Positions 1-64,000 of a DNA stretch of 64,000 nucleotides are shown here, piece after piece. Every line of letters starts with the position of its first letter. Within the stretch, counting starts at the first letter, position 1. The notes beneath the pieces are model-generated. The model was not told the DNA's origin and did not search any database. It was given only the letters and a program-made list of their open reading frames with translations. This DNA is from a virus. The stretch covers positions 1-64,000 of the IMG/VR virus record IMGVR_UViG_3300008261_000027. One strand, written 5' to 3'. The translations under genes and the position numbers were made by a program.

Positions 1-34
1 ATAATAATATTAAACAAAATGTTTGAATTGTGCT

Positions 35-682
35 CTAGTTTCTTTTTTTGGCTTTGATTTTCCAAAACACCCCACCTTCCATGTATGGATGGAATGTACC
101 ATTAATATCACTGGTTAATCTATTTGCGGCACCAATTGTAAATTTATATATTTTATCCTCTTTTGTCTTAAGTAATAACCCAGCACCAACATTTGAAATA
201 AAATCTGGTTTAGACACACCCCCAACAACGCCAAAATAAAGTTGAGTTTTCTTTGGCTCAGGCAATAAAATGGTATCCTTTTGGACTTTAGGGGTTATTT
301 TAGCATTAAACTCTGTTGACACTACTTTGTTCTCGGTAATAGTTTGACTCAAGCTTATAACACCTTGATTATTAGGTAGTTTTAATTCTTCTTTTGAAAT
401 ATTTTTTGTGTAAAAATCTTTTAATATCGCCATAGTATCCACCGGGGTTAATATGGTATCATGAACCGTATATGGTACTTCAACTTCTACGGGTACTTCA
501 ACCTCAACCTCGACTTCAAAAGGTATTGTATCGTGCTGTGGATATGGTATAGAATCAACCACATAGACAGGAACGTTTGTTACTCTATTGGGTATTATTC
601 CCCATGGATTTAATACTGATAATATTAATAATAAAACTAGTACTAATAGGGCAATATTGGGTGGGGTGATGTGTTTTTTCAT
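35..682 (-). CDS. Membrane-anchored protein with Val-Glu repeat, unknown function
   Basis: 215 residues, not recognised. Residues about 8-30 form one hydrophobic segment (LLVLVLLLILSVLNPWGII), so the protein is probably anchored with the rest outside the cytoplasm. Around residues 55-72 is a low-complexity Val-Glu/Pro stretch (EVEVEVPVEVEVP), probably an extended linker. The last 70 residues are rich in Gly and alternating hydrophobics (FGVVGGVSKPDF, MEGGVFWKIK), as in outer-membrane or beta-sandwich proteins; this is inference. The ATG follows directly after the stop codon of the upstream gene (TAA-ATG), so the two are probably translated together. The position, last in a set of three envelope-type genes, fits a host-envelope or lysis role, but no lysozyme motif is visible. 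Confidence 0.6.
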   Translation of the reverse strand: MKKHITPPNIALLVLVLLLILSVLNPWGIIPNRVTNVPVYVVDSIPYPQHDTIPFEVEVEVEVPVEVEVPYTVHDTILTPVDTMAILKDFYTKNISKEELKLPNNQGVISLSQTITENKVVSTEFNAKITPKVQKDTILLPEPKKTQLYFGVVGGVSKPDFISNVGAGLLLKTKEDKIYKFTIGAANRLTSDINGTFHPYMEGGVFWKIKAKKRN

Positions 683-1111
683 TTATTTAACAAGTAATAC
701 TGATGTGGCAAGTAGCCCAACAAATGTTCCAACTTTATATAAAAAGGTTTTAGTTCTTTGTCCCTTTAATTCTTTATATAACTTTTCAGATTTTTCTCTT
801 TCTAAAGAAAATTGCTCATCTTTTTTAGAAATGATTACCTCCAAGTTTGATATTTTTTGATCTTTTAAAAGGTCTTTTTCTTTAAACAATCTGATTTGTT
901 CGTCTTTTAATCCAATCACTTTGTTTAATTCTTTAACCTCGACAATGGCACCATCACCCCTGATCAAATCTTTTATGACTAATTTAGCGATTTGGGTTTT
1001 GAGGGGTACTATTGTGTCCTGCACTACTGTCTTCTCTTGCGTCATAACGGTCTGAGAAAAACTTAGCGAGGTCACTAAAAGTAAACTCATTAACAGCATC
1101 AATTTTTTCAT
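683..1111 (-). CDS. Secreted coiled-coil protein with C-terminal membrane segment (spanin-like candidate)
   Basis: 142 residues. The N-terminus is a clear signal peptide (MKKLMLLMSLLLVTSLSFSQ), with no cysteine after it and so no lipobox. Residues about 45-115 are charged and heptad-like (KDEQIRLFKEKDLLKDQKI), indicating a coiled coil. The last 20 residues (FLYKVGTFVGLLATSVLLVK) look like a membrane helix. A signal, periplasmic coiled coil and C-terminal membrane segment is reminiscent of unimolecular spanins, but the missing lipobox argues against a typical one. The 5' part overlaps the 3' end of the preceding gene by 128 nt in another frame, as lambda Rz/Rz1 genes do. Function remains inference. 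Confidence 0.6.
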   Translation of the reverse strand: MKKLMLLMSLLLVTSLSFSQTVMTQEKTVVQDTIVPLKTQIAKLVIKDLIRGDGAIVEVKELNKVIGLKDEQIRLFKEKDLLKDQKISNLEVIISKKDEQFSLEREKSEKLYKELKGQRTKTFLYKVGTFVGLLATSVLLVK

Positions 1112-1385
1112 TTGTTTGATTTTTAATAATTGTTATGTTTTTTGTTACTCTACCAATATCGCCATCAACTTTATCAATTTCTGTGTCGATATTTGCGATC
1201 TGTATGTTTAACTGTTTATTTAAAACCTGTACAGAATCGATTTCTTTTTGTATTAAATCAATTTTTTTGTTATATGCTGATACATCGGTTTTTATACCTT
1301 TGGTTTGCAAAATATTGTATGCAGCCATAATACCAATTATAATGATTAATATGTTCGTTTTATTATTACTTGTTTGAAGTTTCAT
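984..1385 (-). CDS. Small membrane-anchored coiled-coil protein (inner-membrane spanin-like candidate)
   Basis: 133 residues from the ATG at 1385 (MKLQTSNNKTNI). An in-frame upstream start at 1421 lies inside a hairpin, so the internal ATG is preferred; it follows TATTTATA by 14 nt. Residues about 11-28 (TNILIIIIGIMAAYNIL) are one membrane helix near the N-terminus. The rest is a heptad-like helix (KIDLIQKEIDSVQVLNKQLN), ending in a polar tail. A type II anchored coiled coil whose gene overlaps a secreted coiled-coil partner by 128 nt resembles an i-spanin/o-spanin pair in layout only. No sequence family was recognised. Confidence 0.6.
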   Translation of the reverse strand: MKLQTSNNKTNILIIIIGIMAAYNILQTKGIKTDVSAYNKKIDLIQKEIDSVQVLNKQLNIQIANIDTEIDKVDGDIGRVTKNITIIKNQTNEKIDAVNEFTFSDLAKFFSDRYDAREDSSAGHNSTPQNPNR

Positions 1386-1399
1386 AAAATTGGTTTTCC

Positions 1400-1407
1400 T
1401 ATAAATA
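1400..1407 (-). promoter_or_regulatory. TATTTATA start-proximal motif (candidate phage promoter)
   Basis: TATTTATA on the minus strand, 14 nt before the ATG at 1385 and directly after the hairpin at 1412-1432. A terminator followed by this octamer recurs at 8822, 13267 and 35418/35445, which supports a promoter role. Confidence 0.45.
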
Positions 1408-1411
1408 TCAA

Positions 1412-1432
1412 GAGGTCGCAAAATGCGACCTC
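1412..1432 (-). terminator. Hairpin between zinc-ribbon gene and membrane cassette
   Basis: Perfect 9-bp stem (GAGGTCGCA / TGCGACCTC) with a 3-nt loop, 26 nt after the stop of the zinc-ribbon gene. There is no long U-tract after it on the minus strand, so it is a weak terminator or processing hairpin. Confidence 0.5.
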
Positions 1433-1458
1433 AAGACAAGACCTTGTGATTAGTTTAT

Positions 1459-2262
1459 TTAGTATTTTGTTCCGCAGTGTGGACAGAACTTATGATTATC
1501 TTTTTTACGTTTTGCGCCACACTCTGTGCAATAAACGGCTAAATCCTCAGCAACTAATGGCTTAGTAGACTGTGGTTTTAATTTCCACCAATTTGTATGA
1601 AATGGGTGGGTATAAAATGACGAACTATCATATGTAAATGATTGATCCGAACTTGATCCCTTTTCAACCCTACCTGTCTCAACACTTCTTATTGTGTTTG
1701 TTGAATTTGATTTAAGAAGGGTGTTAGAAGTGCTGAACGTTCCACTTGTTAATGACGTATTATAAAATGTATTTACGTTGTTAGTAGACGTCGTTGTGAA
1801 CATATTTCCATAATAAGGTGTACCTGTTGTTGTAGTCCAGCCTATATTTGGGTTATTAATTGTTAACGTGCTACTACCTGATCCGTATGTTCCATAGGTT
1901 GGTGTTGTTTCGTTGTAAAATTTAACGGTAACATCACCATTTTCAGCGATAGCTCTTTGTACTTCCTCATTATTCCCATTTACATTATATGTTTCAAACA
2001 AAAACTTTTTGGCTTCATTCAAATATCTTTCTAAGAATACTCTTTCACCTGGGCGAAGAATAATACCAGACCCTATTGAATTACCATTCAATTCGATTTT
2101 TGCTAAAACTTTATTTTGTGTGGGATTGTAAAGCTCGATTTCGAACTCATCACCGTTGTTAAGATATACGGTGTCTATGTGCTGTTTTAATCTTTGTTTA
2201 CCTTTGGTAATGAAAGATTGTGGTACAGCAAGACCAGTGTTAACTGAAATTCTTCTGTTCAT
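1459..2262 (-). CDS. Phage protein with C-terminal zinc ribbon, probably structural
   Basis: 267 residues. The N-terminal about 125 residues look like a compact beta domain (DEFEIELYNPTQNKVLAKIEL, split here as a beta-rich run near residues 38-58) followed by LRPGERVFLERYL. The middle is a Thr/Ser/Asn/Gly-rich linker. The C-terminus has a two-knuckle zinc ribbon, CTECGAKRKK then CPHCGTKY, ending the protein. No enzyme motif is present. Phage proteins of this build are often virion or assembly proteins with a flexible linker, but this one was not recognised. It is a single-gene unit, bounded by a terminator at 2380-2410 upstream and the hairpin at 1412-1432 downstream, so it is probably separately regulated. 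Confidence 0.65.
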   Translation of the reverse strand: MNRRISVNTGLAVPQSFITKGKQRLKQHIDTVYLNNGDEFEIELYNPTQNKVLAKIELNGNSIGSGIILRPGERVFLERYLNEAKKFLFETYNVNGNNEEVQRAIAENGDVTVKFYNETTPTYGTYGSGSSTLTINNPNIGWTTTTGTPYYGNMFTTTSTNNVNTFYNTSLTSGTFSTSNTLLKSNSTNTIRSVETGRVEKGSSSDQSFTYDSSSFYTHPFHTNWWKLKPQSTKPLVAEDLAVYCTECGAKRKKDNHKFCPHCGTKY

Positions 2263-2379
2263 TTTCCTTATATTTTTTTGTATTTGAACCCGAATTCGTT
2301 GGTATCAATTCCAACTCAAATGCCACAAGGACACTTCCGATTCAACCACAAGGTCTAATAATAAGTATAAGGAAAAGAT
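2263..2379 (-). other. Upstream leader of zinc-ribbon gene, no gene seen
   Basis: 117 nt of non-coding sequence. It has two direct copies of CCTTGTGG (minus strand) about 16 nt apart and a short inverted repeat GTTGG...CCAAC. GGTTCAAATAC looks like a tRNA T-loop, but no matching stem is present. Promoter elements for the downstream gene are expected here, but none is clear. Confidence 0.4.
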
Positions 2380-2410
2380 AAAAAAAAGGGAAGTCAAAAA
2401 CTTCCCTCTT
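2380..2410 (-). terminator. Rho-independent terminator after clpP
   Basis: Minus-strand stem AGGGAAGT / ACTTCCCT with a 5-nt loop, then a run of seven U residues, 22 nt after the clpP-like stop codon. Confidence 0.85.
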
Positions 2411-2431
2411 TAAATCTAAAAAAAGCAAAAA

Positions 2432-3106
2432 TTATTTTTTCTTTTTGACAATCTCGTCAATAATACCGTATTCTAATGCATCTTCAGCAGATAGCCATAA
2501 ATCTCTAGACGCATCTTGCATAACTTGTTTAGCATCTTTACCACAATAGCCGCCCAATAATTCGAAAAGTAAATTATTGAGTTTTTCCCACTCAATCATA
2601 TCAATTTTTGCATCTTGGATATTCCCGCGAAATCCACCACTAGATTGATGCAACATTGTGCGTGAAAATCTGAGTGAACCTCTCTTACCTTTTGTACCTG
2701 CACCCAAAAGAATCGAGCCCATAGAGGCAGCCATTCCGGTGTTGATTGTTCTAATATCTGAATTAATGTATTCCATAACATCAACCATAGATAACCCAGA
2801 TTTGACAGAGCCACCTGGACTGTCAATATGCATCGTAATATCATTATTATCTAAACTATCCAAGAACATTAATTGCGCTTGAACTATTGTCGACATGTGG
2901 TCATTTACTTCACCAGCTACCCAAATAATTCTTTCCATCATTAATCTAGAAAAAACATCCATAGCAGTAACATTTAACTGTCTTTCCTCTAAAATATATG
3001 GTGTTAAGCTACTTTCAATATTTTTATTAAAATAATGTAAGTTTGATGAGCTGATGCCACGATCTTTTGCGTAAAGATCAAAACTTCTTAAATCCTTCTG
3101 GGTCAT
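2432..3106 (-). CDS. clpP: ClpP-family serine protease
   Basis: 224 residues. ClpP is a self-compartmentalising serine protease that forms a barrel and usually works with an AAA+ unfoldase. The catalytic triad is readable: Ser128 in GMAASMGS, His153 in MLHQSSGG, Asp202 in SRDLWLSAEDA. HIDSPGGSV at about 93-101 is the ClpP substrate-strand motif, and the C-terminal LEYGIIDEI matches the family. The N-terminal 40-50 residues are longer than in host ClpP and hydrophilic. No Clp ATPase lies nearby, so it may borrow host ClpX/ClpA, or it may serve as a capsid-maturation protease as in some other phages; that is inference. A terminator follows directly, so clpP ends its transcription unit. Confidence 0.9.
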   Translation of the reverse strand: MTQKDLRSFDLYAKDRGISSSNLHYFNKNIESSLTPYILEERQLNVTAMDVFSRLMMERIIWVAGEVNDHMSTIVQAQLMFLDSLDNNDITMHIDSPGGSVKSGLSMVDVMEYINSDIRTINTGMAASMGSILLGAGTKGKRGSLRFSRTMLHQSSGGFRGNIQDAKIDMIEWEKLNNLLFELLGGYCGKDAKQVMQDASRDLWLSAEDALEYGIIDEIVKKKK

Positions 3107-3126
3107 ATTATTTGTTTTATCTATAA

Positions 3127-3134
3127 CAAATATA
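3127..3134 (-). promoter_or_regulatory. Possible Bacteroidetes-type -7 element before clpP
   Basis: Minus strand TATATTTG fits the Bacteroidetes -7 consensus TAnnTTTG, 20 nt before the clpP ATG in a 52-nt gap. No convincing -33 TTTG partner was found at the usual spacing. Confidence 0.3.
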
Positions 3135-3158
3135 GCTAAAATATTTTAATAAAAAAAA

Positions 3159-5492
3159 TTAACTAATACCTGTTGTGATGTAGTCAATTGAAGATACATT
3201 ATCTTCTTTTTTAATCATTATGATATTATCAGACCAATTCCTGATTAACGGATTGTGTGAAATGACAAGAATATGTTCAAAGTAATTCTTAATCTTTTTG
3301 AAGAATTCACCAACCATTTCTAAATTCTCATCAGCAATTTTACCAAACACCTCATCCATAACAACAATATTTGGTTTTGGTAATGAAGATATCTTAGTTA
3401 AAACAGATCTTAATGCTAAAGATGATATGGTTCTTTCGTAACCTGAACCAGCGGTGAGCGGTTTGACAACCCTGGTATCCGAATCAATCATAATAAACTC
3501 AACTTCATTTTTTTCATTAATGTTTAATTCCAAAATAAAATAACAACTATCAATAAGCAAACGATGTAGTTCCTGATTAATCAGAGGTATCATATTTTTA
3601 AGGATGGTTTTTGATATACCGTTCTTACCATATACCGAAAGATAAATCTTAAATACTGCCTGCAATTCTTCTTCTGCTTTGATTTTCTTAATAAGGTCTT
3701 TATTAATCCCGATCTTTTCTTGCATTGAAGTAATGTTATTCTTATTTCTTTCAATCAATGTGTTTGATACTCTAATATCACCATTAACTGTCTCAATTCT
3801 GGTTCTGAGGGTTATTAGTTCGGCATCAATCTTTTGATTTTCTTCTAGTTTTTTTCTACTATTTTCATAGCGGGTTATCTTATCCTTAATTTGATTTATT
3901 TCAAATTGTTTCTGTTCAGACTCTAATATAAATCTTTCTTTACGAAGTTTATTTCTTTCGTAAGTCTCAAACTCTGTTTTTAATAAATCAAAAGTATTTG
4001 ATTCATTTTTTAACTGATCAAATTTTTCTTGATTAGAGATCATCTCTTTAGTTATGTCTTCGATAAGCTTTTTTAGCTCATCAATTTCATCACTATGATC
4101 CACATCATCTAACGCTCTTTTACAAGTTGGACAAATGGTACCATCGGTTAGTTGTTTAAGCAATTTTTCTTTATCACTTTTCTCATACTTGTAGACGGCA
4201 TCTAACCCTTGTATTTCTGACATTTTACTTCTAAGTTCTTTATGTTCAGCTTCATCATAATATTTTGATGGCTCAACAACAACAACCGCATTTGCATTTA
4301 AATTAGCAGCATTTTTTTTCTGCTCCAACTCATCAATATCTTTTTGTAATGAGTCTGGATTAATTTTAATTAGCTCTTGATCAATATCGTTACTTCTAAG
4401 ACCTAAGATCAAATCTCTACGATCTTCTAATGATTTAAGTTTACTACCATATTCAACCAATAAGGTTTCATTTTGACTTATTTGGTTATTTGAATCTGTG
4501 ATACTTTCTTTAAAATTTTCAATATCAGATTCTAATTGAACGACATTATATGTATTCCCAACTAACTTCTTAGACCAATCATTGAATATCTCTTTTGCTA
4601 TTTCTTCCTTCTGCTTAAGACTTTCTAATCCTAAAAATTTAGTAAGAATTTGTCCTCTTGCGGTTGGTTTGGATTCGATCAATTCTTCTAGATTATACCC
4701 AGTAGTCAATATGGTTGATAAGAAATCTTCTTCCGATCCAATAGCAGATGCAATAAACGTTTCGGTTTCGCGTCTTTGTTCACCGGTTAAGTTTTCTAAT
4801 GTTCCATCACCGTTATCTTTATAAAACTCTAAATCACTTTTAACATTATATTCGCCCGATTTAGATTTCTTTCTAGTAAGAGTTCTGGCAATAACATAAT
4901 CTTCGCCATCAATTGTTAGATATCCCTTTACTAAAACAGTATCATCTTCAGTAAACTTGTTAAAAATTTCAATATTGGTTTTTGTTTTTGTTGTTGAATT
5001 AAAAAACAAAAACATTAATAAATCTACGGATGAAGTTGATTTACCACCAAAATTTCTTGGTGTTGATTCGATAACTGTTATGCCATCTAATTCAGTAAAA
5101 TTAATTGTATTATCCTTACCAAATGAAAGGAAATTTGAAAACTCAACTTTTTTTATAAACCATTTATTATATCTAACGGTATTCTGTTTTATCTTATCAA
5201 TTTCAGAATTAACTCTGTTATCCAAACGATCAATCATTTCCCAAGAAACATCAACTTTATTCTCTGAAAGAAAATCTTTCATTAATGTTTTTTGATATTG
5301 TGGATCTAGAATGTTATCGGTAACTTCTAATGTCTTTAATCTGGTGTCTTTTGCACCAGATAATGTTTTAGTAATTACTTGTACATTAGTTGCATTGTAT
5401 TTCTTTTGGAAATACGCTTTAACTCTTTTAATTCTTTCTGGAGTAAAGTTTTCTACAACATCCTCCCACTCAACCTTAATAAATGGATTCAT
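3159..5492 (-). CDS. 46: Recombination endonuclease ATPase subunit, gp46/SbcC/Rad50-like
   Basis: 777 residues. With gp47 it forms the Mre11-Rad50-type complex that resects DNA ends for recombination-dependent replication. The ABC-type ATPase halves flank a long coiled coil. The P-loop is at 145-152 (PRNFGGKS), with Pro where the first Gly is usual. The zinc-hook CPTC is near residue 450, the signature AGSGYERT near 682, and Walker B NIVVMDEVFGK near 710. About 110 residues precede the ATPase core (KKVEFSNFLSFGKD starts near 114), an extension absent from T4 gp46. It is the last gene of a tight array that starts with the primase at 8814, 4 nt after a small membrane protein gene. Confidence 0.92.
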   Translation of the reverse strand: MNPFIKVEWEDVVENFTPERIKRVKAYFQKKYNATNVQVITKTLSGAKDTRLKTLEVTDNILDPQYQKTLMKDFLSENKVDVSWEMIDRLDNRVNSEIDKIKQNTVRYNKWFIKKVEFSNFLSFGKDNTINFTELDGITVIESTPRNFGGKSTSSVDLLMFLFFNSTTKTKTNIEIFNKFTEDDTVLVKGYLTIDGEDYVIARTLTRKKSKSGEYNVKSDLEFYKDNGDGTLENLTGEQRRETETFIASAIGSEEDFLSTILTTGYNLEELIESKPTARGQILTKFLGLESLKQKEEIAKEIFNDWSKKLVGNTYNVVQLESDIENFKESITDSNNQISQNETLLVEYGSKLKSLEDRRDLILGLRSNDIDQELIKINPDSLQKDIDELEQKKNAANLNANAVVVVEPSKYYDEAEHKELRSKMSEIQGLDAVYKYEKSDKEKLLKQLTDGTICPTCKRALDDVDHSDEIDELKKLIEDITKEMISNQEKFDQLKNESNTFDLLKTEFETYERNKLRKERFILESEQKQFEINQIKDKITRYENSRKKLEENQKIDAELITLRTRIETVNGDIRVSNTLIERNKNNITSMQEKIGINKDLIKKIKAEEELQAVFKIYLSVYGKNGISKTILKNMIPLINQELHRLLIDSCYFILELNINEKNEVEFIMIDSDTRVVKPLTAGSGYERTISSLALRSVLTKISSLPKPNIVVMDEVFGKIADENLEMVGEFFKKIKNYFEHILVISHNPLIRNWSDNIIMIKKEDNVSSIDYITTGIS

Positions 5493-5496
5493 ATTT

Positions 5497-5808
5497 TTAT
5501 TTTAATCTACTTTCCTCAAAAAATTCAATAATTGCATTTACCGCCCAAACAGCACCACAAGTAAACATTCCGTCAAAGAATATACCTACGAACCAATGAA
5601 CATTTAAAAACTTGATTGTTAAACCACCTAATGCTAGTGACATAAAAAATCCCACCCATGTTGATGTACACATTATACAGCCAATTAAATCACCAAAGAA
5701 CTTGGAATTTCTTTTTATCCAGGTTCTTGCTGTTTCGAAAATTGACCCATAAACCAAAATTGTTGACATTCCATATCCAATGAATGTCCATAAAATTAAT
5801 AAATCCAT
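5497..5808 (-). CDS. Small membrane protein with CxxC motif
   Basis: 103 residues with three or four hydrophobic segments: about 3-22, 40-62 and 66-92. GCIMCTSTWVGF at about 43-54 (Cys-x-x-Cys then Trp) resembles the core of DUF1360-type membrane proteins, but that match is by eye and weak. The gene lies between the coiled-coil protein and gp46 with spacings of 12 and 4 nt, so it is co-transcribed with recombination genes. It may be a membrane anchor for that machinery or unrelated. The stop codon is almost directly followed by the gp46 start region. Confidence 0.65.
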   Translation of the reverse strand: MDLLILWTFIGYGMSTILVYGSIFETARTWIKRNSKFFGDLIGCIMCTSTWVGFFMSLALGGLTIKFLNVHWFVGIFFDGMFTCGAVWAVNAIIEFFEESRLK

Positions 5809-5820
5809 AAACTTGTTTTT

Positions 5821-6324
5821 TTATTCATCATATAAATTATTAAGATCACTACTCTTAAGATATTTTGCTTTATTTATTTTCTCAAGAGTATTTGTGATTT
5901 TTTCTAACTCTATTGTTAGCTTTTTATTTTCGGATTGTAAATCCTCAAGCATTTTTTCTTTTTTATTATCCCACATCGGCTTTTCAACTGAAATCTCTTT
6001 TATAACTTCTTTTGTTACTATTTGAGTTTCGCCTTTAACCTCTATTGGCACTTCTTTGATTATCTCAACAATCTTCTCTACCGGCACTTCTTTAATCACT
6101 TCAACAATCTTTTCAACAGGAACTTCTTTGATTATCTCTTTTATAACTTCTTTTTCGATAACAGTTTCTTTCCCTTTAACCATTGATGGGGTCTCACCAT
6201 ACTTTTCTATGGTAAATCCTCTTTGAAATACTTTTTTTGCCAAAGATTCAACATCTTTAATATTGTTTATCTCACAATATTTTACAAAGTCATCATCCAG
6301 CGTTAACAAGTGTTTCTTTTTCAT
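5821..6324 (-). CDS. Coiled-coil protein with Glu-Val-Pro-Val-Glu repeats, unknown
   Basis: 167 residues, not recognised. Residues 1-45 look globular (LLTLDDDFVKYCEINNIKDV), resembling the start of small phage proteins that carry a helix-turn-helix or ribbon fold. Residues about 53-112 are repeats on the theme KEVPVEKIVEVI, at least three copies. Residues 118-155 form a helical coiled coil (LQSENKKLTIELEKITNTLE). The start overlaps the 3' end of gp47 by 32 nt, so translation is probably coupled. It might bridge or scaffold the gp46/gp47 complex, judging only from position. Confidence 0.6.
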   Translation of the reverse strand: MKKKHLLTLDDDFVKYCEINNIKDVESLAKKVFQRGFTIEKYGETPSMVKGKETVIEKEVIKEIIKEVPVEKIVEVIKEVPVEKIVEIIKEVPIEVKGETQIVTKEVIKEISVEKPMWDNKKEKMLEDLQSENKKLTIELEKITNTLEKINKAKYLKSSDLNNLYDE

Positions 6325-7111
6325 CTTCGATGTCTTTTATATCGTTTATCCTGAAGTGCATAAATGGTTGTTCATTTTCCAAATCAAAGAATTTATAATT
6401 ATTTGTTTTCACATCATAAACACCGTAACCATGATGCTTAACTGTTTCTCCAAAATTCTGTTGAATAATAGACCCAACCATTACCGCATTACCACCACCA
6501 GGTAGAATAAATGTTTGTCTTTTATGGATGTCACCACAAAGAAGTAAATCTAAGCCAACAAAGTTTAATCTGTCATAACCATCTTCAAATTTAAATCCTA
6601 AATCTGTAGACATTCCTTGAATCGGACCATGAAACAATCCAACTCTAAACCTATCATCTTCTTTTTTAAAATCAGGTCTCGCATTATGCTGATATAGCGA
6701 ATAGACAACCCAATCAACATTATCGTCAACATAAACACCAGAATCTTTATAATAAACAATATTTTTATTGTCTAATAATTCAACAACTGGTGTTATACTA
6801 TCTAATCTTTGTGTATTGTTTTCTAGAAAATCGTGGTTGCCTGGGATAATAACAACTTTACCATAACTACTTAATTTATTCAATAGCCAAGCTGTTAACA
6901 ATAATTGCTCGTTTGATATGTTAATTTTTTGATGTGCAATATCTCCAGCAATAACAATACGAATTTCATCCCAATGAACACCTTCTGATGTCCATACTAC
7001 TGAATGCTCATGAATTTCCTCTAACAATTTATCAAATTGTTTTTTGTACAATTCGTGTAATTGAATTGTTCTTATGTGTAGATCAGCAATATGTACAATT
7101 TTTTTAATCAT
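6293..7111 (-). CDS. 47: Recombination endonuclease nuclease subunit, gp47/SbcD/Mre11-like
   Basis: 272 residues of calcineurin-like metallophosphoesterase. All core motifs are present: D10-x-H12 (ADLHIR), D57 (AGDIAH), GNHD 91-94, H161 (LFHGPI) and GDIH 193-196. It supplies the Mn-dependent nuclease of the gp46/gp47 complex. It is shorter than T4 gp47 (about 339 residues), and what is missing is the C-terminal region. Unlike in T4, gp46 is not directly adjacent: two small genes lie between. It starts 1 nt after the stop of the PD-(D/E)XK nuclease gene upstream, so the two are translationally close. Confidence 0.92.
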   Translation of the reverse strand: MIKKIVHIADLHIRTIQLHELYKKQFDKLLEEIHEHSVVWTSEGVHWDEIRIVIAGDIAHQKINISNEQLLLTAWLLNKLSSYGKVVIIPGNHDFLENNTQRLDSITPVVELLDNKNIVYYKDSGVYVDDNVDWVVYSLYQHNARPDFKKEDDRFRVGLFHGPIQGMSTDLGFKFEDGYDRLNFVGLDLLLCGDIHKRQTFILPGGGNAVMVGSIIQQNFGETVKHHGYGVYDVKTNNYKFFDLENEQPFMHFRINDIKDIEDEKETLVNAG

Positions 7112-7112
7112 C

Positions 7113-7874
7113 TTACTTGTAATTTAACATGGAAATAATTTCTTCTTTCATATCCTTACATTTAAAAACTTGGTAGTTATCGTTACCCTCAAACAACCAA
7201 ACAAAATATAAGTCACCAATTTTTAAGTTTGTATTTTTTTCAATTATGTACTTATACAAACTTGTTTGCAAACTATATGTGTTAAATTCACACTCATCCA
7301 AATGTGAAATCGGTTTTTTAAACTTATTACCATAATCACTTTTCATGTTAATGGCTTTATTGGTTTTCCAATCCCAAATTTGTATTTGATTAGATTTTTT
7401 ATTCCAAAATAATTGATCGATCATACCACAAATACCTAACTCTTCGTCACCAATAACAAATTCGCTTTTTAAAGGTACTAAATTTACTCTACTATCTTGA
7501 TAAAATTTGTCAAATAATTTTACGCATTTATCATAAGCTGGTTTAACAATGTCCTCACCAAATCTAGTTACTGCTGGAGCGTCGTCATATGGAAAAATTT
7601 TATTATTCCAGTGATTTTCAGCATAATCATGAACCGCACTACCCTTAATAGTACTATAATCACGCTTGTGATCCCATTCTGCTAAAACATTTTCTTTAAT
7701 TAAACCATGTTTATTAGCATATTTTTCTGCTTGCCCGTCACTATCAAATTTATTTTTAAATTTTCCAATGAAAGTGGTTGCAGATGTCATTAGTTTGTCA
7801 TTAATATAATAATGATGTGGCTCATCATGATACTTAATGTGGTCAAACTTGTTTAATTCTAGTAGTAATTCCAT
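7113..7874 (-). CDS. PD-(D/E)XK-superfamily exonuclease, RecB/Cas4-like
   Basis: 253 residues. The motifs fit a RecB-type nuclease core: GSAVHDYAE at 79-87 (His82), Glu138 (KSEFV), CGMIDQL with Asp153, IWDWKTNK with Asp168 and Lys170, then a Q/Y helix EFNTYSLQTSLYKYI. It probably degrades or trims DNA ends in recombination or host DNA breakdown. No helicase or Fe-S cysteine cluster is present, so it is neither full RecB nor classic Cas4. It sits between primase and gp47 with 1-nt spacings, so it is probably expressed with them. Confidence 0.8.
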   Translation of the reverse strand: MELLLELNKFDHIKYHDEPHHYYINDKLMTSATTFIGKFKNKFDSDGQAEKYANKHGLIKENVLAEWDHKRDYSTIKGSAVHDYAENHWNNKIFPYDDAPAVTRFGEDIVKPAYDKCVKLFDKFYQDSRVNLVPLKSEFVIGDEELGICGMIDQLFWNKKSNQIQIWDWKTNKAINMKSDYGNKFKKPISHLDECEFNTYSLQTSLYKYIIEKNTNLKIGDLYFVWLFEGNDNYQVFKCKDMKEEIISMLNYK

Positions 7875-7875
7875 A

Positions 7876-8814
7876 TTAATCTAATTGTATTTTTTCTAAA
7901 TTGGTGAAATCGCCTTTTAAATCAGCAATATCCTTATCTTTTGGTAGTTTAACAATCCATGTTTTACCAAATAATTTACCTGTATTCAATTTATGAAATA
8001 AATTTTGTGCGTCTTCCCAGGCATCCCCATCCAAAACTATGGTTATTTTTTTAGCATTATCATACAAGGTAGAGTGTATGTGTTCGCTCATTACTTTACC
8101 TAGTAATGGTATTGAGTTTTCAACAAAAATGCTATCAAACGCCCCTTCAACAAGATAAACCTCTTTGTCCCAATCAATTAAACTTTCATTAAAAATGATT
8201 ATCTCTTTTTGAACTTCCGGATTCTTATATTTCATCTTGGTGTTATCAAAATAGGATCTGGCAACAAAATAATTTAATTCTTTTTCAGAATTGTACGATG
8301 GGATTATTATTCTACCACTATATGGCCCCTCATAAGCAAATCCGATATTATGTTTTTGACATATCTCTAGTGTTATATTCCTTTTTTTCAAGTAGTTAAA
8401 AGCCATTTTATAGTAATGTGTTAATTTTAACCCGGCACTCGCACTTGAAAACGCAACAAACTCTTTTGGTAAACCAAGAATTTTTTTATAATTTTTTGTT
8501 ATTTGTGTTTCTTCTGGCTTTAATAGTTCATAAATCGATATATGCCTTTTGCTTCCATATTTTTTTATCAGTTTATAAACACTTCCATGGGTATCGTGAG
8601 TTTCACCGCAAGACCAACACTTATAAACACCTAATTTATAGTTTACTTCTAGGTTTCCCTTACCATCACCTTCGTCTAAACCCTTTATTTCATGGGAACA
8701 AACAGGACAATCAAAGGAAATTTGTCCCTTTGCATCATTATGCAAATAGTAGTCACCTAAAATGTCTTCTAGGATCTCTACAATAGCGGAAGAATCTAAT
8801 TCTGTGGTGTTCAT
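7876..8814 (-). CDS. DNA primase, DnaG/gp61-type with zinc finger and TOPRIM
   Basis: 312 residues from the ATG at 8814 (MNTTELDSSAIV). An in-frame start at 8886 would place the terminator at 8841-8876 inside the gene, so it is rejected. The N-terminal zinc site is C36-x2-C39 and C66-x2-C69 (CPVC, CWSC), typical of CHC2 primases. The TOPRIM core has YLVEGAFDS near 217-226 and the DGD motif near 261-263. It makes RNA primers for lagging-strand synthesis and would partner the gp41-like helicase at 39005-40408. It opens the array running down to gp46, behind its own terminator and a TATTTATA motif. Confidence 0.9.
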   Translation of the reverse strand: MNTTELDSSAIVEILEDILGDYYLHNDAKGQISFDCPVCSHEIKGLDEGDGKGNLEVNYKLGVYKCWSCGETHDTHGSVYKLIKKYGSKRHISIYELLKPEETQITKNYKKILGLPKEFVAFSSASAGLKLTHYYKMAFNYLKKRNITLEICQKHNIGFAYEGPYSGRIIIPSYNSEKELNYFVARSYFDNTKMKYKNPEVQKEIIIFNESLIDWDKEVYLVEGAFDSIFVENSIPLLGKVMSEHIHSTLYDNAKKITIVLDGDAWEDAQNLFHKLNTGKLFGKTWIVKLPKDKDIADLKGDFTNLEKIQLD

Positions 8815-8821
8815 AGTGAAA

Positions 8822-8829
8822 TATAAATA
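8822..8829 (-). promoter_or_regulatory. TATTTATA motif before primase
   Basis: TATTTATA on the minus strand 7 nt before the primase ATG and 12 nt after the terminator U-tract. The order terminator, octamer, start codon fits a new transcription start. Confidence 0.45.
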
Positions 8830-8840
8830 AATTATTTGAT

Positions 8841-8876
8841 AAAAAAAAATCCCCCAGAGACACCACCCTCTGAGGG
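8841..8876 (-). terminator. Rho-independent terminator after the RuvC-like gene
   Basis: Minus-strand stem UCCCUCAGAG / CUCUGGGGGA (10 bp, one G-U pair) with an 8-nt loop, then AUUUUUUUUU. It separates the RuvC-like unit from the primase unit. Confidence 0.9.
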
Positions 8877-8884
8877 AACCAACC

Positions 8885-8909
8885 AAATGTAATAAAAACT
8901 ATTACATTT
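8885..8909 (-). repeat. Perfect inverted repeat, operator or second hairpin
   Basis: AAATGTAATA / TATTACATTT, 10 bp with a 5-nt loop, just upstream of the terminator. The minus strand also reads TACATTTG here, a fit to the TAnnTTTG element, so it could be an operator over a promoter; there is no U-tract. Confidence 0.5.
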
Positions 8910-8967
8910 CCGCCTTAAATTAAATATAAACAAATAAAAAATTATTTGGAAATATTTGTTGCCTTTT

Positions 8968-9570
8968 TTATTCGCCTTGTTTTATCATATTGATATAACC
9001 AATAACAGCTGTTGCTGCATCGGCCATATCATAATTTTCTTTTTTTAAATTTCCACCTTTTCCGTACAACCATTTTACTTCTGGGCATACAGCATTAACG
9101 TGCTCCCAAATAACATGCTTTTTGTCAATGTCTTTTGGATAGCCACCAAATAACACATGTTTATTTTTACCATTATCGCCAACCAAATCTGGGAACGCAT
9201 GTTTTCTAGCGTTATATGTTGAAATAAATGTTGGAACAATACCTAGGGTATCATATACTGATTTACACACCATGGTATTGTAACGCAAAAGAGTACCTAC
9301 AGTATACACATTATTTGAATTAAGTAATGGTTCTTCGATTATCACTTTAACAATACCTAACCCCACATATTCACTCAATTTTTTATTAAACGCATCTGCT
9401 TTCTTTATTAGTTCTTCTAATTTGTCCTCTGGTTGTGGTTTGATCTTAGGTGAGAAATGTGTTAATTCTAATAAATTTTTACCAGTTAAATCAAACAAAG
9501 CCCAACCTATGGTTTTTGTTGAAATGTCTAATCCAAGTATCTTGGACTTACTTTTAATTTTAGCATCCAT
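8968..9570 (-). CDS. RuvC-like Holliday-junction resolvase (RNase H fold)
   Basis: 200 residues. The N-terminal strand ILGLDISTKTIGWALFD carries Asp15, followed by VIIEEPL with Glu78/79, and the C-terminal MADAATAVIGY with Asp181 and Asp184. These are the acidic residues of the RuvC/RNase H fold. It probably cuts branched DNA, doing the job of T4 endonuclease VII (gp49) before packaging. It forms a single-gene unit ended by the terminator at 8841-8876. A host-like RuvC is usually shorter (about 170-180 residues) and this one has an extra lysine-rich segment near 150-180. Confidence 0.8.
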   Translation of the reverse strand: MDAKIKSKSKILGLDISTKTIGWALFDLTGKNLLELTHFSPKIKPQPEDKLEELIKKADAFNKKLSEYVGLGIVKVIIEEPLLNSNNVYTVGTLLRYNTMVCKSVYDTLGIVPTFISTYNARKHAFPDLVGDNGKNKHVLFGGYPKDIDKKHVIWEHVNAVCPEVKWLYGKGGNLKKENYDMADAATAVIGYINMIKQGE

Positions 9571-9611
9571 AGATTAATTATAAATCAAAAAAATAATAAT
9601 GTAAATAGAAA

Positions 9612-11717
9612 TTAGAAATCTAATTTTACGGAGAACACTTGAGCCGCAGTTCTGGTTATTGGTTTAGCCGTTTTAGCAATTACTAATGGTTCTTTGTTAT
9701 CATTTAATAATGCAACCTCAGTAATTTTTTTAGGTAAACCAGAAACATAAGTTGGATTTTGTGTATGTAAGAATTGTGTTGATGGTAGATTAACCATGAA
9801 GTTTAATACCTCAACGTCTGTTGCTCTGGTTAACTTAACCGCTCCGGGGAATGGTTGTGTGTCTCCAAATTGTGGTAATGTTGTCTGAGTATCTGATGGT
9901 TGATTTCCTAAGAATTCTTCAATATCATAATAATCAGCAGAATCTACCATGTCTCCAGTTACAACAAATTGATATCCACACATTTTATTACCTGGTATTA
10001 AATTACCAACTGTATGTCCAGATATTTGTGATGTTAAATCAACCATTCTCCAATCATCTGTTGTTGGTTGATTTCCTGTGGGTATTACTTGAACTAAGGC
10101 AAAAAACTTATTTGCTGTAAATCCTGTGAAATATGATGATGAGCTTAAATAAGCGAAATCATTAGTATCAAATTTAAAACCAATATTTGAATCTGTTGAT
10201 CCAGTTATTTTCCCATAATAATTACAGTGCATACCGTTTCTACCAGTATCTCCGGTGTATTGGAACATATAGGTCACCCACGCCGTTTCTCCGGTTTGAA
10301 CAACCGGTGTTAAATCATAAAATGTTGGTAGATCAACTGGAACTGTACTAAACCTAGGTGCTGGAAGTGTCCATTTTCTATTTGATTTATAATCAAGTAT
10401 TGCAACCAATTCTTGGTCATCAAAAACAATTATTTTTTTATCAACGAAAACTTTACCAACTCTATTACCTTGTTCATCCAACAAAAATCTAAACTTAACA
10501 TTATTAGTGTTTGGTTTATTGTTTTTTGATGATGAAACATAATAATTTGTTGTATCCATTACAAATTTTGCACCGATAGTACTTCCAGTATTTCTGTGAT
10601 AAAAAACAAACGGAATATAGACCTCAAAATAATCTGTATCTGAAACATCTACACCATCAATTTCGTACTCATCTGTTGTACTTGATCCGATATAATCATC
10701 ATACTTAAAAAATCTTTCAGGATCATTAACAATATCACCTAATTCTGAATAATGAATAACTGCAATACATCTTTGATCTTCTGGTTTGATATTAATCTTT
10801 TCACCAAATGAATTTGTGTAAGATGTTGGATTTGAAATTGTCCCTCCAGTTAAATTTGTAAATGTTTGGCCAGATGTTGATGTGTACCCAAGATACTCTT
10901 TTAGTGATGCAAATTGGGTTCCGGTATATCCACTAATATTTTCATCAAGTAAATCTTGAAAAGCATTTGAATCTAATCCCGCTGGTTTTTGAGTCCAGAT
11001 TAATTCTAATGACCATGGATCGTGTTGGTCTAAATTATCAACCGGTACAGGTGAACAAACTGTTGATTCTGTTGGTGTTTCTGGATATTCTAAACTACAC
11101 TTATTACATATAACTTGTGCATATCCAGTTTCTCCAGTTAAATTAGGCATAGGTCTATCTAGTTCAATTTCATTTGCAGAAATATCTACTATCTTATAAA
11201 CTAAACTTTGTGTTTCACCAGTTAATGTATAATCCTGTCCGCATAATCTTGTTTTAAATAATATCGTAATATATTCACAACCAGTGTATCCGGTTGCACC
11301 AGTAACTGATAATAAATTTGTACCATCGATTTGAGTAATATCAATTTCTTTAACTAAGCACTCAACAGTTGTACCGCTACATTCTTCAGCATCATATGGT
11401 TTATAATTTGATACAAACCCTGCTGGGCCCATCGGGTTTTTAATTGTTTCTGTTAAAGATTGTTGAATAGCATTACCAAAATTAATTGTTTCACCAGAGC
11501 TAACTAGATATGGATATTTGATATGTTGATCGCCGTCCATAGGTGCTAACACTCTTTGGTGCGTTGTACCAGTATATCCACTAAACGTATAATCAAATTC
11601 AGAATCGCCAACCTGAAAATATTTTATAACAAAATTACCTTCAGCAATAGACTTTCTACCCTTTCTGGTTATTCTGGCTGACAAATATTCTGAATTATTA
11701 CTATCTAAAAAGCTCAT
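9612..11717 (-). CDS. Virion structural protein with GYTG motifs, tail fibre or baseplate-associated
   Basis: 701 residues, no enzyme motif. The N-terminus (MSFLDSNNSEYLSARITRKG) followed by GNFVIKYFQVGDSEFDY looks like a conserved virion attachment head found at the start of T4-like structural proteins. The body is Thr/Gly/Asn-rich, with many GYTG/YTGT segments (SGYTGTTHQ, GATGYTGCEY, SGYTGTQF), shared with the 301-residue protein at 25978-26883. It ends a chain of adhesin-type genes. Most likely part of the host-recognition apparatus, distal to the baseplate. The exact homologue is not recognised. Confidence 0.65.
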   Translation of the reverse strand: MSFLDSNNSEYLSARITRKGRKSIAEGNFVIKYFQVGDSEFDYTFSGYTGTTHQRVLAPMDGDQHIKYPYLVSSGETINFGNAIQQSLTETIKNPMGPAGFVSNYKPYDAEECSGTTVECLVKEIDITQIDGTNLLSVTGATGYTGCEYITILFKTRLCGQDYTLTGETQSLVYKIVDISANEIELDRPMPNLTGETGYAQVICNKCSLEYPETPTESTVCSPVPVDNLDQHDPWSLELIWTQKPAGLDSNAFQDLLDENISGYTGTQFASLKEYLGYTSTSGQTFTNLTGGTISNPTSYTNSFGEKINIKPEDQRCIAVIHYSELGDIVNDPERFFKYDDYIGSSTTDEYEIDGVDVSDTDYFEVYIPFVFYHRNTGSTIGAKFVMDTTNYYVSSSKNNKPNTNNVKFRFLLDEQGNRVGKVFVDKKIIVFDDQELVAILDYKSNRKWTLPAPRFSTVPVDLPTFYDLTPVVQTGETAWVTYMFQYTGDTGRNGMHCNYYGKITGSTDSNIGFKFDTNDFAYLSSSSYFTGFTANKFFALVQVIPTGNQPTTDDWRMVDLTSQISGHTVGNLIPGNKMCGYQFVVTGDMVDSADYYDIEEFLGNQPSDTQTTLPQFGDTQPFPGAVKLTRATDVEVLNFMVNLPSTQFLHTQNPTYVSGLPKKITEVALLNDNKEPLVIAKTAKPITRTAAQVFSVKLDF

Positions 11718-11737
11718 ATTTTATTTTATATTTTTAT

Positions 11738-12820
11738 TTAAAATGGATTTTCGCCGCCGCTACACGACACATTTCCAACATTAGTTACCATACCCATTGA
11801 ATCGATTTCGACAAAATAATATGTTCCAAGAGTATATGTGTTTTCATATTGGGTTGTGCTAATTGCATAAACATAACCTGATCCCGCACCAACAATCGGA
11901 TCACCGTTGGAATCATATATAGTATAATTAAGCATTCCTGAAATTGTAGATGACGTTGATTTAACTACCGCTGACATAACATATCCAGGGCTCGAACAAT
12001 ATGTTGTTTGAGTTTGCTCTGGTGTTGCAGTTGGTGCTGGGCTACAGCCTATTGTTACACTCCAAGCATCTGATGGATTTGGTGGTGTTCCATCAGGATT
12101 TGCTGGGCCAACATCAACACGTAATTCATATGTTGTTCCAGATGAATATGTAAAGTTAAATGATCCATTACCATCAGTATCAACCAAACTACCTGCGCTA
12201 CCCCAAGGGCCGGCATATGTATTATCAGATCCAACCCAACCACTGTTCGCAATTAATGAGCTATCACCATATATGTTAAATCTATTTGGTCTATCATTTG
12301 CCACAAATGTGATTGTAACTATATCGCCATTTGTTGCATCACTCAAATCGAGATATTTTGTTTGTGTTACAAATGTACTTGGTGCGTATGTATCAGACAC
12401 AGTATCACCACAACCATACATTACAACTGTTGCTGTAGGTGTTGGTGTTGGTGTACTAGTAGGTGTGCTTGTTGGTGTACTTGTTGGTGTTGCGGTTGGA
12501 CCTACGGGCGTTGCTGTAGGCGTTGGTGTTGGTGTATTAGTAGGTGTTGCGGTTGGAGTTGCTGTAGCTCCAGCAACAAAATTAATATTAATACATTGTG
12601 TTGTCCCCGAACATTGCCCATTATCAACCTTAACATATAAAGAGGTTACCAAATCGTTAGTTATTGATATTGTTTTTGGAAACCCAGAAACAGCTTGTCC
12701 TGTTGCCAAACTTGTACAACCACTTCCACAAGAAGCACCTGTACAACCAGATATTGAAACAGTACTACCTGTTATATCTTCACCAACTGTACCTAAATTT
12801 ACTAGCGCGTTAAATGCCAT
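11738..12820 (-). CDS. Tail-associated adhesin with Thr-Pro stalk
   Basis: 360 residues. The N-terminal domain of about 85 residues is Cys/Gly/Ser-rich (CTGASCGSGCTSLATGQ) and resembles the first domains of the neighbouring adhesins (an LATGxxxSGFxxxI pattern also in the 194-residue gene). Next comes a Thr-Pro stalk of about 40 residues ([19 protein letters not shown]). A beta-rich middle domain with FNIYGDSSLIANSGW follows, then a second short TP segment and a C-terminal domain ending VEIDSMGMVTNVGNVSC. The design is anchor, stalk, receptor-binding head. ATG is preceded by TATTTATA at 4 nt. Confidence 0.65.
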   Translation of the reverse strand: MAFNALVNLGTVGEDITGSTVSISGCTGASCGSGCTSLATGQAVSGFPKTISITNDLVTSLYVKVDNGQCSGTTQCININFVAGATATPTATPTNTPTPTPTATPVGPTATPTSTPTSTPTSTPTPTPTATVVMYGCGDTVSDTYAPSTFVTQTKYLDLSDATNGDIVTITFVANDRPNRFNIYGDSSLIANSGWVGSDNTYAGPWGSAGSLVDTDGNGSFNFTYSSGTTYELRVDVGPANPDGTPPNPSDAWSVTIGCSPAPTATPEQTQTTYCSSPGYVMSAVVKSTSSTISGMLNYTIYDSNGDPIVGAGSGYVYAISTTQYENTYTLGTYYFVEIDSMGMVTNVGNVSCSGGENPF

Positions 12821-12824
12821 ATTT

Positions 12825-12832
12825 TATAAATA
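12825..12832 (-). promoter_or_regulatory. TATTTATA start-proximal motif
   Basis: Minus-strand TATTTATA ending 4 nt before the ATG at 12820, in the 27-nt gap between two adhesin genes. Confidence 0.35.
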
Positions 12833-12847
12833 TTAATTCTTTTATTT

Positions 12848-13261
12848 TTATATTGTTGCTGTTGCTGTTCCACTGTTAAAATCACAATATATTATTTCAG
12901 TTGGTGTTGGTGTTGGGGTTATTGATGCTGTTGCAGATCCGCCACTAAAATCACAAATCGGCATACACGGATCGTAATAACTTTCACTATGAATTTTAAC
13001 ATTTTCAATAATATACCCATCCGTAACAGTATCTTGTATTTTTATCCAAACTGTGTCAAAAAATATATCATCAAATGTGGCCCCAGTTAAAATAACTGGG
13101 TTTGTATAATAATTCCTAGATGCACTAGAAGGATATGTACCACCATATTGTGTGTAACCAGTAGCAATAACTGTTTCATTACCTGGTGTAGGTGCAATCC
13201 TATATGAAAGTTCAAAAGGATTTGGACAATTTATATCATATACTCTAATGTGTAAACCCAT
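12848..13261 (-). CDS. Short adhesin-like protein with CDF-GTATA motif
   Basis: 137 residues. The first 105 residues form a beta-type domain (MGLHIRVYDINCPNPFELSY). The last 30 hold two copies of a short motif, CDFSGGSATASI and CDFNSGTATATI, joined by TPTPTPTE. The same motif ends the 272-residue structural protein at 26885 and, in extended form, builds the large repeat array at 18732-19708. It is the first gene after the terminator at 13293-13322 and has TATTTATA 5 nt before its ATG. Probably a small virion-surface protein; the function is not recognised. Confidence 0.6.
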   Translation of the reverse strand: MGLHIRVYDINCPNPFELSYRIAPTPGNETVIATGYTQYGGTYPSSASRNYYTNPVILTGATFDDIFFDTVWIKIQDTVTDGYIIENVKIHSESYYDPCMPICDFSGGSATASITPTPTPTEIIYCDFNSGTATATI

Positions 13262-13266
13262 ACCTA

Positions 13267-13274
13267 TATAAATA
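13267..13274 (-). promoter_or_regulatory. TATTTATA motif after a terminator
   Basis: Minus-strand TATTTATA 5 nt before the ATG at 13261 and about 20 nt after the U-tract of the terminator at 13293-13322. Confidence 0.4.
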
Positions 13275-13292
13275 CCGATAATAAAAATTTAA

Positions 13293-13322
13293 ATAAAAAA
13301 CCCCTTTTAATAAAGGGGTTTT
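13293..13322 (-). terminator. Rho-independent terminator between adhesin genes
   Basis: Minus-strand stem AAAACCCCUUU / AAAGGGGUUUU with a 4-nt loop, then U-rich sequence. It ends the unit containing the 194-residue gene. Confidence 0.9.
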
Positions 13323-13346
13323 AATTAAAAATATTATTTAAAAATT

Positions 13347-13931
13347 TTATACGCTTGCGCCCGAATCTAAAACAAACGCGACATAATCGTTTCCACTGGT
13401 AATTCCAATCGTATGATCATATGTTGCGTTACCTCCAGTAGCTGATCCTGGACATGTTGATGACCCAACCCCGACCATCGCATAAGTTTGGTCTGTTCCA
13501 ATTGTAACAATATCACCTAATGTTAATCCAGTAATTGTACCAATTAAAGAACAACTATTTGTCAATGGATCAAGCGTTGTTAAATATTCTGTTGTTCCAC
13601 TGTTTACTTGATAATAAACTGAAGCATTTGCTGGTGTACCATCAAGATCTTTACCATATACTTGTAGATCTACCAGAGATCCACCTCCACCTCCACCAAT
13701 TCCAGTTAACCATTCTTGACTTGTGCTACATGTTCCAGTGCTTTGTATTGTACCACCACTTAATGTTTCATATGTGGTGTTTATTGTATAACCACTTATT
13801 AATTGATTTTTCGTTACCCCTGTTGCTAATTGATAGGTGGTTCCACCAGTAGTTGTTCCTGAAATATTAAATGGACCGGCCACATATGTTGCACCAGTAT
13901 AAGGCGATTGTAATGTGAATGTAATTGTCAT
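13347..13931 (-). CDS. Small beta-rich adhesin-like protein
   Basis: 194 residues. The N-terminal half (MTITFTLQSPYTGATYVAGP, then FNISGTTTGGTTYQLATGV) shares the pattern GPFNI...ATGxTxxQL with the first domains of the 1352- and 629-residue adhesins, so it is probably a paralogous anchor domain. A Gly-rich hinge (GIGGGGGGS) near residue 77-85 leads to a C-terminal beta domain (GKDLDGTPANASVYYQVNSG). There is no Thr-Pro stalk. It ends its transcription unit. Probably a short member of the same receptor-recognition set. Confidence 0.6.
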   Translation of the reverse strand: MTITFTLQSPYTGATYVAGPFNISGTTTGGTTYQLATGVTKNQLISGYTINTTYETLSGGTIQSTGTCSTSQEWLTGIGGGGGGSLVDLQVYGKDLDGTPANASVYYQVNSGTTEYLTTLDPLTNSCSLIGTITGLTLGDIVTIGTDQTYAMVGVGSSTCPGSATGGNATYDHTIGITSGNDYVAFVLDSGASV

Positions 13932-13947
13932 TGTTTTCTTTTTTTAT

Positions 13948-13955
13948 TATAAATA
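13948..13955 (-). promoter_or_regulatory. TATTTATA start-proximal motif
   Basis: Minus-strand TATTTATA 16 nt before the ATG at 13931, followed by an A-rich leader with AAAAAAAG that may act as a ribosome-binding segment. Confidence 0.35.
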
Positions 13956-13979
13956 TCCGTTTATTGTAAATAAATTATT

Positions 13980-16900
13980 TTAAGCATTACATAATTGTGA
14001 ACATGAACTAAATGATCCATAAATCTCTGTCAATTCATAAACGTAGCTAGGACCAGAAGCATTACTTACTAGTTTATATGCATAACCATCAGGGCCTGCG
14101 GATGATGGATAGAACTCATTCAATGCTACTATTGCCCCCGCTGCGATTCTAGCAACACCTGTTCCGGATAAACTACAACCGCTACAGTTATAAACCTCAA
14201 CATTATAGTAATCATATGCTGGAGCACATGAATCTAGTGTCACCATACTACTTGTAACCACACAACCATTTGCATCAGTAACTTTAACACGATATGCAAA
14301 AGAAGCGGTCAATCCGGTTACATTTCTAGTTGCATCACCACTATTGACGCCAGTAAATGTTGCAATTAAAGATGTGTTAATAGGATCATTATATGGTGAT
14401 GTATTATCCTCATAAACTTGATATGTTTTAGGGAAAATTCCGCCGCTAGAAGATACTTGAATAACACCACTACTATCACAATCTGGTTGTGTAACAACGG
14501 ATATCGATGCTGTTCCTTGTGTTGGTTGTGACAATTGGGCTGGGGTCAAATCATTTGTTGCGTTAGCACCATCTTTTACCCTAAATGTGTATGTTGTATT
14601 AGCAACTAAATTACTGAATGTTTTAGGTAAATTATAATATGGGAAATAACCATCTTCGCTAAATGCAACTTGATAACCACTACCACTTCCACCACTAGGA
14701 TTTGAGATTGTGTAGCTACCATCAGATCCACCATTACAACTAATGTTTGAATACGCTATTTGCGCTGTTGGTGCTGTAGGAATTGTAATTGTTACATTTG
14801 AAACAATTCTTTCACAATCTGAATTATCTCTAACATAAACACTATATGTCCCCGATCCTAATCCTGTGTATTGTTTACTACTTGAACTAAACGTTTCATA
14901 TGTACCAGAATTTAGCTTCACATCATAATCTGCAAATCCAGATCCAGTTCCACCCTGTGGACTACTAACTGTAATTGTTCCTGTTCCGGTATATGTGGAT
15001 GGGTTTGTTGATGAAACTGATGCTGTTACTATTGAATTTTGTGTTACAGCTACGCTGTATGTTTGTGTACATGTTGCACCATCTTTAATACCTATTGTAT
15101 AGGTACCGGAACTTAATCCAGTGAATGTTTTTGGTAAATTAAAATATGCCCCGCCACTTATATTTGCTTGATACCCACTTCCGCTTCCGCCAGTACCGTT
15201 TGTTACTGCAATTTGGCCAGTAGAATCGTTAAAACAGGTTACATTTGTTACTGTTGTTGTTGCATTAGGTGCAGATTTTGATAATACTTGTGTTGTTGCC
15301 GTAACGCAATCATTTTGATCTTTTACATATAAAATATATGTTCCGTTACTTAAACTACTAAATGTTCCGCTTGATTGGAAGTTTATACCATTTATTGAAT
15401 ATGTTTTTGTTCCAGTACCGCCAGAACCAGAAACGGTGATACTTCCGTTACTACCATCCCAACAAGTTGGTGCTGTTGCATCTGTCACACTAATTGAAAG
15501 TGCTGTTGGTTGTGTAACAGTAACAGAATATGATTTAACACAATTGCTATTATCTTTAACATAAATGGTATAAGTTCCGGCGGACAAAGAAGTGAAAGTA
15601 TGTGATGAAACGAATCCAGTATAATTTGTCCCGTCTTTTGAAACTCGATAAGGTGAATTTCCTCCAGTAAAACTTGTTACAGCTATCGATCCAGTACTAT
15701 CACCATTACATGCAATATTTGTTGGTGTAAATGTGGCGTTTGGAGCTGTTCTATTTAGTGTAACTGAAGTTGTTACAACACAATTGTTTGCATCTTTTGC
15801 ATAAACTGTGTAAGTACCATTACTTAAACTACTAAACGTACCAGAAGATTGGTAATTCGTGCCATTTATTGAATATGTTTTTGTTCCTGTCCCGCTAGAC
15901 GCCGATACGCTTATAGAACCATCACTACCATCCCAACAAGTTGGGTTTGTCCCTGATGCTGAAATACTAATCTGTGTTGGTTCTGTTATTGTTACCGAAT
16001 ATGTGTTTTCGCAGTTTGCACTATCTTTAACATAAATGGTATATGTTCCAGCAGCTAATGAAGAATATGTTCTAGATGTTGTTATTACTTGATAAGTTCC
16101 ACCCGCATTTAATTTTGTTGAATATGGGCCACCTTGTCCGCCACTTAATGACGATACCGTTATTTCACCACCTGATGCACCATAACAAGTGTTGTTTACT
16201 TGAGATACCGTTGCTGTGACCTGAGTCCTACTCAATGTAACTGAAGTTGATCCCGTACAATTGTTACTATCTTTAGCATAAATTGTATATGTTCCATTTG
16301 CTAAATTACTAAAAGTTGTGCCGGTCTGATAGTTTGTACCATCTTTAGAATATGTGTACCCACTTCCAGATCCACCAGAAGCAGAAGAAACGGTAATTGA
16401 TCCATCTGTACTGGCATTACAAGTTGGATTAGTGCCGGATGCACTTACTGAAACAACCGATGGTTGTGTAACTGTAACTGAAGTACTACCAACTTCATTA
16501 TAAGAATCTTTTGCATAAATTGTATAAGAACCCGCAGTTAATCCACTAAAAATAGTACTTGATTGATAATTGCTACCGTCTTTAGAATATGTGTAACTTG
16601 CGGTACCTCCACTAGCATTTGATACTGTTATAACACCGTTAGATCCACCATTACATGTTACATTTGTTGTTGCTGACGCTGTTACAGAAATTGTTACATT
16701 TGTAATTGTAATTGTTATGGTTTTATCAAATGTTAACCCACCGGCATCTGTTGCTCTAACCCTAATTGAATAACTAGATTTAGTTTCATAATTAAAAACA
16801 ACAGAACTTTTTAATGTTGTTCCATCAATATAAAAACTTGAGTTATCGGGATATGTTACGGTATCATGTAATGTGAATGTAAAAGTATCACTAGCATCAG

Positions 16901-18038
16901 GATCTGTTGCCGATAGTGTTCCAATAGTTGTTCCTGTTGGTACGTTTTCAGATATAGATGAAGAACTTAAAGAAATATTTGTTGGGGCTTCATTAACATT
17001 TGTTACATTTATTGTAAATGTTCCATCGTATGTTAATCCGCCAGCATCTGTTGTTCTCACTCTTATTGAGTAAGATGTTTTTGACTCGTAATTAAAAACT
17101 ACCGCATTTTTTAACACACCAGCACTAGATAGTGTAAAACTTGCATTATCTGTGTCGCCAGTTCCACTTACTAAAGCATATGTAAAAGTATCCCCAGCAT
17201 CAACGTCTAATGCACTAAATGTACCAATTGTTGTTCCGGTTGCTGTATTCTCTTGTTGTGAACTATTATTAATAGTTAAACCATAAGGTGCTTCATTAAC
17301 ATTAAGAATGTTAATTGTAAATGCCTTATCAAAATATTGACCAACGCTATCTGTAACTCTTATTGTAACACTATGTGATGTTGCGGATTCATAATTAAAA
17401 CTTTGTGATGATCTTAATGACGTACCAGAAATATTAAAGTTTGTTCCACCACTTATAACTGTATATGTGTGTGTGTCACTATTATCTAATGTTGTGACAG
17501 ATAGTGTACCAATAGTAGTGTTAATAGCACTATTTTCATTAATTGTGTTATTACTTAATGAAATATCTGTTGGCGGGAAATTAACATTAACGTTAACATC
17601 AAATTCACAATTAAGTGTTGGCGTTGGTGTTGGTGTTGGAGACGGACTCGGGGTTGGTGTTGCGGTAATTACGTTTGTATTAACATCAAAATCGCAATTC
17701 GGTGTTGGTGTAGGTGTTGGTGTCGGAGTTGAGGTTGGGGTTGGACTCGGAGTTGGCGTTGGACTTGGAGTCGGTGTTGGGGTTGGTGTTGGTAATATTA
17801 ATTCATCTCCAGCCAAACAGTTTTGATCTGTATTGTATAATACTATTTTTATTGCTTCATCTGGCACAGAAACTAGCACACCATCAATATCTGTTAAATC
17901 AGAATATGTGATCCCTGTTGCTGGTTGAGATGTTGATACAACGGTAGCAATATTTGAAGGATTAACAACATCATAGTAGATGTTGTATGGTCCTGGTGCT
18001 GTTCCTGATACTATATTAACCGTGTATTGTTTCGCCAT
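13980..18038 (-). CDS. Giant adhesin: Thr-Pro stalk, cadherin-like and SprB-type repeats
   Basis: 1352 residues. Order: an N-terminal domain of about 80 residues like that of the 629-residue neighbour ([31 protein letters not shown]). Then Thr-Pro segments with two or three CxFDVN motifs to about residue 145. Next are three cadherin-like repeats ([37 protein letters not shown]) to about 450. About ten repeats of 75-85 residues follow to about 1270, on the SprB pattern ([33 protein letters not shown]). A C-terminal Cys-containing domain closes it. SprB repeats are known from surface adhesins of gliding Flavobacterium. This phage copy is probably a long receptor-binding fibre. Confidence 0.8.
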
Positions 18039-18061
18039 TACTTTATATAATTATTTACTCA

Positions 18062-19951
18062 TTAACTTCCACTACATAGGTTTAAGCTATAACCTAACGT
18101 ATTTAATCCAGTTATTATTTGATCCGCATAATATTGTGGTGTTGATCCTTGTGTTACATTTTCAATATATGTAATTTCATTTTTGTCTGATAAACCATTT
18201 GTTCCAGAATATGATCCTGTACCATTCTTAACAGCAGCTAAGAATTGTCTAAATCCATCGTATGAATTTGGACCAGTGTTTACTCTAAATACGATACCTC
18301 TATAATAACTATTATTAGGTGCACTGCCAAGATTTGTTCTTAAAGAAGCTAAATCCAAATCATATTGTGCGGTTCTTACTCCGGTATTAAATGAGCTACC
18401 ATCAGCACTATACGGTGATGCTTCATCTTGGAATACTAGATTAATAACTTTTGTTGTACTTGGTGTAGATCCACTAGTATTCAACATAAATAAAGTTCTT
18501 TCAAATCCACCTGATTTAGCACTGAAATTACTTACAGTAACATTTTGATCATATAGATCATAGTCATTGTTATAGAACTGAACTAAACAATCTCTTAATA
18601 TTGTGTTTCTCATAGTTTGTAGTGGTGTTAATGTCGCATTCATTGATCCACTATCATCAAACCATATGTTTATTTCTGTATTCTCATCCACCACTAATGG
18701 TTGACCAATTGCCCCCTCAAATACACAATCTGTTGTTGGTGTTGGAGTAGGGGTAGGTGTTTCAGTAGGTGTTGGACTTGGTGTCGGACTTGGGGTCGGA
18801 CTTGGAGTCGGTGTTGGTGTAGCCGTTGGGGTTGGAGTGGCTGTGATAATATTTGCATCAACACCAAATTCACAATTTTCTGTTGGTGTTGGAGTAGGGG
18901 TAGGTGTTTCAGTAGGTGTTGGTGTCGGTGTCGGAGTTGCTGTAATAACAATTGTATTTACGTCAAACTCACAATTTTCAGTTGGAGTAGGAGTAGGTGT
19001 TGGGGTTTCAGTAGGTGTTGGGGTTGCTGTTACCACGGTTGTATTCACATCAAACTCACAATTTTCAGTTGGAGTTGGCGTTGGTGTTGGTGTCGATGTA
19101 GGTGTTGGCGTGGCTGTTATTACATTTAAGTTAACATCAAACTCACAGTTTTCAGTTGGAGTAGGTGTTGGCGTTGGGGTAGAGGTCGGTGTCGGTGTTG
19201 GAGTTGGGGTAGCAGTTACAACATTTAAGTTTACATCAAACTCACAATTTTCAGTTGGGGTAGGGGTTGGTGTTGGAGTCGATGTAGGGGTTGGGGTTGC
19301 TGTTACCACGTTTAAGTTTACATCGAATTCACAATTTTCAGTTGGTGTGGGTGTTGGAGTTGGTGTGGCCGTCACAACATTTAAATTGATATCAAACTCA
19401 CAATTTTCAGTTGGAGTTGGAGTTGGTGTAGGAGTCGCAGTGACAACATTTAAATCTACATCGAACTCACAATTAGGTGTTGGTGTTGGTGTGGGGGTAG
19501 GTGTTGCGGTAATCACATTTAAATCCACATCAAACTCACAGTTTTCAGTTGGGGTAGGAGTTGGTGTTGGTGTGGCTGTAACAACATTTAAATCCACATC
19601 AAATGCACAATCAGGTGTTGGAGTTGGGGTTGGAGTCGGAGTTGCTGTAATTACATTTGTATTAACATCAAACGCACAATCAGGCGTTGGAGTTGGGGTT
19701 GGAGTTGGGAATACAAATGTTATATCTGACTTACATTCTTCTAATGTATTATATAAAATAATACTTGTTGATTCAGTTGGTATTGAAACTAAAACACCGT
19801 TTCCAGTTGTTAATTGACTATATGTTAAGCCCGTCGCGTTACTTCCATTACTAACCAAGGTTGCATATGTTGAACCCGTTGCGTTGTAGTAAACGTTGTA
19901 TGGTCCAACCGATGTTCCTGATGTAATTTTTATATTAAAGTATCTTGACAT
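18062..19951 (-). CDS. Adhesin with 11-unit Cys-Phe-Asp/Thr-Pro array and vWA-like head
   Basis: 629 residues. Residues 1-80 are the same anchor-type domain as in the 1352-residue protein ([35 protein letters not shown]). Residues 82-406 are 11 tandem units of the form [12 protein letters not shown] followed by a Thr-Pro stretch of variable length. From about 407 there is a von Willebrand A-like domain: [12 protein letters not shown] near 426-437 has the DxSxS metal site (MIDAS), and the alternating strands and helices ([31 protein letters not shown]) fit. vWA domains bind ligands through a metal ion. The stalk would display this head; the target is unknown. Confidence 0.75.
18732..19708 (-). 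repeat. In-frame tandem repeat, 11 units of CxFDV + Thr-Pro stalk
   Basis: About 1 kb of imperfect tandem repeat within the vWA-like adhesin gene. The basic unit is about 23 codons (69 nt), expanded in the downstream units by extra Thr-Pro pairs. Codon choice varies between units (GTT GGN, GTA, GTC on the plus strand), so the copies are kept similar at protein level more than at DNA level. The plus strand carries a long Val-Gly shadow reading frame that is an artefact of the repeat. Confidence 0.85.
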
Positions 19952-19971
19952 TTTTTATATATAATTATTTT

Positions 19972-22900
19972 TTAACACGCATATGAGTCTGTCACATTAC
20001 CATTATTATCTATTTTTAATTCCGTTCCGGCATTTGATGCATGATTGCTACCATAATATTTATTTTGTCCATAATATCGCACTGACATAGTGGCTTCAGA
20101 ATAGAATCTAGTTACTAATGTCCAATCTGAGTTGTTGCCATATGCTGTATATGGATATGGTCCAGACAATTCTGTACAACCTTCTGTCGATGGGTTGGTT
20201 TGTCCAGTGCTAATATTATAAATTGTAACAGGACACGAAATCGCATTAAATGTAAATGATGTTAATGGCGTGAATTCAGTTACTATACCATTAACAACCT
20301 TAATTATATTAGACACATTTCGGTCTATATTTCCTGGAAAATCTGTTTGTACCGCCGTAAAATTACATGAGCTACAGAAATTGTATGTAATATTTCCACT
20401 ATATATTTCTGTTCCAACACCTAATGTTTGAGATGATGGATATGCATATTGTGACCCACCATAACTTGAATTAGGACTTATCAGTACATGATTTATATAA
20501 TCTGCAACTTCTTGTGGTGTGTTATTCAACCAATAGATATTATTTTCACATATCCTTCCATTAGTGTAGAACCAAGTTGTATTAAATGATTGAGTTGGTG
20601 TAGGCGTTGGTGTACTACTAATAATAGATGTCGCAGTTGGAGTTGGTGTTGGTCCAGTCGTAGCAGTTGGTGTTGGTGTTGGTGTAGCAGTAATAAACAC
20701 TTCTGTAAATGTTGCATCAAATGAACAATCAACAGTTGGTGTTGGCGTAGGTGTAGCAGTAGGTGTTGAACTAGGCGTTGGGCTAGGTGTTGCAGTTGGA
20801 GTCGCTGTTGGAGTTGGCGTAGGTGTACTAGTTGGTGTTGCGGTTGGAGTTGGAGTTGATGTTGGTACCGGTGTAGGTGTTGGCGTAACATATCCATACA
20901 CTATATCGCATGTTGCAATAGGTGGATCAGTACATACATCAAAACCATCAATATCTCTAGTTAAACCACTGATTGGTATTGGTGAACAATATGGTTCATT
21001 AACATAATATTGTTGAAGATAGGCATCCATTGGATTTGTCTCAACATATTCGTGTTGAACTAATAATGTGTGGTTATTATTACCATTGAATACTACTAAG
21101 TTTGTTAAATTAGTATCACCAGTTACATTTATATTGAAATAAAGATTTGGTTCACAATAATTTAAATCTACCGAAACAACTTCGATTAATTCCCCAGTTT
21201 CAGTTATGATAAAATCACCAGTATCATAATAATCTGATGGATAATCACAACATGGTTCTTGTTGTTCTTCTGGTTTTAATTGTAAAAACTCTGGTGATCT
21301 ACTAACAAAAAAGTAAGATTTTTTTCTTGTTATTGGTTGCACACCACTTTCGTCAACAACTTTATTTGTATATACTCTTAATTTTGTTGTTGGTAAAACT
21401 TCAAATACTTCATATACACCATTTGATGTTATACCGGTAATTAAACTAGTTTTCACCGATCCAAGACAATCAATATATGATATAGTACTTGCTGAATAAT
21501 CATATGAGAAAGAATAATCACCACTTAATTCTGAATTTTCAAACATACTGCTCGTGAATCCAGAACATGGTAATAAATTCGCGGTTAATATTGTTTGGCC
21601 GCTAACTAATGCTGAAACATTTGTTTCGATTAAATTTCCCGATGTAATGTAATTGTTTATATCTTGAGATGTTGTATTAGAATTAATTGTAACACCACTT
21701 ACACGATATACCTTTGAATCAGATTTTAATCCAACATCATAACTGTTTCTAAATTGTACATTTGGAGATATTGTGTGTGCAGTTTCTGAAACATAATTAA
21801 TTCCTAAACCTTGTATTTTAAATTTAAGATCACAGTTCGCTGCATCGGTAATTAAAACATCAATCTCATCGTCTTCTTTTACATTTGTAACAATAAATTG
21901 ACAGGTATCTCCAGTCGATTTAAGGAAAAATGTTGTAGGGTCATTAGTAACACCATGATAAACGTTAACCCCTTCATCACAATTTTTATGCATGTAGATT
22001 CCCCAATTAGGAACCCCAGTATAATTGTTTTGAACAGTTACGCCAGTTAAATTAATAACAACATCACTAACTAATTTACAATCAGTTTGCCCGGTGTAAA
22101 CATCACACACAGCGAATATTTCCGCATCCATGTAGCATTTTGGGTCTTGTGTTACACCATAATTTGCTGAAAAATAAAAATCTAAAGATCTATCACCTCT
22201 ACAATCGCCATTATTATTTAAAATAAATTTAATTTTTTTAACTTGGTTGGTATCTTCAAATATTTCATAACTTAATAGCTGGCTATCTCTAGATAACGTG
22301 GCGCCTGTGGGCACATAACTAGGAACGTTTGTTGCGCTATACTGTGTATATGTGTCATTTATATTAGCAACGAGGTTAGCAATTGCTTGATCCCAATTTG
22401 CTTTTATTGTTGTTAAGTTTAAACTTATCCAATTTTTATATTCACAAATTAAAGGAATTGCAGTTGAAGAGTTTGCTAAAATATCACAACTATTTGACGC
22501 GGTAAATCCACTAGGAAAAATTGTTGATCCAGTAATTGAAACTTGTGTTGATCCCGTATATTCAACACCATCTATCTCAATAGATAGTGTGAATGTAACC
22601 CCACTAAAATATGTCAATCCTCTTAACTTATCTGGTTCACCAATAATTGTTTCAAGATCTTCTTCAATAAATGATTCAAAATCCGGATATAAATTTTCAA
22701 CAATTTCTAATGGTTTACATGGTTTTTTGTACGCATATTTTGGTCTACCAAAAACGCTATTTGTAACTAAGTTACCACCCATCCACAATGTTGTTGATGG
22801 AACGATTTGATCTAAAACGCTAGTCCAATATGGACTCATTTTATTAACAAAATCTGATACTGTTACAATATCATATGGAGTGTATCCAGACAATTGTAAT

Positions 22901-25044
22901 TGATTTACATAATCTTGGTACACATCTTCTAACTGAATATAATTTTTCTTATACTTGATTGTATTTGAATTTTTTATCTGTCCGTTTAATACGTTTCCTA
23001 AAAATTCACTGAAGCTTATAGATGTTTGTGGCTCAAGACTATTTGTGCCAAATGTTACTTCTAATTGTCTAGATTTTGTCCAGATGTCATAGTTTACTGC
23101 ATTAGCAGCATCAATAAAGACGTTAATATTTTTTCTATTAAGAGTTAAATTAGAAGAATTTTCATCATCTAAAATTTGCCCTTTAACATTATCTATTTGG
23201 CTTGTTAATGTAAAACCGTAATCAAGACCCGGTAATGTTCTATATATATTAAAATAATCTTCACCATATGTATATGGCTTTGCTGTTGTTAATATGGTTT
23301 TTGTTCTACCAGTTAATACTGAGTTTTCCGTATCTAAAATATCTGGTCCTCTGTGATTAAGAGTTGTTGTATACCAACCAGAACCCATTTGGAAAAAGAC
23401 ATTGTCTTGATTTGTTGTTGGGGCTTTTGGTTGATACGTTACTGGATCGACTGGGTAATCACTTGTTTGTGTTACCGACGTTGTTCCAGTTGCAGCACTT
23501 AAACTATAGGTATAAGTTGTTTGATTAAATGATATTCTGTTGTTTGTTCCAACATTATTTATAACATTAAAAATATCTTCTTCAGTTGTTGCGGCAGGTA
23601 TTGCACTATTAACTCTATACGTATATTCGTCTATTCGTATAAGTGGGTCTGGAGCACCAATAAACTTTAAGAAAAATTGTAAACTACTTCTTGTACCCTT
23701 AGATTTATATATGTAAGCTAAGTTTACTAATAATCTTCTATAAAACTCTAATTCACCCTCAACAAGATTTTTACCAATCGATTGTCCATTGTATATTACA
23801 TTGGAGTTTTTATATATCTGTTCTTCTAATGATTTTTCATCAAATAAATCAATTGTGCTTAAACCTAAAGTATTTGCTAAATTTTTTAAGAATACGTCTG
23901 GAATATTGTTTATTGAATCATATGAGACATTTCTCATATAAGCAATATTATCAATGTATTTTTTTACATTATCGAAACTTTGACCATATAGTTGAAAGAT
24001 TTTATCCGCTTTTTGGTCTTTGCTGTCAAACTCAAATAATTGTGGCGCAGTTAGAAATCTTGTAACCAAATTTGATTTATAGTCATCAATTTCATCTGCT
24101 AAATTATTTAACTTATTAAGATATTCATCAAAAGCTAAACCATCTATTGCAATATTCCAATTATCTTTTGCTAATGGCCAGTTAACAACCACAGAAACAA
24201 TTTCTGTTTTACTTTCATCTAAACTAGTTCTAGGAACTTTAAATGATGATTCATAAATCGGATATGTTTCTCTATTTAGAATAGTTGATTCTAGATCGTC
24301 CAATCCTAAAAAGAATTCTTCAACAACAGAGTCATTTGGTTTAATCAAATAACTTGAGGTGTATGTTGATCCAGTGAATGGTTTACCAGTTACTTCTAAT
24401 TGAATGTATTTGTTTACATCTGGTTCAGTATAACTTACAATTGGATATAGTACACCATTAATTTCTAATGAATATTTTTTATATGAAGAGTAAAAATTTC
24501 TTAATTTATTTTCGCTTTCAACTAAATCCGCTTGTGGTGGTTTTTTTAAAATTATTTCAAATGGATTGAAAAATTTTGTTGAGTGAACATTAAATGTGGT
24601 TTTATTACTACTAGATGTATATACTATATTTTCGCAAGTAAGATTATTAACAGAAAATATACTGCTTGAATCCGCATAAAGTCCCGCTGGAAAGTTTTTA
24701 ACAATCCTAGCAATTGAAACTCTTAATCTTTCTCTTAATGAACCGAATAAAGATTTTGCAGCATCTTTCTTAGAGTTATTAAATCTTATCGGTCTTTTTT
24801 TACCATCAGATTGTACAACCGTTGTGGGTACATCTTCTTCAACCTTTAATGTATCTAAGGTTAGAAATTCTGAAAATGGTGCTGTTCTAAAAGTTTTTTC
24901 GTCTTTTTCTGGTGTAGTTCTATCTAGTGTAAAGTTGGTATTAGTTAATTGACTAGTACCGTCGGTAATTTGTCTACCGACAAGACTATCACTAAATGTT
25001 TCAAAACCACCACCCGATTGACTCGGAACTTTTCTGTTTGCCAT
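19972..25044 (-). CDS. Large baseplate-linked protein with C-terminal Thr-Pro stalk and head
   Basis: 1690 residues. The first about 800 residues look like a baseplate or tail structural protein. [20 protein letters not shown] and the segment [20 protein letters not shown] (near 440-460), which resembles the GT-motif region of tail protein I/gp7-type baseplate proteins, come before many beta domains. Residues about 1380-1500 are a Thr-Pro stalk containing a [10 protein letters not shown] motif as in the adhesin repeats. The last about 190 residues form a separate Cys-containing head ending [14 protein letters not shown]. So this gene fuses a baseplate-type body to an adhesin-type tip and may be the fibre attachment point. 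ATG overlaps the stop of the 302-residue gene. Confidence 0.65.
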
Positions 25045-25952
25045 TATTCTGTAATATCACCAAAATTTAAAGTCTGATCTATATCAGTTCTTTCTTCACG
25101 AACTTCATATAATGTTTCGTTAAATTGATCTTTAACTTCATATAGATTAAACTGCTTATAGATATTATTGCTACCGTCATAAATTGTGTAAATACCTGAA
25201 TTCAACGCCTTACTTTGATTACCGTAAAGTGCTAGCGCTAATGTAGATATATCATGTTCAACCATTTCGATCTCTATGGTTGTTGGATTAAAATAACTAT
25301 TGGTTAAAATAATATTTTGACCAGGTTGTCCTATAAAAGGAACAATGTTTGGTCTTGTTGTTGGTGAAGAAGATGGGGTTACCGTAAGGAACATTAAATT
25401 TGTTGGCGTATCGGTATATCTGTATCTAATGGACTTTTGTGTACTATTAGTTAGATTTGTTGTTACTGGTTCGCAATAAAAAGAAGATGTCACAACTTTA
25501 TAAAAGTTTGGTACTTTTTGTGAGTTGTTTATATCAATATATTCTACTCTATATCCAACTAAACCCTGTGGTGTAAATTTATTTCTATCTAATTGTGGTA
25601 CGTTTGTTAAGTCAATAACAATACCTCTAACAGAGGGTAATGATGATAAAACACCACAATCGGATATTGGGACTCTGATTTGCTTTGGTCTTATGTGTAA
25701 TGTATAAAGCCCTTTTTCGTCAAAAGTGCTACTTTCTAACCTTAGATTATACATACCCCCCAAAATTTCAACACCATTAGATCCACCGGTAGAACTGTTG
25801 TGAAAAACCGGTGTTAATACGCTAGATGCTGTTAGTTTAACTAATGAAACATCCGCAGCTGCTGTTCTGTCAGCAACATAATGCATTATTATTTCCACAT
25901 CATCTGGTGAAACATCTGCTGGCCTAATTGTCCCGTAACTACCTACTGCCAT
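25044..25952 (-). CDS. Baseplate/tail structural protein
   Basis: 302 residues, no recognised motif beyond a beta-rich composition ([34 protein letters not shown]). N-terminus [20 protein letters not shown]. Its stop overlaps the start of the 1690-residue gene by one base and it starts 25 nt after the preceding stop, behind a TATTTATA motif. Its place between wedge genes and the large fibre-like gene suggests an outer baseplate or fibre connector. The short acidic C-terminus ([13 protein letters not shown]) may be a docking tail. No homologue was recognised. Confidence 0.6.
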
Positions 25953-25963
25953 ATTCTTTTAAT

Positions 25964-25971
25964 TATAAATA
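25964..25971 (-). promoter_or_regulatory. TATTTATA start-proximal motif
   Basis: Minus-strand TATTTATA 11 nt before the ATG at 25952, in a 25-nt gap inside the wedge gene chain, so it could add transcription for the fibre genes. Confidence 0.35.
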
Positions 25972-25977
25972 TAATTT

Positions 25978-26883
25978 TTATTGTTTTTGCACATTAAAAA
26001 ATCCATTTCCATAAATGTCTAGTTCGCCTAAATTATCAATTTCACTTAATCTTAAATTAAATTCAGATACACCCATCTTACCTCTTTCAACAAATATGTC
26101 AGAATAGATCATTGGTTCATTTATAAAACCAAGATAATGTTCATTTCTGGTTAACTTTTTAGTGAACTCTACCTCGGATTGGAAACTAGCAGTATTTCCA
26201 CTAATATATGTTGTACCATCAGATAAGTCTAGATGCGCTAGCCCATCTATTGTGTATCCGGTATACTGATAAGATTGCCCAGAAATTGTTGTTGTTCCGG
26301 TTGTTGTACCAGTATATCCACCACCATATATTTGTTTTTCAATTATTCTACTTCTACCAATTGCAAAAAAAGTGGTTGTTCCAGTATATCCGGTTGTACT
26401 ATAATCATATGGTTTCTGATAATTTTGAGTAAATCCGGTTATTTCTGTATAAGGAATATTAAATGTTAGACTACCCAAATCCGTTGGATTATTTTGTTGG
26501 AGTGGTAATTTAATTTTTTTGCTGGTTGTTTTAATCCCCCAAGGACTGTTCATTGTGATAGTAACAGTTGTTGTTCCACTAGAAGTATATGTGTGTCCAG
26601 AGTTTTGTAAAATACCTATTGGTGTGGTTGGAGACCCATCCCCCCAATTTATTTCAAATGTGGCATCAACAACCCTATTAATTTTATTAGTATTTGTTGT
26701 GTTATAAACTGTTAATACCAAATTATTTGCAGTATATGTAAAATTACATAACTGTTCAATTTGTTCTATATCCCCATCAAATCCAACCATAACACCTAGT
26801 TCATCTGCATTTGATTCGAGCATAATAGGTAGATCATATGTTGTACCTGATGTCCATAAAATTTGATAACTATTCTTATTCAT
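25978..26883 (-). CDS. Structural protein with PKD-like domain and GYTGT motifs
   Basis: 301 residues. Residues about 75-115 match the PKD-type beta sandwich (FEINWGDGSPTTPIG, SGHTYTSSGTTTVTI), a common extracellular adhesion/spacer fold. Residues 160-215 hold several GYTGT/YTG motifs (STTGYTGTTTFF, GGGYTGTTTGTT) like those in the 701-residue protein at 9612. The C-terminal part is helical/charged. Spacing to the upstream gene is 1 nt. Probably an accessory baseplate or fibre protein with a surface-exposed PKD domain. Confidence 0.65.
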   Translation of the reverse strand: MNKNSYQILWTSGTTYDLPIMLESNADELGVMVGFDGDIEQIEQLCNFTYTANNLVLTVYNTTNTNKINRVVDATFEINWGDGSPTTPIGILQNSGHTYTSSGTTTVTITMNSPWGIKTTSKKIKLPLQQNNPTDLGSLTFNIPYTEITGFTQNYQKPYDYSTTGYTGTTTFFAIGRSRIIEKQIYGGGYTGTTTGTTTISGQSYQYTGYTIDGLAHLDLSDGTTYISGNTASFQSEVEFTKKLTRNEHYLGFINEPMIYSDIFVERGKMGVSEFNLRLSEIDNLGELDIYGNGFFNVQKQ

Positions 26884-26884
26884 G

Positions 26885-27703
26885 TTATGATAAAATTGAT
26901 GCTGTTGCCGTTCCGCTAGAGAACTGACATGATTGGGCCGAGAATCTGCTTATTTTATATGTGTGATCGGATCTTCTAAAAACAACTTTATAATAAAAAT
27001 CATTTTCAGGAACTACACTATAGTTAGATGCGACTTCATAAAATTTAACCGGTGTTGAATATAAACCTACTCTTTGGTTATTTCCAACAACAGGATTATT
27101 AATATCTTTATTTAAAAGTTGTGTTATAGTACCGTCATCTGCATTAAAAAATCTAGCAGTCATATAAAATGTTGTTCCACTAAAAACAGTATCATCTCCA
27201 AACCAAAACAAATACATATTCTCAGTGTTTTTGTAATTGTTTCCATTAAAAACAGGAACAAATATATCATTAGAAATATTTTGATCAAAAACCTTTTGAC
27301 CAAGCGGAATTGATAAGTTTTTAGCAAAAACTAATTTTTGTGTTTCTCTATTTGGTGTTGTGTAGAATTCTAATCTAAAAAAGCTTTTTGCTGTTTGTTT
27401 TAATAAAAGTGCATTTTCTTGTGGTGTTATACCAACTAAATTATAATCTAACCCTTTAGCATATGTATTTGATGAATCGATAAAATAAAAGAAATACCAT
27501 ATATCACATATATTTCCAGTAGACGCACTATATGGTTCATGAATGTACCTTATAGTCTCATAGTTTTGAACTGGATTTATTATTGACTCAAGTACTTTAT
27601 CTTCATAATCTTTAAAAGATTCCTCCCAACCCAAACTATTTGAAAAGTCTGTGCTTTGATTTAAGATAATACTGTTATCAATATTTTTATGAATTATTCT
27701 CAT
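26885..27703 (-). CDS. Structural protein ending in CxF-GTATA motif
   Basis: 272 residues. The body is beta-rich with many aromatic residues (YRIHEPY-like run near residue 54, FYFIDSSNTYAKGLDYN); no family was recognised. The last 13 residues, CQFSSGTATASIL then S, match the short motif repeated in the adhesin genes at 12848 and 18062, which suggests that motif is a shared peptide added to several virion proteins. Spacings of 1 nt on both sides place it in the tightly packed wedge operon. Probably a virion component near the fibres. Confidence 0.6.
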   Translation of the reverse strand: MRIIHKNIDNSIILNQSTDFSNSLGWEESFKDYEDKVLESIINPVQNYETIRYIHEPYSASTGNICDIWYFFYFIDSSNTYAKGLDYNLVGITPQENALLLKQTAKSFFRLEFYTTPNRETQKLVFAKNLSIPLGQKVFDQNISNDIFVPVFNGNNYKNTENMYLFWFGDDTVFSGTTFYMTARFFNADDGTITQLLNKDINNPVVGNNQRVGLYSTPVKFYEVASNYSVVPENDFYYKVVFRRSDHTYKISRFSAQSCQFSSGTATASILS

Positions 27704-27704
27704 T

Positions 27705-29465
27705 TTAACAATTCGGAGATTTAAATTCTTTGTTTTGGTCTGATTTATTTAAATAATATCTTTCATTCTTAAAATAAAAATTAAAATCTGATTTCACATA
27801 ATGTTGTCCATTAACAAATGGAAAATCGGTACCATTACCATCTTGGTCAATATATCCATGGTCAAACACGTCTTTCCATTTCCATAATCTTTCATCTGAA
27901 AAATATTCTGCGTTTTCTGGCAAATCCTCAATATTATTTGTGTTCGAAGTTTCTATGTAAGCTGATAGTTGTCTTAATTTTATTCTATAATGTGGCTGAT
28001 ACACTAACCCCATTTTATTATTTGCTGTTGCCCCGCTAAATCCGGTAACATTTTGATCTTGATCATAATCAAATATTGATGTTGGATTTGCAATCCTATG
28101 AAAAGATTCTGAAATAACTCTCTCTTTTAATTCACGTCTATTGTATTCAACAAATGCACCAGTTAGCACTGTATTTAATGGCAATACTGATCCATATGTA
28201 AACGTAACACCACTCGTAGTCCCAGTTGTATATGGAATTGTTGTTTCAACGGATGTTGATCCACTAAAATGATTATCAATCCAACTGTTATGAAAATTGA
28301 ATTTGTATCCATTTTTAGGTGGGTATTCAAAATACCCTGAACCATTTCTAAAAATGGTTGTTAAATAAACTTCTGTAGGAGTATATCCTAAATTGTTTGT
28401 TAATCCAGTTAAGATAAATGGGTCTCTAAAATCAAATATGATAGATTCCATTCTATTTCTTTCAACCAAAATATCGTTATCGCCGTTTGAGTTTTCAATA
28501 AGTAATTTTTTTTCATCTTCAAATATTGGTGTTTCAAAACCGGCTCTGTCCATTATATAATCAGAGACATCTGTTATGGTTTTGTGTTTATGTACATAAT
28601 AAGTTGAGGTTGTTCCGCTAATATTATTTTCATCAATACATCTTTTTATTGTGACCAAGTTTGGTAGCGTTGTACCGCTAAATTGTTGTCTATTTAAATT
28701 TATAACATATTTTTCTGAATTAAATTTTTCATCACCTAAGCTACTAATAGAATATGTTTTTCCACTAATTGCAGATTGTGATGAAAATATCACATATTCC
28801 CCAATATTAAATCCATGCTCCACCGGAGTTGTTAATTTAAAATGAGTTGCTGTTGTTTGTACTCTACATGGTATGCCTTTACCACTAGTAAATGTTATAA
28901 TATTTGTGCCCTCTACTTTAGTTGCCCCACTTAATGTATATTTCATAGGGTAATTTGTGTCACCGCTATAAACATAACTTAAATATAAATTCCAATTATG
29001 ATACGGTGCATCCATAGTTGAAATATTCATATGTTTATTTTTAGGTCTAGTTGGACTACTTAATGTTGGTACATAAGTACCATATGTTGATCCGCTAACA
29101 CTTGGTATTGAAATTTCATTTTTATTAACATCTCTTCTAATAAAAGCAAACTCATCATATGGAAGATATCCACTAAAATTATTATCTGATCCGTCCCCAC
29201 CTAAAGCCAAATATTCTTCTAAATTACTATATGGCGAAGTACCCAAATAAAGGTTTCTGAATATCATTTTTAATTTACCATATATTTTATATTTTTTACT
29301 TTCATTTCTTTCTTTGGAAAATAATGTTTCAATATCAAGAATAATATTTCTATCACCTTCTCTAAGAAGCTCTTGACTACTATCTAATCCAACCTTTGTT
29401 TGTAGGTCTTCAGATGGCGCTTGCTTATATCTAAGCTTTGGTAATATTATTGTTTTCTTTTCCAT
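27705..29465 (-). CDS. Large baseplate-region structural protein
   Basis: 586 residues, no recognised motif. The N-terminal 95 residues are charged and helical (RYKQAPSEDLQTKVGLDSSQ), and the rest is beta-rich with many Thr/Ser/Tyr (SGDTNYPMKYTLSGATKVEG). The C-terminus is charged and aromatic (YYLNKSDQNKEFKSPNC). Its ATG overlaps the stop of the 1199-residue gene. By position after gp6-like and the 1199-residue gene it occupies the place of T4 wedge proteins gp8-gp10, but no sequence match can be claimed. Confidence 0.6.
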   Translation of the reverse strand: MEKKTIILPKLRYKQAPSEDLQTKVGLDSSQELLREGDRNIILDIETLFSKERNESKKYKIYGKLKMIFRNLYLGTSPYSNLEEYLALGGDGSDNNFSGYLPYDEFAFIRRDVNKNEISIPSVSGSTYGTYVPTLSSPTRPKNKHMNISTMDAPYHNWNLYLSYVYSGDTNYPMKYTLSGATKVEGTNIITFTSGKGIPCRVQTTATHFKLTTPVEHGFNIGEYVIFSSQSAISGKTYSISSLGDEKFNSEKYVINLNRQQFSGTTLPNLVTIKRCIDENNISGTTSTYYVHKHKTITDVSDYIMDRAGFETPIFEDEKKLLIENSNGDNDILVERNRMESIIFDFRDPFILTGLTNNLGYTPTEVYLTTIFRNGSGYFEYPPKNGYKFNFHNSWIDNHFSGSTSVETTIPYTTGTTSGVTFTYGSVLPLNTVLTGAFVEYNRRELKERVISESFHRIANPTSIFDYDQDQNVTGFSGATANNKMGLVYQPHYRIKLRQLSAYIETSNTNNIEDLPENAEYFSDERLWKWKDVFDHGYIDQDGNGTDFPFVNGQHYVKSDFNFYFKNERYYLNKSDQNKEFKSPNC

Positions 29466-32400
29466 TATTCAGCTGATGGGAATGCGCCTTTTGGCCCAAA
29501 CCTTGATATAAATTTATCAACAGCAGTTTTACCTGGTCTTAATCCGAAATAAAATAAGAACGGTGTTGATAAAATTTGTTTTGTGTTATTATAATTTGTT
29601 GTTGTAGGTTTAATTACAAAATCAACATCATTTGTCCATGCTTTGGATGCCCAGTTTCCTGTATCTCCAGTTCTAATCCATAGAGTACCAGTTAATGGAT
29701 TATTTTCAGTTCCAGTTGCTATTTCTAAAACTGTAAATCCTTCTTCTTGATTATTATAGTTTGTATGGGTTGTACCAGACCCAAACCCAGTTCCACCTTT
29801 TTCCCATAAATAAAATGGTACTTCTTGTGATGATTCTGTTAGTCTTCCTGGTTCATTTAAACACGACCTAACTCTATACCCCTCACCATCGTCTAAAACA
29901 AAATTTATTGGGATTGGACCACCATTTAATAATCCAGGATAAGATTCAACGTCCAATACTTGTGGGGTATAAACAGCATAATTTCTATTCTGTAAATCAA
30001 ATTCTTCAACACCAGCTTCATTATTAATTGATATTAATTGAAGTACATCACCATTCATCACATCACCTGAGGATGTGTAACCAGTATTTTCAAAAAATGA
30101 ATTATAATCACCTGTTGTACTACTACCTGTCGCTAAGTAATCTAATTTATAATTAATATATAAACCTAATAATTCTTTAAAATTTTGATACGACGTTGGG
30201 CCAATATTTCTAATAACGGAACAATTTGGGTCTAATGAAGGATCGGTGCAAATTTCTTTAATAAACTCATCTCTAGGGCCCAAATCAACTATTGTTGTTG
30301 GGTGACCTAATGTTCCATTGGCAGTATTAAATGAACTTCCGTTAAACCGTGTTGATCTATAGTAAAATCTTTTGTGTGGATTTTCTGGAGAACCAGCTTT
30401 AAAATATACCAAGTCTGTACAATATTTTGTTCTTCTAACATTTAAATCTAACGTTTCTTCATCGTCCCATCTAACTTTTGCTTTGAACGGAAACATATAT
30501 AATGCACCATGTAACCAATTATCAATAAACTTATAATTTGCAATACCGCCACAAAATACTTTAGCAACTAACTTTCTTCTAGCATACTCTGTTATCGCAT
30601 CAAAATTATCCCCCCAATTAGATATACTCGCCGCAGGTATAATTGTAAATAAACCATATCTAAATTCAGAATAACCACTATGTGTACCACATGTACCACA
30701 CGGATTCTGATTAACACCCATAATAACTTGACCCACCGGAATTTGACCAGATGGGCATGTTGTTCCAGTAACAATATTGCTTGAGGTTAATCCACTATAT
30801 GGTGTTGATGAATTACTTGTACAATAGGTACCATATACAATACTTTCTTTATATACCGTAACATATTGTTGACATCCACCTTCTAGTTCACTATTAAGAC
30901 CACTATTTGTTGCACCACCATTTAATGATGTTTGTGTGTCGAATATTTTATATTGTATTTGTGAAGTTGGCTCAGTAGTACCTCCAACATAACTTTTTTT
31001 AGTAGTGTCATCAAAATAGTATACAGTGTTTCCACTAATTGTTTCACTATTTAAATTTAATATTGTAGACCCACTACTAGCGGTAAATTTAACCATAAAT
31101 CTACCAGATTCATTTAACAACTGTGATTGATTATATGTACCGTTGTACGATGGGTTTAAATTTGATATTGGTGCGCATGTGTTTCCAGGAATAATAAAAT
31201 ATATTCTAGTTACTGATGTATCACTATCAGTATAACCGGAACAACCATACGTAGCCATGTAATTATCCGGTATAGCAAAACCACTAGCGGCCTGCGTAAA
31301 TAATGTTTCTGGATCTTCATTTAATACCGGGGGCTCGTTAGTATAATCTAGGTTATCACAAGTTTCACATTCTGGATATATTGCAATACCTAATCTAACT
31401 GTACCAAATCTTTGTAATGGTTCAATAACTTTTGCATCAACATCAATTATACCGCCGGCTCTGAATGGATAATAATCAATAATTGTAACACCAAGTGCTC
31501 TTAAATAAATTCGCCAATTATATAAAGCCTGAAATGGAACTATTATTATCTGAATAGCAGCAATAAGTGTATAATAACTTATTCTCTCAAATGTATTTAA
31601 AATAATTGCCAATAAAATAGAAAAAGAAATTACTTTAGTTGCATGATTAATTGGTGGTGTTAATGCATTATTTTGACAATCATCTTCTTCTTTTGGCGCA
31701 ATTTGAGTGATGCCTAATTGCTCGCTCCCATATGATCCAATAAATGATGATACACTATAAACTTTATTATAGTTAAATCTATAAAAATAATCTTTAGGGT
31801 AATATGACCCTAATTGGTTATTAAAAATCATGGTATCACTTAAAGCTGCAGATGGATAATCACTCCAGTTTGTTGACCAGGCATAGGATTCATCTTGTTG
31901 TGATGTATATTCTCTAATATTAGGAATTAGATAAGAACCAATAGTCCTAACTCTACCTAAAGATTCATTTTTAGAAGATATTCTAAATCTATAACATGCT
32001 GAAGTTGGTACACCTTTGTTTGGGTCGTTCGTTATTTCGTTTTCACCAAATTCATTTGTATAAACATACTCCAAATTCATAGGTAACGTTATAGCAAATG
32101 AACCACTATCATCAATATCTCCATCAAATTCCAAATATTCTAAAACCGGTCTTCCGTTTGAATCTTTTGAATTTGTAAATCTTAAAATTTCAATCTTAGC
32201 TTCTTCAGTAACTAATAAACATTTGTTTCCCATTCCTGATCTTGGTGTACAGTTTTTGTTTACTGCACTATTACCTTGATCTGAGAATATTGACCCCAAT
32301 AGATATGCTTTGGGTTCTATTTTAACCCCCTGTTCGGATAAATCGAAATCGGTTCTAGTTATACCTATTTGACATAAATCTGCGTTACCCCAAAACGGAG

Positions 32401-33064
32401 CCACGTCTACTGTTTTATCAAAAGAAACGATTTGTGGTAATGAAGCGTAATCTGTTGATGATTTAAAGGAATATGTATTTTTGAATGAATCAATACCTCT
32501 ACCTTGTTTAATAAAATCATCGGGTCTTAATGAAAAACAACCGATATCTGATAAATCGACGTCAACATGAATTTGTTGTTCACCAAGTGGAACCCCCCAT
32601 ATCATAAAGTCACCAGATGAGTTTGTTTTTGCTGTGTATTTGTAATATTTCTCAAATACTTCAAGATACTCTTCTCTACCTAATATATCTGATTGATCTG
32701 GAAAAGTACCGGTTGGCTCATGTCCGCCGTGCTGTTTTCTTGATGGTAATAAATTATATCGATACCCATCACTGTTTAAATCTTTTATTACCTTATAAGG
32801 ATATAATTGTGAAATAAGTGGATCTAATTCATCTTGTTCTGCTAATGGTACGAAAATTGAAACCCTTGCATTTGGTACTCCAAGACCATTATTAACAGAA
32901 ATTCTACCACAAACAACGCCGTAATCAGCACACAGAGACGTATATGCGTCTTGTTGTGTAAATTTTAAAGACAGTATTTCTAGCAGGTCGTAATTTTGTT
33001 TTAATTCAACAACAACTCGCTTATCTGTGTTTAAATTGGTATTAATTCTGTGCTTCTGAACCAT
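29465..33064 (-). CDS. Large baseplate wedge-position protein with hydrophobic segments
   Basis: 1199 residues, directly after gp6-like, where T4 has gp7. Residues about 45-70 (VCGRISVNNGLGVPNARVSI) and 140-165 (TNSSGDFMIWGVPLGEQQIH) look like a carboxypeptidase-regulatory/CNA-B-type beta sandwich. Residues about 475-520 contain two strongly hydrophobic stretches (VISFSILLAIILNTF and YYTLIAAIQIIIVPF), unusual for a baseplate protein. The middle and C-terminal parts are Cys-rich and beta-type (CDNLDYTNEPPVL). No enzyme motif. Start: ATG 6 nt after TATTTATA. Confidence 0.65.
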   Translation of the reverse strand: MVQKHRINTNLNTDKRVVVELKQNYDLLEILSLKFTQQDAYTSLCADYGVVCGRISVNNGLGVPNARVSIFVPLAEQDELDPLISQLYPYKVIKDLNSDGYRYNLLPSRKQHGGHEPTGTFPDQSDILGREEYLEVFEKYYKYTAKTNSSGDFMIWGVPLGEQQIHVDVDLSDIGCFSLRPDDFIKQGRGIDSFKNTYSFKSSTDYASLPQIVSFDKTVDVAPFWGNADLCQIGITRTDFDLSEQGVKIEPKAYLLGSIFSDQGNSAVNKNCTPRSGMGNKCLLVTEEAKIEILRFTNSKDSNGRPVLEYLEFDGDIDDSGSFAITLPMNLEYVYTNEFGENEITNDPNKGVPTSACYRFRISSKNESLGRVRTIGSYLIPNIREYTSQQDESYAWSTNWSDYPSAALSDTMIFNNQLGSYYPKDYFYRFNYNKVYSVSSFIGSYGSEQLGITQIAPKEEDDCQNNALTPPINHATKVISFSILLAIILNTFERISYYTLIAAIQIIIVPFQALYNWRIYLRALGVTIIDYYPFRAGGIIDVDAKVIEPLQRFGTVRLGIAIYPECETCDNLDYTNEPPVLNEDPETLFTQAASGFAIPDNYMATYGCSGYTDSDTSVTRIYFIIPGNTCAPISNLNPSYNGTYNQSQLLNESGRFMVKFTASSGSTILNLNSETISGNTVYYFDDTTKKSYVGGTTEPTSQIQYKIFDTQTSLNGGATNSGLNSELEGGCQQYVTVYKESIVYGTYCTSNSSTPYSGLTSSNIVTGTTCPSGQIPVGQVIMGVNQNPCGTCGTHSGYSEFRYGLFTIIPAASISNWGDNFDAITEYARRKLVAKVFCGGIANYKFIDNWLHGALYMFPFKAKVRWDDEETLDLNVRRTKYCTDLVYFKAGSPENPHKRFYYRSTRFNGSSFNTANGTLGHPTTIVDLGPRDEFIKEICTDPSLDPNCSVIRNIGPTSYQNFKELLGLYINYKLDYLATGSSTTGDYNSFFENTGYTSSGDVMNGDVLQLISINNEAGVEEFDLQNRNYAVYTPQVLDVESYPGLLNGGPIPINFVLDDGEGYRVRSCLNEPGRLTESSQEVPFYLWEKGGTGFGSGTTHTNYNNQEEGFTVLEIATGTENNPLTGTLWIRTGDTGNWASKAWTNDVDFVIKPTTTNYNNTKQILSTPFLFYFGLRPGKTAVDKFISRFGPKGAFPSAE

Positions 33065-33070
33065 ATTAAC

Positions 33071-33078
33071 TATAAATA
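33071..33078 (-). promoter_or_regulatory. TATTTATA start-proximal motif
   Basis: Minus strand reads TATTTATAGTTAATATG, with the octamer 6 nt before the ATG at 33064. The following GTTA is shared with the copy before gp25. It lies in a 60-nt gap after the gp6-like gene. Confidence 0.4.
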
Positions 33079-33124
33079 GAAACTTATCAATTTTCTGTAG
33101 TTAAAAAGATAAGTAAAAAATAGA

Positions 33125-34957
33125 TTAATATGTAGGGATATCTAGAGTTTTTACTCTAACCTGAATGTCTTTATTAGGGAATCTTATTTGAAAAATCTGA
33201 TTAGATTTCATATAAATCGCCATATCTTTTTGTAAGATTTCTTTGGTTGCGGGATCTTTATAAGCTTGGGCTACTTGGGATGACGAATATTCTCCACCAA
33301 CTTTATTGAAAACTCTAACCTCAATTACGTTGACAACACCAGAAACATTGTTAACCTCTTTCATCAATTCACCAATGAATAATGGGTCACCCATTTTTCT
33401 TTTGTCAATCGAAAAATATTCTCTTACTGCTGTTATAATTTCTCTAATAACTTCTGTTTGATTTTGATTTTTATCTAATAAAACATCCAATTTTAATTCA
33501 AAGTCAATAACTTCACCACTAACAATATCAATATAGTCATTTATCATTCTATACTCTGCCAAATAATTTAATATATTTTGCTTTAGCGTATTTGACACAA
33601 TATTTGTTAAATTCCCTTTTTCATCATAAGATAATAATTTGATTCTTACTTTATTATCTTCTTCCATTACATTCACTTTAGCTGGTGCACCATATGTTGA
33701 TGGCATTGTTTCAATTAATGATTTGTAATCATTTAATGTTACCGCTCTGTTTTGTGCTGCAAAATTGTAAGATATCATACCTCTCAATTCCTCAATAGTT
33801 GGTTGATCTGCACCACCAACAGCTGGAGTTACGTTTGTAACAGTTAATGATTGTATAACTTGTGAATTTACATTTGCTGCTGGTCCATTAACAATAAACT
33901 CCGAATTTTCTATGTTATTAAGAACACCAACACCTAAATTACTCTCTTTACCACCACCAATTCTATATTTTACAAATAAGGTAGTGTCTTGTTTAGGTAT
34001 AGCCCCCAAAGACATATTATTTAAGTAAGTCGCTAAATTAACCTTAAGGGTGTTTGTTATATAGTTATCCAAATTGTCTAGCGGATCAACATTTCCAGAT
34101 CCAAAAGTTATGAAAAAATAACCTTCTGGGGTATACTCTGTGATAAATTTATTATTTACACTAATGTATTGTCCAGCTTTAAAATTAGCTCTATCTGAAG
34201 TTGCTGTTGTATTTGGAACAAAAACTTTATCTTGTACTAGAGCTTTTACTTCATACCATTTATTCAATGGTGCGTTAAATTCAGAATTGGTTGGGTTTGT
34301 TGTAAAATTGGTTCCATCTTTATGTATGATAGATGATACCCCTAAAACATTTTGTTCTGGTAAAACTAATTTTAAGAAAGGTTTTTGATCTTTTTGAGTA
34401 ATAACTTTTCTAAATATTTTTGTAACCCCGTTTACAACTGGTTCTCTTTTTGTTATCGTGTAAGAAATAATTTTACTATTTCCATCCAAATTTGGGATTT
34501 TTAATCTGTTTGATTCACCTCTTTCATTAAACGGATTTGAGAAATCAATATCTGAAACAGTTTCAAATATTTGACCGCCTCCAGAAATTTGTGTTCCGGC
34601 TCTTAATATACCTAAGTATCTATTATCTTCGGAATCACCTTTAACCGGAACAATAATACTAAAATCACATAATGCAACAGATGGTCTTAGTCCTGGAATT
34701 CTAATTCCATATGTTTTAGCAATATGAAATAAAGATTGTCTTTGTTGAGCAAAATCCAACATTGTTTCTTGCCATACCCTATCAATATGAAAATGCAAGT
34801 TATCGGTAACAGCCGCATTTAAATCCAATAAAACGGAAAATATTGACGCGTCGTTTGTATTTTGTATTAAGTCTGGGTAATACTCTTTAGTTAATTTAAC
34901 TAAATCTTGTCTTAACCCAGCAAAATCACGATTAGTATATGCTATTTTTTTGCTCAT
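33125..34957 (-). CDS. 6: Baseplate wedge protein, gp6-like (Baseplate J family)
   Basis: 610 residues. The N-terminus (YTNRDFAGLRQDLVKLTKEY, DASIFSVLLDLNAAVTDNL, GIRIPGLRPSVA) has the typical gp6/baseplate-J start, and the middle LRGMISYNFAAQNRAVTLND is the conserved baseplate J segment (the T4 family shows R.av...Dy). The C-terminal region GDPLFIGELMKEVNNVSGV is also typical. gp6 dimers build the wedge ring around the hub and join wedges together. It follows gp25 at 1 nt spacing, as in T4-like modules. Length is close to T4 gp6 (660 residues). Confidence 0.88.
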   Translation of the reverse strand: MSKKIAYTNRDFAGLRQDLVKLTKEYYPDLIQNTNDASIFSVLLDLNAAVTDNLHFHIDRVWQETMLDFAQQRQSLFHIAKTYGIRIPGLRPSVALCDFSIIVPVKGDSEDNRYLGILRAGTQISGGGQIFETVSDIDFSNPFNERGESNRLKIPNLDGNSKIISYTITKREPVVNGVTKIFRKVITQKDQKPFLKLVLPEQNVLGVSSIIHKDGTNFTTNPTNSEFNAPLNKWYEVKALVQDKVFVPNTTATSDRANFKAGQYISVNNKFITEYTPEGYFFITFGSGNVDPLDNLDNYITNTLKVNLATYLNNMSLGAIPKQDTTLFVKYRIGGGKESNLGVGVLNNIENSEFIVNGPAANVNSQVIQSLTVTNVTPAVGGADQPTIEELRGMISYNFAAQNRAVTLNDYKSLIETMPSTYGAPAKVNVMEEDNKVRIKLLSYDEKGNLTNIVSNTLKQNILNYLAEYRMINDYIDIVSGEVIDFELKLDVLLDKNQNQTEVIREIITAVREYFSIDKRKMGDPLFIGELMKEVNNVSGVVNVIEVRVFNKVGGEYSSSQVAQAYKDPATKEILQKDMAIYMKSNQIFQIRFPNKDIQVRVKTLDIPTY

Positions 34958-34958
34958 A

Positions 34959-35414
34959 TTATATATTGATAATTATAAAATCTGAAGTGACAAAAGTTGA
35001 ATTATTTGTTGTATAATCAATTCTTATTTTTGCTGTATAAGGCTTTGTTGAAGAACTTCCTATTCTAAATAATCTACTATCTTGTTCTTCTTTAACAGAA
35101 GACGAAGAGTCTTCTGACTCTATTTCCGGATTCGTTATTTTTATTGAATTTATTTCTAAATTTGGTATATATGCTGCAACAGTTTCTCTAATATCTTCTT
35201 CAATATTTGAATAAGTTACAGAATCGTTTGGTTCAAAAATATACTCATACAATCTAGTGCCAAAATCGGGTAAGAAATATCTACTACCCTTTCTCGTTAA
35301 AAGTAAGTGAACAAGATTTGCACGAACTTCCTCGTCTACTGATTGAGTCATTCTTACATAGTCTCCTACGAAACTATCTCTAAATGGAAAATCTATACCG
35401 TATTTTGAACTCAT
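34959..35414 (-). CDS. 25: Baseplate wedge protein, gp25-like
   Basis: 151 residues from the ATG at 35414 (MSSKYGIDFPFRD). An in-frame ATG at 35432 would put the TATTTATA motif inside the gene and is less likely. LLLTRKGSRYFLPDFGTRLY and EYIFEPND at about 40-70 are the gp25/GPW family core. gp25 is the small wedge core protein to which the sheath attaches. An acidic/Ser-rich insertion (ESEDSSSSVKEEQDSRL) near residue 105-120 is longer than in T4 (132 residues). First gene of the wedge operon, behind a terminator and two TATTTATA copies. Confidence 0.88.
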   Translation of the reverse strand: MSSKYGIDFPFRDSFVGDYVRMTQSVDEEVRANLVHLLLTRKGSRYFLPDFGTRLYEYIFEPNDSVTYSNIEEDIRETVAAYIPNLEINSIKITNPEIESEDSSSSVKEEQDSRLFRIGSSSTKPYTAKIRIDYTTNNSTFVTSDFIIINI

Positions 35415-35417
35415 AAC

Positions 35418-35425
35418 TATAAATA
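35418..35425 (-). promoter_or_regulatory. TATTTATA motif adjacent to gp25 start
   Basis: Minus strand TATTTATAGTTATG, octamer 3 nt before the ATG at 35414. With this spacing it is unlikely to be the only promoter; a second copy is at 35445-35452. Confidence 0.35.
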
Positions 35426-35444
35426 TAAACAATAAGAAAATAGA

Positions 35445-35452
35445 TATAAATA
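35445..35452 (-). promoter_or_regulatory. Second TATTTATA motif before gp25
   Basis: Minus-strand TATTTATA 30 nt before the gp25 ATG, immediately after the U-tract of the terminator at 35452-35488. Good position for a promoter of the wedge operon. Confidence 0.45.
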
Positions 35453-35488
35453 AAAAATCGCGACACTTTCCTAAAAAAATGTCGCGAT
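35452..35488 (-). terminator. Rho-independent terminator after nrdA
   Basis: Minus-strand stem AUCGCGACA / UGUCGCGAU (9 bp) with a 14-nt loop, followed by six U residues. It separates the nucleotide/DNA metabolism block from the wedge operon. A nearby extra GCGACAC copy could form an alternative stem. Confidence 0.85.
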
Positions 35489-35568
35489 AAGTGTCGCAAT
35501 AATAGTGACTTGATATTTGCGCCCTATATTCTCAAGTCCTGGGTACTCAAGGGGCACCACCCATTATC

Positions 35569-38001
35569 TTATGAACCACATCCTTCACACTCAAAAGGTG
35601 AATCTGTAGGTCTTTGTGCTGTCATAATAAGCTCAGGTGTTTCTTCACTTATAATTGCGTTATTCGTTGGCGTTGAATATGATACCGTTTGTTGTACTTG
35701 CTCAACAGGTTTATTAGCTGAAGTATCAATTCCTAATCCTTTTAACGGATCTACAGCCGATCTTGTTCTCAGATAGTACATACCAGTTTTTAATCCCATT
35801 TTCCAGCCAAATAAATGAGCGGCAAGAAGTTTTGGTTTAGTTGCATCAGCAATAAATAAATTCAATGATTGTGATTGATCAATAAAAATAGATCTATTTG
35901 CTGCCATTTGTAGTAATCTTTTTTGTGACATCTCCCAAACGGTTTTGTAAACTTCTTTAACATCTGTAGGTATTTCTGGAATATTTTGTACCGAACCATT
36001 TTCAAGAATTAGTTTCTTTTTAATATCCTCGTTCCACAAATTAAGAGACATCAATTTTTTAACTAGGTGTTTGTTTACAACAATGAATTCACCACCAAGT
36101 GTTCTTCTTGAGTATAGATTTGTTGTAAATGGCTCAAACGCTTCGTTGTTACCCAAAATTTGGGCGGTTGACGCTGTTGGCATTGGTGCAACGAGTAATG
36201 AGTTTCTAACACCAAATTTAACAACCTCTTTTCTTAGACTTTTCCAATCCCAACGACCAGATAATTCTTTGTCTGTTTTACCCCACATTTCAAATTGGAA
36301 AACGCCTTTTTCAATTGGCGCCCCTGATATTGATTCATATGGACCAACCTCTTTAGATATATCTTTAGAAGATGTCATTGCGGCAAAATAAATTGTTTCG
36401 AATATGTCTGTTTGCAATTTATCTGCTTCATCACTTTCAAATGGAATATCCAACATACAGAATACATCTGCCAATCCTTGAATACCCAAACCAACTGGTC
36501 TATGTTTAAAATTAGATCTTTTTGTCTCTTCTGTTGGATAGAAATTCAAATCAATAACATTATTCAAGTTTTTAACAACTTGATATGTGTATTCATAAAG
36601 TAGATCGTGATTAAATTCACCATCAACAACATATTTTGGTAATGCAATTGATGCTAAATTACAAACGGCTTGTTCAGTTGGCGAACTATATTCAATAATT
36701 TCGGTACACAAATTTGAAGATTTAATTGTGCCTAAATTCTTTTGATTTGATTTATAATTAGCTGGATCTTTATACAGCATATAAGGTGTACCAGTTTCGA
36801 TTTGAGCAGTTAAAATTGCATCCATCAATTTTCTAGCCTTAATAACCTTTCTTGCTTTACCTTCTTGCTCATACTGTTCATAAAGCTTAGTGAATGCTTT
36901 ATTTTCTGGTGAATCATATGCATCAGACAATCCTGGCGCCTCATCTGGAGAAAATAATGACCAATCACCATCTGATTCTACGCGTTGCATAAATAAATCC
37001 GGTGTCCACATTGCAAGGAACAAATCCCTTGCCCTTAATTCTTCCTTACCATGATTTTTTCTTAGGTCAATAAATTCAAAAACATCTGAATGCCATGGTT
37101 CAAGATAAATCGCAAAAGAACCTTTTCTCTTACCACCTTGATTAATCCAACGAGCAACCTCATTATATGTTTTCAACATTGGTAATAATCCATCTGACAT
37201 TCCTCCAGTTCCTTTAATGTATGCACCTTTAGCTCGCACATCATGAACGTGCAAACCAATACCTCCAGCCCATTTAGAAATCTTGGCAACGTCTTTGATT
37301 GTATCAAATAATCCATCGATATCATCACCTTTGTTACCAATTAAGAAACAAGAAGACATTTGTGGTCTACGTGTTCCGGCATTAAATAATGTTGGTGTTG
37401 CGTGTGTATAAAAATGTTGTGATAAATCATCATAAATTCTTAAAGCCATTTGTAAATCACCATTACAAATACCAACTGCAACACGCATGTATAGATATTG
37501 TGGTCTTTCAACAACACGTTCACCAATTTTCAAAAGATATGAACGTTCTAACGTTTTGAATCCAAAATAATCAAAGTCAAAATCTCTTGTTATAACAATC
37601 GCACCATCCAAAACGTCTTTGTTTTCCATAACAAATTTGTAAACATTGTCATCAATTAATGATGACTCTTTGTTTGTTTTTGGTTCAACAAATGAGTGAA
37701 GTTCTCTTATTGACTGTGAAAACTTCTTGGGTGTTGTTTTATGTAAATTTGTAACAGCCAGCCTACCAGCTAATCTAGCATAATCTGGATGTACTGTTGT
37801 CATAGATGCTGCAGTTTCTGAAGCTAATACATCTAACTCTGTTGTTGAAATACCGTCATATATCCCTTGAGTAACTTTTAATGTAATATATGTTGGGTCA
37901 ATGTATTCTAGATTTAAGTCTTCACACAAAGCGCCTATTCTTCTAGTTATCTTATCATATCTCATTTCCTCTAAGGAACCGTCTCTTTTTAATACTTTCA
38001 T
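35569..38001 (-). CDS. nrdA: Ribonucleoside-diphosphate reductase, large subunit
   Basis: 810 residues. It reduces ribonucleotides to deoxyribonucleotides with NrdB, supplying dNTPs for phage replication. The N-terminal ATP-cone (VLKRDGSLEEMRYDKITRRI) is present, as is the first redox cysteine in SSCFLIGN near 217. The active-site NLCTEI (Asn-x-Cys-x-Glu) is near 432, and the C-terminal redox pair is C805-x2-C808 (CEGC). PMPTASTAQILGNNEAFEP is the conserved barrel segment. The sequence follows the eukaryote/Bacteroidetes class Ia type. nrdB lies 15 nt upstream, so both are co-transcribed; a terminator follows. Confidence 0.95.
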   Translation of the reverse strand: MKVLKRDGSLEEMRYDKITRRIGALCEDLNLEYIDPTYITLKVTQGIYDGISTTELDVLASETAASMTTVHPDYARLAGRLAVTNLHKTTPKKFSQSIRELHSFVEPKTNKESSLIDDNVYKFVMENKDVLDGAIVITRDFDFDYFGFKTLERSYLLKIGERVVERPQYLYMRVAVGICNGDLQMALRIYDDLSQHFYTHATPTLFNAGTRRPQMSSCFLIGNKGDDIDGLFDTIKDVAKISKWAGGIGLHVHDVRAKGAYIKGTGGMSDGLLPMLKTYNEVARWINQGGKRKGSFAIYLEPWHSDVFEFIDLRKNHGKEELRARDLFLAMWTPDLFMQRVESDGDWSLFSPDEAPGLSDAYDSPENKAFTKLYEQYEQEGKARKVIKARKLMDAILTAQIETGTPYMLYKDPANYKSNQKNLGTIKSSNLCTEIIEYSSPTEQAVCNLASIALPKYVVDGEFNHDLLYEYTYQVVKNLNNVIDLNFYPTEETKRSNFKHRPVGLGIQGLADVFCMLDIPFESDEADKLQTDIFETIYFAAMTSSKDISKEVGPYESISGAPIEKGVFQFEMWGKTDKELSGRWDWKSLRKEVVKFGVRNSLLVAPMPTASTAQILGNNEAFEPFTTNLYSRRTLGGEFIVVNKHLVKKLMSLNLWNEDIKKKLILENGSVQNIPEIPTDVKEVYKTVWEMSQKRLLQMAANRSIFIDQSQSLNLFIADATKPKLLAAHLFGWKMGLKTGMYYLRTRSAVDPLKGLGIDTSANKPVEQVQQTVSYSTPTNNAIISEETPELIMTAQRPTDSPFECEGCGS

Positions 38002-38016
38002 TTTATTTATAATATT

Positions 38017-38988
38017 TTAAAAATCAAGATCACCAAATGCAGAACTTAAATCTTCTGCAGCATTATTAACTCCAGCTTTTTGATATTCAGCAACTCTCTT
38101 TTCAAAGAAATTAGTTTTTCCTTGTAAAGCAATATTTTGCATAAAATCAAATGGATTTTCTGAATTATAAACTTTAGGAACACCTAATGCCACCAATAAT
38201 CTATCTGTAACAAATTCAAGATACTGAGCCATTAAATCTGAGTTCATACCAATAAGTCTTACTGGTAATGCTTCAAGAATGAATTCTTTTTCAATCTCTA
38301 ATGCACCACAAATAATATCTCTAACCTGTTGCTGTGTTAATTTATTTTCAATATGATGATTAAACAAGTGACAAGCAAAATCACAATGCATCCCTTCGTC
38401 ACGAGAAATCAATTCATTAGAGAATGTTAATCCTGGCATTAGCCCTCTTTTCTTTAACCAGAAAATAGCACAGAAAGATCCAGAAAAGAAAATTCCTTCA
38501 ACTGCAGCAAAAGCAATAAGCCTTTCAACAAAGGTTCCCTTTTCAATGTATCTTAATGCCCATTCAGCTTTTCTTTTAATAGCTGGAACAGTTTCAATGG
38601 CATTAAATAATTTATTTTGTTCTTCTTTATCCTTGATGTATGTATCAATCAACAATGAATATGTCTCACTGTGAATGTTTTCCATCATAATCTGAAAGCC
38701 ATAAAACATTTTAGCTTCAGTATATTGAACGGCGTTAACAAAGTTCATTGCGATATTCTCGTTAACAATACCATCTGATGCCGCGAAGAAAGCTAATACA
38801 TGTTTAACAAAATGTTGCTCATCGGCATTCAATTTATTTTCCCAGTCATAGGTGTCTTGCTGCAAATCAATTTCTTCTGCAGTCCAAAAACACGCTTCTT
38901 GCTGTTTATAAAGTTTCCATAAATCATGATGTTCAATTGGGAAAAGGACGAAGCGTCCGGGATTGTCGATTAAAATCTTCTCGGTCAT
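38017..38988 (-). CDS. nrdB: Ribonucleoside-diphosphate reductase, small subunit
   Basis: 323 residues from the ATG at 38988 ([13 protein letters not shown]). An earlier in-frame start would overlap the helicase gene by 53 nt and is rejected. The di-iron site and radical tyrosine are intact: Asp41, Glu103, His106 and Tyr110 (ENIHSETY), later an EGIFFSGSF Glu and DEGMHCDF Glu/His. It generates the tyrosyl radical used by NrdA. The [15 protein letters not shown] pattern is that of eukaryotic and Bacteroidetes R2 proteins. It follows the gp41-like helicase by 16 nt. Confidence 0.94.
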
Positions 38989-39004
38989 AATATTTGTTTT
39001 AATT

Positions 39005-40408
39005 TTAGTTGTTAACTGATTTTCTAGTCTGATTGGTGACTTTCTCTTTGTATTCAAGAGCCTTTTTTATTCTTTCTCTATTTTCAACTTCTTTATCCTC
39101 TTTGAAACCTAGTAAGGTGTTTTGTGAATCAGTATCAATATCAAGATACTCATTGTCAAATTTAGAATTACTAAAAATAACACCATCTCTACCTATTCTA
39201 GATTTTAATAAAGTTATTGTTGCCAAGTTGTGCTCTTTTTGTTCAAGGGTTTTTGCTATTGAAACTACCACATGGCCAATCTGTGCTTTTTTAATTGAAC
39301 CACCCATTTGATCTGTGGTAACCACCTCAGATGAAATAGATTCACGATTACCTTGTGTTGCTGTCCAAATAGCGATATCAAACTCTGATGTCATTGCCTC
39401 TAAAGATCTCATAATAGACCCCTCACCTTTCCATTCTTCACCATGTGTGCTTCTTTCAGGTGTAATGCAATCAACATAATCCAAAGTTAATAAATCTATT
39501 CTAAACCCATCTGCCATAAGCTTTCTCAATTTTGATTTAATTTCAGAAATTGTAATAGAATCGCTAGGCAATTTAAGCAATTTTATTTGTCCGGCAGATC
39601 TTGTTTGAGCCTCTTCAACCAATTTCATGGTTTCTTCTGGATTTTCTATTTGCCCATCTGGCGAAATACCAGTCCATATCGTATAATGCTTTTTCTTAAT
39701 ATTATTAATGTTGTCTTCAAAGAATATTTGAACAACATTAAACCCGGTATTATACGCTGTGTTAGATATCTTAGTTAACATTGTTGTCTTACCAGTACCA
39801 GTTGGCGCTAATACTACACCAAGTTCACCTCTACCTAAACCACCCTTTAGACAGTTGTCTAGTCCAAGTATTCCTGTTGGAATTGGGTTTCTAGAGTCAG
39901 CTTTAAGGGCATCTCCAATATTTTCAAAAACATCCTGCAGCTCATCATTTGTTACCCCAACCTGAAGAGCCTTCTGTATAATTTTTTCAATCTTATGATA
40001 TTCTTCAAACTCACCGCTAACAGTGATACTTTCAACTTCTTTCAAAGCTTTTTTCAAAACTTGTTGTTTACAGAAATTATAAGCTTTTTCCTTTGTGAAA
40101 TTTATGTCACCACCGGCTAACTCGTGTTTTTTAATAGCGTCTAAAGTATCAATGTTTGATCTTAAAACAGTATCGCTAGAATTCTCTGATTGTATTTTTT
40201 GCTTAAGAGCATCGTAAGATGGGAATGATTTAAAATTCTCATTCCATTCTTTTAAATTCTTAATTATAAATTTAAAAGAATTGTTGTCAAAATATGACGG
40301 CTCAATTACATCAATAATTGTCTCAGCAAATTTTTTATCTTCAATAATAATTTTTAAAAGGGACGTTTGATACTCAGCACCTAGTGCCCCAAAATTTTTC
40401 TCAGTCAT
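39005..40408 (-). CDS. 41: Replicative DNA helicase, DnaB/gp41-like
   Basis: 467 residues. The N-terminal helical domain (residues 1-130) is typical of DnaB. The RecA-fold has Walker A APTGTGKT at 201-208 and Walker [11 protein letters not shown] near 310, followed by the [20 protein letters not shown] segment (about 350-370) that forms DnaB motif H3/H4. It unwinds the lagging-strand template ahead of the fork and would work with the primase at 7876-8814. In T4 gp41 is also next to gp61-type genes; here the primase lies 30 kb away. Spacing to the neighbouring genes suggests one operon. Confidence 0.9.
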
Positions 40409-40432
40409 TAAATAATTTTTATAGTTAGTAAA

Positions 40433-40891
40433 TTAAAGTTGGTACTGAAGATATGTCATGTCCGGTCTTTTCAATGACAATATTTCAGTTAAATCATTTA
40501 GAACTCTCTTTAACATCGGTCTGATGTCTACCGTATATCTAACCTTAGGCGGATAGTAATGAGCGGCGAAAATCCTTTCAATAAATACATCATCAAGATG
40601 CTTAATTTGTAACAAAAAATATTGTTCATCTCTCTCATTAGGATCTTCCACATATTCAGTATTAAAGAAAATATCTTGATTTTCAACCAGAAAATTAGAA
40701 CTTTTTATTTTCAAATCTTCTGAAATTTTTTCACAAATATTTTTTACCTCATAATGTAGGTCCATAGATCTTTTTGTTTTGGGGTTATGGTCCCTAACAA
40801 AAAAATACCTTTGACAAATAATGTTCCCATCAAGTGTTAAAAGGAACTCAAATTTGTTCATTTCATCGTTTGCTGATTTTACTGTGTTCAT
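40433..40891 (-). CDS. Conserved-looking small protein of the replication operon, unknown
   Basis: 152 residues, not recognised. It has no membrane segment or cysteine motif. The sequence alternates short beta strands and helices (FEFLLTLDGNIICQRYFFVR, DIRPMLKRVLNDLTEILSLK). It lies 3 nt after the exonuclease gene and 24 nt before the helicase gene, so a role in replication or recombination is plausible from position alone. An internal ATG at codon 11 (MNKFEFLL) is an alternative start. Confidence 0.6.
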   Translation of the reverse strand: MNTVKSANDEMNKFEFLLTLDGNIICQRYFFVRDHNPKTKRSMDLHYEVKNICEKISEDLKIKSSNFLVENQDIFFNTEYVEDPNERDEQYFLLQIKHLDDVFIERIFAAHYYPPKVRYTVDIRPMLKRVLNDLTEILSLKRPDMTYLQYQL

Positions 40892-40894
40892 AGT

Positions 40895-41917
40895 TTACTT
40901 TTTAATTTTGAATTTTATTATTTGTTTATTTTTTTCTATTCTAGTTAATCTTAAGAAAGGATTTAAGAAGTTTATCCAGGCATCTTCGCCTTTTGGTAAT
41001 AAAGTAAAAATACCATCTTCCATCATCATTTTCATTGTGTTTTTATATGACCTTCCTTCTGAATCTAGATTTTCGTTTATAAGACTTATGATGTCTTGTT
41101 TAGCTTGCTCCGTTAAAATTGGTTCGTCTAATGATACAATTTGGTTGTTGATATCAAAGAATTCGTCTCCAAATACCCCTAATTTGGTAACACCAGTTAG
41201 GAAATTCTGAATTAATTTATTTTCTTTGTCCTGTTGAAACAATACGTTACCCATTTCCCTAACTTCGCTTAGGGTTAATTTTTTGTCACGTATTTCTGGA
41301 AATAGGGAAATCAGTCGTTTTAATCCTAAGTTTCTGATACCATAAATGTTATCAGATGGATCACCACATAGTATTTTAACTAATTTGACATTTTCAACTA
41401 TGATATTTTCTTTATCATATTCTACTAGGTCATTTGAGTTATATACTTTTTGGTGAGCAGGGTTATATAATGAAACGTTTTCGGAAATAAGTTGCATTAA
41501 ATCCCTGTCAGAGGAAAATATGAATTTTTTTTCTTTTGGAGAGTTTTGAGTATAGAATGCTATACAATCATCAGATTCACAATATTCAAATTCGCCTTGT
41601 CTTATATAAAGCTCTTCTAAGTATTGTTTTAATCTTTCTCTTTGATATTGGTAAGATTGGATCTCTTCCTCAGTTTTTACCCTTGTCCTTCTATTTTCTT
41701 TATAGAGGTGATAAATTTTCTTTCTAGAAAGAGATCCATCTTTACCATCCCAAAAAACACAAATTTTGTCTAATTTAAAGGCTTCAAAACATCTTCTTAA
41801 CGTGTTTATAAAGTGGTAGATACCACCGATGTGTTTTCCTTTATAATAGTGGTTTTTCAACCCGTGAAACCCAATAGTTAATAGATTATCTCCATCAACT
41901 AATAATACATTAGACAT
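40895..41917 (-). CDS. rnh: 5'-3' exonuclease / RNase H, FEN family
   Basis: 340 residues. The acidic metal-binding residues of the FEN/5'-3' exonuclease family are visible: D8 and D10 (LLVDGDNLL), D57/D60 (FWDGKDGS), E114/D116/D117 (ESDD), D137/D139 (SSDRDL), and GDPSDN at 185-190, part of the helix-hairpin-helix region. T4 RNase H (305 residues) removes RNA primers from Okazaki fragments, which is the likely role. The helical arch is Lys/Arg-rich near 64-84 (KKIYHLYKENRRTRVK). Positioned between UvsX and an unknown replication-operon gene. Confidence 0.9.
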   Translation of the reverse strand: MSNVLLVDGDNLLTIGFHGLKNHYYKGKHIGGIYHFINTLRRCFEAFKLDKICVFWDGKDGSLSRKKIYHLYKENRRTRVKTEEEIQSYQYQRERLKQYLEELYIRQGEFEYCESDDCIAFYTQNSPKEKKFIFSSDRDLMQLISENVSLYNPAHQKVYNSNDLVEYDKENIIVENVKLVKILCGDPSDNIYGIRNLGLKRLISLFPEIRDKKLTLSEVREMGNVLFQQDKENKLIQNFLTGVTKLGVFGDEFFDINNQIVSLDEPILTEQAKQDIISLINENLDSEGRSYKNTMKMMMEDGIFTLLPKGEDAWINFLNPFLRLTRIEKNKQIIKFKIKK

Positions 41918-41946
41918 TACGTCTTTTAAGTTAAAATGTTAAACAA

Positions 41947-42978
41947 TCAATCTTCGTTGTCTTCTTCTGGAGTGTCTTCAAACTTGATTTCTCCAACGTC
42001 TGAAACTCTCTCTTCAAATAGTGAGCTGATATAATCCAAATTATTTTTTACATAATCTTCTCTGGATTTTTTCTCTTCAGCCGCTTCTTTTGCCATCATG
42101 AATCCATGTGGCGTAACCATTATTTTACCATCAGCAAACGCAATACCGTTAACGTGATTTTTCATAACAGATATTTTACTTCTGGTAGCAATTGTAATAG
42201 TTCTCTTATTTTTTGTGATAGAAATTTTGGTGATGCCAGAATTCTTTTCATTTCCAAATCTAAAAACTAACGTAGAGTTTAACCAGATTGACTCACCACC
42301 TTTAGCCTTAATTTTAGGCTGGCCAAATGGATTATCTGGTAATTCAACCCAAGGTTGGTTAACGATAATCAATGTGTTTGTATGAGGCTTGTCTGCTCTT
42401 CTTGAACCAGAAATTCTCTGGTTGATACCCATACCAATTTTATCTGATAATACAGATGCATTGTGCTGTTTACCACCCTTGCCTTCCCATGTCATTTTAC
42501 ATGGTACAGATCCAACAGAATCCCATAAAAATAAAATATCATATGGTAATTCACCCTTCTCTTGCAAATCAAGCATTTCATTTATGAAATCGGTAATCTG
42601 CTCAATATATTCGAAATCATTTTTGAAAATGAAATCTCCAGAATATGTGACTTCGCCAGTGGCTTGATCTACTTCCTTAACAACCGGAATTCCCATAATA
42701 TTTGCATGATCAAAATCAAATTTTTGTTCAGTAATTATGAAAATTGGTAAAATACCTTTCTTAATTGCATCCGCAGCAGCAGCTAAAAGTGCCGTTGTTT
42801 TACCGGTATCAGAATGGCCTAAGAACATGTTAATATGCCCCATCGCCGGTCCTGGTAAACCGGTCGCATCAAGAAAAGCATCACCCAAATCTAAAAAGCG
42901 GTCTGGTTTATACTTAGTTAAACTAGAGTATTTTGATGCGATACTTGAAATTGCGAAATTTTGTTTTTTAATAGCCAT
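41947..42978 (-). CDS. uvsX: RecA/UvsX-like recombinase
   Basis: 343 residues from the ATG at 42978 (MAIKKQNFAISS). A longer reading with a TTG at 43008 would start inside a hairpin and is less likely. Walker A is GHSDTGKT at 54-61, Walker B ILFLWDSVGSVP near 155-165, and the DNA-loop region has KIGMGINQRISGSR. It forms filaments on ssDNA and performs strand exchange for recombination-dependent replication, together with the SSB encoded just upstream. The acidic C-terminus (FEDTPEEDNED) is usual in RecA proteins. It lies 63 nt after the SSB gene. Confidence 0.92.
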   Translation of the reverse strand: MAIKKQNFAISSIASKYSSLTKYKPDRFLDLGDAFLDATGLPGPAMGHINMFLGHSDTGKTTALLAAAADAIKKGILPIFIITEQKFDFDHANIMGIPVVKEVDQATGEVTYSGDFIFKNDFEYIEQITDFINEMLDLQEKGELPYDILFLWDSVGSVPCKMTWEGKGGKQHNASVLSDKIGMGINQRISGSRRADKPHTNTLIIVNQPWVELPDNPFGQPKIKAKGGESIWLNSTLVFRFGNEKNSGITKISITKNKRTITIATRSKISVMKNHVNGIAFADGKIMVTPHGFMMAKEAAEEKKSREDYVKNNLDYISSLFEERVSDVGEIKFEDTPEEDNED

Positions 42979-42999
42979 TTTATATTTTTTTATTTTAAA

Positions 43000-43030
43000 C
43001 ATTCTCAAAGGCTATGCACCCTTGAGAATG
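43000..43030 (-). promoter_or_regulatory. Hairpin between SSB and recombinase genes
   Basis: CATTCTCAA / TTGAGAATG perfect 9-bp stem, 13-nt loop, in the gap between gp32-like stop and uvsX start. No U-tract, so it is more likely an mRNA processing or attenuation hairpin that sets different SSB and UvsX levels. Confidence 0.5.
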
Positions 43031-43040
43031 TCTTTAATTA

Positions 43041-43892
43041 TTAGAACGGAAGATTCTCGTCAGTATCCGCATCTTCTTGTGGGTCTGGTAGTTCAGCACT
43101 TGTGCTAGATCCGCCACCCATCATTGCTTCTGCTTCTTCACCATAAACAAACTTTTTCAGTTTGTCATTCCATTTAGGAACATACCCCTCAGCAACACCC
43201 TGAAGATATTCAATAGGTTTTTTGGAATACGCATCTTGCCAAGTAAGTGTGTTTGATAACCAAAGTTCTTTTTGTTCTTTGTTTTCACTTAATGGCGATT
43301 TATCATCAGGAATTACACTTGTAATTGCAGTGTATTCACCGCCAAGAGGATTCTTCAAAACATTTAAAGTAAGAGTCAAATCTCTACCTGTTTCTGGATC
43401 TGTGATGTCTTCTCTTTTAGCCTTCATGACATCCATAATCTTATTATAAGCTCCATCACTTTTAAGACTATGCTTAATTCTCCAGAATTTAACACCATCT
43501 TGCTCATTGTCCCTGTCGATAACACGGAAAATATAGAACTTTCTTGAACGATACTGGCCAGCAAGTTTCTTATCTGCTTCACTACCAGTCATTCTTAGTG
43601 CATCACCAACCTCATTTAATGGGGATTTTTCACCATCTTGTGCAGGATCGTACAATTTTACCCATTTTTTATCCACCTGAACTTCGTGGAAATATTTTTC
43701 GGTCCAAAACACTTGTTGACCTTCTAGTGGAGGTAGAATTCTAATCCTTTTCATTCCGCTTGTTTGTCCCTTTGGGAGGATTGCAGCGAAATACATTTTT
43801 AATCTTTCTTCAGAGCTGATTTTTTGCGCTGAACTGCTTGACTGAGTATTTTTTTCATACTGCGCCAATGCTGCTTCTAATACGTTAGACAT
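43041..43892 (-). CDS. 32: Single-stranded DNA-binding protein, gp32-like
   Basis: 283 residues. N-terminal MSNVLEAALAQYEKN, then KMYFAAILPKGQTSGMKRIR and ILPPLEGQQVFWTEKYFHEV, typical of the OB-fold of phage SSBs in the gp32 role. It covers ssDNA at forks and recombination intermediates, and is encoded next to UvsX as its partner. The C3H zinc site of T4 gp32 is absent. The C-terminal tail is acidic and ends DENLPF, close to the DDDIPF tip of bacterial SSB, which recruits partner proteins. Upstream is the terminator at 43937-43964, so it probably starts a unit. Confidence 0.85.
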   Translation of the reverse strand: MSNVLEAALAQYEKNTQSSSSAQKISSEERLKMYFAAILPKGQTSGMKRIRILPPLEGQQVFWTEKYFHEVQVDKKWVKLYDPAQDGEKSPLNEVGDALRMTGSEADKKLAGQYRSRKFYIFRVIDRDNEQDGVKFWRIKHSLKSDGAYNKIMDVMKAKREDITDPETGRDLTLTLNVLKNPLGGEYTAITSVIPDDKSPLSENKEQKELWLSNTLTWQDAYSKKPIEYLQGVAEGYVPKWNDKLKKFVYGEEAEAMMGGGSSTSAELPDPQEDADTDENLPF

Positions 43893-43936
43893 AGTTTTTA
43901 ATTTAAAATTGTTAATAATCTTAGGATAAGATAAAT

Positions 43937-43964
43937 AAAAAAACCCAGATAAAAAAATCTGGGT
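43937..43964 (-). terminator. Rho-independent terminator upstream of SSB
   Basis: Minus-strand stem ACCCAGAU / AUCUGGGU with a 6-nt loop, then seven U residues, 27 nt after the stop of the 126-residue gene. TATTTATC (one base off the octamer) follows at about 43930. Confidence 0.9.
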
Positions 43965-43990
43965 CTCTTTTTTTAAATATTTTTTTTTCT

Positions 43991-44371
43991 TTACTCTAAA
44001 GTCAAAAGATAAGCTAATTTATTGATTGAAGCTAACATTTCGTCCCTTAAATTTAATAAATCTGTATCAGATTGTGCTGAAAGGTCTTTTGATATGCCAA
44101 TTAAAGCTGTTTTTGTTTTTTGTAAAAACTCAACAATATCTACTTCCGGTAAATTTTCAATTGTAATGGTTTTGTTTTGTTCTTGTAAAATAAATCTACC
44201 ATGTTTACCCATACACACCTCAACATATTCGTCAATAAGCCCTTCTAAAGTTTCGTATGTTTCGCCAAATGCTTTATGTCTAGCATACCCTTTAGTTTGC
44301 CAGTGAAGCACCTTTAATTGTAGTTGAGTATGGAAAAAGAAATTAATATTGGAATCTAGATTCTTGTTCAT
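43991..44371 (-). CDS. Ferritin/Dps-like small protein (DUF5856-like)
   Basis: 126 residues. LHWQTKGYARHKAFGETYET at 22-41 and LEGLIDEYVEVCMGK at about 42-56 give the LHW..T...H....Y..L..L.D...E pattern of Dps/ferritin-like four-helix proteins, as in the phage DUF5856 group. The second half is two further helices. Whether it binds iron is not shown: several ligand-type His and Glu residues are there, but no full ferroxidase centre can be assigned. Its start overlaps the end of the upstream gene by 29 nt. It could be a DNA-protecting or structural mini-ferritin. Confidence 0.6.
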   Translation of the reverse strand: MNKNLDSNINFFFHTQLQLKVLHWQTKGYARHKAFGETYETLEGLIDEYVEVCMGKHGRFILQEQNKTITIENLPEVDIVEFLQKTKTALIGISKDLSAQSDTDLLNLRDEMLASINKLAYLLTLE

Positions 44372-44984
44372 CGTTACTATAAGGATTAAATGTTTTTGCT
44401 AATTCTTCTTTAGAATAGTTCTCTACGTCACTTTTTGTTAAAACATACTCATTTTTACCGCTAGCTCTCATTTCATCTTGCTTGTTTGCAAAAAATTCTT
44501 GAGGTTTTTGGTTAAACGGATACGAATCCAACGAACGCATTTCTAATTTTTCTTGTGGGGTTGCTGGTTTCATCTGTTCAACCTTAGAACCAAGTTGTTC
44601 AATTTTATCAAGAACAGCGTCCATGTTACCAAGTTTCATTTCCAAATCATCTAATTTAGAAAAAACGTCATCCATTTTTCTTAAAACGTTGTCGTTCTCG
44701 TTTTTAGACATTTCAAGTTCATTTTTGATATTTTTGGTCATATTAACCAAATCAGTAACATCAACTTCCTCAGTGCTTTCCGCTGGCTCGTCCATCATAG
44801 GTGGTGGAGGGGCCATTTCAGGTGAAGCGGCACCAGCATCCGCTGCTGGAGCATCCATAGGTGCGTCAGCTGGAGGTGGTGGTAATGGGCTCGCGTCTTG
44901 TTCATTAATTAAATAATGATTGCTGGCGTTTCTGTTAATAGACTTAAATCTATTTATCTCTTCTAATAATTTTTGTTCTAACAT
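44343..44984 (-). CDS. Acidic coiled-coil protein with Pro/Ala-rich linker
   Basis: 213 residues. A short N-terminal helix (MLEQKLLEEINRFKSINR) is followed by a Pro/Ala/Asp-rich linker (SPLPPPPADAPMDAPAADAG) at about 32-70. A heptad-type coiled coil runs from about 78-140 (KNENDNVLRKMDDVFSKLDD). The C-terminal 60 residues are polar. No family is recognised. The composition fits an internal scaffold or virion-associated coiled-coil protein. Overlap with the next gene and a 4-nt gap to the previous one indicate co-translation. Confidence 0.6.
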   Translation of the reverse strand: MLEQKLLEEINRFKSINRNASNHYLINEQDASPLPPPPADAPMDAPAADAGAASPEMAPPPPMMDEPAESTEEVDVTDLVNMTKNIKNELEMSKNENDNVLRKMDDVFSKLDDLEMKLGNMDAVLDKIEQLGSKVEQMKPATPQEKLEMRSLDSYPFNQKPQEFFANKQDEMRASGKNEYVLTKSDVENYSKEELAKTFNPYSNDEQESRFQY

Positions 44985-44988
44985 AGTT

Positions 44989-45186
44989 TTAGTCTTGTAA
45001 TAATTGTCTACCGTCTTCGGTAATATATTTTTTATTAATTCTTTCTACAATACCATCTTTGGATCTGATAATATAACATTCCCCAGTTTGTAGATCACAC
45101 TCTTCTCTTTCAATCGCACTATTAGCAACCGGCTTTGAAGCTTTAGGGGCTAAAAACTGGTCTAATGATTTATTAATTTTTTCCAT
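44989..45186 (-). CDS. Small protein after hub gene, start uncertain
   Basis: 65 residues from the ATG at 45186 (MEKINKSLDQFLAPKA). A longer reading from 45258 (89 residues) would add a hydrophobic N-terminus (ILIFIIFIVIIFKI) and overlap the hub gene by 26 nt. That stretch contains the TATTTATA motif and is A/T-rich, so the hydrophobic segment may be an accident of a regulatory region. If real, it would be a membrane anchor. The body has a CDLQTGECYIIRSKDGI segment that looks like a small beta hairpin. Function unknown. Confidence 0.45.
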   Translation of the reverse strand: MEKINKSLDQFLAPKASKPVANSAIEREECDLQTGECYIIRSKDGIVERINKKYITEDGRQLLQD

Positions 45187-45204
45187 AATTTTAAATATTA
45201 TTAC

Positions 45205-45212
45205 TATAAATA
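45205..45212 (-). promoter_or_regulatory. TATTTATA motif before the small gene
   Basis: Minus-strand TATTTATA 18 nt before the ATG at 45186, just downstream of the hub stop codon at 45233; it falls inside the alternative longer reading frame. Confidence 0.35.
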
Positions 45213-45232
45213 TTATAAAAATGAGTATTTTA

Positions 45233-48200
45233 CTAAATAAGTCTAAAATAAACGACATCCCCTTCGTTTACCTTTAATTTTCTCATCAACATTGAGTTCA
45301 TACCTATTCCATAATTACCAATACTTTGGTCTGGGCCGTTAAGTACAGGTCCATTATATAGATTTGTTGTTGCATCTCTTGTCGATACAAGTGTATATTT
45401 TGCATTCGTTCTAGGATTTAAAAACTCAGTTTTATAGTTTAATAATTTTTCTTTATTTGCTTGACTTCCGTTTAATCTAACTGAATAGTATTCTCCTAAC
45501 GAGTTTTTAATATTTTCCCATTTTTTGATTATGTTTTCCGTAGAGCTAAGCCCAGAAATAAGGTCCATAGCAACTTTGTCATCAATTGGATTATTTGTAC
45601 CACCCATTCTAACAACTCTAGCTCTTAACCATTGATTATTGTTTCCACCAAGATCTATCAATTGAACATATTTCTCTTCTTTACCATTATATTTTGCTCC
45701 ATTATATGGGATCATTTCTTGATAAAAACCAGATGTATAAACTAATTTTTTGTATAAATCTTCGCCAGCCAACTCATTACCTGGATTAATATTGGCGCTT
45801 TCACTATTTGGTAATGTTATTGTTTTTTCTGTTGTTTGTTGACTATCTATTTGTTGTTTTTTTCTTATTGCTGATGATAGCAACTTACTAAATAGAGGTC
45901 TATAACTAGCCATGAAAGAATTTTCTAGGTTTGGTAGACTACTGTTTGAAAGTCTGACACCAGTCAGTGTTGTTTCAATAGTGTTGTCAGATATGCTATG
46001 GGTAACATCAAAAACAAGATAGGTTCCTTCAAACATAGGTACGTTTGCCAAATAAAAATACATGGTTGGTTGTATCATTACATTACCCATCATCTTAACG
46101 GTACACTGATAAGATGCAGTTTTGTAGATATCAAATAATCCAATATCTACCTGGTGGGTTCCACCACCACCCTGTGATCTGGCTAATCTTTCTTGTGCTA
46201 AAGCACTTTCTGTAGTATTTTTATACGTGCTTTGATCTAAAGATATTTCTTTAAAAATACCTTGACTATAATCACCAAAATTAATTTCAAATGAAACCAC
46301 TCTATTTGATTTAGATAGATCTGCATCCATAAAAATCTTTGGTTCTACTAATAGTGGATTTCTTGTTGTATCTTTAATATCAAATCCATCATTTTTAAAT
46401 TTAAATTTTTTATTTACCCTTTGCATGTCCAAATACTTAGATGTACCGTTAACATACTGTAGGATAATCTTTGGTGTTGCATCTTGATAATCAACATCGA
46501 GATGGGTACCAAATAAATTTTTTGCTAAATTTTTTGATGGAGTTATTCTAGATTTGTTTGAAGAGTTTGTTCCATAAAAATTGATGTATGCCGGAAGTGG
46601 TCTCATATCAAAATTAGTACCCTGTATTAAAATTGATACAGCTGAATATAAGTCTACTTTAATGTTTTTTTCATCACTAAGAGAAATTAATCTTTCTAGT
46701 GAGATGTACGCATCGTCACCAATATCTCTGTTTGCTTTATCTAAAAACAAAAACTCGTCCATAAGGTGTCTTTGTCCAATCGCATTACCAGAAATCCATT
46801 TATCGTTAAAAGATTTAAAAAACTGATATAAATCTAATTTTGTTGTCTTGGCTTCATTGAATCCATGATAAATTGTGATTTTATTATTTTGATCATTGTT
46901 GACCTGAAAATCTTTTGATTGTAATTTCACAATAAGGTTAGATAGGTAATTAAATAAACGTGTTTTTTCTGGTTCAGTAATTTGTGTTTTAATATAATTA
47001 ACAAAAGTAGTTTTTGTTATTGCTGTTGTTTGTCTTTTCGCCCATCCAGCATAAATTCTTGCTAATTCTCTATGGTTAATAATGTTTTCTTCATTAATTT
47101 CTATGTCTGCCAAAGAAAAGAAATCCCTATAATATGTTGTTGGTGTTGTGCCGGTATAGGCTTCCTCACCAATATATAGCTTTATTAAGTTTAGGTTGCT
47201 CGCAGTTAATTGTGATGCGTTGTATGAACCAAGGCTATAATTTTGACTATCACCAATAAATCCAAATAATGTATAATCATCTATTTGTTTTGGATTACCT
47301 AATCTTAACACTTTTAGATTTTCATTACTTAATAAATTTTTAGTTATTTGTTCTAGATTTTTTTCTTGGTTTTGAATTATATTAAGCTTATGATTATCAT
47401 TTGAAAAATCAATATTTTCTTTTGAAATTGAACATACTGCTTTTAATAAACCTTGAAAAGTTTTGTAATCTTGAACTGTATTCTTCGTATCTATTTGTAG
47501 ATTTAATGAAGAAAACACTAAAAACATTTCTTCCATTTTATCTAATAATGCTGGACTAAATGTTGCGATCAGATCAACAAACTTTCTTTGTTCCCCGATT
47601 AACGAATATACCCCATCCACATTTTTAAATGTTTCACCATAAGCTGGCATGGTGAAGGTGTTATAAGGTGTTAATGTATCATACACACCAGGATTATTTA
47701 AAATAATTTTAAATGAATCTTGTTCAAAATAACTAAAGTTTGTTGTTAAGTTTTTAACATCACTAAAAATTTGTGATGAAGGTAAAACAGTGTATCTAGT
47801 ATCGTTTACAGAAAATATACTATTATCAACAAAGCTGGTTAATGAATAACCTGGGCCGCCAGATGTTTTGTTTACTGAATATTTTGTTATTCCACTTGTA
47901 ACCGTATCGGCATATAATTGAGTTACGTTTGTTGTAGAAGCGGATACTTCAGTAAATCCAGATGGATTATAAAAACTATATCCATTTGTTATTTGATGAA
48001 AAATTCCAAAATAGTATGGATACAGACCAATATATTGATTTGAATTATAGGTAACCGCTGTCATTGGCGCAGTTATTCCAGATAAATTAAATGTTACATT
48101 TGTTGCATTGTCAAAAAAAGTACTACCACTAATAGAAGTTGTTGCGCCGCTGATAATATCAACCCCGTCTTTTAAATATCTTTTATATCTATGGTATTGT

Positions 48201-51034
48201 GAACCCCACTTTAATAATAGGTGATATGGAACGAAATGTGTCGCAGATATTTCTTTAAATAAAGAAGATATCAATACTTTGTTTCCGTTAAAATCTATTT
48301 CATCATCTAAGTCTTTGTATGGTAATGAATTTAATAAAAGATAAGCCGATCCAACATACCTGTTTGCAACGCCACCTTTTAAAAAGTCATTATATAACTG
48401 TTTATGGAAATATGGAGTATTTAATAAATTTTCATAAAAATCAACCGAATCTCCACTACTGTTTATTGCAGTTAATTTTATTTTATTTGAAAAAATATTT
48501 TGATCAAATCCTAATTGTAACCAAGCTTCTGGTTTAACTGGTGAACTAATAAAACTGTCATTAACATTTATAGAAAATACATTCTTAAATTTATAGTCAC
48601 TAGCAGATAAAGATTTTTTTAAATATTGTTTATATAAATCAGATCCAAAAGGAAATTCATATAATCTATATTCTTCTATTGAATAGTCATTTATTGCTGC
48701 TTGTAAATTTGGGTGCTCGGTGCTAGTGGCTGTGTTATTATTTGAAGCTGTATAATCAATAATTTCAAAATCTTGGTCAACTAATTCTTTTATATATTCA
48801 ACGGTCGAAAGTTTGTTTTGAAAAAATGGAAACCTTTCTTTTGTTCTTAAGGTATATAAAAGACTATTTGTTTCTCCGTTTACGGTCTTAACTTGATTTT
48901 TTATTAAATCTTTTATATCAATATCATTTTCTAATGAACTTTTTAATGTTTCAAATTCTGCGTTAACAATCTCTTCTAAACCTTTACCATATTGAAAATT
49001 ATTGTACGATGTAACATAAAATGCTCTTTCATATATTTCATACAATACATTTATTATAGATTTATCTGTATATGGGATAACACGATCTATTTCAAATAGT
49101 GTGCTTATTTTTTTAACGTTTCTTCTTTCTTGGTCATTATCAAAAATGAATGATAAATCAGATGAATCAATTTCTGTACCTGTTAATGGATCAACTCTTT
49201 TTGTTGCAACACTATTATATGTTTCAATAAATTCCACTTCCGGCCATAAACTAAAATCATTTCCTTTTGTATCACTAACAATTGCTGGATCAGCTGGGTA
49301 AAAAGATACGTCTCGCTCACTATCATCCTTTTTCAATATTTCTGGCCAAGGATAAAAATATTCATCTTTATTCTTATCTGTTGGTTTTACTAAATTACCT
49401 TTTCTTTCATTAGATTTTTGTATGGCTTTTTGATGAACATCTTTCATCAATCTGATATAGGTGTCAGCATTTGCTAATATAACCGCAAAAATATTTCTAA
49501 TAGTTGGTTTGAACCCAAAGCCACCCATATTTGGATTTTGGATAACTTTGTTCATCTCTTCTTCAATTTTAAGTTCAACTGAATTTCTACTAGTAATGAA
49601 AGTTGCTTGTATTGCTTTAATTTCATTAACTAATTTTTCAATAGCAACACCATATGTACCATTTTCAAGTGTATAAAAATCACCTATGTTTCTAATTCGA
49701 TCAATTGAAATTGGTGTAGTTGTTATTGTAAAATCTTCACCATTACTTTTTTTTGCTCTTTCCGATGATTTTTTTCCAAATGCAGTATTTTTTTCAGAAT
49801 TAGCTATAAAGAAATTTATTAGGTATTGTAACGACTTTTTATTTTCACCATTTGTGATTATATCTGAGCTTATAGGCCCATTAGTAAGTTTTGTTTGGTC
49901 ATTTAATGCTTTTATTAATCTATAATATTTGTAAACTGTTTGAGTTCCATCACTATTAGTGATAGTTTCGGTTTTTACCTCGTTCTCAGTTGAATTTAAA
50001 TTTCTATTACTCCAAGAAACAATGCTTCTTTCAAAACTATCTAATAGCGCATCAAATTCCGCAACGTGTGTTAATACGGTTGGGTCGACAGTTTCTGAAA
50101 ATAGTTGTGCCTCAATTATTTTATCTAGGGATTTTGCAGTCATAATTAAATCCCTTAGCGTTTTATCTGGAAAATCTTGGGGAATATAACCCTTTGCTTT
50201 GTAATCTGAATAAATTGATTTTAATATTGAAAATCCTTTTGTTGTTTTGGATATTTTCTTTTCAATAAGTCCAGTTTTTTCATTAACTCTATATGGTTCA
50301 TCTTGTTTTTCAACCATATACATGAATGGTGCATTAACGGCATTTTGAAAAAGTATATCATTTAGAAATGCGTATGAAGAACCAACAAACTTTGCAATAA
50401 TTTCAAAATTTCCGGTTGACCCATTAAACTTAGATTTAAAATCAACCATTTGTATTCTATATCGAATAGCTTTACCATAATAACCCTTTACTGTTAAATA
50501 AAATATTGGCCACGGCTGATGAAAAAAAGCGCTATATGGTGAATTTGCTGGTGCTTCAAATAATGTCTTTCCTCTTACATCTAAAAAGTTTATTGTTATT
50601 TGAGGGATATTGTTAACACCTTTTGTTATGATTGTTATATTCTGTATACCAAAAGTTTGTGCGGTTGGATCGTAAACCGCTTCGCCGCCCGTTGTTCTAT
50701 TTAGCCCAACATTTTTTCTAGAAACAAAAGTTTCAGTCCAATTAGTGTCTAGGTTATTTTCAAATTCGTTTTTATCCCCTTGATTTCTTAGTAAATTAAA
50801 TGAACCTTCAGCTATACTTAAAAGTGTGCTTTGTTGCCCATCGGCATAGAAAGTCGTTCTTGGAACCAAATCTGCTTCCAAGTTAACATACATAACTAGA
50901 TTTTCATGATCAACAAGTCTTGATTGTATTTGTCCATTACTATCAACTATACTATTTGGGTCAATATGTATAATGTTTTGTTGATCAACTGTTACTAATA
51001 TGTTCTCACTCTGATTTATTTTATCATTCGCCAT
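45233..51034 (-). CDS. Giant baseplate hub-like protein
   Basis: 1933 residues. The N-terminal part (ITIITKGVNNIPQITINFLD, FHQPWPIFYLTVKGYYGKAI) resembles hub/tail-tube-like domains. Near the C-terminus MGNVMIQPTMYFYLANVPMF and EGTYLVFDVTHSISDN fit the gp27/late-control-D hub pattern (GNp.i.Pg...l..vp...G.Y.V..v.H.i). This region lies at about residues 1650-1700. The length is far above T4 gp27 (391 residues), so much of it is extra domains. The start overlaps the end of the gp53-like gene by 11 nt, which suggests co-translation with wedge/hub partners. The hub assignment is inference from the pattern and gene order. Confidence 0.65.
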   Translation of the reverse strand: MANDKINQSENILVTVDQQNIIHIDPNSIVDSNGQIQSRLVDHENLVMYVNLEADLVPRTTFYADGQQSTLLSIAEGSFNLLRNQGDKNEFENNLDTNWTETFVSRKNVGLNRTTGGEAVYDPTAQTFGIQNITIITKGVNNIPQITINFLDVRGKTLFEAPANSPYSAFFHQPWPIFYLTVKGYYGKAIRYRIQMVDFKSKFNGSTGNFEIIAKFVGSSYAFLNDILFQNAVNAPFMYMVEKQDEPYRVNEKTGLIEKKISKTTKGFSILKSIYSDYKAKGYIPQDFPDKTLRDLIMTAKSLDKIIEAQLFSETVDPTVLTHVAEFDALLDSFERSIVSWSNRNLNSTENEVKTETITNSDGTQTVYKYYRLIKALNDQTKLTNGPISSDIITNGENKKSLQYLINFFIANSEKNTAFGKKSSERAKKSNGEDFTITTTPISIDRIRNIGDFYTLENGTYGVAIEKLVNEIKAIQATFITSRNSVELKIEEEMNKVIQNPNMGGFGFKPTIRNIFAVILANADTYIRLMKDVHQKAIQKSNERKGNLVKPTDKNKDEYFYPWPEILKKDDSERDVSFYPADPAIVSDTKGNDFSLWPEVEFIETYNSVATKRVDPLTGTEIDSSDLSFIFDNDQERRNVKKISTLFEIDRVIPYTDKSIINVLYEIYERAFYVTSYNNFQYGKGLEEIVNAEFETLKSSLENDIDIKDLIKNQVKTVNGETNSLLYTLRTKERFPFFQNKLSTVEYIKELVDQDFEIIDYTASNNNTATSTEHPNLQAAINDYSIEEYRLYEFPFGSDLYKQYLKKSLSASDYKFKNVFSINVNDSFISSPVKPEAWLQLGFDQNIFSNKIKLTAINSSGDSVDFYENLLNTPYFHKQLYNDFLKGGVANRYVGSAYLLLNSLPYKDLDDEIDFNGNKVLISSLFKEISATHFVPYHLLLKWGSQYHRYKRYLKDGVDIISGATTSISGSTFFDNATNVTFNLSGITAPMTAVTYNSNQYIGLYPYYFGIFHQITNGYSFYNPSGFTEVSASTTNVTQLYADTVTSGITKYSVNKTSGGPGYSLTSFVDNSIFSVNDTRYTVLPSSQIFSDVKNLTTNFSYFEQDSFKIILNNPGVYDTLTPYNTFTMPAYGETFKNVDGVYSLIGEQRKFVDLIATFSPALLDKMEEMFLVFSSLNLQIDTKNTVQDYKTFQGLLKAVCSISKENIDFSNDNHKLNIIQNQEKNLEQITKNLLSNENLKVLRLGNPKQIDDYTLFGFIGDSQNYSLGSYNASQLTASNLNLIKLYIGEEAYTGTTPTTYYRDFFSLADIEINEENIINHRELARIYAGWAKRQTTAITKTTFVNYIKTQITEPEKTRLFNYLSNLIVKLQSKDFQVNNDQNNKITIYHGFNEAKTTKLDLYQFFKSFNDKWISGNAIGQRHLMDEFLFLDKANRDIGDDAYISLERLISLSDEKNIKVDLYSAVSILIQGTNFDMRPLPAYINFYGTNSSNKSRITPSKNLAKNLFGTHLDVDYQDATPKIILQYVNGTSKYLDMQRVNKKFKFKNDGFDIKDTTRNPLLVEPKIFMDADLSKSNRVVSFEINFGDYSQGIFKEISLDQSTYKNTTESALAQERLARSQGGGGTHQVDIGLFDIYKTASYQCTVKMMGNVMIQPTMYFYLANVPMFEGTYLVFDVTHSISDNTIETTLTGVRLSNSSLPNLENSFMASYRPLFSKLLSSAIRKKQQIDSQQTTEKTITLPNSESANINPGNELAGEDLYKKLVYTSGFYQEMIPYNGAKYNGKEEKYVQLIDLGGNNNQWLRARVVRMGGTNNPIDDKVAMDLISGLSSTENIIKKWENIKNSLGEYYSVRLNGSQANKEKLLNYKTEFLNPRTNAKYTLVSTRDATTNLYNGPVLNGPDQSIGNYGIGMNSMLMRKLKVNEGDVVYFRLI

Positions 51035-51344
51035 AGTATAGCTTATACAATTCTACGTTCTTTTTATAATCTTGTAAAGTATTAATCAACGGATATGGTA
51101 TTCTAACAATAGAATTGTCTGGTATTTCAAATTCTAATGAACCTAATTTTGGATTAGCTTGCATTATAAGCCAACCAAATAATGGTGTTCCATAATATTC
51201 CTGAGATAGTTTATCCATCCTGTGCTTACCTCTTTTATACTGAGTAAATTTATCAGTACCTTTTAAAGGTATTTCAATACCAGGAACAATCTGATGTTCC
51301 CCATCGACGTTAAAATACTCGTATCTATTAAAATATTGATTCAT
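51024..51344 (-). CDS. 53: Baseplate wedge protein gp53-like, LysM-type
   Basis: 106 residues. DKLSQEYYGTPLFGWLIMQA followed by NPKLGSLEFEIPDNSIVRIP gives the LysM-like pattern seen in gp53 and in small baseplate proteins (YG....W..I..AN......I..G..l.IP). gp53 sits at the junction of hub and wedge. Its start and stop touch both neighbours (overlaps of 1 and 11 nt), so it is translationally linked to the 1590- and 1933-residue baseplate proteins. Confidence 0.75.
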   Translation of the reverse strand: MNQYFNRYEYFNVDGEHQIVPGIEIPLKGTDKFTQYKRGKHRMDKLSQEYYGTPLFGWLIMQANPKLGSLEFEIPDNSIVRIPYPLINTLQDYKKNVELYKLYYGE

Positions 51345-54300
51345 TATTTAGTTGCTTTTGAAAAATTTAACCTAGTTTCCGTAGAAAAATCTTTTGTATT
51401 GTGTATCTTCTTTATTACCTCTTCCTGACCAGACGTTAATGTTCCAGCAGAAAATGAGTATGGCTCAATTTCTTTTTTAATTTTAACTTCTTTGTATTTA
51501 AAATTTTTATCTTTTGAATCAGATAGATTATTTTTTATAAATTTATTTATTCTCCTACCTATCTTATTAACAGTATTTTCATTAAAAAGATCATCATCCG
51601 GAGAATTAGTGTATTCGGTTTTAATGGCATCTATTTTATCATTCAAAATAAACGATAAAACTTTTTTATATGCTTCATCGCTAATACTTGAACTGGTGAA
51701 ATCAAATGTCGAATCTAGTTCACTTGTAAAAATGCCATGTTTTGTACTTATCAATGTAAAAGCATCTGAATATTTTTCATAGAAATCGGTATTTTGAAAA
51801 TTTGTCAACGACTGTGCTGTAACAGTATTGGTTTCTATTTTCGCATCTATTCCATTTGTTAACATGATAAAGTTTAATTTATCAATATCTTCAATTAATA
51901 AATCCCTAGCATTTTCTAAAGCAGAAATATTTTTATTTTCTTCAATTTTACCCATAAACTCGGTAACATACGTTAAAATTAGTGGGTCAATAATTTTTCT
52001 AGATCTAACATATTTTGTTGATCCTGGTTGCATGTCTAGATCCAGTATTAAATTATGGTCAGAAGAATTAACCTTATCTATAAAACCTTTCTTAAAATTT
52101 TCAAATAGATTTATAAAATCCTTTCCTTTCTTATATCTACCCAATAAAGATATTTGTGTTGCAGCTGTTGTATTTTGAGCATCGACCGAATTTATCGATC
52201 TATATGTTGGGGATATAAACAATGGTAATAATTCTGGGCCAAATAATTTTTGTAATTCGTTATATGTTTGACCAAAAATTTTAAAATAATTATTCGTATT
52301 ATCTATCAATGATTTAATATTGTTTGAATAATTTAATTTTCCACCGTCTATTGCTCCAATATAATTTCCATTTATTGGGCTGTCTGGAGATACTTCTGAA
52401 GTTGGACTATTTGGAGTATCTTTTGGATATAGTTTTTCAAGAAAATCTAAATTAAATTCAATTAACTCTTTTTGATCAACTGTTGATTCGGCTCTGTAAT
52501 CATAAATTTCAGTATTTGCATAGAAATTAGAACTTAATGCATTCTGTAATTTAGCAACTGGTTCTTTAATTCCTTGGCCACCAATAAAATTAATTTGTAA
52601 TGTAACATCTGCTACCATTGGTTGCATTCCGATACCCTCTGGATTAAAATCCCAAGTAGAGTTTTCGAAACTTATGTTCATATTTGTTATGACAATTTTT
52701 GAATGATAAAAATCACCAATTCTCAAAACACAAATAGGTGGTGGACCAAATGAAGTGTTTCTGGCATCAAAATTTAAACTAGAATTTGTTCCCAATCCCT
52801 TAATTGGAATTGTATCACCCGGTCTTAAACATTGTTGTAAAAATGTTAATCTAGAATTTAAACCTTCCGGGGTTGTTGAATGGAATGCTGGATGAAAATA
52901 TTTTAATCTTTCTTTTAAACTACTAAAAACAACTGGATCTGTTTCTTCTAGTTTTTTGAAATAAAAACATTCTGATAATGTTTTCATTATTATTTTCTTA
53001 ACAATATCTAAAGGTGGTTTTCTATTCTTTTCAATTCTATCGGAAACAATTTCTATTTTTTCTGGGCCAATAGTTGTCTTTCCAGGGATTGTTGTCCCAG
53101 GTAAAGTACTCATCTTTGTTTTAGTTTGTATTTCTAATTCAGCGGCTCTACAGAAAAAGGTAACTGGGGCATATAATTTTAACCCACCCTTATTTCTTAT
53201 AATATTTTTATTACAATCATACTCAGTATTAATTGTTGCGTTCTCACCTTTATTTGTAAAATATATTTTTACCGATCCATTTATATCATCGCCATAACCA
53301 AGATCTTTTAATGGTATTGTTCTTTCTTCTTTACTTTCTAATGTTGTGCCGGCTTCTAATTGTGCTGGGGTTGCTTTCCAATAATTTTTTTCTGGAACAC
53401 TAGAAGGCCACTCACCAAGTCTAGATAAATTTTTAATTATATATTTTACAATACTATCGGATCTTCTATATGATAACAAAATATTGTAATCTTCTTCATG
53501 AACAAAAGATGTTGTAGATGTTATGTATATTTGAATATCTTCTATTTCATTTTTTTCGATTAACGGTTTTATTTCCGCTAGCTTTTGTGATAATTTAGAA
53601 AAGTCTGCTTCTAACTGATTGAATCCAGCAATAATTTCATCTCTTTTCTTTAGTTTTAAAGATGATAGTGTTGTACCTGGAATCGATAAAGGATTTTTAT
53701 CTCCAAATATCACCTCTCTATCTAAAACATTATCACTGTTATTAATTGTTAATATATTGTTTAATTGAGTATCTAAAACAGATAAGAAATTATCTTTACC
53801 GGCAATATATTCTTCATAAACTTTATCATAATCTTTATCAGCATACAATCCACTTTGTGGATAAGGAATATCGTTTGGAAAAAATACTTTTCCTTTATAT
53901 TTGTCTATTGGTGTTCCTGGAAGTAAAGTATCTTCAGTAGTTACCTCTTTTTCAACAGTAACGTCACCAGCTATTCTATTAAATGCTATTAAATCCGTAA
54001 CATCTTTAGTGTTTCCGTTTTTATAATAATCTAGATATGATAATATTAATTCAATATCTGTTCTATCTAATGTTGTATATTTTCTAACTAAAGTATAAAA
54101 ATCTATGTCTTCACAACCAGCAAAAATTGCATTCAAATAATTTTCAGCCTCTGCATCACTAATATCTTTTATTAAAAGATTTAATATACTTGGGTGGTCT
54201 ACAACTACTTTAAATGATACTGTTCCTGATCGCTCAGTATCTTTGTATGTATATATTGGTTCTGGTCTACCTAAAAATTTATTAGAATCCCAGTTTGCAG

Positions 54301-56116
54301 TATTAACCTCATTAACTTTTAAATCATATGGGGGAAACCACATAACTCTACCACCATTCGCCCCTCTTTCACAGATTGGTAAATCCTCAACAGTGAAACC
54401 AGGCTTATTGGATGTTTTCCAAGAAAGGTTTTCAATAGAAAACATATATTTTTTTGCTTTACCAGTTAATGGATCTGCGGTAATTTGTTCGATATTTGTT
54501 GAGTTTTTAAAATCTCTATCTCCATTAGAAATAGGGGCAATATTTAAATTCCAAGGTGTTGATATTACGCTATCCTTAACACCTCTTATCAATCCAGTTC
54601 TTTTCATTGTGTCAGAATAGTTCATATAAGCCCTATCCTTTGTCCAAACTCTACAATATTCTGTACCGTCTTCTTTTCCTGTTATCTTGTTTACATATTT
54701 TATTGCAGAACCTCTTGAAATAAAACTATTACCTTCTTTAAAGATTCTACTAGTTTGGTCAATTACATTTCCAACATGAGATCTTGAAAGCGCACCATCC
54801 AATGGCATTGAGTTTAATAACTCTTGTGTTTTTGCTAAAATAGAATCTTGTCTAAATTCATTTCTAGTTGACACACTTTCTTCGAACTTAGATCTTTCAG
54901 ATTCAAATTCTAAATTATGTTCTCCAAGTTTATTTCTTGAATTTTTACTATACCAAGTTAACTTCCCAGATATTTGTCCACCTTCTGAAATATTTTTTTG
55001 ATTTGAAAATACATCACTTGCAACTGAATCAAATTTATAAGAAAGATAATATGGGCTTAATACCTTATTATCATTAAAGTCTTGTAAAATATTTAAAACA
55101 TTTTCACCTCTATCATCTCCAATATACGCATTACCTCTTGGTGCTTCTACACCAACTAAATTTTTTATTCCTTGAGCAATAGCATTTGGAAAATTAAACA
55201 ATTTACTTGATTGTTGTGATCTAGCAACTGTTGTATAATCTGGTTTATATGTTGAATATGATAAATTATCGTGTAGGATATCCTTTTGTCCGGACCCCAT
55301 ATATTCATACATGATGTCAGATGGTTTGCTAGATCTCTTTGGTCTTCTTTGTATACCAATTAAAGAACCTATTGCACCAGTAACATCTTGTAAAAATGCT
55401 CCAACAGCTGTTTTGGGTTCTGGTCTATAATTTATTGGATTAGCCGGATCGCTTAAATATTGTCCAGGAATTTCAGAAAATGGAAATTCTACTCCAGCAA
55501 CAGTTTGAACAAAATCAACAATCTTACCTGGAATAGATTTTGCAACAGTTACCTTATAGTTTTTTTCAACTAAATTTTCTTTACCTCTGATGATATTGAT
55601 TGCTGTTGCAGTATTTCCATTAATAGCATCTAATACCCTTAGTCTACCTAATGTTGCTGTTTGTAAATTTTGTCTAATTCTAGATTGTACTGGGCCGTCT
55701 GGGCTATCTTTCAAATATCTATTTGAAAACTGAGCTAATTTTGATTCAAATTCATAATTTTCTGAATTTAATGCCCCAATAAGACTTCTACCTAAAACAT
55801 CCTGTATTTGAAAATATGGGTATAATGCTAAATTACCAATTGCTGGTACTGTCTGAACATCTTCAATTATAACAAATTGTTTGTCGCTTTCTGGACCAAA
55901 TCTATTGATTGCATATGTATCTTTTAGTAATGATGCTCTATCATATCTATCATTAACAACAACATCACCATTATTTTTATTGGCTAAATTGTTTAGATTT
56001 TGTACTGAATAGGAAGTTTTACTAAAGGTCTGAGGACCATTAGGTGCTTGTAGTGTTTTAGATATTAAAGCATCTCTAAAACTTTTTGTGCTATCAAAAT
56101 TTAAATAATTTGGCAT
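51344..56116 (-). CDS. Large baseplate protein with OmpA-like stretch
   Basis: 1590 residues. Near residues 585-645 is VMWFPPYDLKVNEVN, GRPEPIYTYKDTERSG and SFKVVVDHPSILN, a motif group I associate with conserved phage/contractile-system baseplate proteins. Near 862-900 YITSTTSFVHEEDYNILLSY then RRSDSIVKYIIKNL resembles the OmpA-type peptidoglycan-binding core (YN..LS..R...V..Y). Near 1125-1170 FGPPPICVLRIGDFYHSK and WDFNPEGIGMQPMVADVTLQ is another conserved baseplate segment. No catalytic lysozyme residues were found. Together with gp53-like and the hub-like protein it probably forms the inner baseplate. An OmpA-like fold might contact the cell wall, which is inference. Confidence 0.65.
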   Translation of the reverse strand: MPNYLNFDSTKSFRDALISKTLQAPNGPQTFSKTSYSVQNLNNLANKNNGDVVVNDRYDRASLLKDTYAINRFGPESDKQFVIIEDVQTVPAIGNLALYPYFQIQDVLGRSLIGALNSENYEFESKLAQFSNRYLKDSPDGPVQSRIRQNLQTATLGRLRVLDAINGNTATAINIIRGKENLVEKNYKVTVAKSIPGKIVDFVQTVAGVEFPFSEIPGQYLSDPANPINYRPEPKTAVGAFLQDVTGAIGSLIGIQRRPKRSSKPSDIMYEYMGSGQKDILHDNLSYSTYKPDYTTVARSQQSSKLFNFPNAIAQGIKNLVGVEAPRGNAYIGDDRGENVLNILQDFNDNKVLSPYYLSYKFDSVASDVFSNQKNISEGGQISGKLTWYSKNSRNKLGEHNLEFESERSKFEESVSTRNEFRQDSILAKTQELLNSMPLDGALSRSHVGNVIDQTSRIFKEGNSFISRGSAIKYVNKITGKEDGTEYCRVWTKDRAYMNYSDTMKRTGLIRGVKDSVISTPWNLNIAPISNGDRDFKNSTNIEQITADPLTGKAKKYMFSIENLSWKTSNKPGFTVEDLPICERGANGGRVMWFPPYDLKVNEVNTANWDSNKFLGRPEPIYTYKDTERSGTVSFKVVVDHPSILNLLIKDISDAEAENYLNAIFAGCEDIDFYTLVRKYTTLDRTDIELILSYLDYYKNGNTKDVTDLIAFNRIAGDVTVEKEVTTEDTLLPGTPIDKYKGKVFFPNDIPYPQSGLYADKDYDKVYEEYIAGKDNFLSVLDTQLNNILTINNSDNVLDREVIFGDKNPLSIPGTTLSSLKLKKRDEIIAGFNQLEADFSKLSQKLAEIKPLIEKNEIEDIQIYITSTTSFVHEEDYNILLSYRRSDSIVKYIIKNLSRLGEWPSSVPEKNYWKATPAQLEAGTTLESKEERTIPLKDLGYGDDINGSVKIYFTNKGENATINTEYDCNKNIIRNKGGLKLYAPVTFFCRAAELEIQTKTKMSTLPGTTIPGKTTIGPEKIEIVSDRIEKNRKPPLDIVKKIIMKTLSECFYFKKLEETDPVVFSSLKERLKYFHPAFHSTTPEGLNSRLTFLQQCLRPGDTIPIKGLGTNSSLNFDARNTSFGPPPICVLRIGDFYHSKIVITNMNISFENSTWDFNPEGIGMQPMVADVTLQINFIGGQGIKEPVAKLQNALSSNFYANTEIYDYRAESTVDQKELIEFNLDFLEKLYPKDTPNSPTSEVSPDSPINGNYIGAIDGGKLNYSNNIKSLIDNTNNYFKIFGQTYNELQKLFGPELLPLFISPTYRSINSVDAQNTTAATQISLLGRYKKGKDFINLFENFKKGFIDKVNSSDHNLILDLDMQPGSTKYVRSRKIIDPLILTYVTEFMGKIEENKNISALENARDLLIEDIDKLNFIMLTNGIDAKIETNTVTAQSLTNFQNTDFYEKYSDAFTLISTKHGIFTSELDSTFDFTSSSISDEAYKKVLSFILNDKIDAIKTEYTNSPDDDLFNENTVNKIGRRINKFIKNNLSDSKDKNFKYKEVKIKKEIEPYSFSAGTLTSGQEEVIKKIHNTKDFSTETRLNFSKATK

Positions 56117-56156
56117 CCTATTCTTTTACTTAATAAATAGATAAAATAAAAAAATA

Positions 56157-58106
56157 TTACGCAACAAACTCTTTCTTATTACCGAAAATGCTTTGTGCTA
56201 AATCTGATCTTAATCGTGGATTTTTATTTATTTCTGCAACAAATACCTCAGCCAATTCTGGGCTACTACTATTCAAATCAACTTTTACTGTTATACCCAT
56301 CTCTCTTAAGAATTCTTTACCTTTATCTATTAGAGGTTCAGCAATTGGTTGTATTTCTCTTTTTAACCTCTCATACATTTCAGGTAAATTAATTTCATCT
56401 GGGGCATTTATAACCTTTTCTTTCGCATTTTGAAAAAACTCCAACATTTCTGGACTTATGTATTTTTCTATTTCTTTCTGAATTTGATCTGGGCTCATGT
56501 TAACTTGTTTTCCAATTTCATTCGTAAATGTGTTAAACATTTCAGCACCACTTTGAGTTGTTGGATTTAATTTCTCCATAATCTCAGAAGTTCTTTTTAG
56601 TCCATCATAGTAAGCTTGGCCAAGTGGGCCTTTCCTTTGCCCTTCCAATATTTGTAAATAAATTGCTGTAGCAACATTAAGTATTTTTGTTGTTTCATTG
56701 AATTGGTTTCTTGCGATATCTATTGGTTTTTCATTATCTGCGCTCTCTTGTAATTTTTGTAATAAAACTACTTGATCATCAGATAAATCACTTAAACTAA
56801 CAAACCCATCTTGAATATTTGTTAACCCCATTTTATCGGTTATATTTTTTGGAATATCAAAACCAACTTTACCGTCCTTAATTGTTGCAATATTTGAAAC
56901 AAATTCCTTTTGGTCTTCAGTTAAACTAGGAAACATGTCAAGCTCACTCATTGCTTCAAATTTAGCAGCACCTTTAACCGCCATGTTTGTTAATTCTCCC
57001 ATTGATATGCCAAGTGCTTCTGCCATTGCTTTTGCTCTTCTCAAGTTAGCACCAGTAACTTCAAATCTACCTTGTTCTGCGTTATATGTTGCTAAACTTC
57101 TAGCGGCCCCAATAATACTTGTTTGTAAAGATTCAACGTTATTAGTTGCATCATACATTAGTTTAATGGGATCTGCTAAATCACCAACAGCACCTCCAAC
57201 AACCTGTAAATTAGCTGATAAATTAATAGCTTTATCGGGATCAAATAAATCATCAGCAACTCTAAAAATTTCATCCATATTGATTTTTAAAGATTGCGCT
57301 TCTTGAACCATTTTACCTAACCCTTTTATACCATTTTGGAAACCGTATTTGTTTAAATTACCTATTTGTTTTACTAATTCTTCTGAAGTGGCTTTTGCAC
57401 TTAATCCTAGAGCTACAGATCTTGAACCTATTTCTGTTATAGATTTTGCTGCACCATCTAAACCAATACCAACATTTCTAAAATTTTCAACATTTTCTAA
57501 TATTTTTCCTGAACTTGTTGTAAACGCTAAAGATGCAACCATGGCATCAGAAATGGTTTGTTGATTATAAATTGACATTCTTTCCGAAGCCTTCATCATA
57601 GATTCTGAAGCTTCAAGAGTTTCATTCGTAGCAACACCATATTGTTGTGCGTCATACATCGCAAGTCTAATCGACTCGCCCATTCCTGTAGCAATAGCCC
57701 CAACATATCCACCAGCGCCCCTAGTTCTTTCAATAAGTTCTTTGTCAATAGTTGCAACATCTTTCAATATTGCCTCAGTACCCCTTAATAAGCCATCAAA
57801 TATTCCAGAAGCGATTTTAAGAGGGTTGAGACTTGCACTGTTTTTTATTGCATCTATTATTTTTGTACCAGTATCAGTACTAATTCTACCTATTTTACCA
57901 ACTTGTTGGTCTATAAATCCAGCTCCTAATGCCGCAGCAAGAGAACTTGATGAAGAAGACGAAGAAGATGAAGATGAGGACGTGGCGCTTCTACGAACTT
58001 CATTTAATGCTTGTTCATATCTATTAGCCGCTTGAGTTGCATCGCCAGGCTCAACACCTAGCGTTCTGGTTAAATAGTCGTAAAATTGTGATTTAGAATC
58101 TGCCAT
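56157..58106 (-). CDS. Tail tape measure protein
   Basis: 649 residues, predominantly helical. The N-terminal region has a run of 13 Ser (residues 43-55), followed by a Gly/Ala-rich membrane-prone area (LAAALGAGF, LRGTEAIL). Middle segments such as GGYVGAIATGMGESIRLAMY and long amphipathic helices are typical of tape measures. At about 0.15 nm per residue in helix, 649 residues would span about 97 nm, similar to a T4-length tail. Its place directly after the gp26/gp51-like chaperone-type genes fits. It sets tail length during assembly and is ejected or remodelled on infection. Confidence 0.75.
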   Translation of the reverse strand: MADSKSQFYDYLTRTLGVEPGDATQAANRYEQALNEVRRSATSSSSSSSSSSSSSLAAALGAGFIDQQVGKIGRISTDTGTKIIDAIKNSASLNPLKIASGIFDGLLRGTEAILKDVATIDKELIERTRGAGGYVGAIATGMGESIRLAMYDAQQYGVATNETLEASESMMKASERMSIYNQQTISDAMVASLAFTTSSGKILENVENFRNVGIGLDGAAKSITEIGSRSVALGLSAKATSEELVKQIGNLNKYGFQNGIKGLGKMVQEAQSLKINMDEIFRVADDLFDPDKAINLSANLQVVGGAVGDLADPIKLMYDATNNVESLQTSIIGAARSLATYNAEQGRFEVTGANLRRAKAMAEALGISMGELTNMAVKGAAKFEAMSELDMFPSLTEDQKEFVSNIATIKDGKVGFDIPKNITDKMGLTNIQDGFVSLSDLSDDQVVLLQKLQESADNEKPIDIARNQFNETTKILNVATAIYLQILEGQRKGPLGQAYYDGLKRTSEIMEKLNPTTQSGAEMFNTFTNEIGKQVNMSPDQIQKEIEKYISPEMLEFFQNAKEKVINAPDEINLPEMYERLKREIQPIAEPLIDKGKEFLREMGITVKVDLNSSSPELAEVFVAEINKNPRLRSDLAQSIFGNKKEFVA

Positions 58107-58137
58107 TATATAATAGTATATCTAATAAATAGCTTTA

Positions 58138-58269
58138 TCAACTATTTTCTATTAAAGCAGTTATAATGTTATTTCTTTCGTGAATTGGTAATATTAAAAT
58201 ATCCCTATATGTAAACCCCTTACTTAAAAGAAAAAGTATCGCATCTATTTGATGCTTTTTATATACCAT
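58138..58269 (-). CDS. 43-residue gp51/chaperone-like small protein overlapping gp26-like gene
   Basis: Minus-strand ATG at 58269 to TGA at 58138. The protein begins MVYKKHQIDAILFLLSKGFT, continues YRDILILPIHERNNII and ends TALIENS. The pattern GFTYRDILxLPIHERxxII is the small tail-assembly motif (G.....D....P...R...I..L) of T4 gp51-type and other tail chaperones. Its ATG overlaps the last 11 nt of the upstream gene in the +1 frame, so translation is probably coupled or reached by frameshifting. It sits directly before the tape measure gene, as tail-assembly chaperones do. Confidence 0.65.
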   Translation of the reverse strand: MVYKKHQIDAILFLLSKGFTYRDILILPIHERNNIITALIENS

Positions 58270-58999
58270 AGAAGGGACGAAAAAATTCCACCCCAAAGTC
58301 AACCATTACTGGGACTTTTTCTCCTGACGGGGCGATTACATCAACTATTAGGTCTAAACCTGGTTTATTTTGAGATACAAATTTTTTAAATTCTTGAGAA
58401 TCTTTAATTGGTAAATTTTGAATAAACTGATATATCGCCATTTGGTCCCTCTGGCCATCAACAGACTTAATCATCATTTCAAGTCTTTTTGTGTTTATTG
58501 GTATAACAGCATTTGTTCCAGATTCTTTAATACTTTGTAATTCTTTTTCTTGTGTATTTGTTAAAAATTTAAATGTCACATTTTTTTTAGTAATAGGTAA
58601 CAAAAAAGTATATTCACCATTTGAGTCTTTTTCTAACTTGAAGTCTTTAACCTTCAATACAGATAAATCTAATTGGGCATCGAATTGTTTTTTAGTTACT
58701 GGATCTGTTAAGCTTACAGTATATTCACTACCAAATGCTGTATTTCTTAAAAATATTAAAATAGCTTGCTTATCCTCTTCAACCAAATCATCTAAAGAAA
58801 TTTCTTTATCTAAGATTTTTCTTCTTAATAGTTCTTCAATAACTGTTTCAGATTGAATCAAATTTGGAGACATTAAGATATTTTCATCAGCAGCGGTTAG
58901 GTACGCTACTCTTAATGATTTTTTTCCATTTGAATAATGTATTCCCTGAGAAGGTAGCTGAACGACATCGTATGATATTGTTGGGTCAAAATTGTCCAT
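58259..58999 (-). CDS. 26: Baseplate hub/tail assembly protein, gp26-like
   Basis: 246 residues. The N-terminus (VVQLPSQGIHYSNGKKSLRV, YLTAADENILMSPNLI) and EELLRRKILDKEISLDDLVE match the conserved start of small T4-like proteins between tail tube and tape measure, annotated as gp26-type baseplate hub assembly proteins. A beta middle (LDLSVLKVKDFKLEKDSNGE) precedes a helical part. The last codons overlap the 43-residue gene. A role in hub or tail assembly with gp51 is the usual assignment; here it rests on order and pattern. Confidence 0.6.
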   Translation of the reverse strand: MDNFDPTISYDVVQLPSQGIHYSNGKKSLRVAYLTAADENILMSPNLIQSETVIEELLRRKILDKEISLDDLVEEDKQAILIFLRNTAFGSEYTVSLTDPVTKKQFDAQLDLSVLKVKDFKLEKDSNGEYTFLLPITKKNVTFKFLTNTQEKELQSIKESGTNAVIPINTKRLEMMIKSVDGQRDQMAIYQFIQNLPIKDSQEFKKFVSQNKPGLDLIVDVIAPSGEKVPVMVDFGVEFFRPFYGI

Positions 59000-59057
59000 G
59001 TTGTATAATTTGTTTTATAAAATATAAGTATAATTTATTTAAAAATCAATAAAACAT

Positions 59058-59074
59058 TGTTCCACGTGGAAACA
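59058..59074. other. parS-like palindrome
   Basis: TGTTCCACGTGGAAACA contains the perfect 12-bp palindrome TTCCACGTGGAA (59060-59071). It is one inserted base away from the bacterial ParB site TGTTCCACGTGGAACA. It lies in the 160-nt gap upstream of the gp26-like gene. No ParB gene is in this window; a local operator for a repressor is the alternative. Confidence 0.4.
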
Positions 59075-59104
59075 TGGTTATAACTAATTGAAAATCAATT
59101 AAAT

Positions 59105-59134
59105 AAAAAACCCACCTCTTAGAAAGAGATGGGT
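59105..59134 (-). terminator. Rho-independent terminator after tail tube gene
   Basis: Minus-strand stem ACCCAUCUCUU / AAGAGGUGGGU (11 bp with one wobble), 3-nt loop, six U residues. It separates the abundant tail tube transcript from the assembly genes downstream. Confidence 0.9.
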
Positions 59135-59159
59135 TGGTAAAAAATATAAATTTAAAAAA

Positions 59160-59648
59160 TTAATAAACTTGAATACATCTATCCATTCTTAATGAAGCAT
59201 CAATTGAAGCTAAAGCATCTTCAGAATAGTTCAATTCACCAAAGTTTAAGCTACTTAAGAAACAACCTTCTAAAATCCACTTTTCAACCACAACTCCGGT
59301 TGGGTCTAACATTTCAAGTTCTACGTTTTTCTTATATCCAGCTGCATAACCCATTCTACCTGTTACAGATTCAGCATGTAAACGGAACCATTCCATCAAT
59401 GCTTGCGAAGCAGATGGACCAATTGGGTCTTTAAATGTAACTTTGATCTCTTCCCAAGTAAATCTACCAGCAACATAGGTTGACGTGTTTAAAAACGGAA
59501 TTTCTGTTGCATTGATTTTAGCACTTGGTCTAGAGGTAGATGTTACATACCACTCATTGATACCCAAAGAAGACGGGAATCTAAGTATAAATCTATTTTT
59601 TCTTTTCGGTTCATATGGAACCGGCATTTTCATTAGTAAATCTGCCAT
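59160..59648 (-). CDS. 19: Tail tube protein, gp19-like
   Basis: 162 residues (T4 gp19 has 163). MPVPYEPKRKNRFILRFPSS at 7-26 and INEWYVTSTSRPSAK, EEIKVTFKDPIGPSASQALM and the late GYKKNVELEMLDPTGVVVEK segment follow the gp19 plan. Hexamers of this beta-barrel protein stack to form the inner DNA-conducting tube around the tape measure, inside the sheath. TATTTATA lies 34 nt upstream and a terminator follows, so it is a single-gene, probably strongly expressed unit. Confidence 0.9.
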   Translation of the reverse strand: MADLLMKMPVPYEPKRKNRFILRFPSSLGINEWYVTSTSRPSAKINATEIPFLNTSTYVAGRFTWEEIKVTFKDPIGPSASQALMEWFRLHAESVTGRMGYAAGYKKNVELEMLDPTGVVVEKWILEGCFLSSLNFGELNYSEDALASIDASLRMDRCIQVY

Positions 59649-59682
59649 TGTATTTGAATTATGTTTTTTCTTTTATTCTCTT

Positions 59683-59690
59683 TATAAATA
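59683..59690 (-). promoter_or_regulatory. TATTTATA motif before tail tube gene
   Basis: Minus-strand TATTTATA 34 nt before the ATG at 59648, a good promoter-like distance, followed by an A-rich leader. Confidence 0.45.
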
Positions 59691-59754
59691 TTGTCAAATA
59701 TTTTTTTTAATTATTTGACTTTGTCATTTTTTTTCCTTAGCTTTTTGCAAGTAG

Positions 59755-59845
59755 TATACTAGTTTACTAAAATACTAAATAACTAATCTACTAAAATACT
59801 AAATTTCTAATATACTAATTAACTAAGTTCTAATATTCTAATTAC
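59755..59845. repeat. CTAA-repeat array between sheath and tube genes
   Basis: About ten copies of (a/t)CTAA every 7-8 bp over about 90 bp. They include an exact 15-bp direct repeat (ACTAAAATACTAAAT at 59766-59780 and 59790-59804) with 24-bp period. No gene fits here. The layout recalls protein-binding iterons, a replication or expression element, or simple-sequence growth. Confidence 0.6.
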
Positions 59846-59858
59846 AAATTTTTATTTT

Positions 59859-59882
59859 GGGTGAGCTGTTTCCAACTCACCC
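59859..59882. terminator. Hairpin just after the sheath stop
   Basis: GGGTGAG / CTCACCC 7-bp stem with 10-nt loop, 6 nt after the sheath stop. The T-run (five T) is on the plus-strand side, so by rule it is a better plus-strand terminator than minus-strand; it may protect the 3' end of sheath mRNA. Confidence 0.5.
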
Positions 59883-59888
59883 TTTTTA

Positions 59889-62702
59889 TTAAATATTTTC
59901 AAAAGAAGCTCCAGTTGGAGTTATGATAAACTCAACATCAATGAATTCTAATGCTCTTGTTGGTTTAACATAAATCTTACCTCTCAATGTGTTAGCATCG
60001 ATGTCTTCTGGATCATTAGATACCGTTACACGGAAATCAAACAAACCTCTTTCTTTCTTTATTGATTCAAGAATTGGATTAACCAATCTTAAGAATTCTT
60101 GTCTTACTTGTTCATCGTTTTGTTCAAACAATAATCTCACAGCAACAGCAGAAATTAACTTTCTTGCTCTCAATAGCAATCTTCTTACGTTGATTCTATC
60201 AAGTGCTGATTCTCTAACTTGAAGTGTTTTATTACCCCAGATAATTGTACCTGTATCAGAGAATGTTGCAATTGGGTTAATTCTTGCTTTGTAAAGACTA
60301 TCTCTTTCGTCCAAAGTAAGTTTCTTTTGTGCTTTGATAGCATTAACTAAACCTCTTGAATAACCTGCTGGAGCGAACCATGGATAAGAAACGTTATCTG
60401 TTAATGCGATATTTTTCAAAACCTCACCTGTTGGTGGTATGAAAAGTTGTGTTGCATTATCAGTATCTCTTACTTGAATCCAAGGCCAGTAAGTTGCTGA
60501 GTAGTTAGAATCAAACCCTAAATCTTCCAAACCTCCGATTGCCTCATCAGCTGTAGTGAAATTAGGAGAGTTGATCACATATAACGAGTCGGCTCTATCA
60601 TTTTCAATAATATCAACTGCTTGTGTTACCAAAGAACTGTTGTTGTACCAATCAATACCTGGTGTTGCAAATAAGTTAATATCAACTGCTTCTGGATTAG
60701 CAAATGTTTCAATACCTGCTAAGTAAGCATAGTAATCTGAATTACCCACCTGTGCATTAAACACACCTGCGTTTACACCGGCAGTGTATGTTGTTTTACC
60801 AAAAATATAAGAATCACCATATGTTCTTGTATTTCTGTAAATATCCCAACCATCAAATCCGCCAAATACTGGCATTGTAAATTTACGGTTTGCAACTGTG
60901 TTCAATTTACCTTTATCAGTACCTTCTAAATTATATGCTGTTGTTTTATACAAATAGTTACCTGTTGATCCAGTAATTGTTGAAGCATTTGTCGATAAGT
61001 GGAATCCAAATGTCGCTTGTGATGCTCCAGTTCCTTTAAACTTCAACATATCTCTATCATATTCAAAATGATCACTTGTTGAAAAACCTAAAGTTACCTT
61101 TCTAACTTTATCACCGTTTGTTGTTACTGCAGCTCCGCTAGCAGCATAATATAATGTGTCTCCAGCATCATAGTATTTTGTTTTGAAGGTCACACCACCA
61201 ATATTATTAGTTGTTGTAAATCCTTTAAAACCAGCAGGAACAGCGTCTGTTGGATGGTCTGAAGCCATAACCAACATAATATGTTTAGATCTTAATTCAT
61301 ATTCTCCATCAGATGTACCAACTTTTCTAGCGATATATCCAGGTACATCTGGATTCATTGAACATCTAGTAAATTTCTCTAATACAACTTGATTTTCATC
61401 AGTATCATTGAAATCTCTAACAATAAGATCAAATTCACCAGTTTCCAAATCAATATTTTGAATTGTAACTTTAACATTGAAGTTAGATGCTTCGCCATCT
61501 GATATTGTTAAAATATTAAATAAATCAGAAACAATACCACCTCTAACTTCAGAAACAACTGTTGAAGAAGCCGCAGTATCCCATTGAGTTGTGAAATTAT
61601 CATCATCGTCAACAACAACTTCTGTGGTACTTAAACCTCTAATCAATCCTTGCTCAAATAAGTTTGCAACTAAATTAGGATATGCTTCATGAACATAAAC
61701 TGGGAAAGCCAATTTATCTTTATCAAAAACATCACTACCAATAACTTTTGTTACATATTTTGTTGAGCTTGAATCTAATGAACAATTAAACGTTTTCACA
61801 TTAGAATCAATATCAGTTACTGATAATGTAAAATCTGATAGTGGGTTTACATCAATTGATGTACCTGTAATTTGTACAGCTGTACTTCCCGTAACTCTTT
61901 GTGTTAAAACCTCAGAAGCATAAGAGCCTCTTGATCTTAAAGCTAATACAACCTTATCGGCATAATCCTGATTTAAAGATGCACTATATTTGAATCTTGT
62001 TACTGTAAATTCTGTAGTACCGGTTGAATACACAAACAAATATGAGTACACACCATCAATTGTTGAATCAGTTGCGCCTGTTTTTGTAAAATATGTATTG
62101 TACCAGTTTTTATTATTGTTTGATCCGATTGGTGACGAAAGTTGTGTACCCGTTAATGAACTGGTTGAACTGGTTGGAACTTGTCCAATTGTAAACCAGT
62201 TATTGTGACTATAGGTTCTTCCAGATATAAATGATACAACAGAAGTACCTTCTGTAGATGTCTTTCCTGTTAAATCAGAATAGAAATCGCCATTAGCCAT
62301 ATCTGTAGGATCAATTGTTCCACCTGTTGATGTTGGTGTTGCATTTAAATTTACTGATACCCCACCTAATGTTTTGATTCCATATGTGTTACCGGCCATA
62401 TAGCCAGTTAAACCAAGTACTCTTGTTACGAACAATTGATTTGATTCTTGCAAATATGATTTTGCAACATATGGTAATTCATATTTAGGGTTACCAGCAC
62501 CGTCTTTTGTTGGTGATGTACCTCCAAAATATGTTTTAAATTCGTCAAAGTTAGAAATTAGTATAGGTTCAAACGCTGGTCCTTTTAAAGTCTCGCCAAC
62601 TAAACCAAGTGTCGTAACTCCAACACTCTGTGCCACGAATGATAAATCTTTCTCTGATGTATATACACCCGGAGAAACGAAAATTCTGTTTGAATTTGCC
62701 AT
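59889..62702 (-). CDS. 18: Tail sheath protein, gp18-like
   Basis: 937 residues. The N-terminus MANSNRIFVSPGVYTSEKDL, SVGVTTLGLVGETLKGPAFE and the C-terminal PTRALEFIDVEFIITPTGAS are typical of contractile sheath proteins, and the C-terminal domain region (FRVTVSNDPEDIDANTLRGK) joins subunits in the sheath mesh. T4 gp18 has 659 residues; this one carries large additional surface domains between about residues 100 and 650, Thr/Ser-rich (PTSSTSSLTGTQLSSPIG). The sheath contracts to drive the tube through the envelope. First gene of the sheath-tube pair. Confidence 0.92.
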   Translation of the reverse strand: MANSNRIFVSPGVYTSEKDLSFVAQSVGVTTLGLVGETLKGPAFEPILISNFDEFKTYFGGTSPTKDGAGNPKYELPYVAKSYLQESNQLFVTRVLGLTGYMAGNTYGIKTLGGVSVNLNATPTSTGGTIDPTDMANGDFYSDLTGKTSTEGTSVVSFISGRTYSHNNWFTIGQVPTSSTSSLTGTQLSSPIGSNNNKNWYNTYFTKTGATDSTIDGVYSYLFVYSTGTTEFTVTRFKYSASLNQDYADKVVLALRSRGSYASEVLTQRVTGSTAVQITGTSIDVNPLSDFTLSVTDIDSNVKTFNCSLDSSSTKYVTKVIGSDVFDKDKLAFPVYVHEAYPNLVANLFEQGLIRGLSTTEVVVDDDDNFTTQWDTAASSTVVSEVRGGIVSDLFNILTISDGEASNFNVKVTIQNIDLETGEFDLIVRDFNDTDENQVVLEKFTRCSMNPDVPGYIARKVGTSDGEYELRSKHIMLVMASDHPTDAVPAGFKGFTTTNNIGGVTFKTKYYDAGDTLYYAASGAAVTTNGDKVRKVTLGFSTSDHFEYDRDMLKFKGTGASQATFGFHLSTNASTITGSTGNYLYKTTAYNLEGTDKGKLNTVANRKFTMPVFGGFDGWDIYRNTRTYGDSYIFGKTTYTAGVNAGVFNAQVGNSDYYAYLAGIETFANPEAVDINLFATPGIDWYNNSSLVTQAVDIIENDRADSLYVINSPNFTTADEAIGGLEDLGFDSNYSATYWPWIQVRDTDNATQLFIPPTGEVLKNIALTDNVSYPWFAPAGYSRGLVNAIKAQKKLTLDERDSLYKARINPIATFSDTGTIIWGNKTLQVRESALDRINVRRLLLRARKLISAVAVRLLFEQNDEQVRQEFLRLVNPILESIKKERGLFDFRVTVSNDPEDIDANTLRGKIYVKPTRALEFIDVEFIITPTGASFENI

Positions 62703-62828
62703 TGATAAATGTTTGGTTAAAAATTTTTATTCTTATCAAATAAATATCTTTGTTTTTAGCAAAGATTTCCTCAATTTTTTGTATTTAGATAGTATTTTAT
62801 CCTTTTTTATCTTTATTTATACTTTAGT
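62703..62828. promoter_or_regulatory. Divergent promoter region between sheath and plus-strand gene
   Basis: 126-nt AT-rich gap between the minus-strand sheath start and the plus-strand small gene. The minus strand has TATTTATT about 36 nt before the sheath ATG (one base off the octamer); the plus strand has TATTTATA at 62814-62821. Shared or competing regulation of the two directions is likely. Confidence 0.45.
62814..62821 (+). promoter_or_regulatory. TATTTATA motif on the plus strand
   Basis: TATTTATA in plus-strand orientation 7 nt before the ATG at 62829, the same orientation and spacing relative to its gene as before the minus-strand primase gene. Confidence 0.45.
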
Positions 62829-62987
62829 ATGGAAAACAATAACAAAAACATAAAAATCAGTGAAAAACATCATGAAATGTTAAAAAAGCACTGTGAAAAA
62901 AACGGATTAAAAATCTATAAATTTATTGAGAAGTTGATTGAAGCAAACTGCAAAATCAAAAAAACAGATTTATATGATGAAGATTAA
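62829..62987 (+). CDS. Small plus-strand protein, ribbon-helix-helix-like
   Basis: 52 residues from ATG 62829 to TAA 62985-62987. The sequence starts MENNNKNIKISEKHHEMLKK, then HCEKNGLKIYKFIEKLIEA, then NCKIKKTDLYDED. A short strand (IKI) followed by two helices is the pattern of ribbon-helix-helix DNA-binding or accessory proteins of phages. It is the only clear plus-strand gene in the window, preceded by TATTTATA, and its stop overlaps the stop of the minus-strand gene on the right by 3 nt (convergent). A small regulator of neighbouring genes is plausible but unproven. Confidence 0.65.
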   Translation: MENNNKNIKISEKHHEMLKKHCEKNGLKIYKFIEKLIEANCKIKKTDLYDED

Positions 62988-64000
62988 TATAGGTAAGTCA
63001 CACCTATTTTAGAGTTTAATGCTGGTGCTGAAGATAATGTAATTTCCGCTTGACCAGAAACGTTAAACCCAACACCCTCTTCCTCAACAAGACCATTGAT
63101 ATCTAACGAAACAACACTATCAATTGCGTTCATCGTTGTAAAAGCAAGAGTTGTCCCATTATAAACAAAGTTTTCTGTTGTAACTTGAACCGGTTTTCCG
63201 TAGTTATCTATAAAGACGCTATTTCTTCCCTTATAATAAGTTATAGTAATTATATCCCCCTCAAGTGGTGGTGTTGGGAATGTTATTTTTGATGTACCAG
63301 CAATATGGAAAAAGTCAATATCTCTCTCTTGCAACAAACCATTTATAGAAACATTAAACAAAATACCAATACTTTCACCAACACTAAACTGTGTCTGCAT
63401 ACCATCGGCAGTAAATGTTGCTACCGTTATATCAATTGTTTTATTAATATATTTTTTTTGATAATTTGTTCCTTTAGCAAACTCATTTAATAGGAAAAAT
63501 CTACTAACAGCGGGTTTTACCTCAAATTCTTCCTGATCAATTAAAAATCCTAACATAGTAAACGAATAGTTTTGAGAATAAAATCTACGTCCATCCAATT
63601 GATCTATTGGAGAATTATCTTCAACCTTATCCATAATAATTGGTACATAATGCCCCTTTACTATTGTGTACGCCTGTCTTGATGCAAATTTCTGAAGTAC
63701 AATTTTATTAAATCTATTTAATTCTCTAAGTTTAGTACAAACTATCGTCACGTCAAATGTAATGTCAACTGGTACAGGTTGTGGTATTTTATATATATCC
63801 GCCCCCATTTGTGTTCCGTTCCATGTTGCGACAGAAGCATAATGAAACTGTAATCTTTCGGGAATAGTTCTAATAATTGATGGATTTGTACCTGGTTGAA
63901 CATCCGGTCTCCTAATCACACCAACAAATGGAACCTGTAAATTACCATCAGAATCTGAAAATTCCCAAGTATTCATTATCTGAGCCCATCTTTGTATTGT
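62984..64000 (-). CDS. Tail-completion-type structural protein, partial at window edge
   Basis: At least 330 residues; the frame stays open to the window edge (codons upstream read TIQRWAQI), so the real start may be outside; the first ATG inside is at 63976. IPQPVPVDITFDVTIVCTKL followed by RELNRFNKIVLQKFASRQAY is the kind of segment seen in gp15-like tail-completion proteins. The last about 150 residues contain two copies of a beta module (FNVSINGLLQERDIDFFHIA and VVSLDINGLVEEEGVGFNVS). It precedes the sheath gene as T4 gene 15 does, which supports the call. gp15 caps the tail and stabilises the sheath. Assignment is inference. Confidence 0.5.
   Translation of the reverse strand, partial: TIQRWAQIMNTWEFSDSDGNLQVPFVGVIRRPDVQPGTNPSIIRTIPERLQFHYASVATWNGTQMGADIYKIPQPVPVDITFDVTIVCTKLRELNRFNKIVLQKFASRQAYTIVKGHYVPIIMDKVEDNSPIDQLDGRRFYSQNYSFTMLGFLIDQEEFEVKPAVSRFFLLNEFAKGTNYQKKYINKTIDITVATFTADGMQTQFSVGESIGILFNVSINGLLQERDIDFFHIAGTSKITFPTPPLEGDIITITYYKGRNSVFIDNYGKPVQVTTENFVYNGTTLAFTTMNAIDSVVSLDINGLVEEEGVGFNVSGQAEITLSSAPALNSKIGVTYLY

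Follow-up and report, generated by a model that had tools for sequence, protein, structure and literature searches.

A modular adhesin-like phage protein with a rod of SprB repeats and an exchanged C-terminal tip

A phage gene encodes a protein of 1352 amino acids that combines three cadherin domains, ten SprB repeats and a small C-terminal domain. The protein is probably a modular virion adhesin in which an Ig-like rod of host-lineage domains carries an interchangeable tip for receptor binding. It would belong to a T4-type contractile phage with a probable Bacteroidota host. Annotations of SprB repeats in uncultured phages and modular Ig-like adhesins with host-lineage domains in Bacteroidota phages (PMC13370021) are already known; the SprB-rod architecture with exchanged tips is a new variation on them. 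No paper on SprB repeats in phages was found in the literature searched. The gene is located in a window of 64,000 nucleotides, the whole stretch analysed, from an IMG/VR virus record of 118,317 bases in full.

Domain architecture, predicted fold and gene context

The open reading frame 13980-18038 on the minus strand has an ATG start. A Pfam search identified the SprB repeat (PF13573) with an E-value of 1.2e-34 and 118 bits in eight significant stretches, well above the gathering cut-off of 28 bits. The cadherin domain (PF00028) was found in three stretches (E 3.1e-22). When the 118,317-base record was searched in six frames, nine SprB matches were obtained, all in the frame of this gene, and four of the nine exceeded the family cut-off on their own. 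Outside this frame the record had no SprB match, and 14 control genomes had none either. Ten units were resolved by alignment: residues 447-524, 525-602, 603-686, 687-760, 761-842, 843-919, 920-998, 999-1079, 1080-1164 and 1165-1270. They comprise 74-85 residues each, except for a longer and divergent tenth unit (106 amino acids), and share pairwise identities of 23-70%. By profile, the units are SprB repeats and more than generic Ig repeats.

A preliminary description had proposed about ten repeat units of the SprB type with characteristic motifs at residues 450-1270, three cadherin-like domains and a Thr-Pro stalk in a fibre region. Number, motifs and repeat family agree with the alignment and the profile search, and the three cadherin stretches are present. 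The stalk occupies about residues 83-152, and the surrounding genes include large ones of the structural region. Positions of all features are given in Table 1.

Table 1. Features of the adhesin gene and its neighbourhood (window coordinates)
Feature	Position	Strand	Basis
Modular adhesin/fibre-like protein, 1352 aa	13980..18038	-	ORF, Pfam, six-frame search; homologues in identical gene order in relatives L010-L015 and L031
N-terminal domain, residues 1-82, putative virion anchor	17793..18038	-	Shared with neighbour 18062-19951 and with SprB-free proteins of related phages; AlphaFold
Thr-Pro stalk with C-x-F-D-V-N linker, residues ~83-152	17583..17792	-	Sequence; same stalk type in 11738-12820, 12848-13261, 18062-19951 and 19972-25044
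Three cadherin domains, residues ~153-446	16701..17582	-	PF00028, E 3.1e-22
Ten SprB units, residues 447-1270, beta-strand-rich Ig-like shaft	14229..16700	-	PF13573, E 1.2e-34; alignment; AlphaFold; GhpA fold matches
C-terminal tip domain, residues 1271-1352 and stop, probable receptor-binding end	13980..14228	-	Unrelated tips on homologous shafts; tip family also on L140
Neighbouring adhesin-like protein with the same N-terminal domain, long Thr-Pro stalk and C-terminal DxSGSM (VWA/MIDAS-like) motif	18062..19951	-	Sequence; no Pfam match
Small neighbour, N-terminal part conserved, C-terminal part differing between relatives	13347..13931	-	Comparison of relatives
Small structural-region protein with C-x-F stalk motif	12848..13261	-	Sequence
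Thr-Pro-stalk protein with its own C-terminal domain	11738..12820	-	Sequence
Conserved downstream structural-region gene, synteny anchor	9612..11717	-	102 relatives on viral contigs, 80 of them kept (41-100% identity)
Large upstream protein of the structural region, with a Thr-Pro stalk and a further domain at its end	19972..25044	-	Sequence
Baseplate wedge subunit (gp6-like)	33125..34957	-	phrog_219, E 4e-23; phrog_6, E 1.9e-21
Baseplate wedge subunit (gp25-like)	34959..35432	-	phrog_261, E 6.6e-17

In the AlphaFold model, residues 920-1352 form successive beta-strand-rich domains (mean pLDDT 83, pTM 0.47). The N-terminal domain was predicted as a confident beta-rich fold (pLDDT 88), for which a fold search of the PDB gave no significant match. 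The top PDB fold matches of the rod in Foldseek were fragments of GhpA from Aureispira (9flv, 9flx, 9flu and others; E 1.4e-9 to 6.7e-8, best match with probability 1.00), together with many other Ig and FnIII rods. GhpA is a Bacteroidota adhesin with an Ig rod. It differs in being a bacterial surface hook, and the whole-chain TM score of about 0.34 indicates that the domains match, but their arrangement does not. PDB sequence searches with the repeats and with a rod-tip profile yielded nothing credible, including no match to GhpA. The best viral fold match in BFVD was A0A6J5LD72 of an uncultured Caudovirales phage. This protein and A0A6J5LDA4, likewise from uncultured Caudovirales, are named 'SprB repeat' in the databases. 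Among cultured flavobacterial phages, virion structural proteins of Polaribacter phages P12002S/L, Cellulophaga phage phi19:1 (gp98, seen by MS), phage Nekkels and Tenacibaculum phage JQ are weakly similar to one or two SprB units, but fall under the Pfam SprB threshold. They were not accepted as a clear SprB precedent.

Large structural genes form a block around this gene, and T4-type baseplate wedge genes lie upstream of the block. Among named sequences, those closest to the gp6-like wedge protein share 25-29% identity with it and come from an uncultured phage, the Flavobacterium phage immuto and the Microcystis phage Mel-JY01. In immuto, genes annotated as tail fibre and tail spike likewise follow downstream of its wedge genes; over that stretch, sequence matches with the window are limited to the wedge genes. 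Four further proteins of the adhesin block have a Thr-Pro stalk with a C-x-F linker. The sole PHROG match of the 1352-amino-acid protein, phrog_26672, is in the category 'head and packaging', which counts against a placement in the tail fibre. It would fit a capsid decoration or an adhesin binding extracellular polysaccharide or particles in the environment, comparable to T4 Hoc and the BACON/PKD adhesins. The latter, modular proteins of Bacteroidota gut phages, resemble the present protein in their Ig-like modules of the host lineage; they bind mammalian epithelium when displayed and comprise other domain families (PMC13370021). The location downstream of the wedge genes and amid other stalked adhesins with exchangeable ends makes a capsid-bound or environment-binding protein rather unlikely.

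Rod conservation and tip exchange among related phages

The locus was compared using relatives of the anchor gene 9612-11717. Of 102 relatives, 80 loci were kept; 61 of these had at least 9 kb upstream, and clustering at 95% identity reduced them to 37. Of these 37 dereplicated relatives, 12 have a protein with two or more SprB units at the locus. The number per locus varied from 0 to 14 for SprB units and from 0 to 6 for cadherins, with six cadherin copies in the L014/L046 homologue. The N-terminal domain was also present on SprB-free proteins with quite different bodies (L052, L131, L136 and L140). Because SprB repeats are limited to a part of the relatives and the N-terminal domain is combined with differing bodies, the SprB rod is an optional, accessory cassette between a shared N-terminal domain and the tip.

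The metagenome origin of the record raises the question of an assembly chimera, in which a bacterial SprB gene was joined to phage DNA. Several further viral contigs encode homologues of full or nearly full length, at 55-100% identity and flanked by the same genes. On these grounds a chimera was rejected; its probability is practically negligible.

Closely related rods carry unrelated tips. Rod identity was measured on the first 330 residues of the SprB region. Loci L046 and L050 share 84% identity in the rod and 24% in the tip; for the window and L086, the values are 78% and 22%. Loci L051 and L105, with tips of the same family, share 88% and 59%. In the pairs L046-L050 and window-L086, nucleotide identity drops at the junction of rod and tip. 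No such drop occurs between the window and L045, which have the tip in common. The ratio dN/dS of the rod was 0.16-0.35 in four pairs, a rough range as dS is near 1 in two of them. The tip family of the window, a domain of 82 residues, is also present on L140 in a protein of 549 amino acids without SprB units. The tip of L046 recurs on its own neighbour gene, on the neighbour in L050 and on proteins of L066 and L088. The equivalents of the neighbour 13347-13931 likewise have a conserved N-terminus and a changed C-terminus. In these comparisons, the rod is the conserved part and the C-terminal tip the exchanged part, a pattern that makes the tip the probable receptor-binding end. Tip diversification by a diversity-generating retroelement was also considered, but a reverse transcriptase (RVT_1) was not matched in the 118 kb record, which may be a fragment.

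The long tail fibres of T4 have a conserved shaft and an exchangeable receptor-binding end and are encoded near baseplate genes. The present locus likewise combines a conserved shaft and an exchangeable, probably receptor-binding end with a position near baseplate genes. T4 fibres are trimeric fibrous proteins, whereas the phage rod consists of Ig-like domains.

As a virion adhesin, the protein would be attached to the tail or baseplate by its N-terminal domain. The flexible and possibly glycosylated Thr-Pro stalk, the three cadherins and the ten SprB repeats would together form a long, articulated Ig-like rod that keeps the small C-terminal tip at a distance from the particle. The tip, which is swapped from phage to phage and from one adjacent adhesin gene to another on a conserved rod, would bind the receptor. 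The SprB repeats may serve as a spacer, perhaps with a weak affinity for glycans, drawn from the repeat pool of Bacteroidota, and not as a device for joining the gliding track.

Relation to Bacteroidota adhesins and gliding

When 84,980 species genomes of bacteria and archaea were scanned, the repeat region had nine relatives, each with a Bacteroidota lineage in its title: Flavobacteriaceae, Croceivirga, Altibacter, Parafilimonas, Ulvibacter, Flavobacterium, Mucilaginibacter, Subsaxibacter and a Bacteroidetes MAG. The preliminary description had suggested a search for the same units in Flavobacterium genomes; a match was found in Flavobacterium flabelliforme, in an ORF of 7097 amino acids and hence in the size class of SprB itself. 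SprB repeats were detected in 36 of 148 sampled Bacteroidota genomes, other phyla being covered by the 14 control genomes only, and one Bacteroidetes genome had at least 150 matches over many ORFs. Because of this distribution, the SprB repeat is a general surface-protein module of Bacteroidota and not specific for gliding.

In a unit-by-unit comparison, all phage SprB units (194/194) scored best against units of other phage contigs. The units of the window share 33-53% identity with the best bacterial units and 56-92% with those of other phages. This points to a module acquired long ago or diversified within phages; a recent transfer from one bacterial genome is unsupported. The earlier proposal that a phage may have taken over an adhesin module of its host is supported as to the lineage, with nine of nine bacterial relatives in Bacteroidota, and not supported as a recent capture from a single host.

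Shine-Dalgarno-like motifs precede 2 of 87 starts in the record (2.9 expected by shuffling) and 1 of 30 in the Flavobacterium phage immuto (1.4 expected). In the Microcystis phage Mel-JY01, the motif was present at 10 of 35 starts (3.4 expected). Bacteroidota typically do not have Shine-Dalgarno leaders. Since the starts largely lack such motifs and the repeat relatives are all from this phylum, the host is probably a Bacteroidota bacterium. Judging from the IMG sample numbers of its relatives, the phage is presumably a freshwater phage.

SprB of F. johnsoniae, an elongated adhesive filament, shares with the phage protein long tandem arrays of the PF13573 family. It is far larger, with 6497 amino acids (PMC9870892) versus 1352. 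Cadherins, Thr-Pro stalk and tip domain are features of the phage protein. SprB is coupled to the gliding machine by its T9SS type B C-terminal domain, which is bound to SprF (PMC12635249, PMC12618676). In NCBIfam, no T9SS sorting domain, including type B (TIGR04131), was matched in the phage protein. By eye, its N-terminus shows no evident hydrophobic signal peptide, and AlphaFold predicted a folded beta domain from residue 2. That the protein binds or imitates the gliding machinery, as the preliminary description suggested, is not supported. A T9SS-anchored SprB copy acting as a mimic was rejected, as the sorting domain is absent. The lack of gliding specificity of the repeat and the exchange of the tip also speak against the proposed role.

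A SprB protein of a different type is encoded in the 642 kb record LR756502.1 of an uncultured phage (L043, 4933-9945). It combines what looks like a signal peptide with a T9SS type B sorting domain, the latter matched in the same NCBIfam run with an E-value of 2.4e-13, and by these features seems to be a complete host-type secreted adhesin. By analogy, the protein of the window could be made from the phage genome during infection and secreted to the host surface. This is very improbable for a protein without a T9SS domain match or an evident signal peptide, whose N-terminal domain is common to a neighbouring structural-region gene.

Gliding proteins matter in the adsorption of flavophages, and SprB and RemA were suggested as receptors (PMC13288928, PMC7345892). 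For this reason, a link to gliding through the receptor is possible. The SprB units, genuine repeats by profile, might also recognise SprB filaments or the gliding surface layer of the host by homotypic contact or a shared ligand, and the phage would be caught by or ride on the moving adhesins. Such recognition is unlikely in view of the variable unit number (0-14), the majority of dereplicated relatives without SprB at the locus, the exchange of the tip instead of the rod and the wide distribution of SprB repeats with many adhesin ORFs per genome. It is decidedly unlikely that virion SprB units contact the moving SprB layer of the host and that the gliding machine gathers or carries the phage before the tip commits to a receptor.

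With the repeats as part of a virion rod, this phage group would make its fibre shafts of a repeat known from gliding and other surface adhesins of the likely host phylum. The exchange of the end domain separately from the shaft may allow candidate receptor-binding tips of uncultured Bacteroidota phages to be recognised from sequence, and the SprB rod may serve as a marker for the host phylum. It also becomes testable whether the ligands of gliding adhesins and of phage fibres are the same or the likeness is one of architecture only.

Neighbouring proteins and further observations

The stalk of the neighbouring protein 18062-19951 contains about ten C-x-F-D-V repeats. Its C-terminal DDSGSMN motif resembles a VWA/MIDAS site; a Pfam search of this protein gave no match. 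A homologue in L031 (6580-8151) has kept the DDSGSMN motif and differs in stalk length.

An ORF of the same phage record outside the window (L018, 13663-14904) has a weak match to glycosyltransferases (best E 0.0011, below the cut-off) and could have a bearing on glycosylation of the Thr-Pro stalk. The Microcystis phage Mel-JY01 has a gene annotated as prolyl 4-hydroxylase about 16 kb from its gp6-like wedge gene (L017, 3084-3683). Two small lipoprotein-like ORFs are also encoded in the phage record outside the window (L020, 11798-12166 and 12163-12516), one of them with a weak DUF3244 match (E 4.7e-5, below the cut-off). Their lipobox is followed by CYKED and CYKEE, respectively, which we take to resemble the export signals of Bacteroidota surface lipoproteins.
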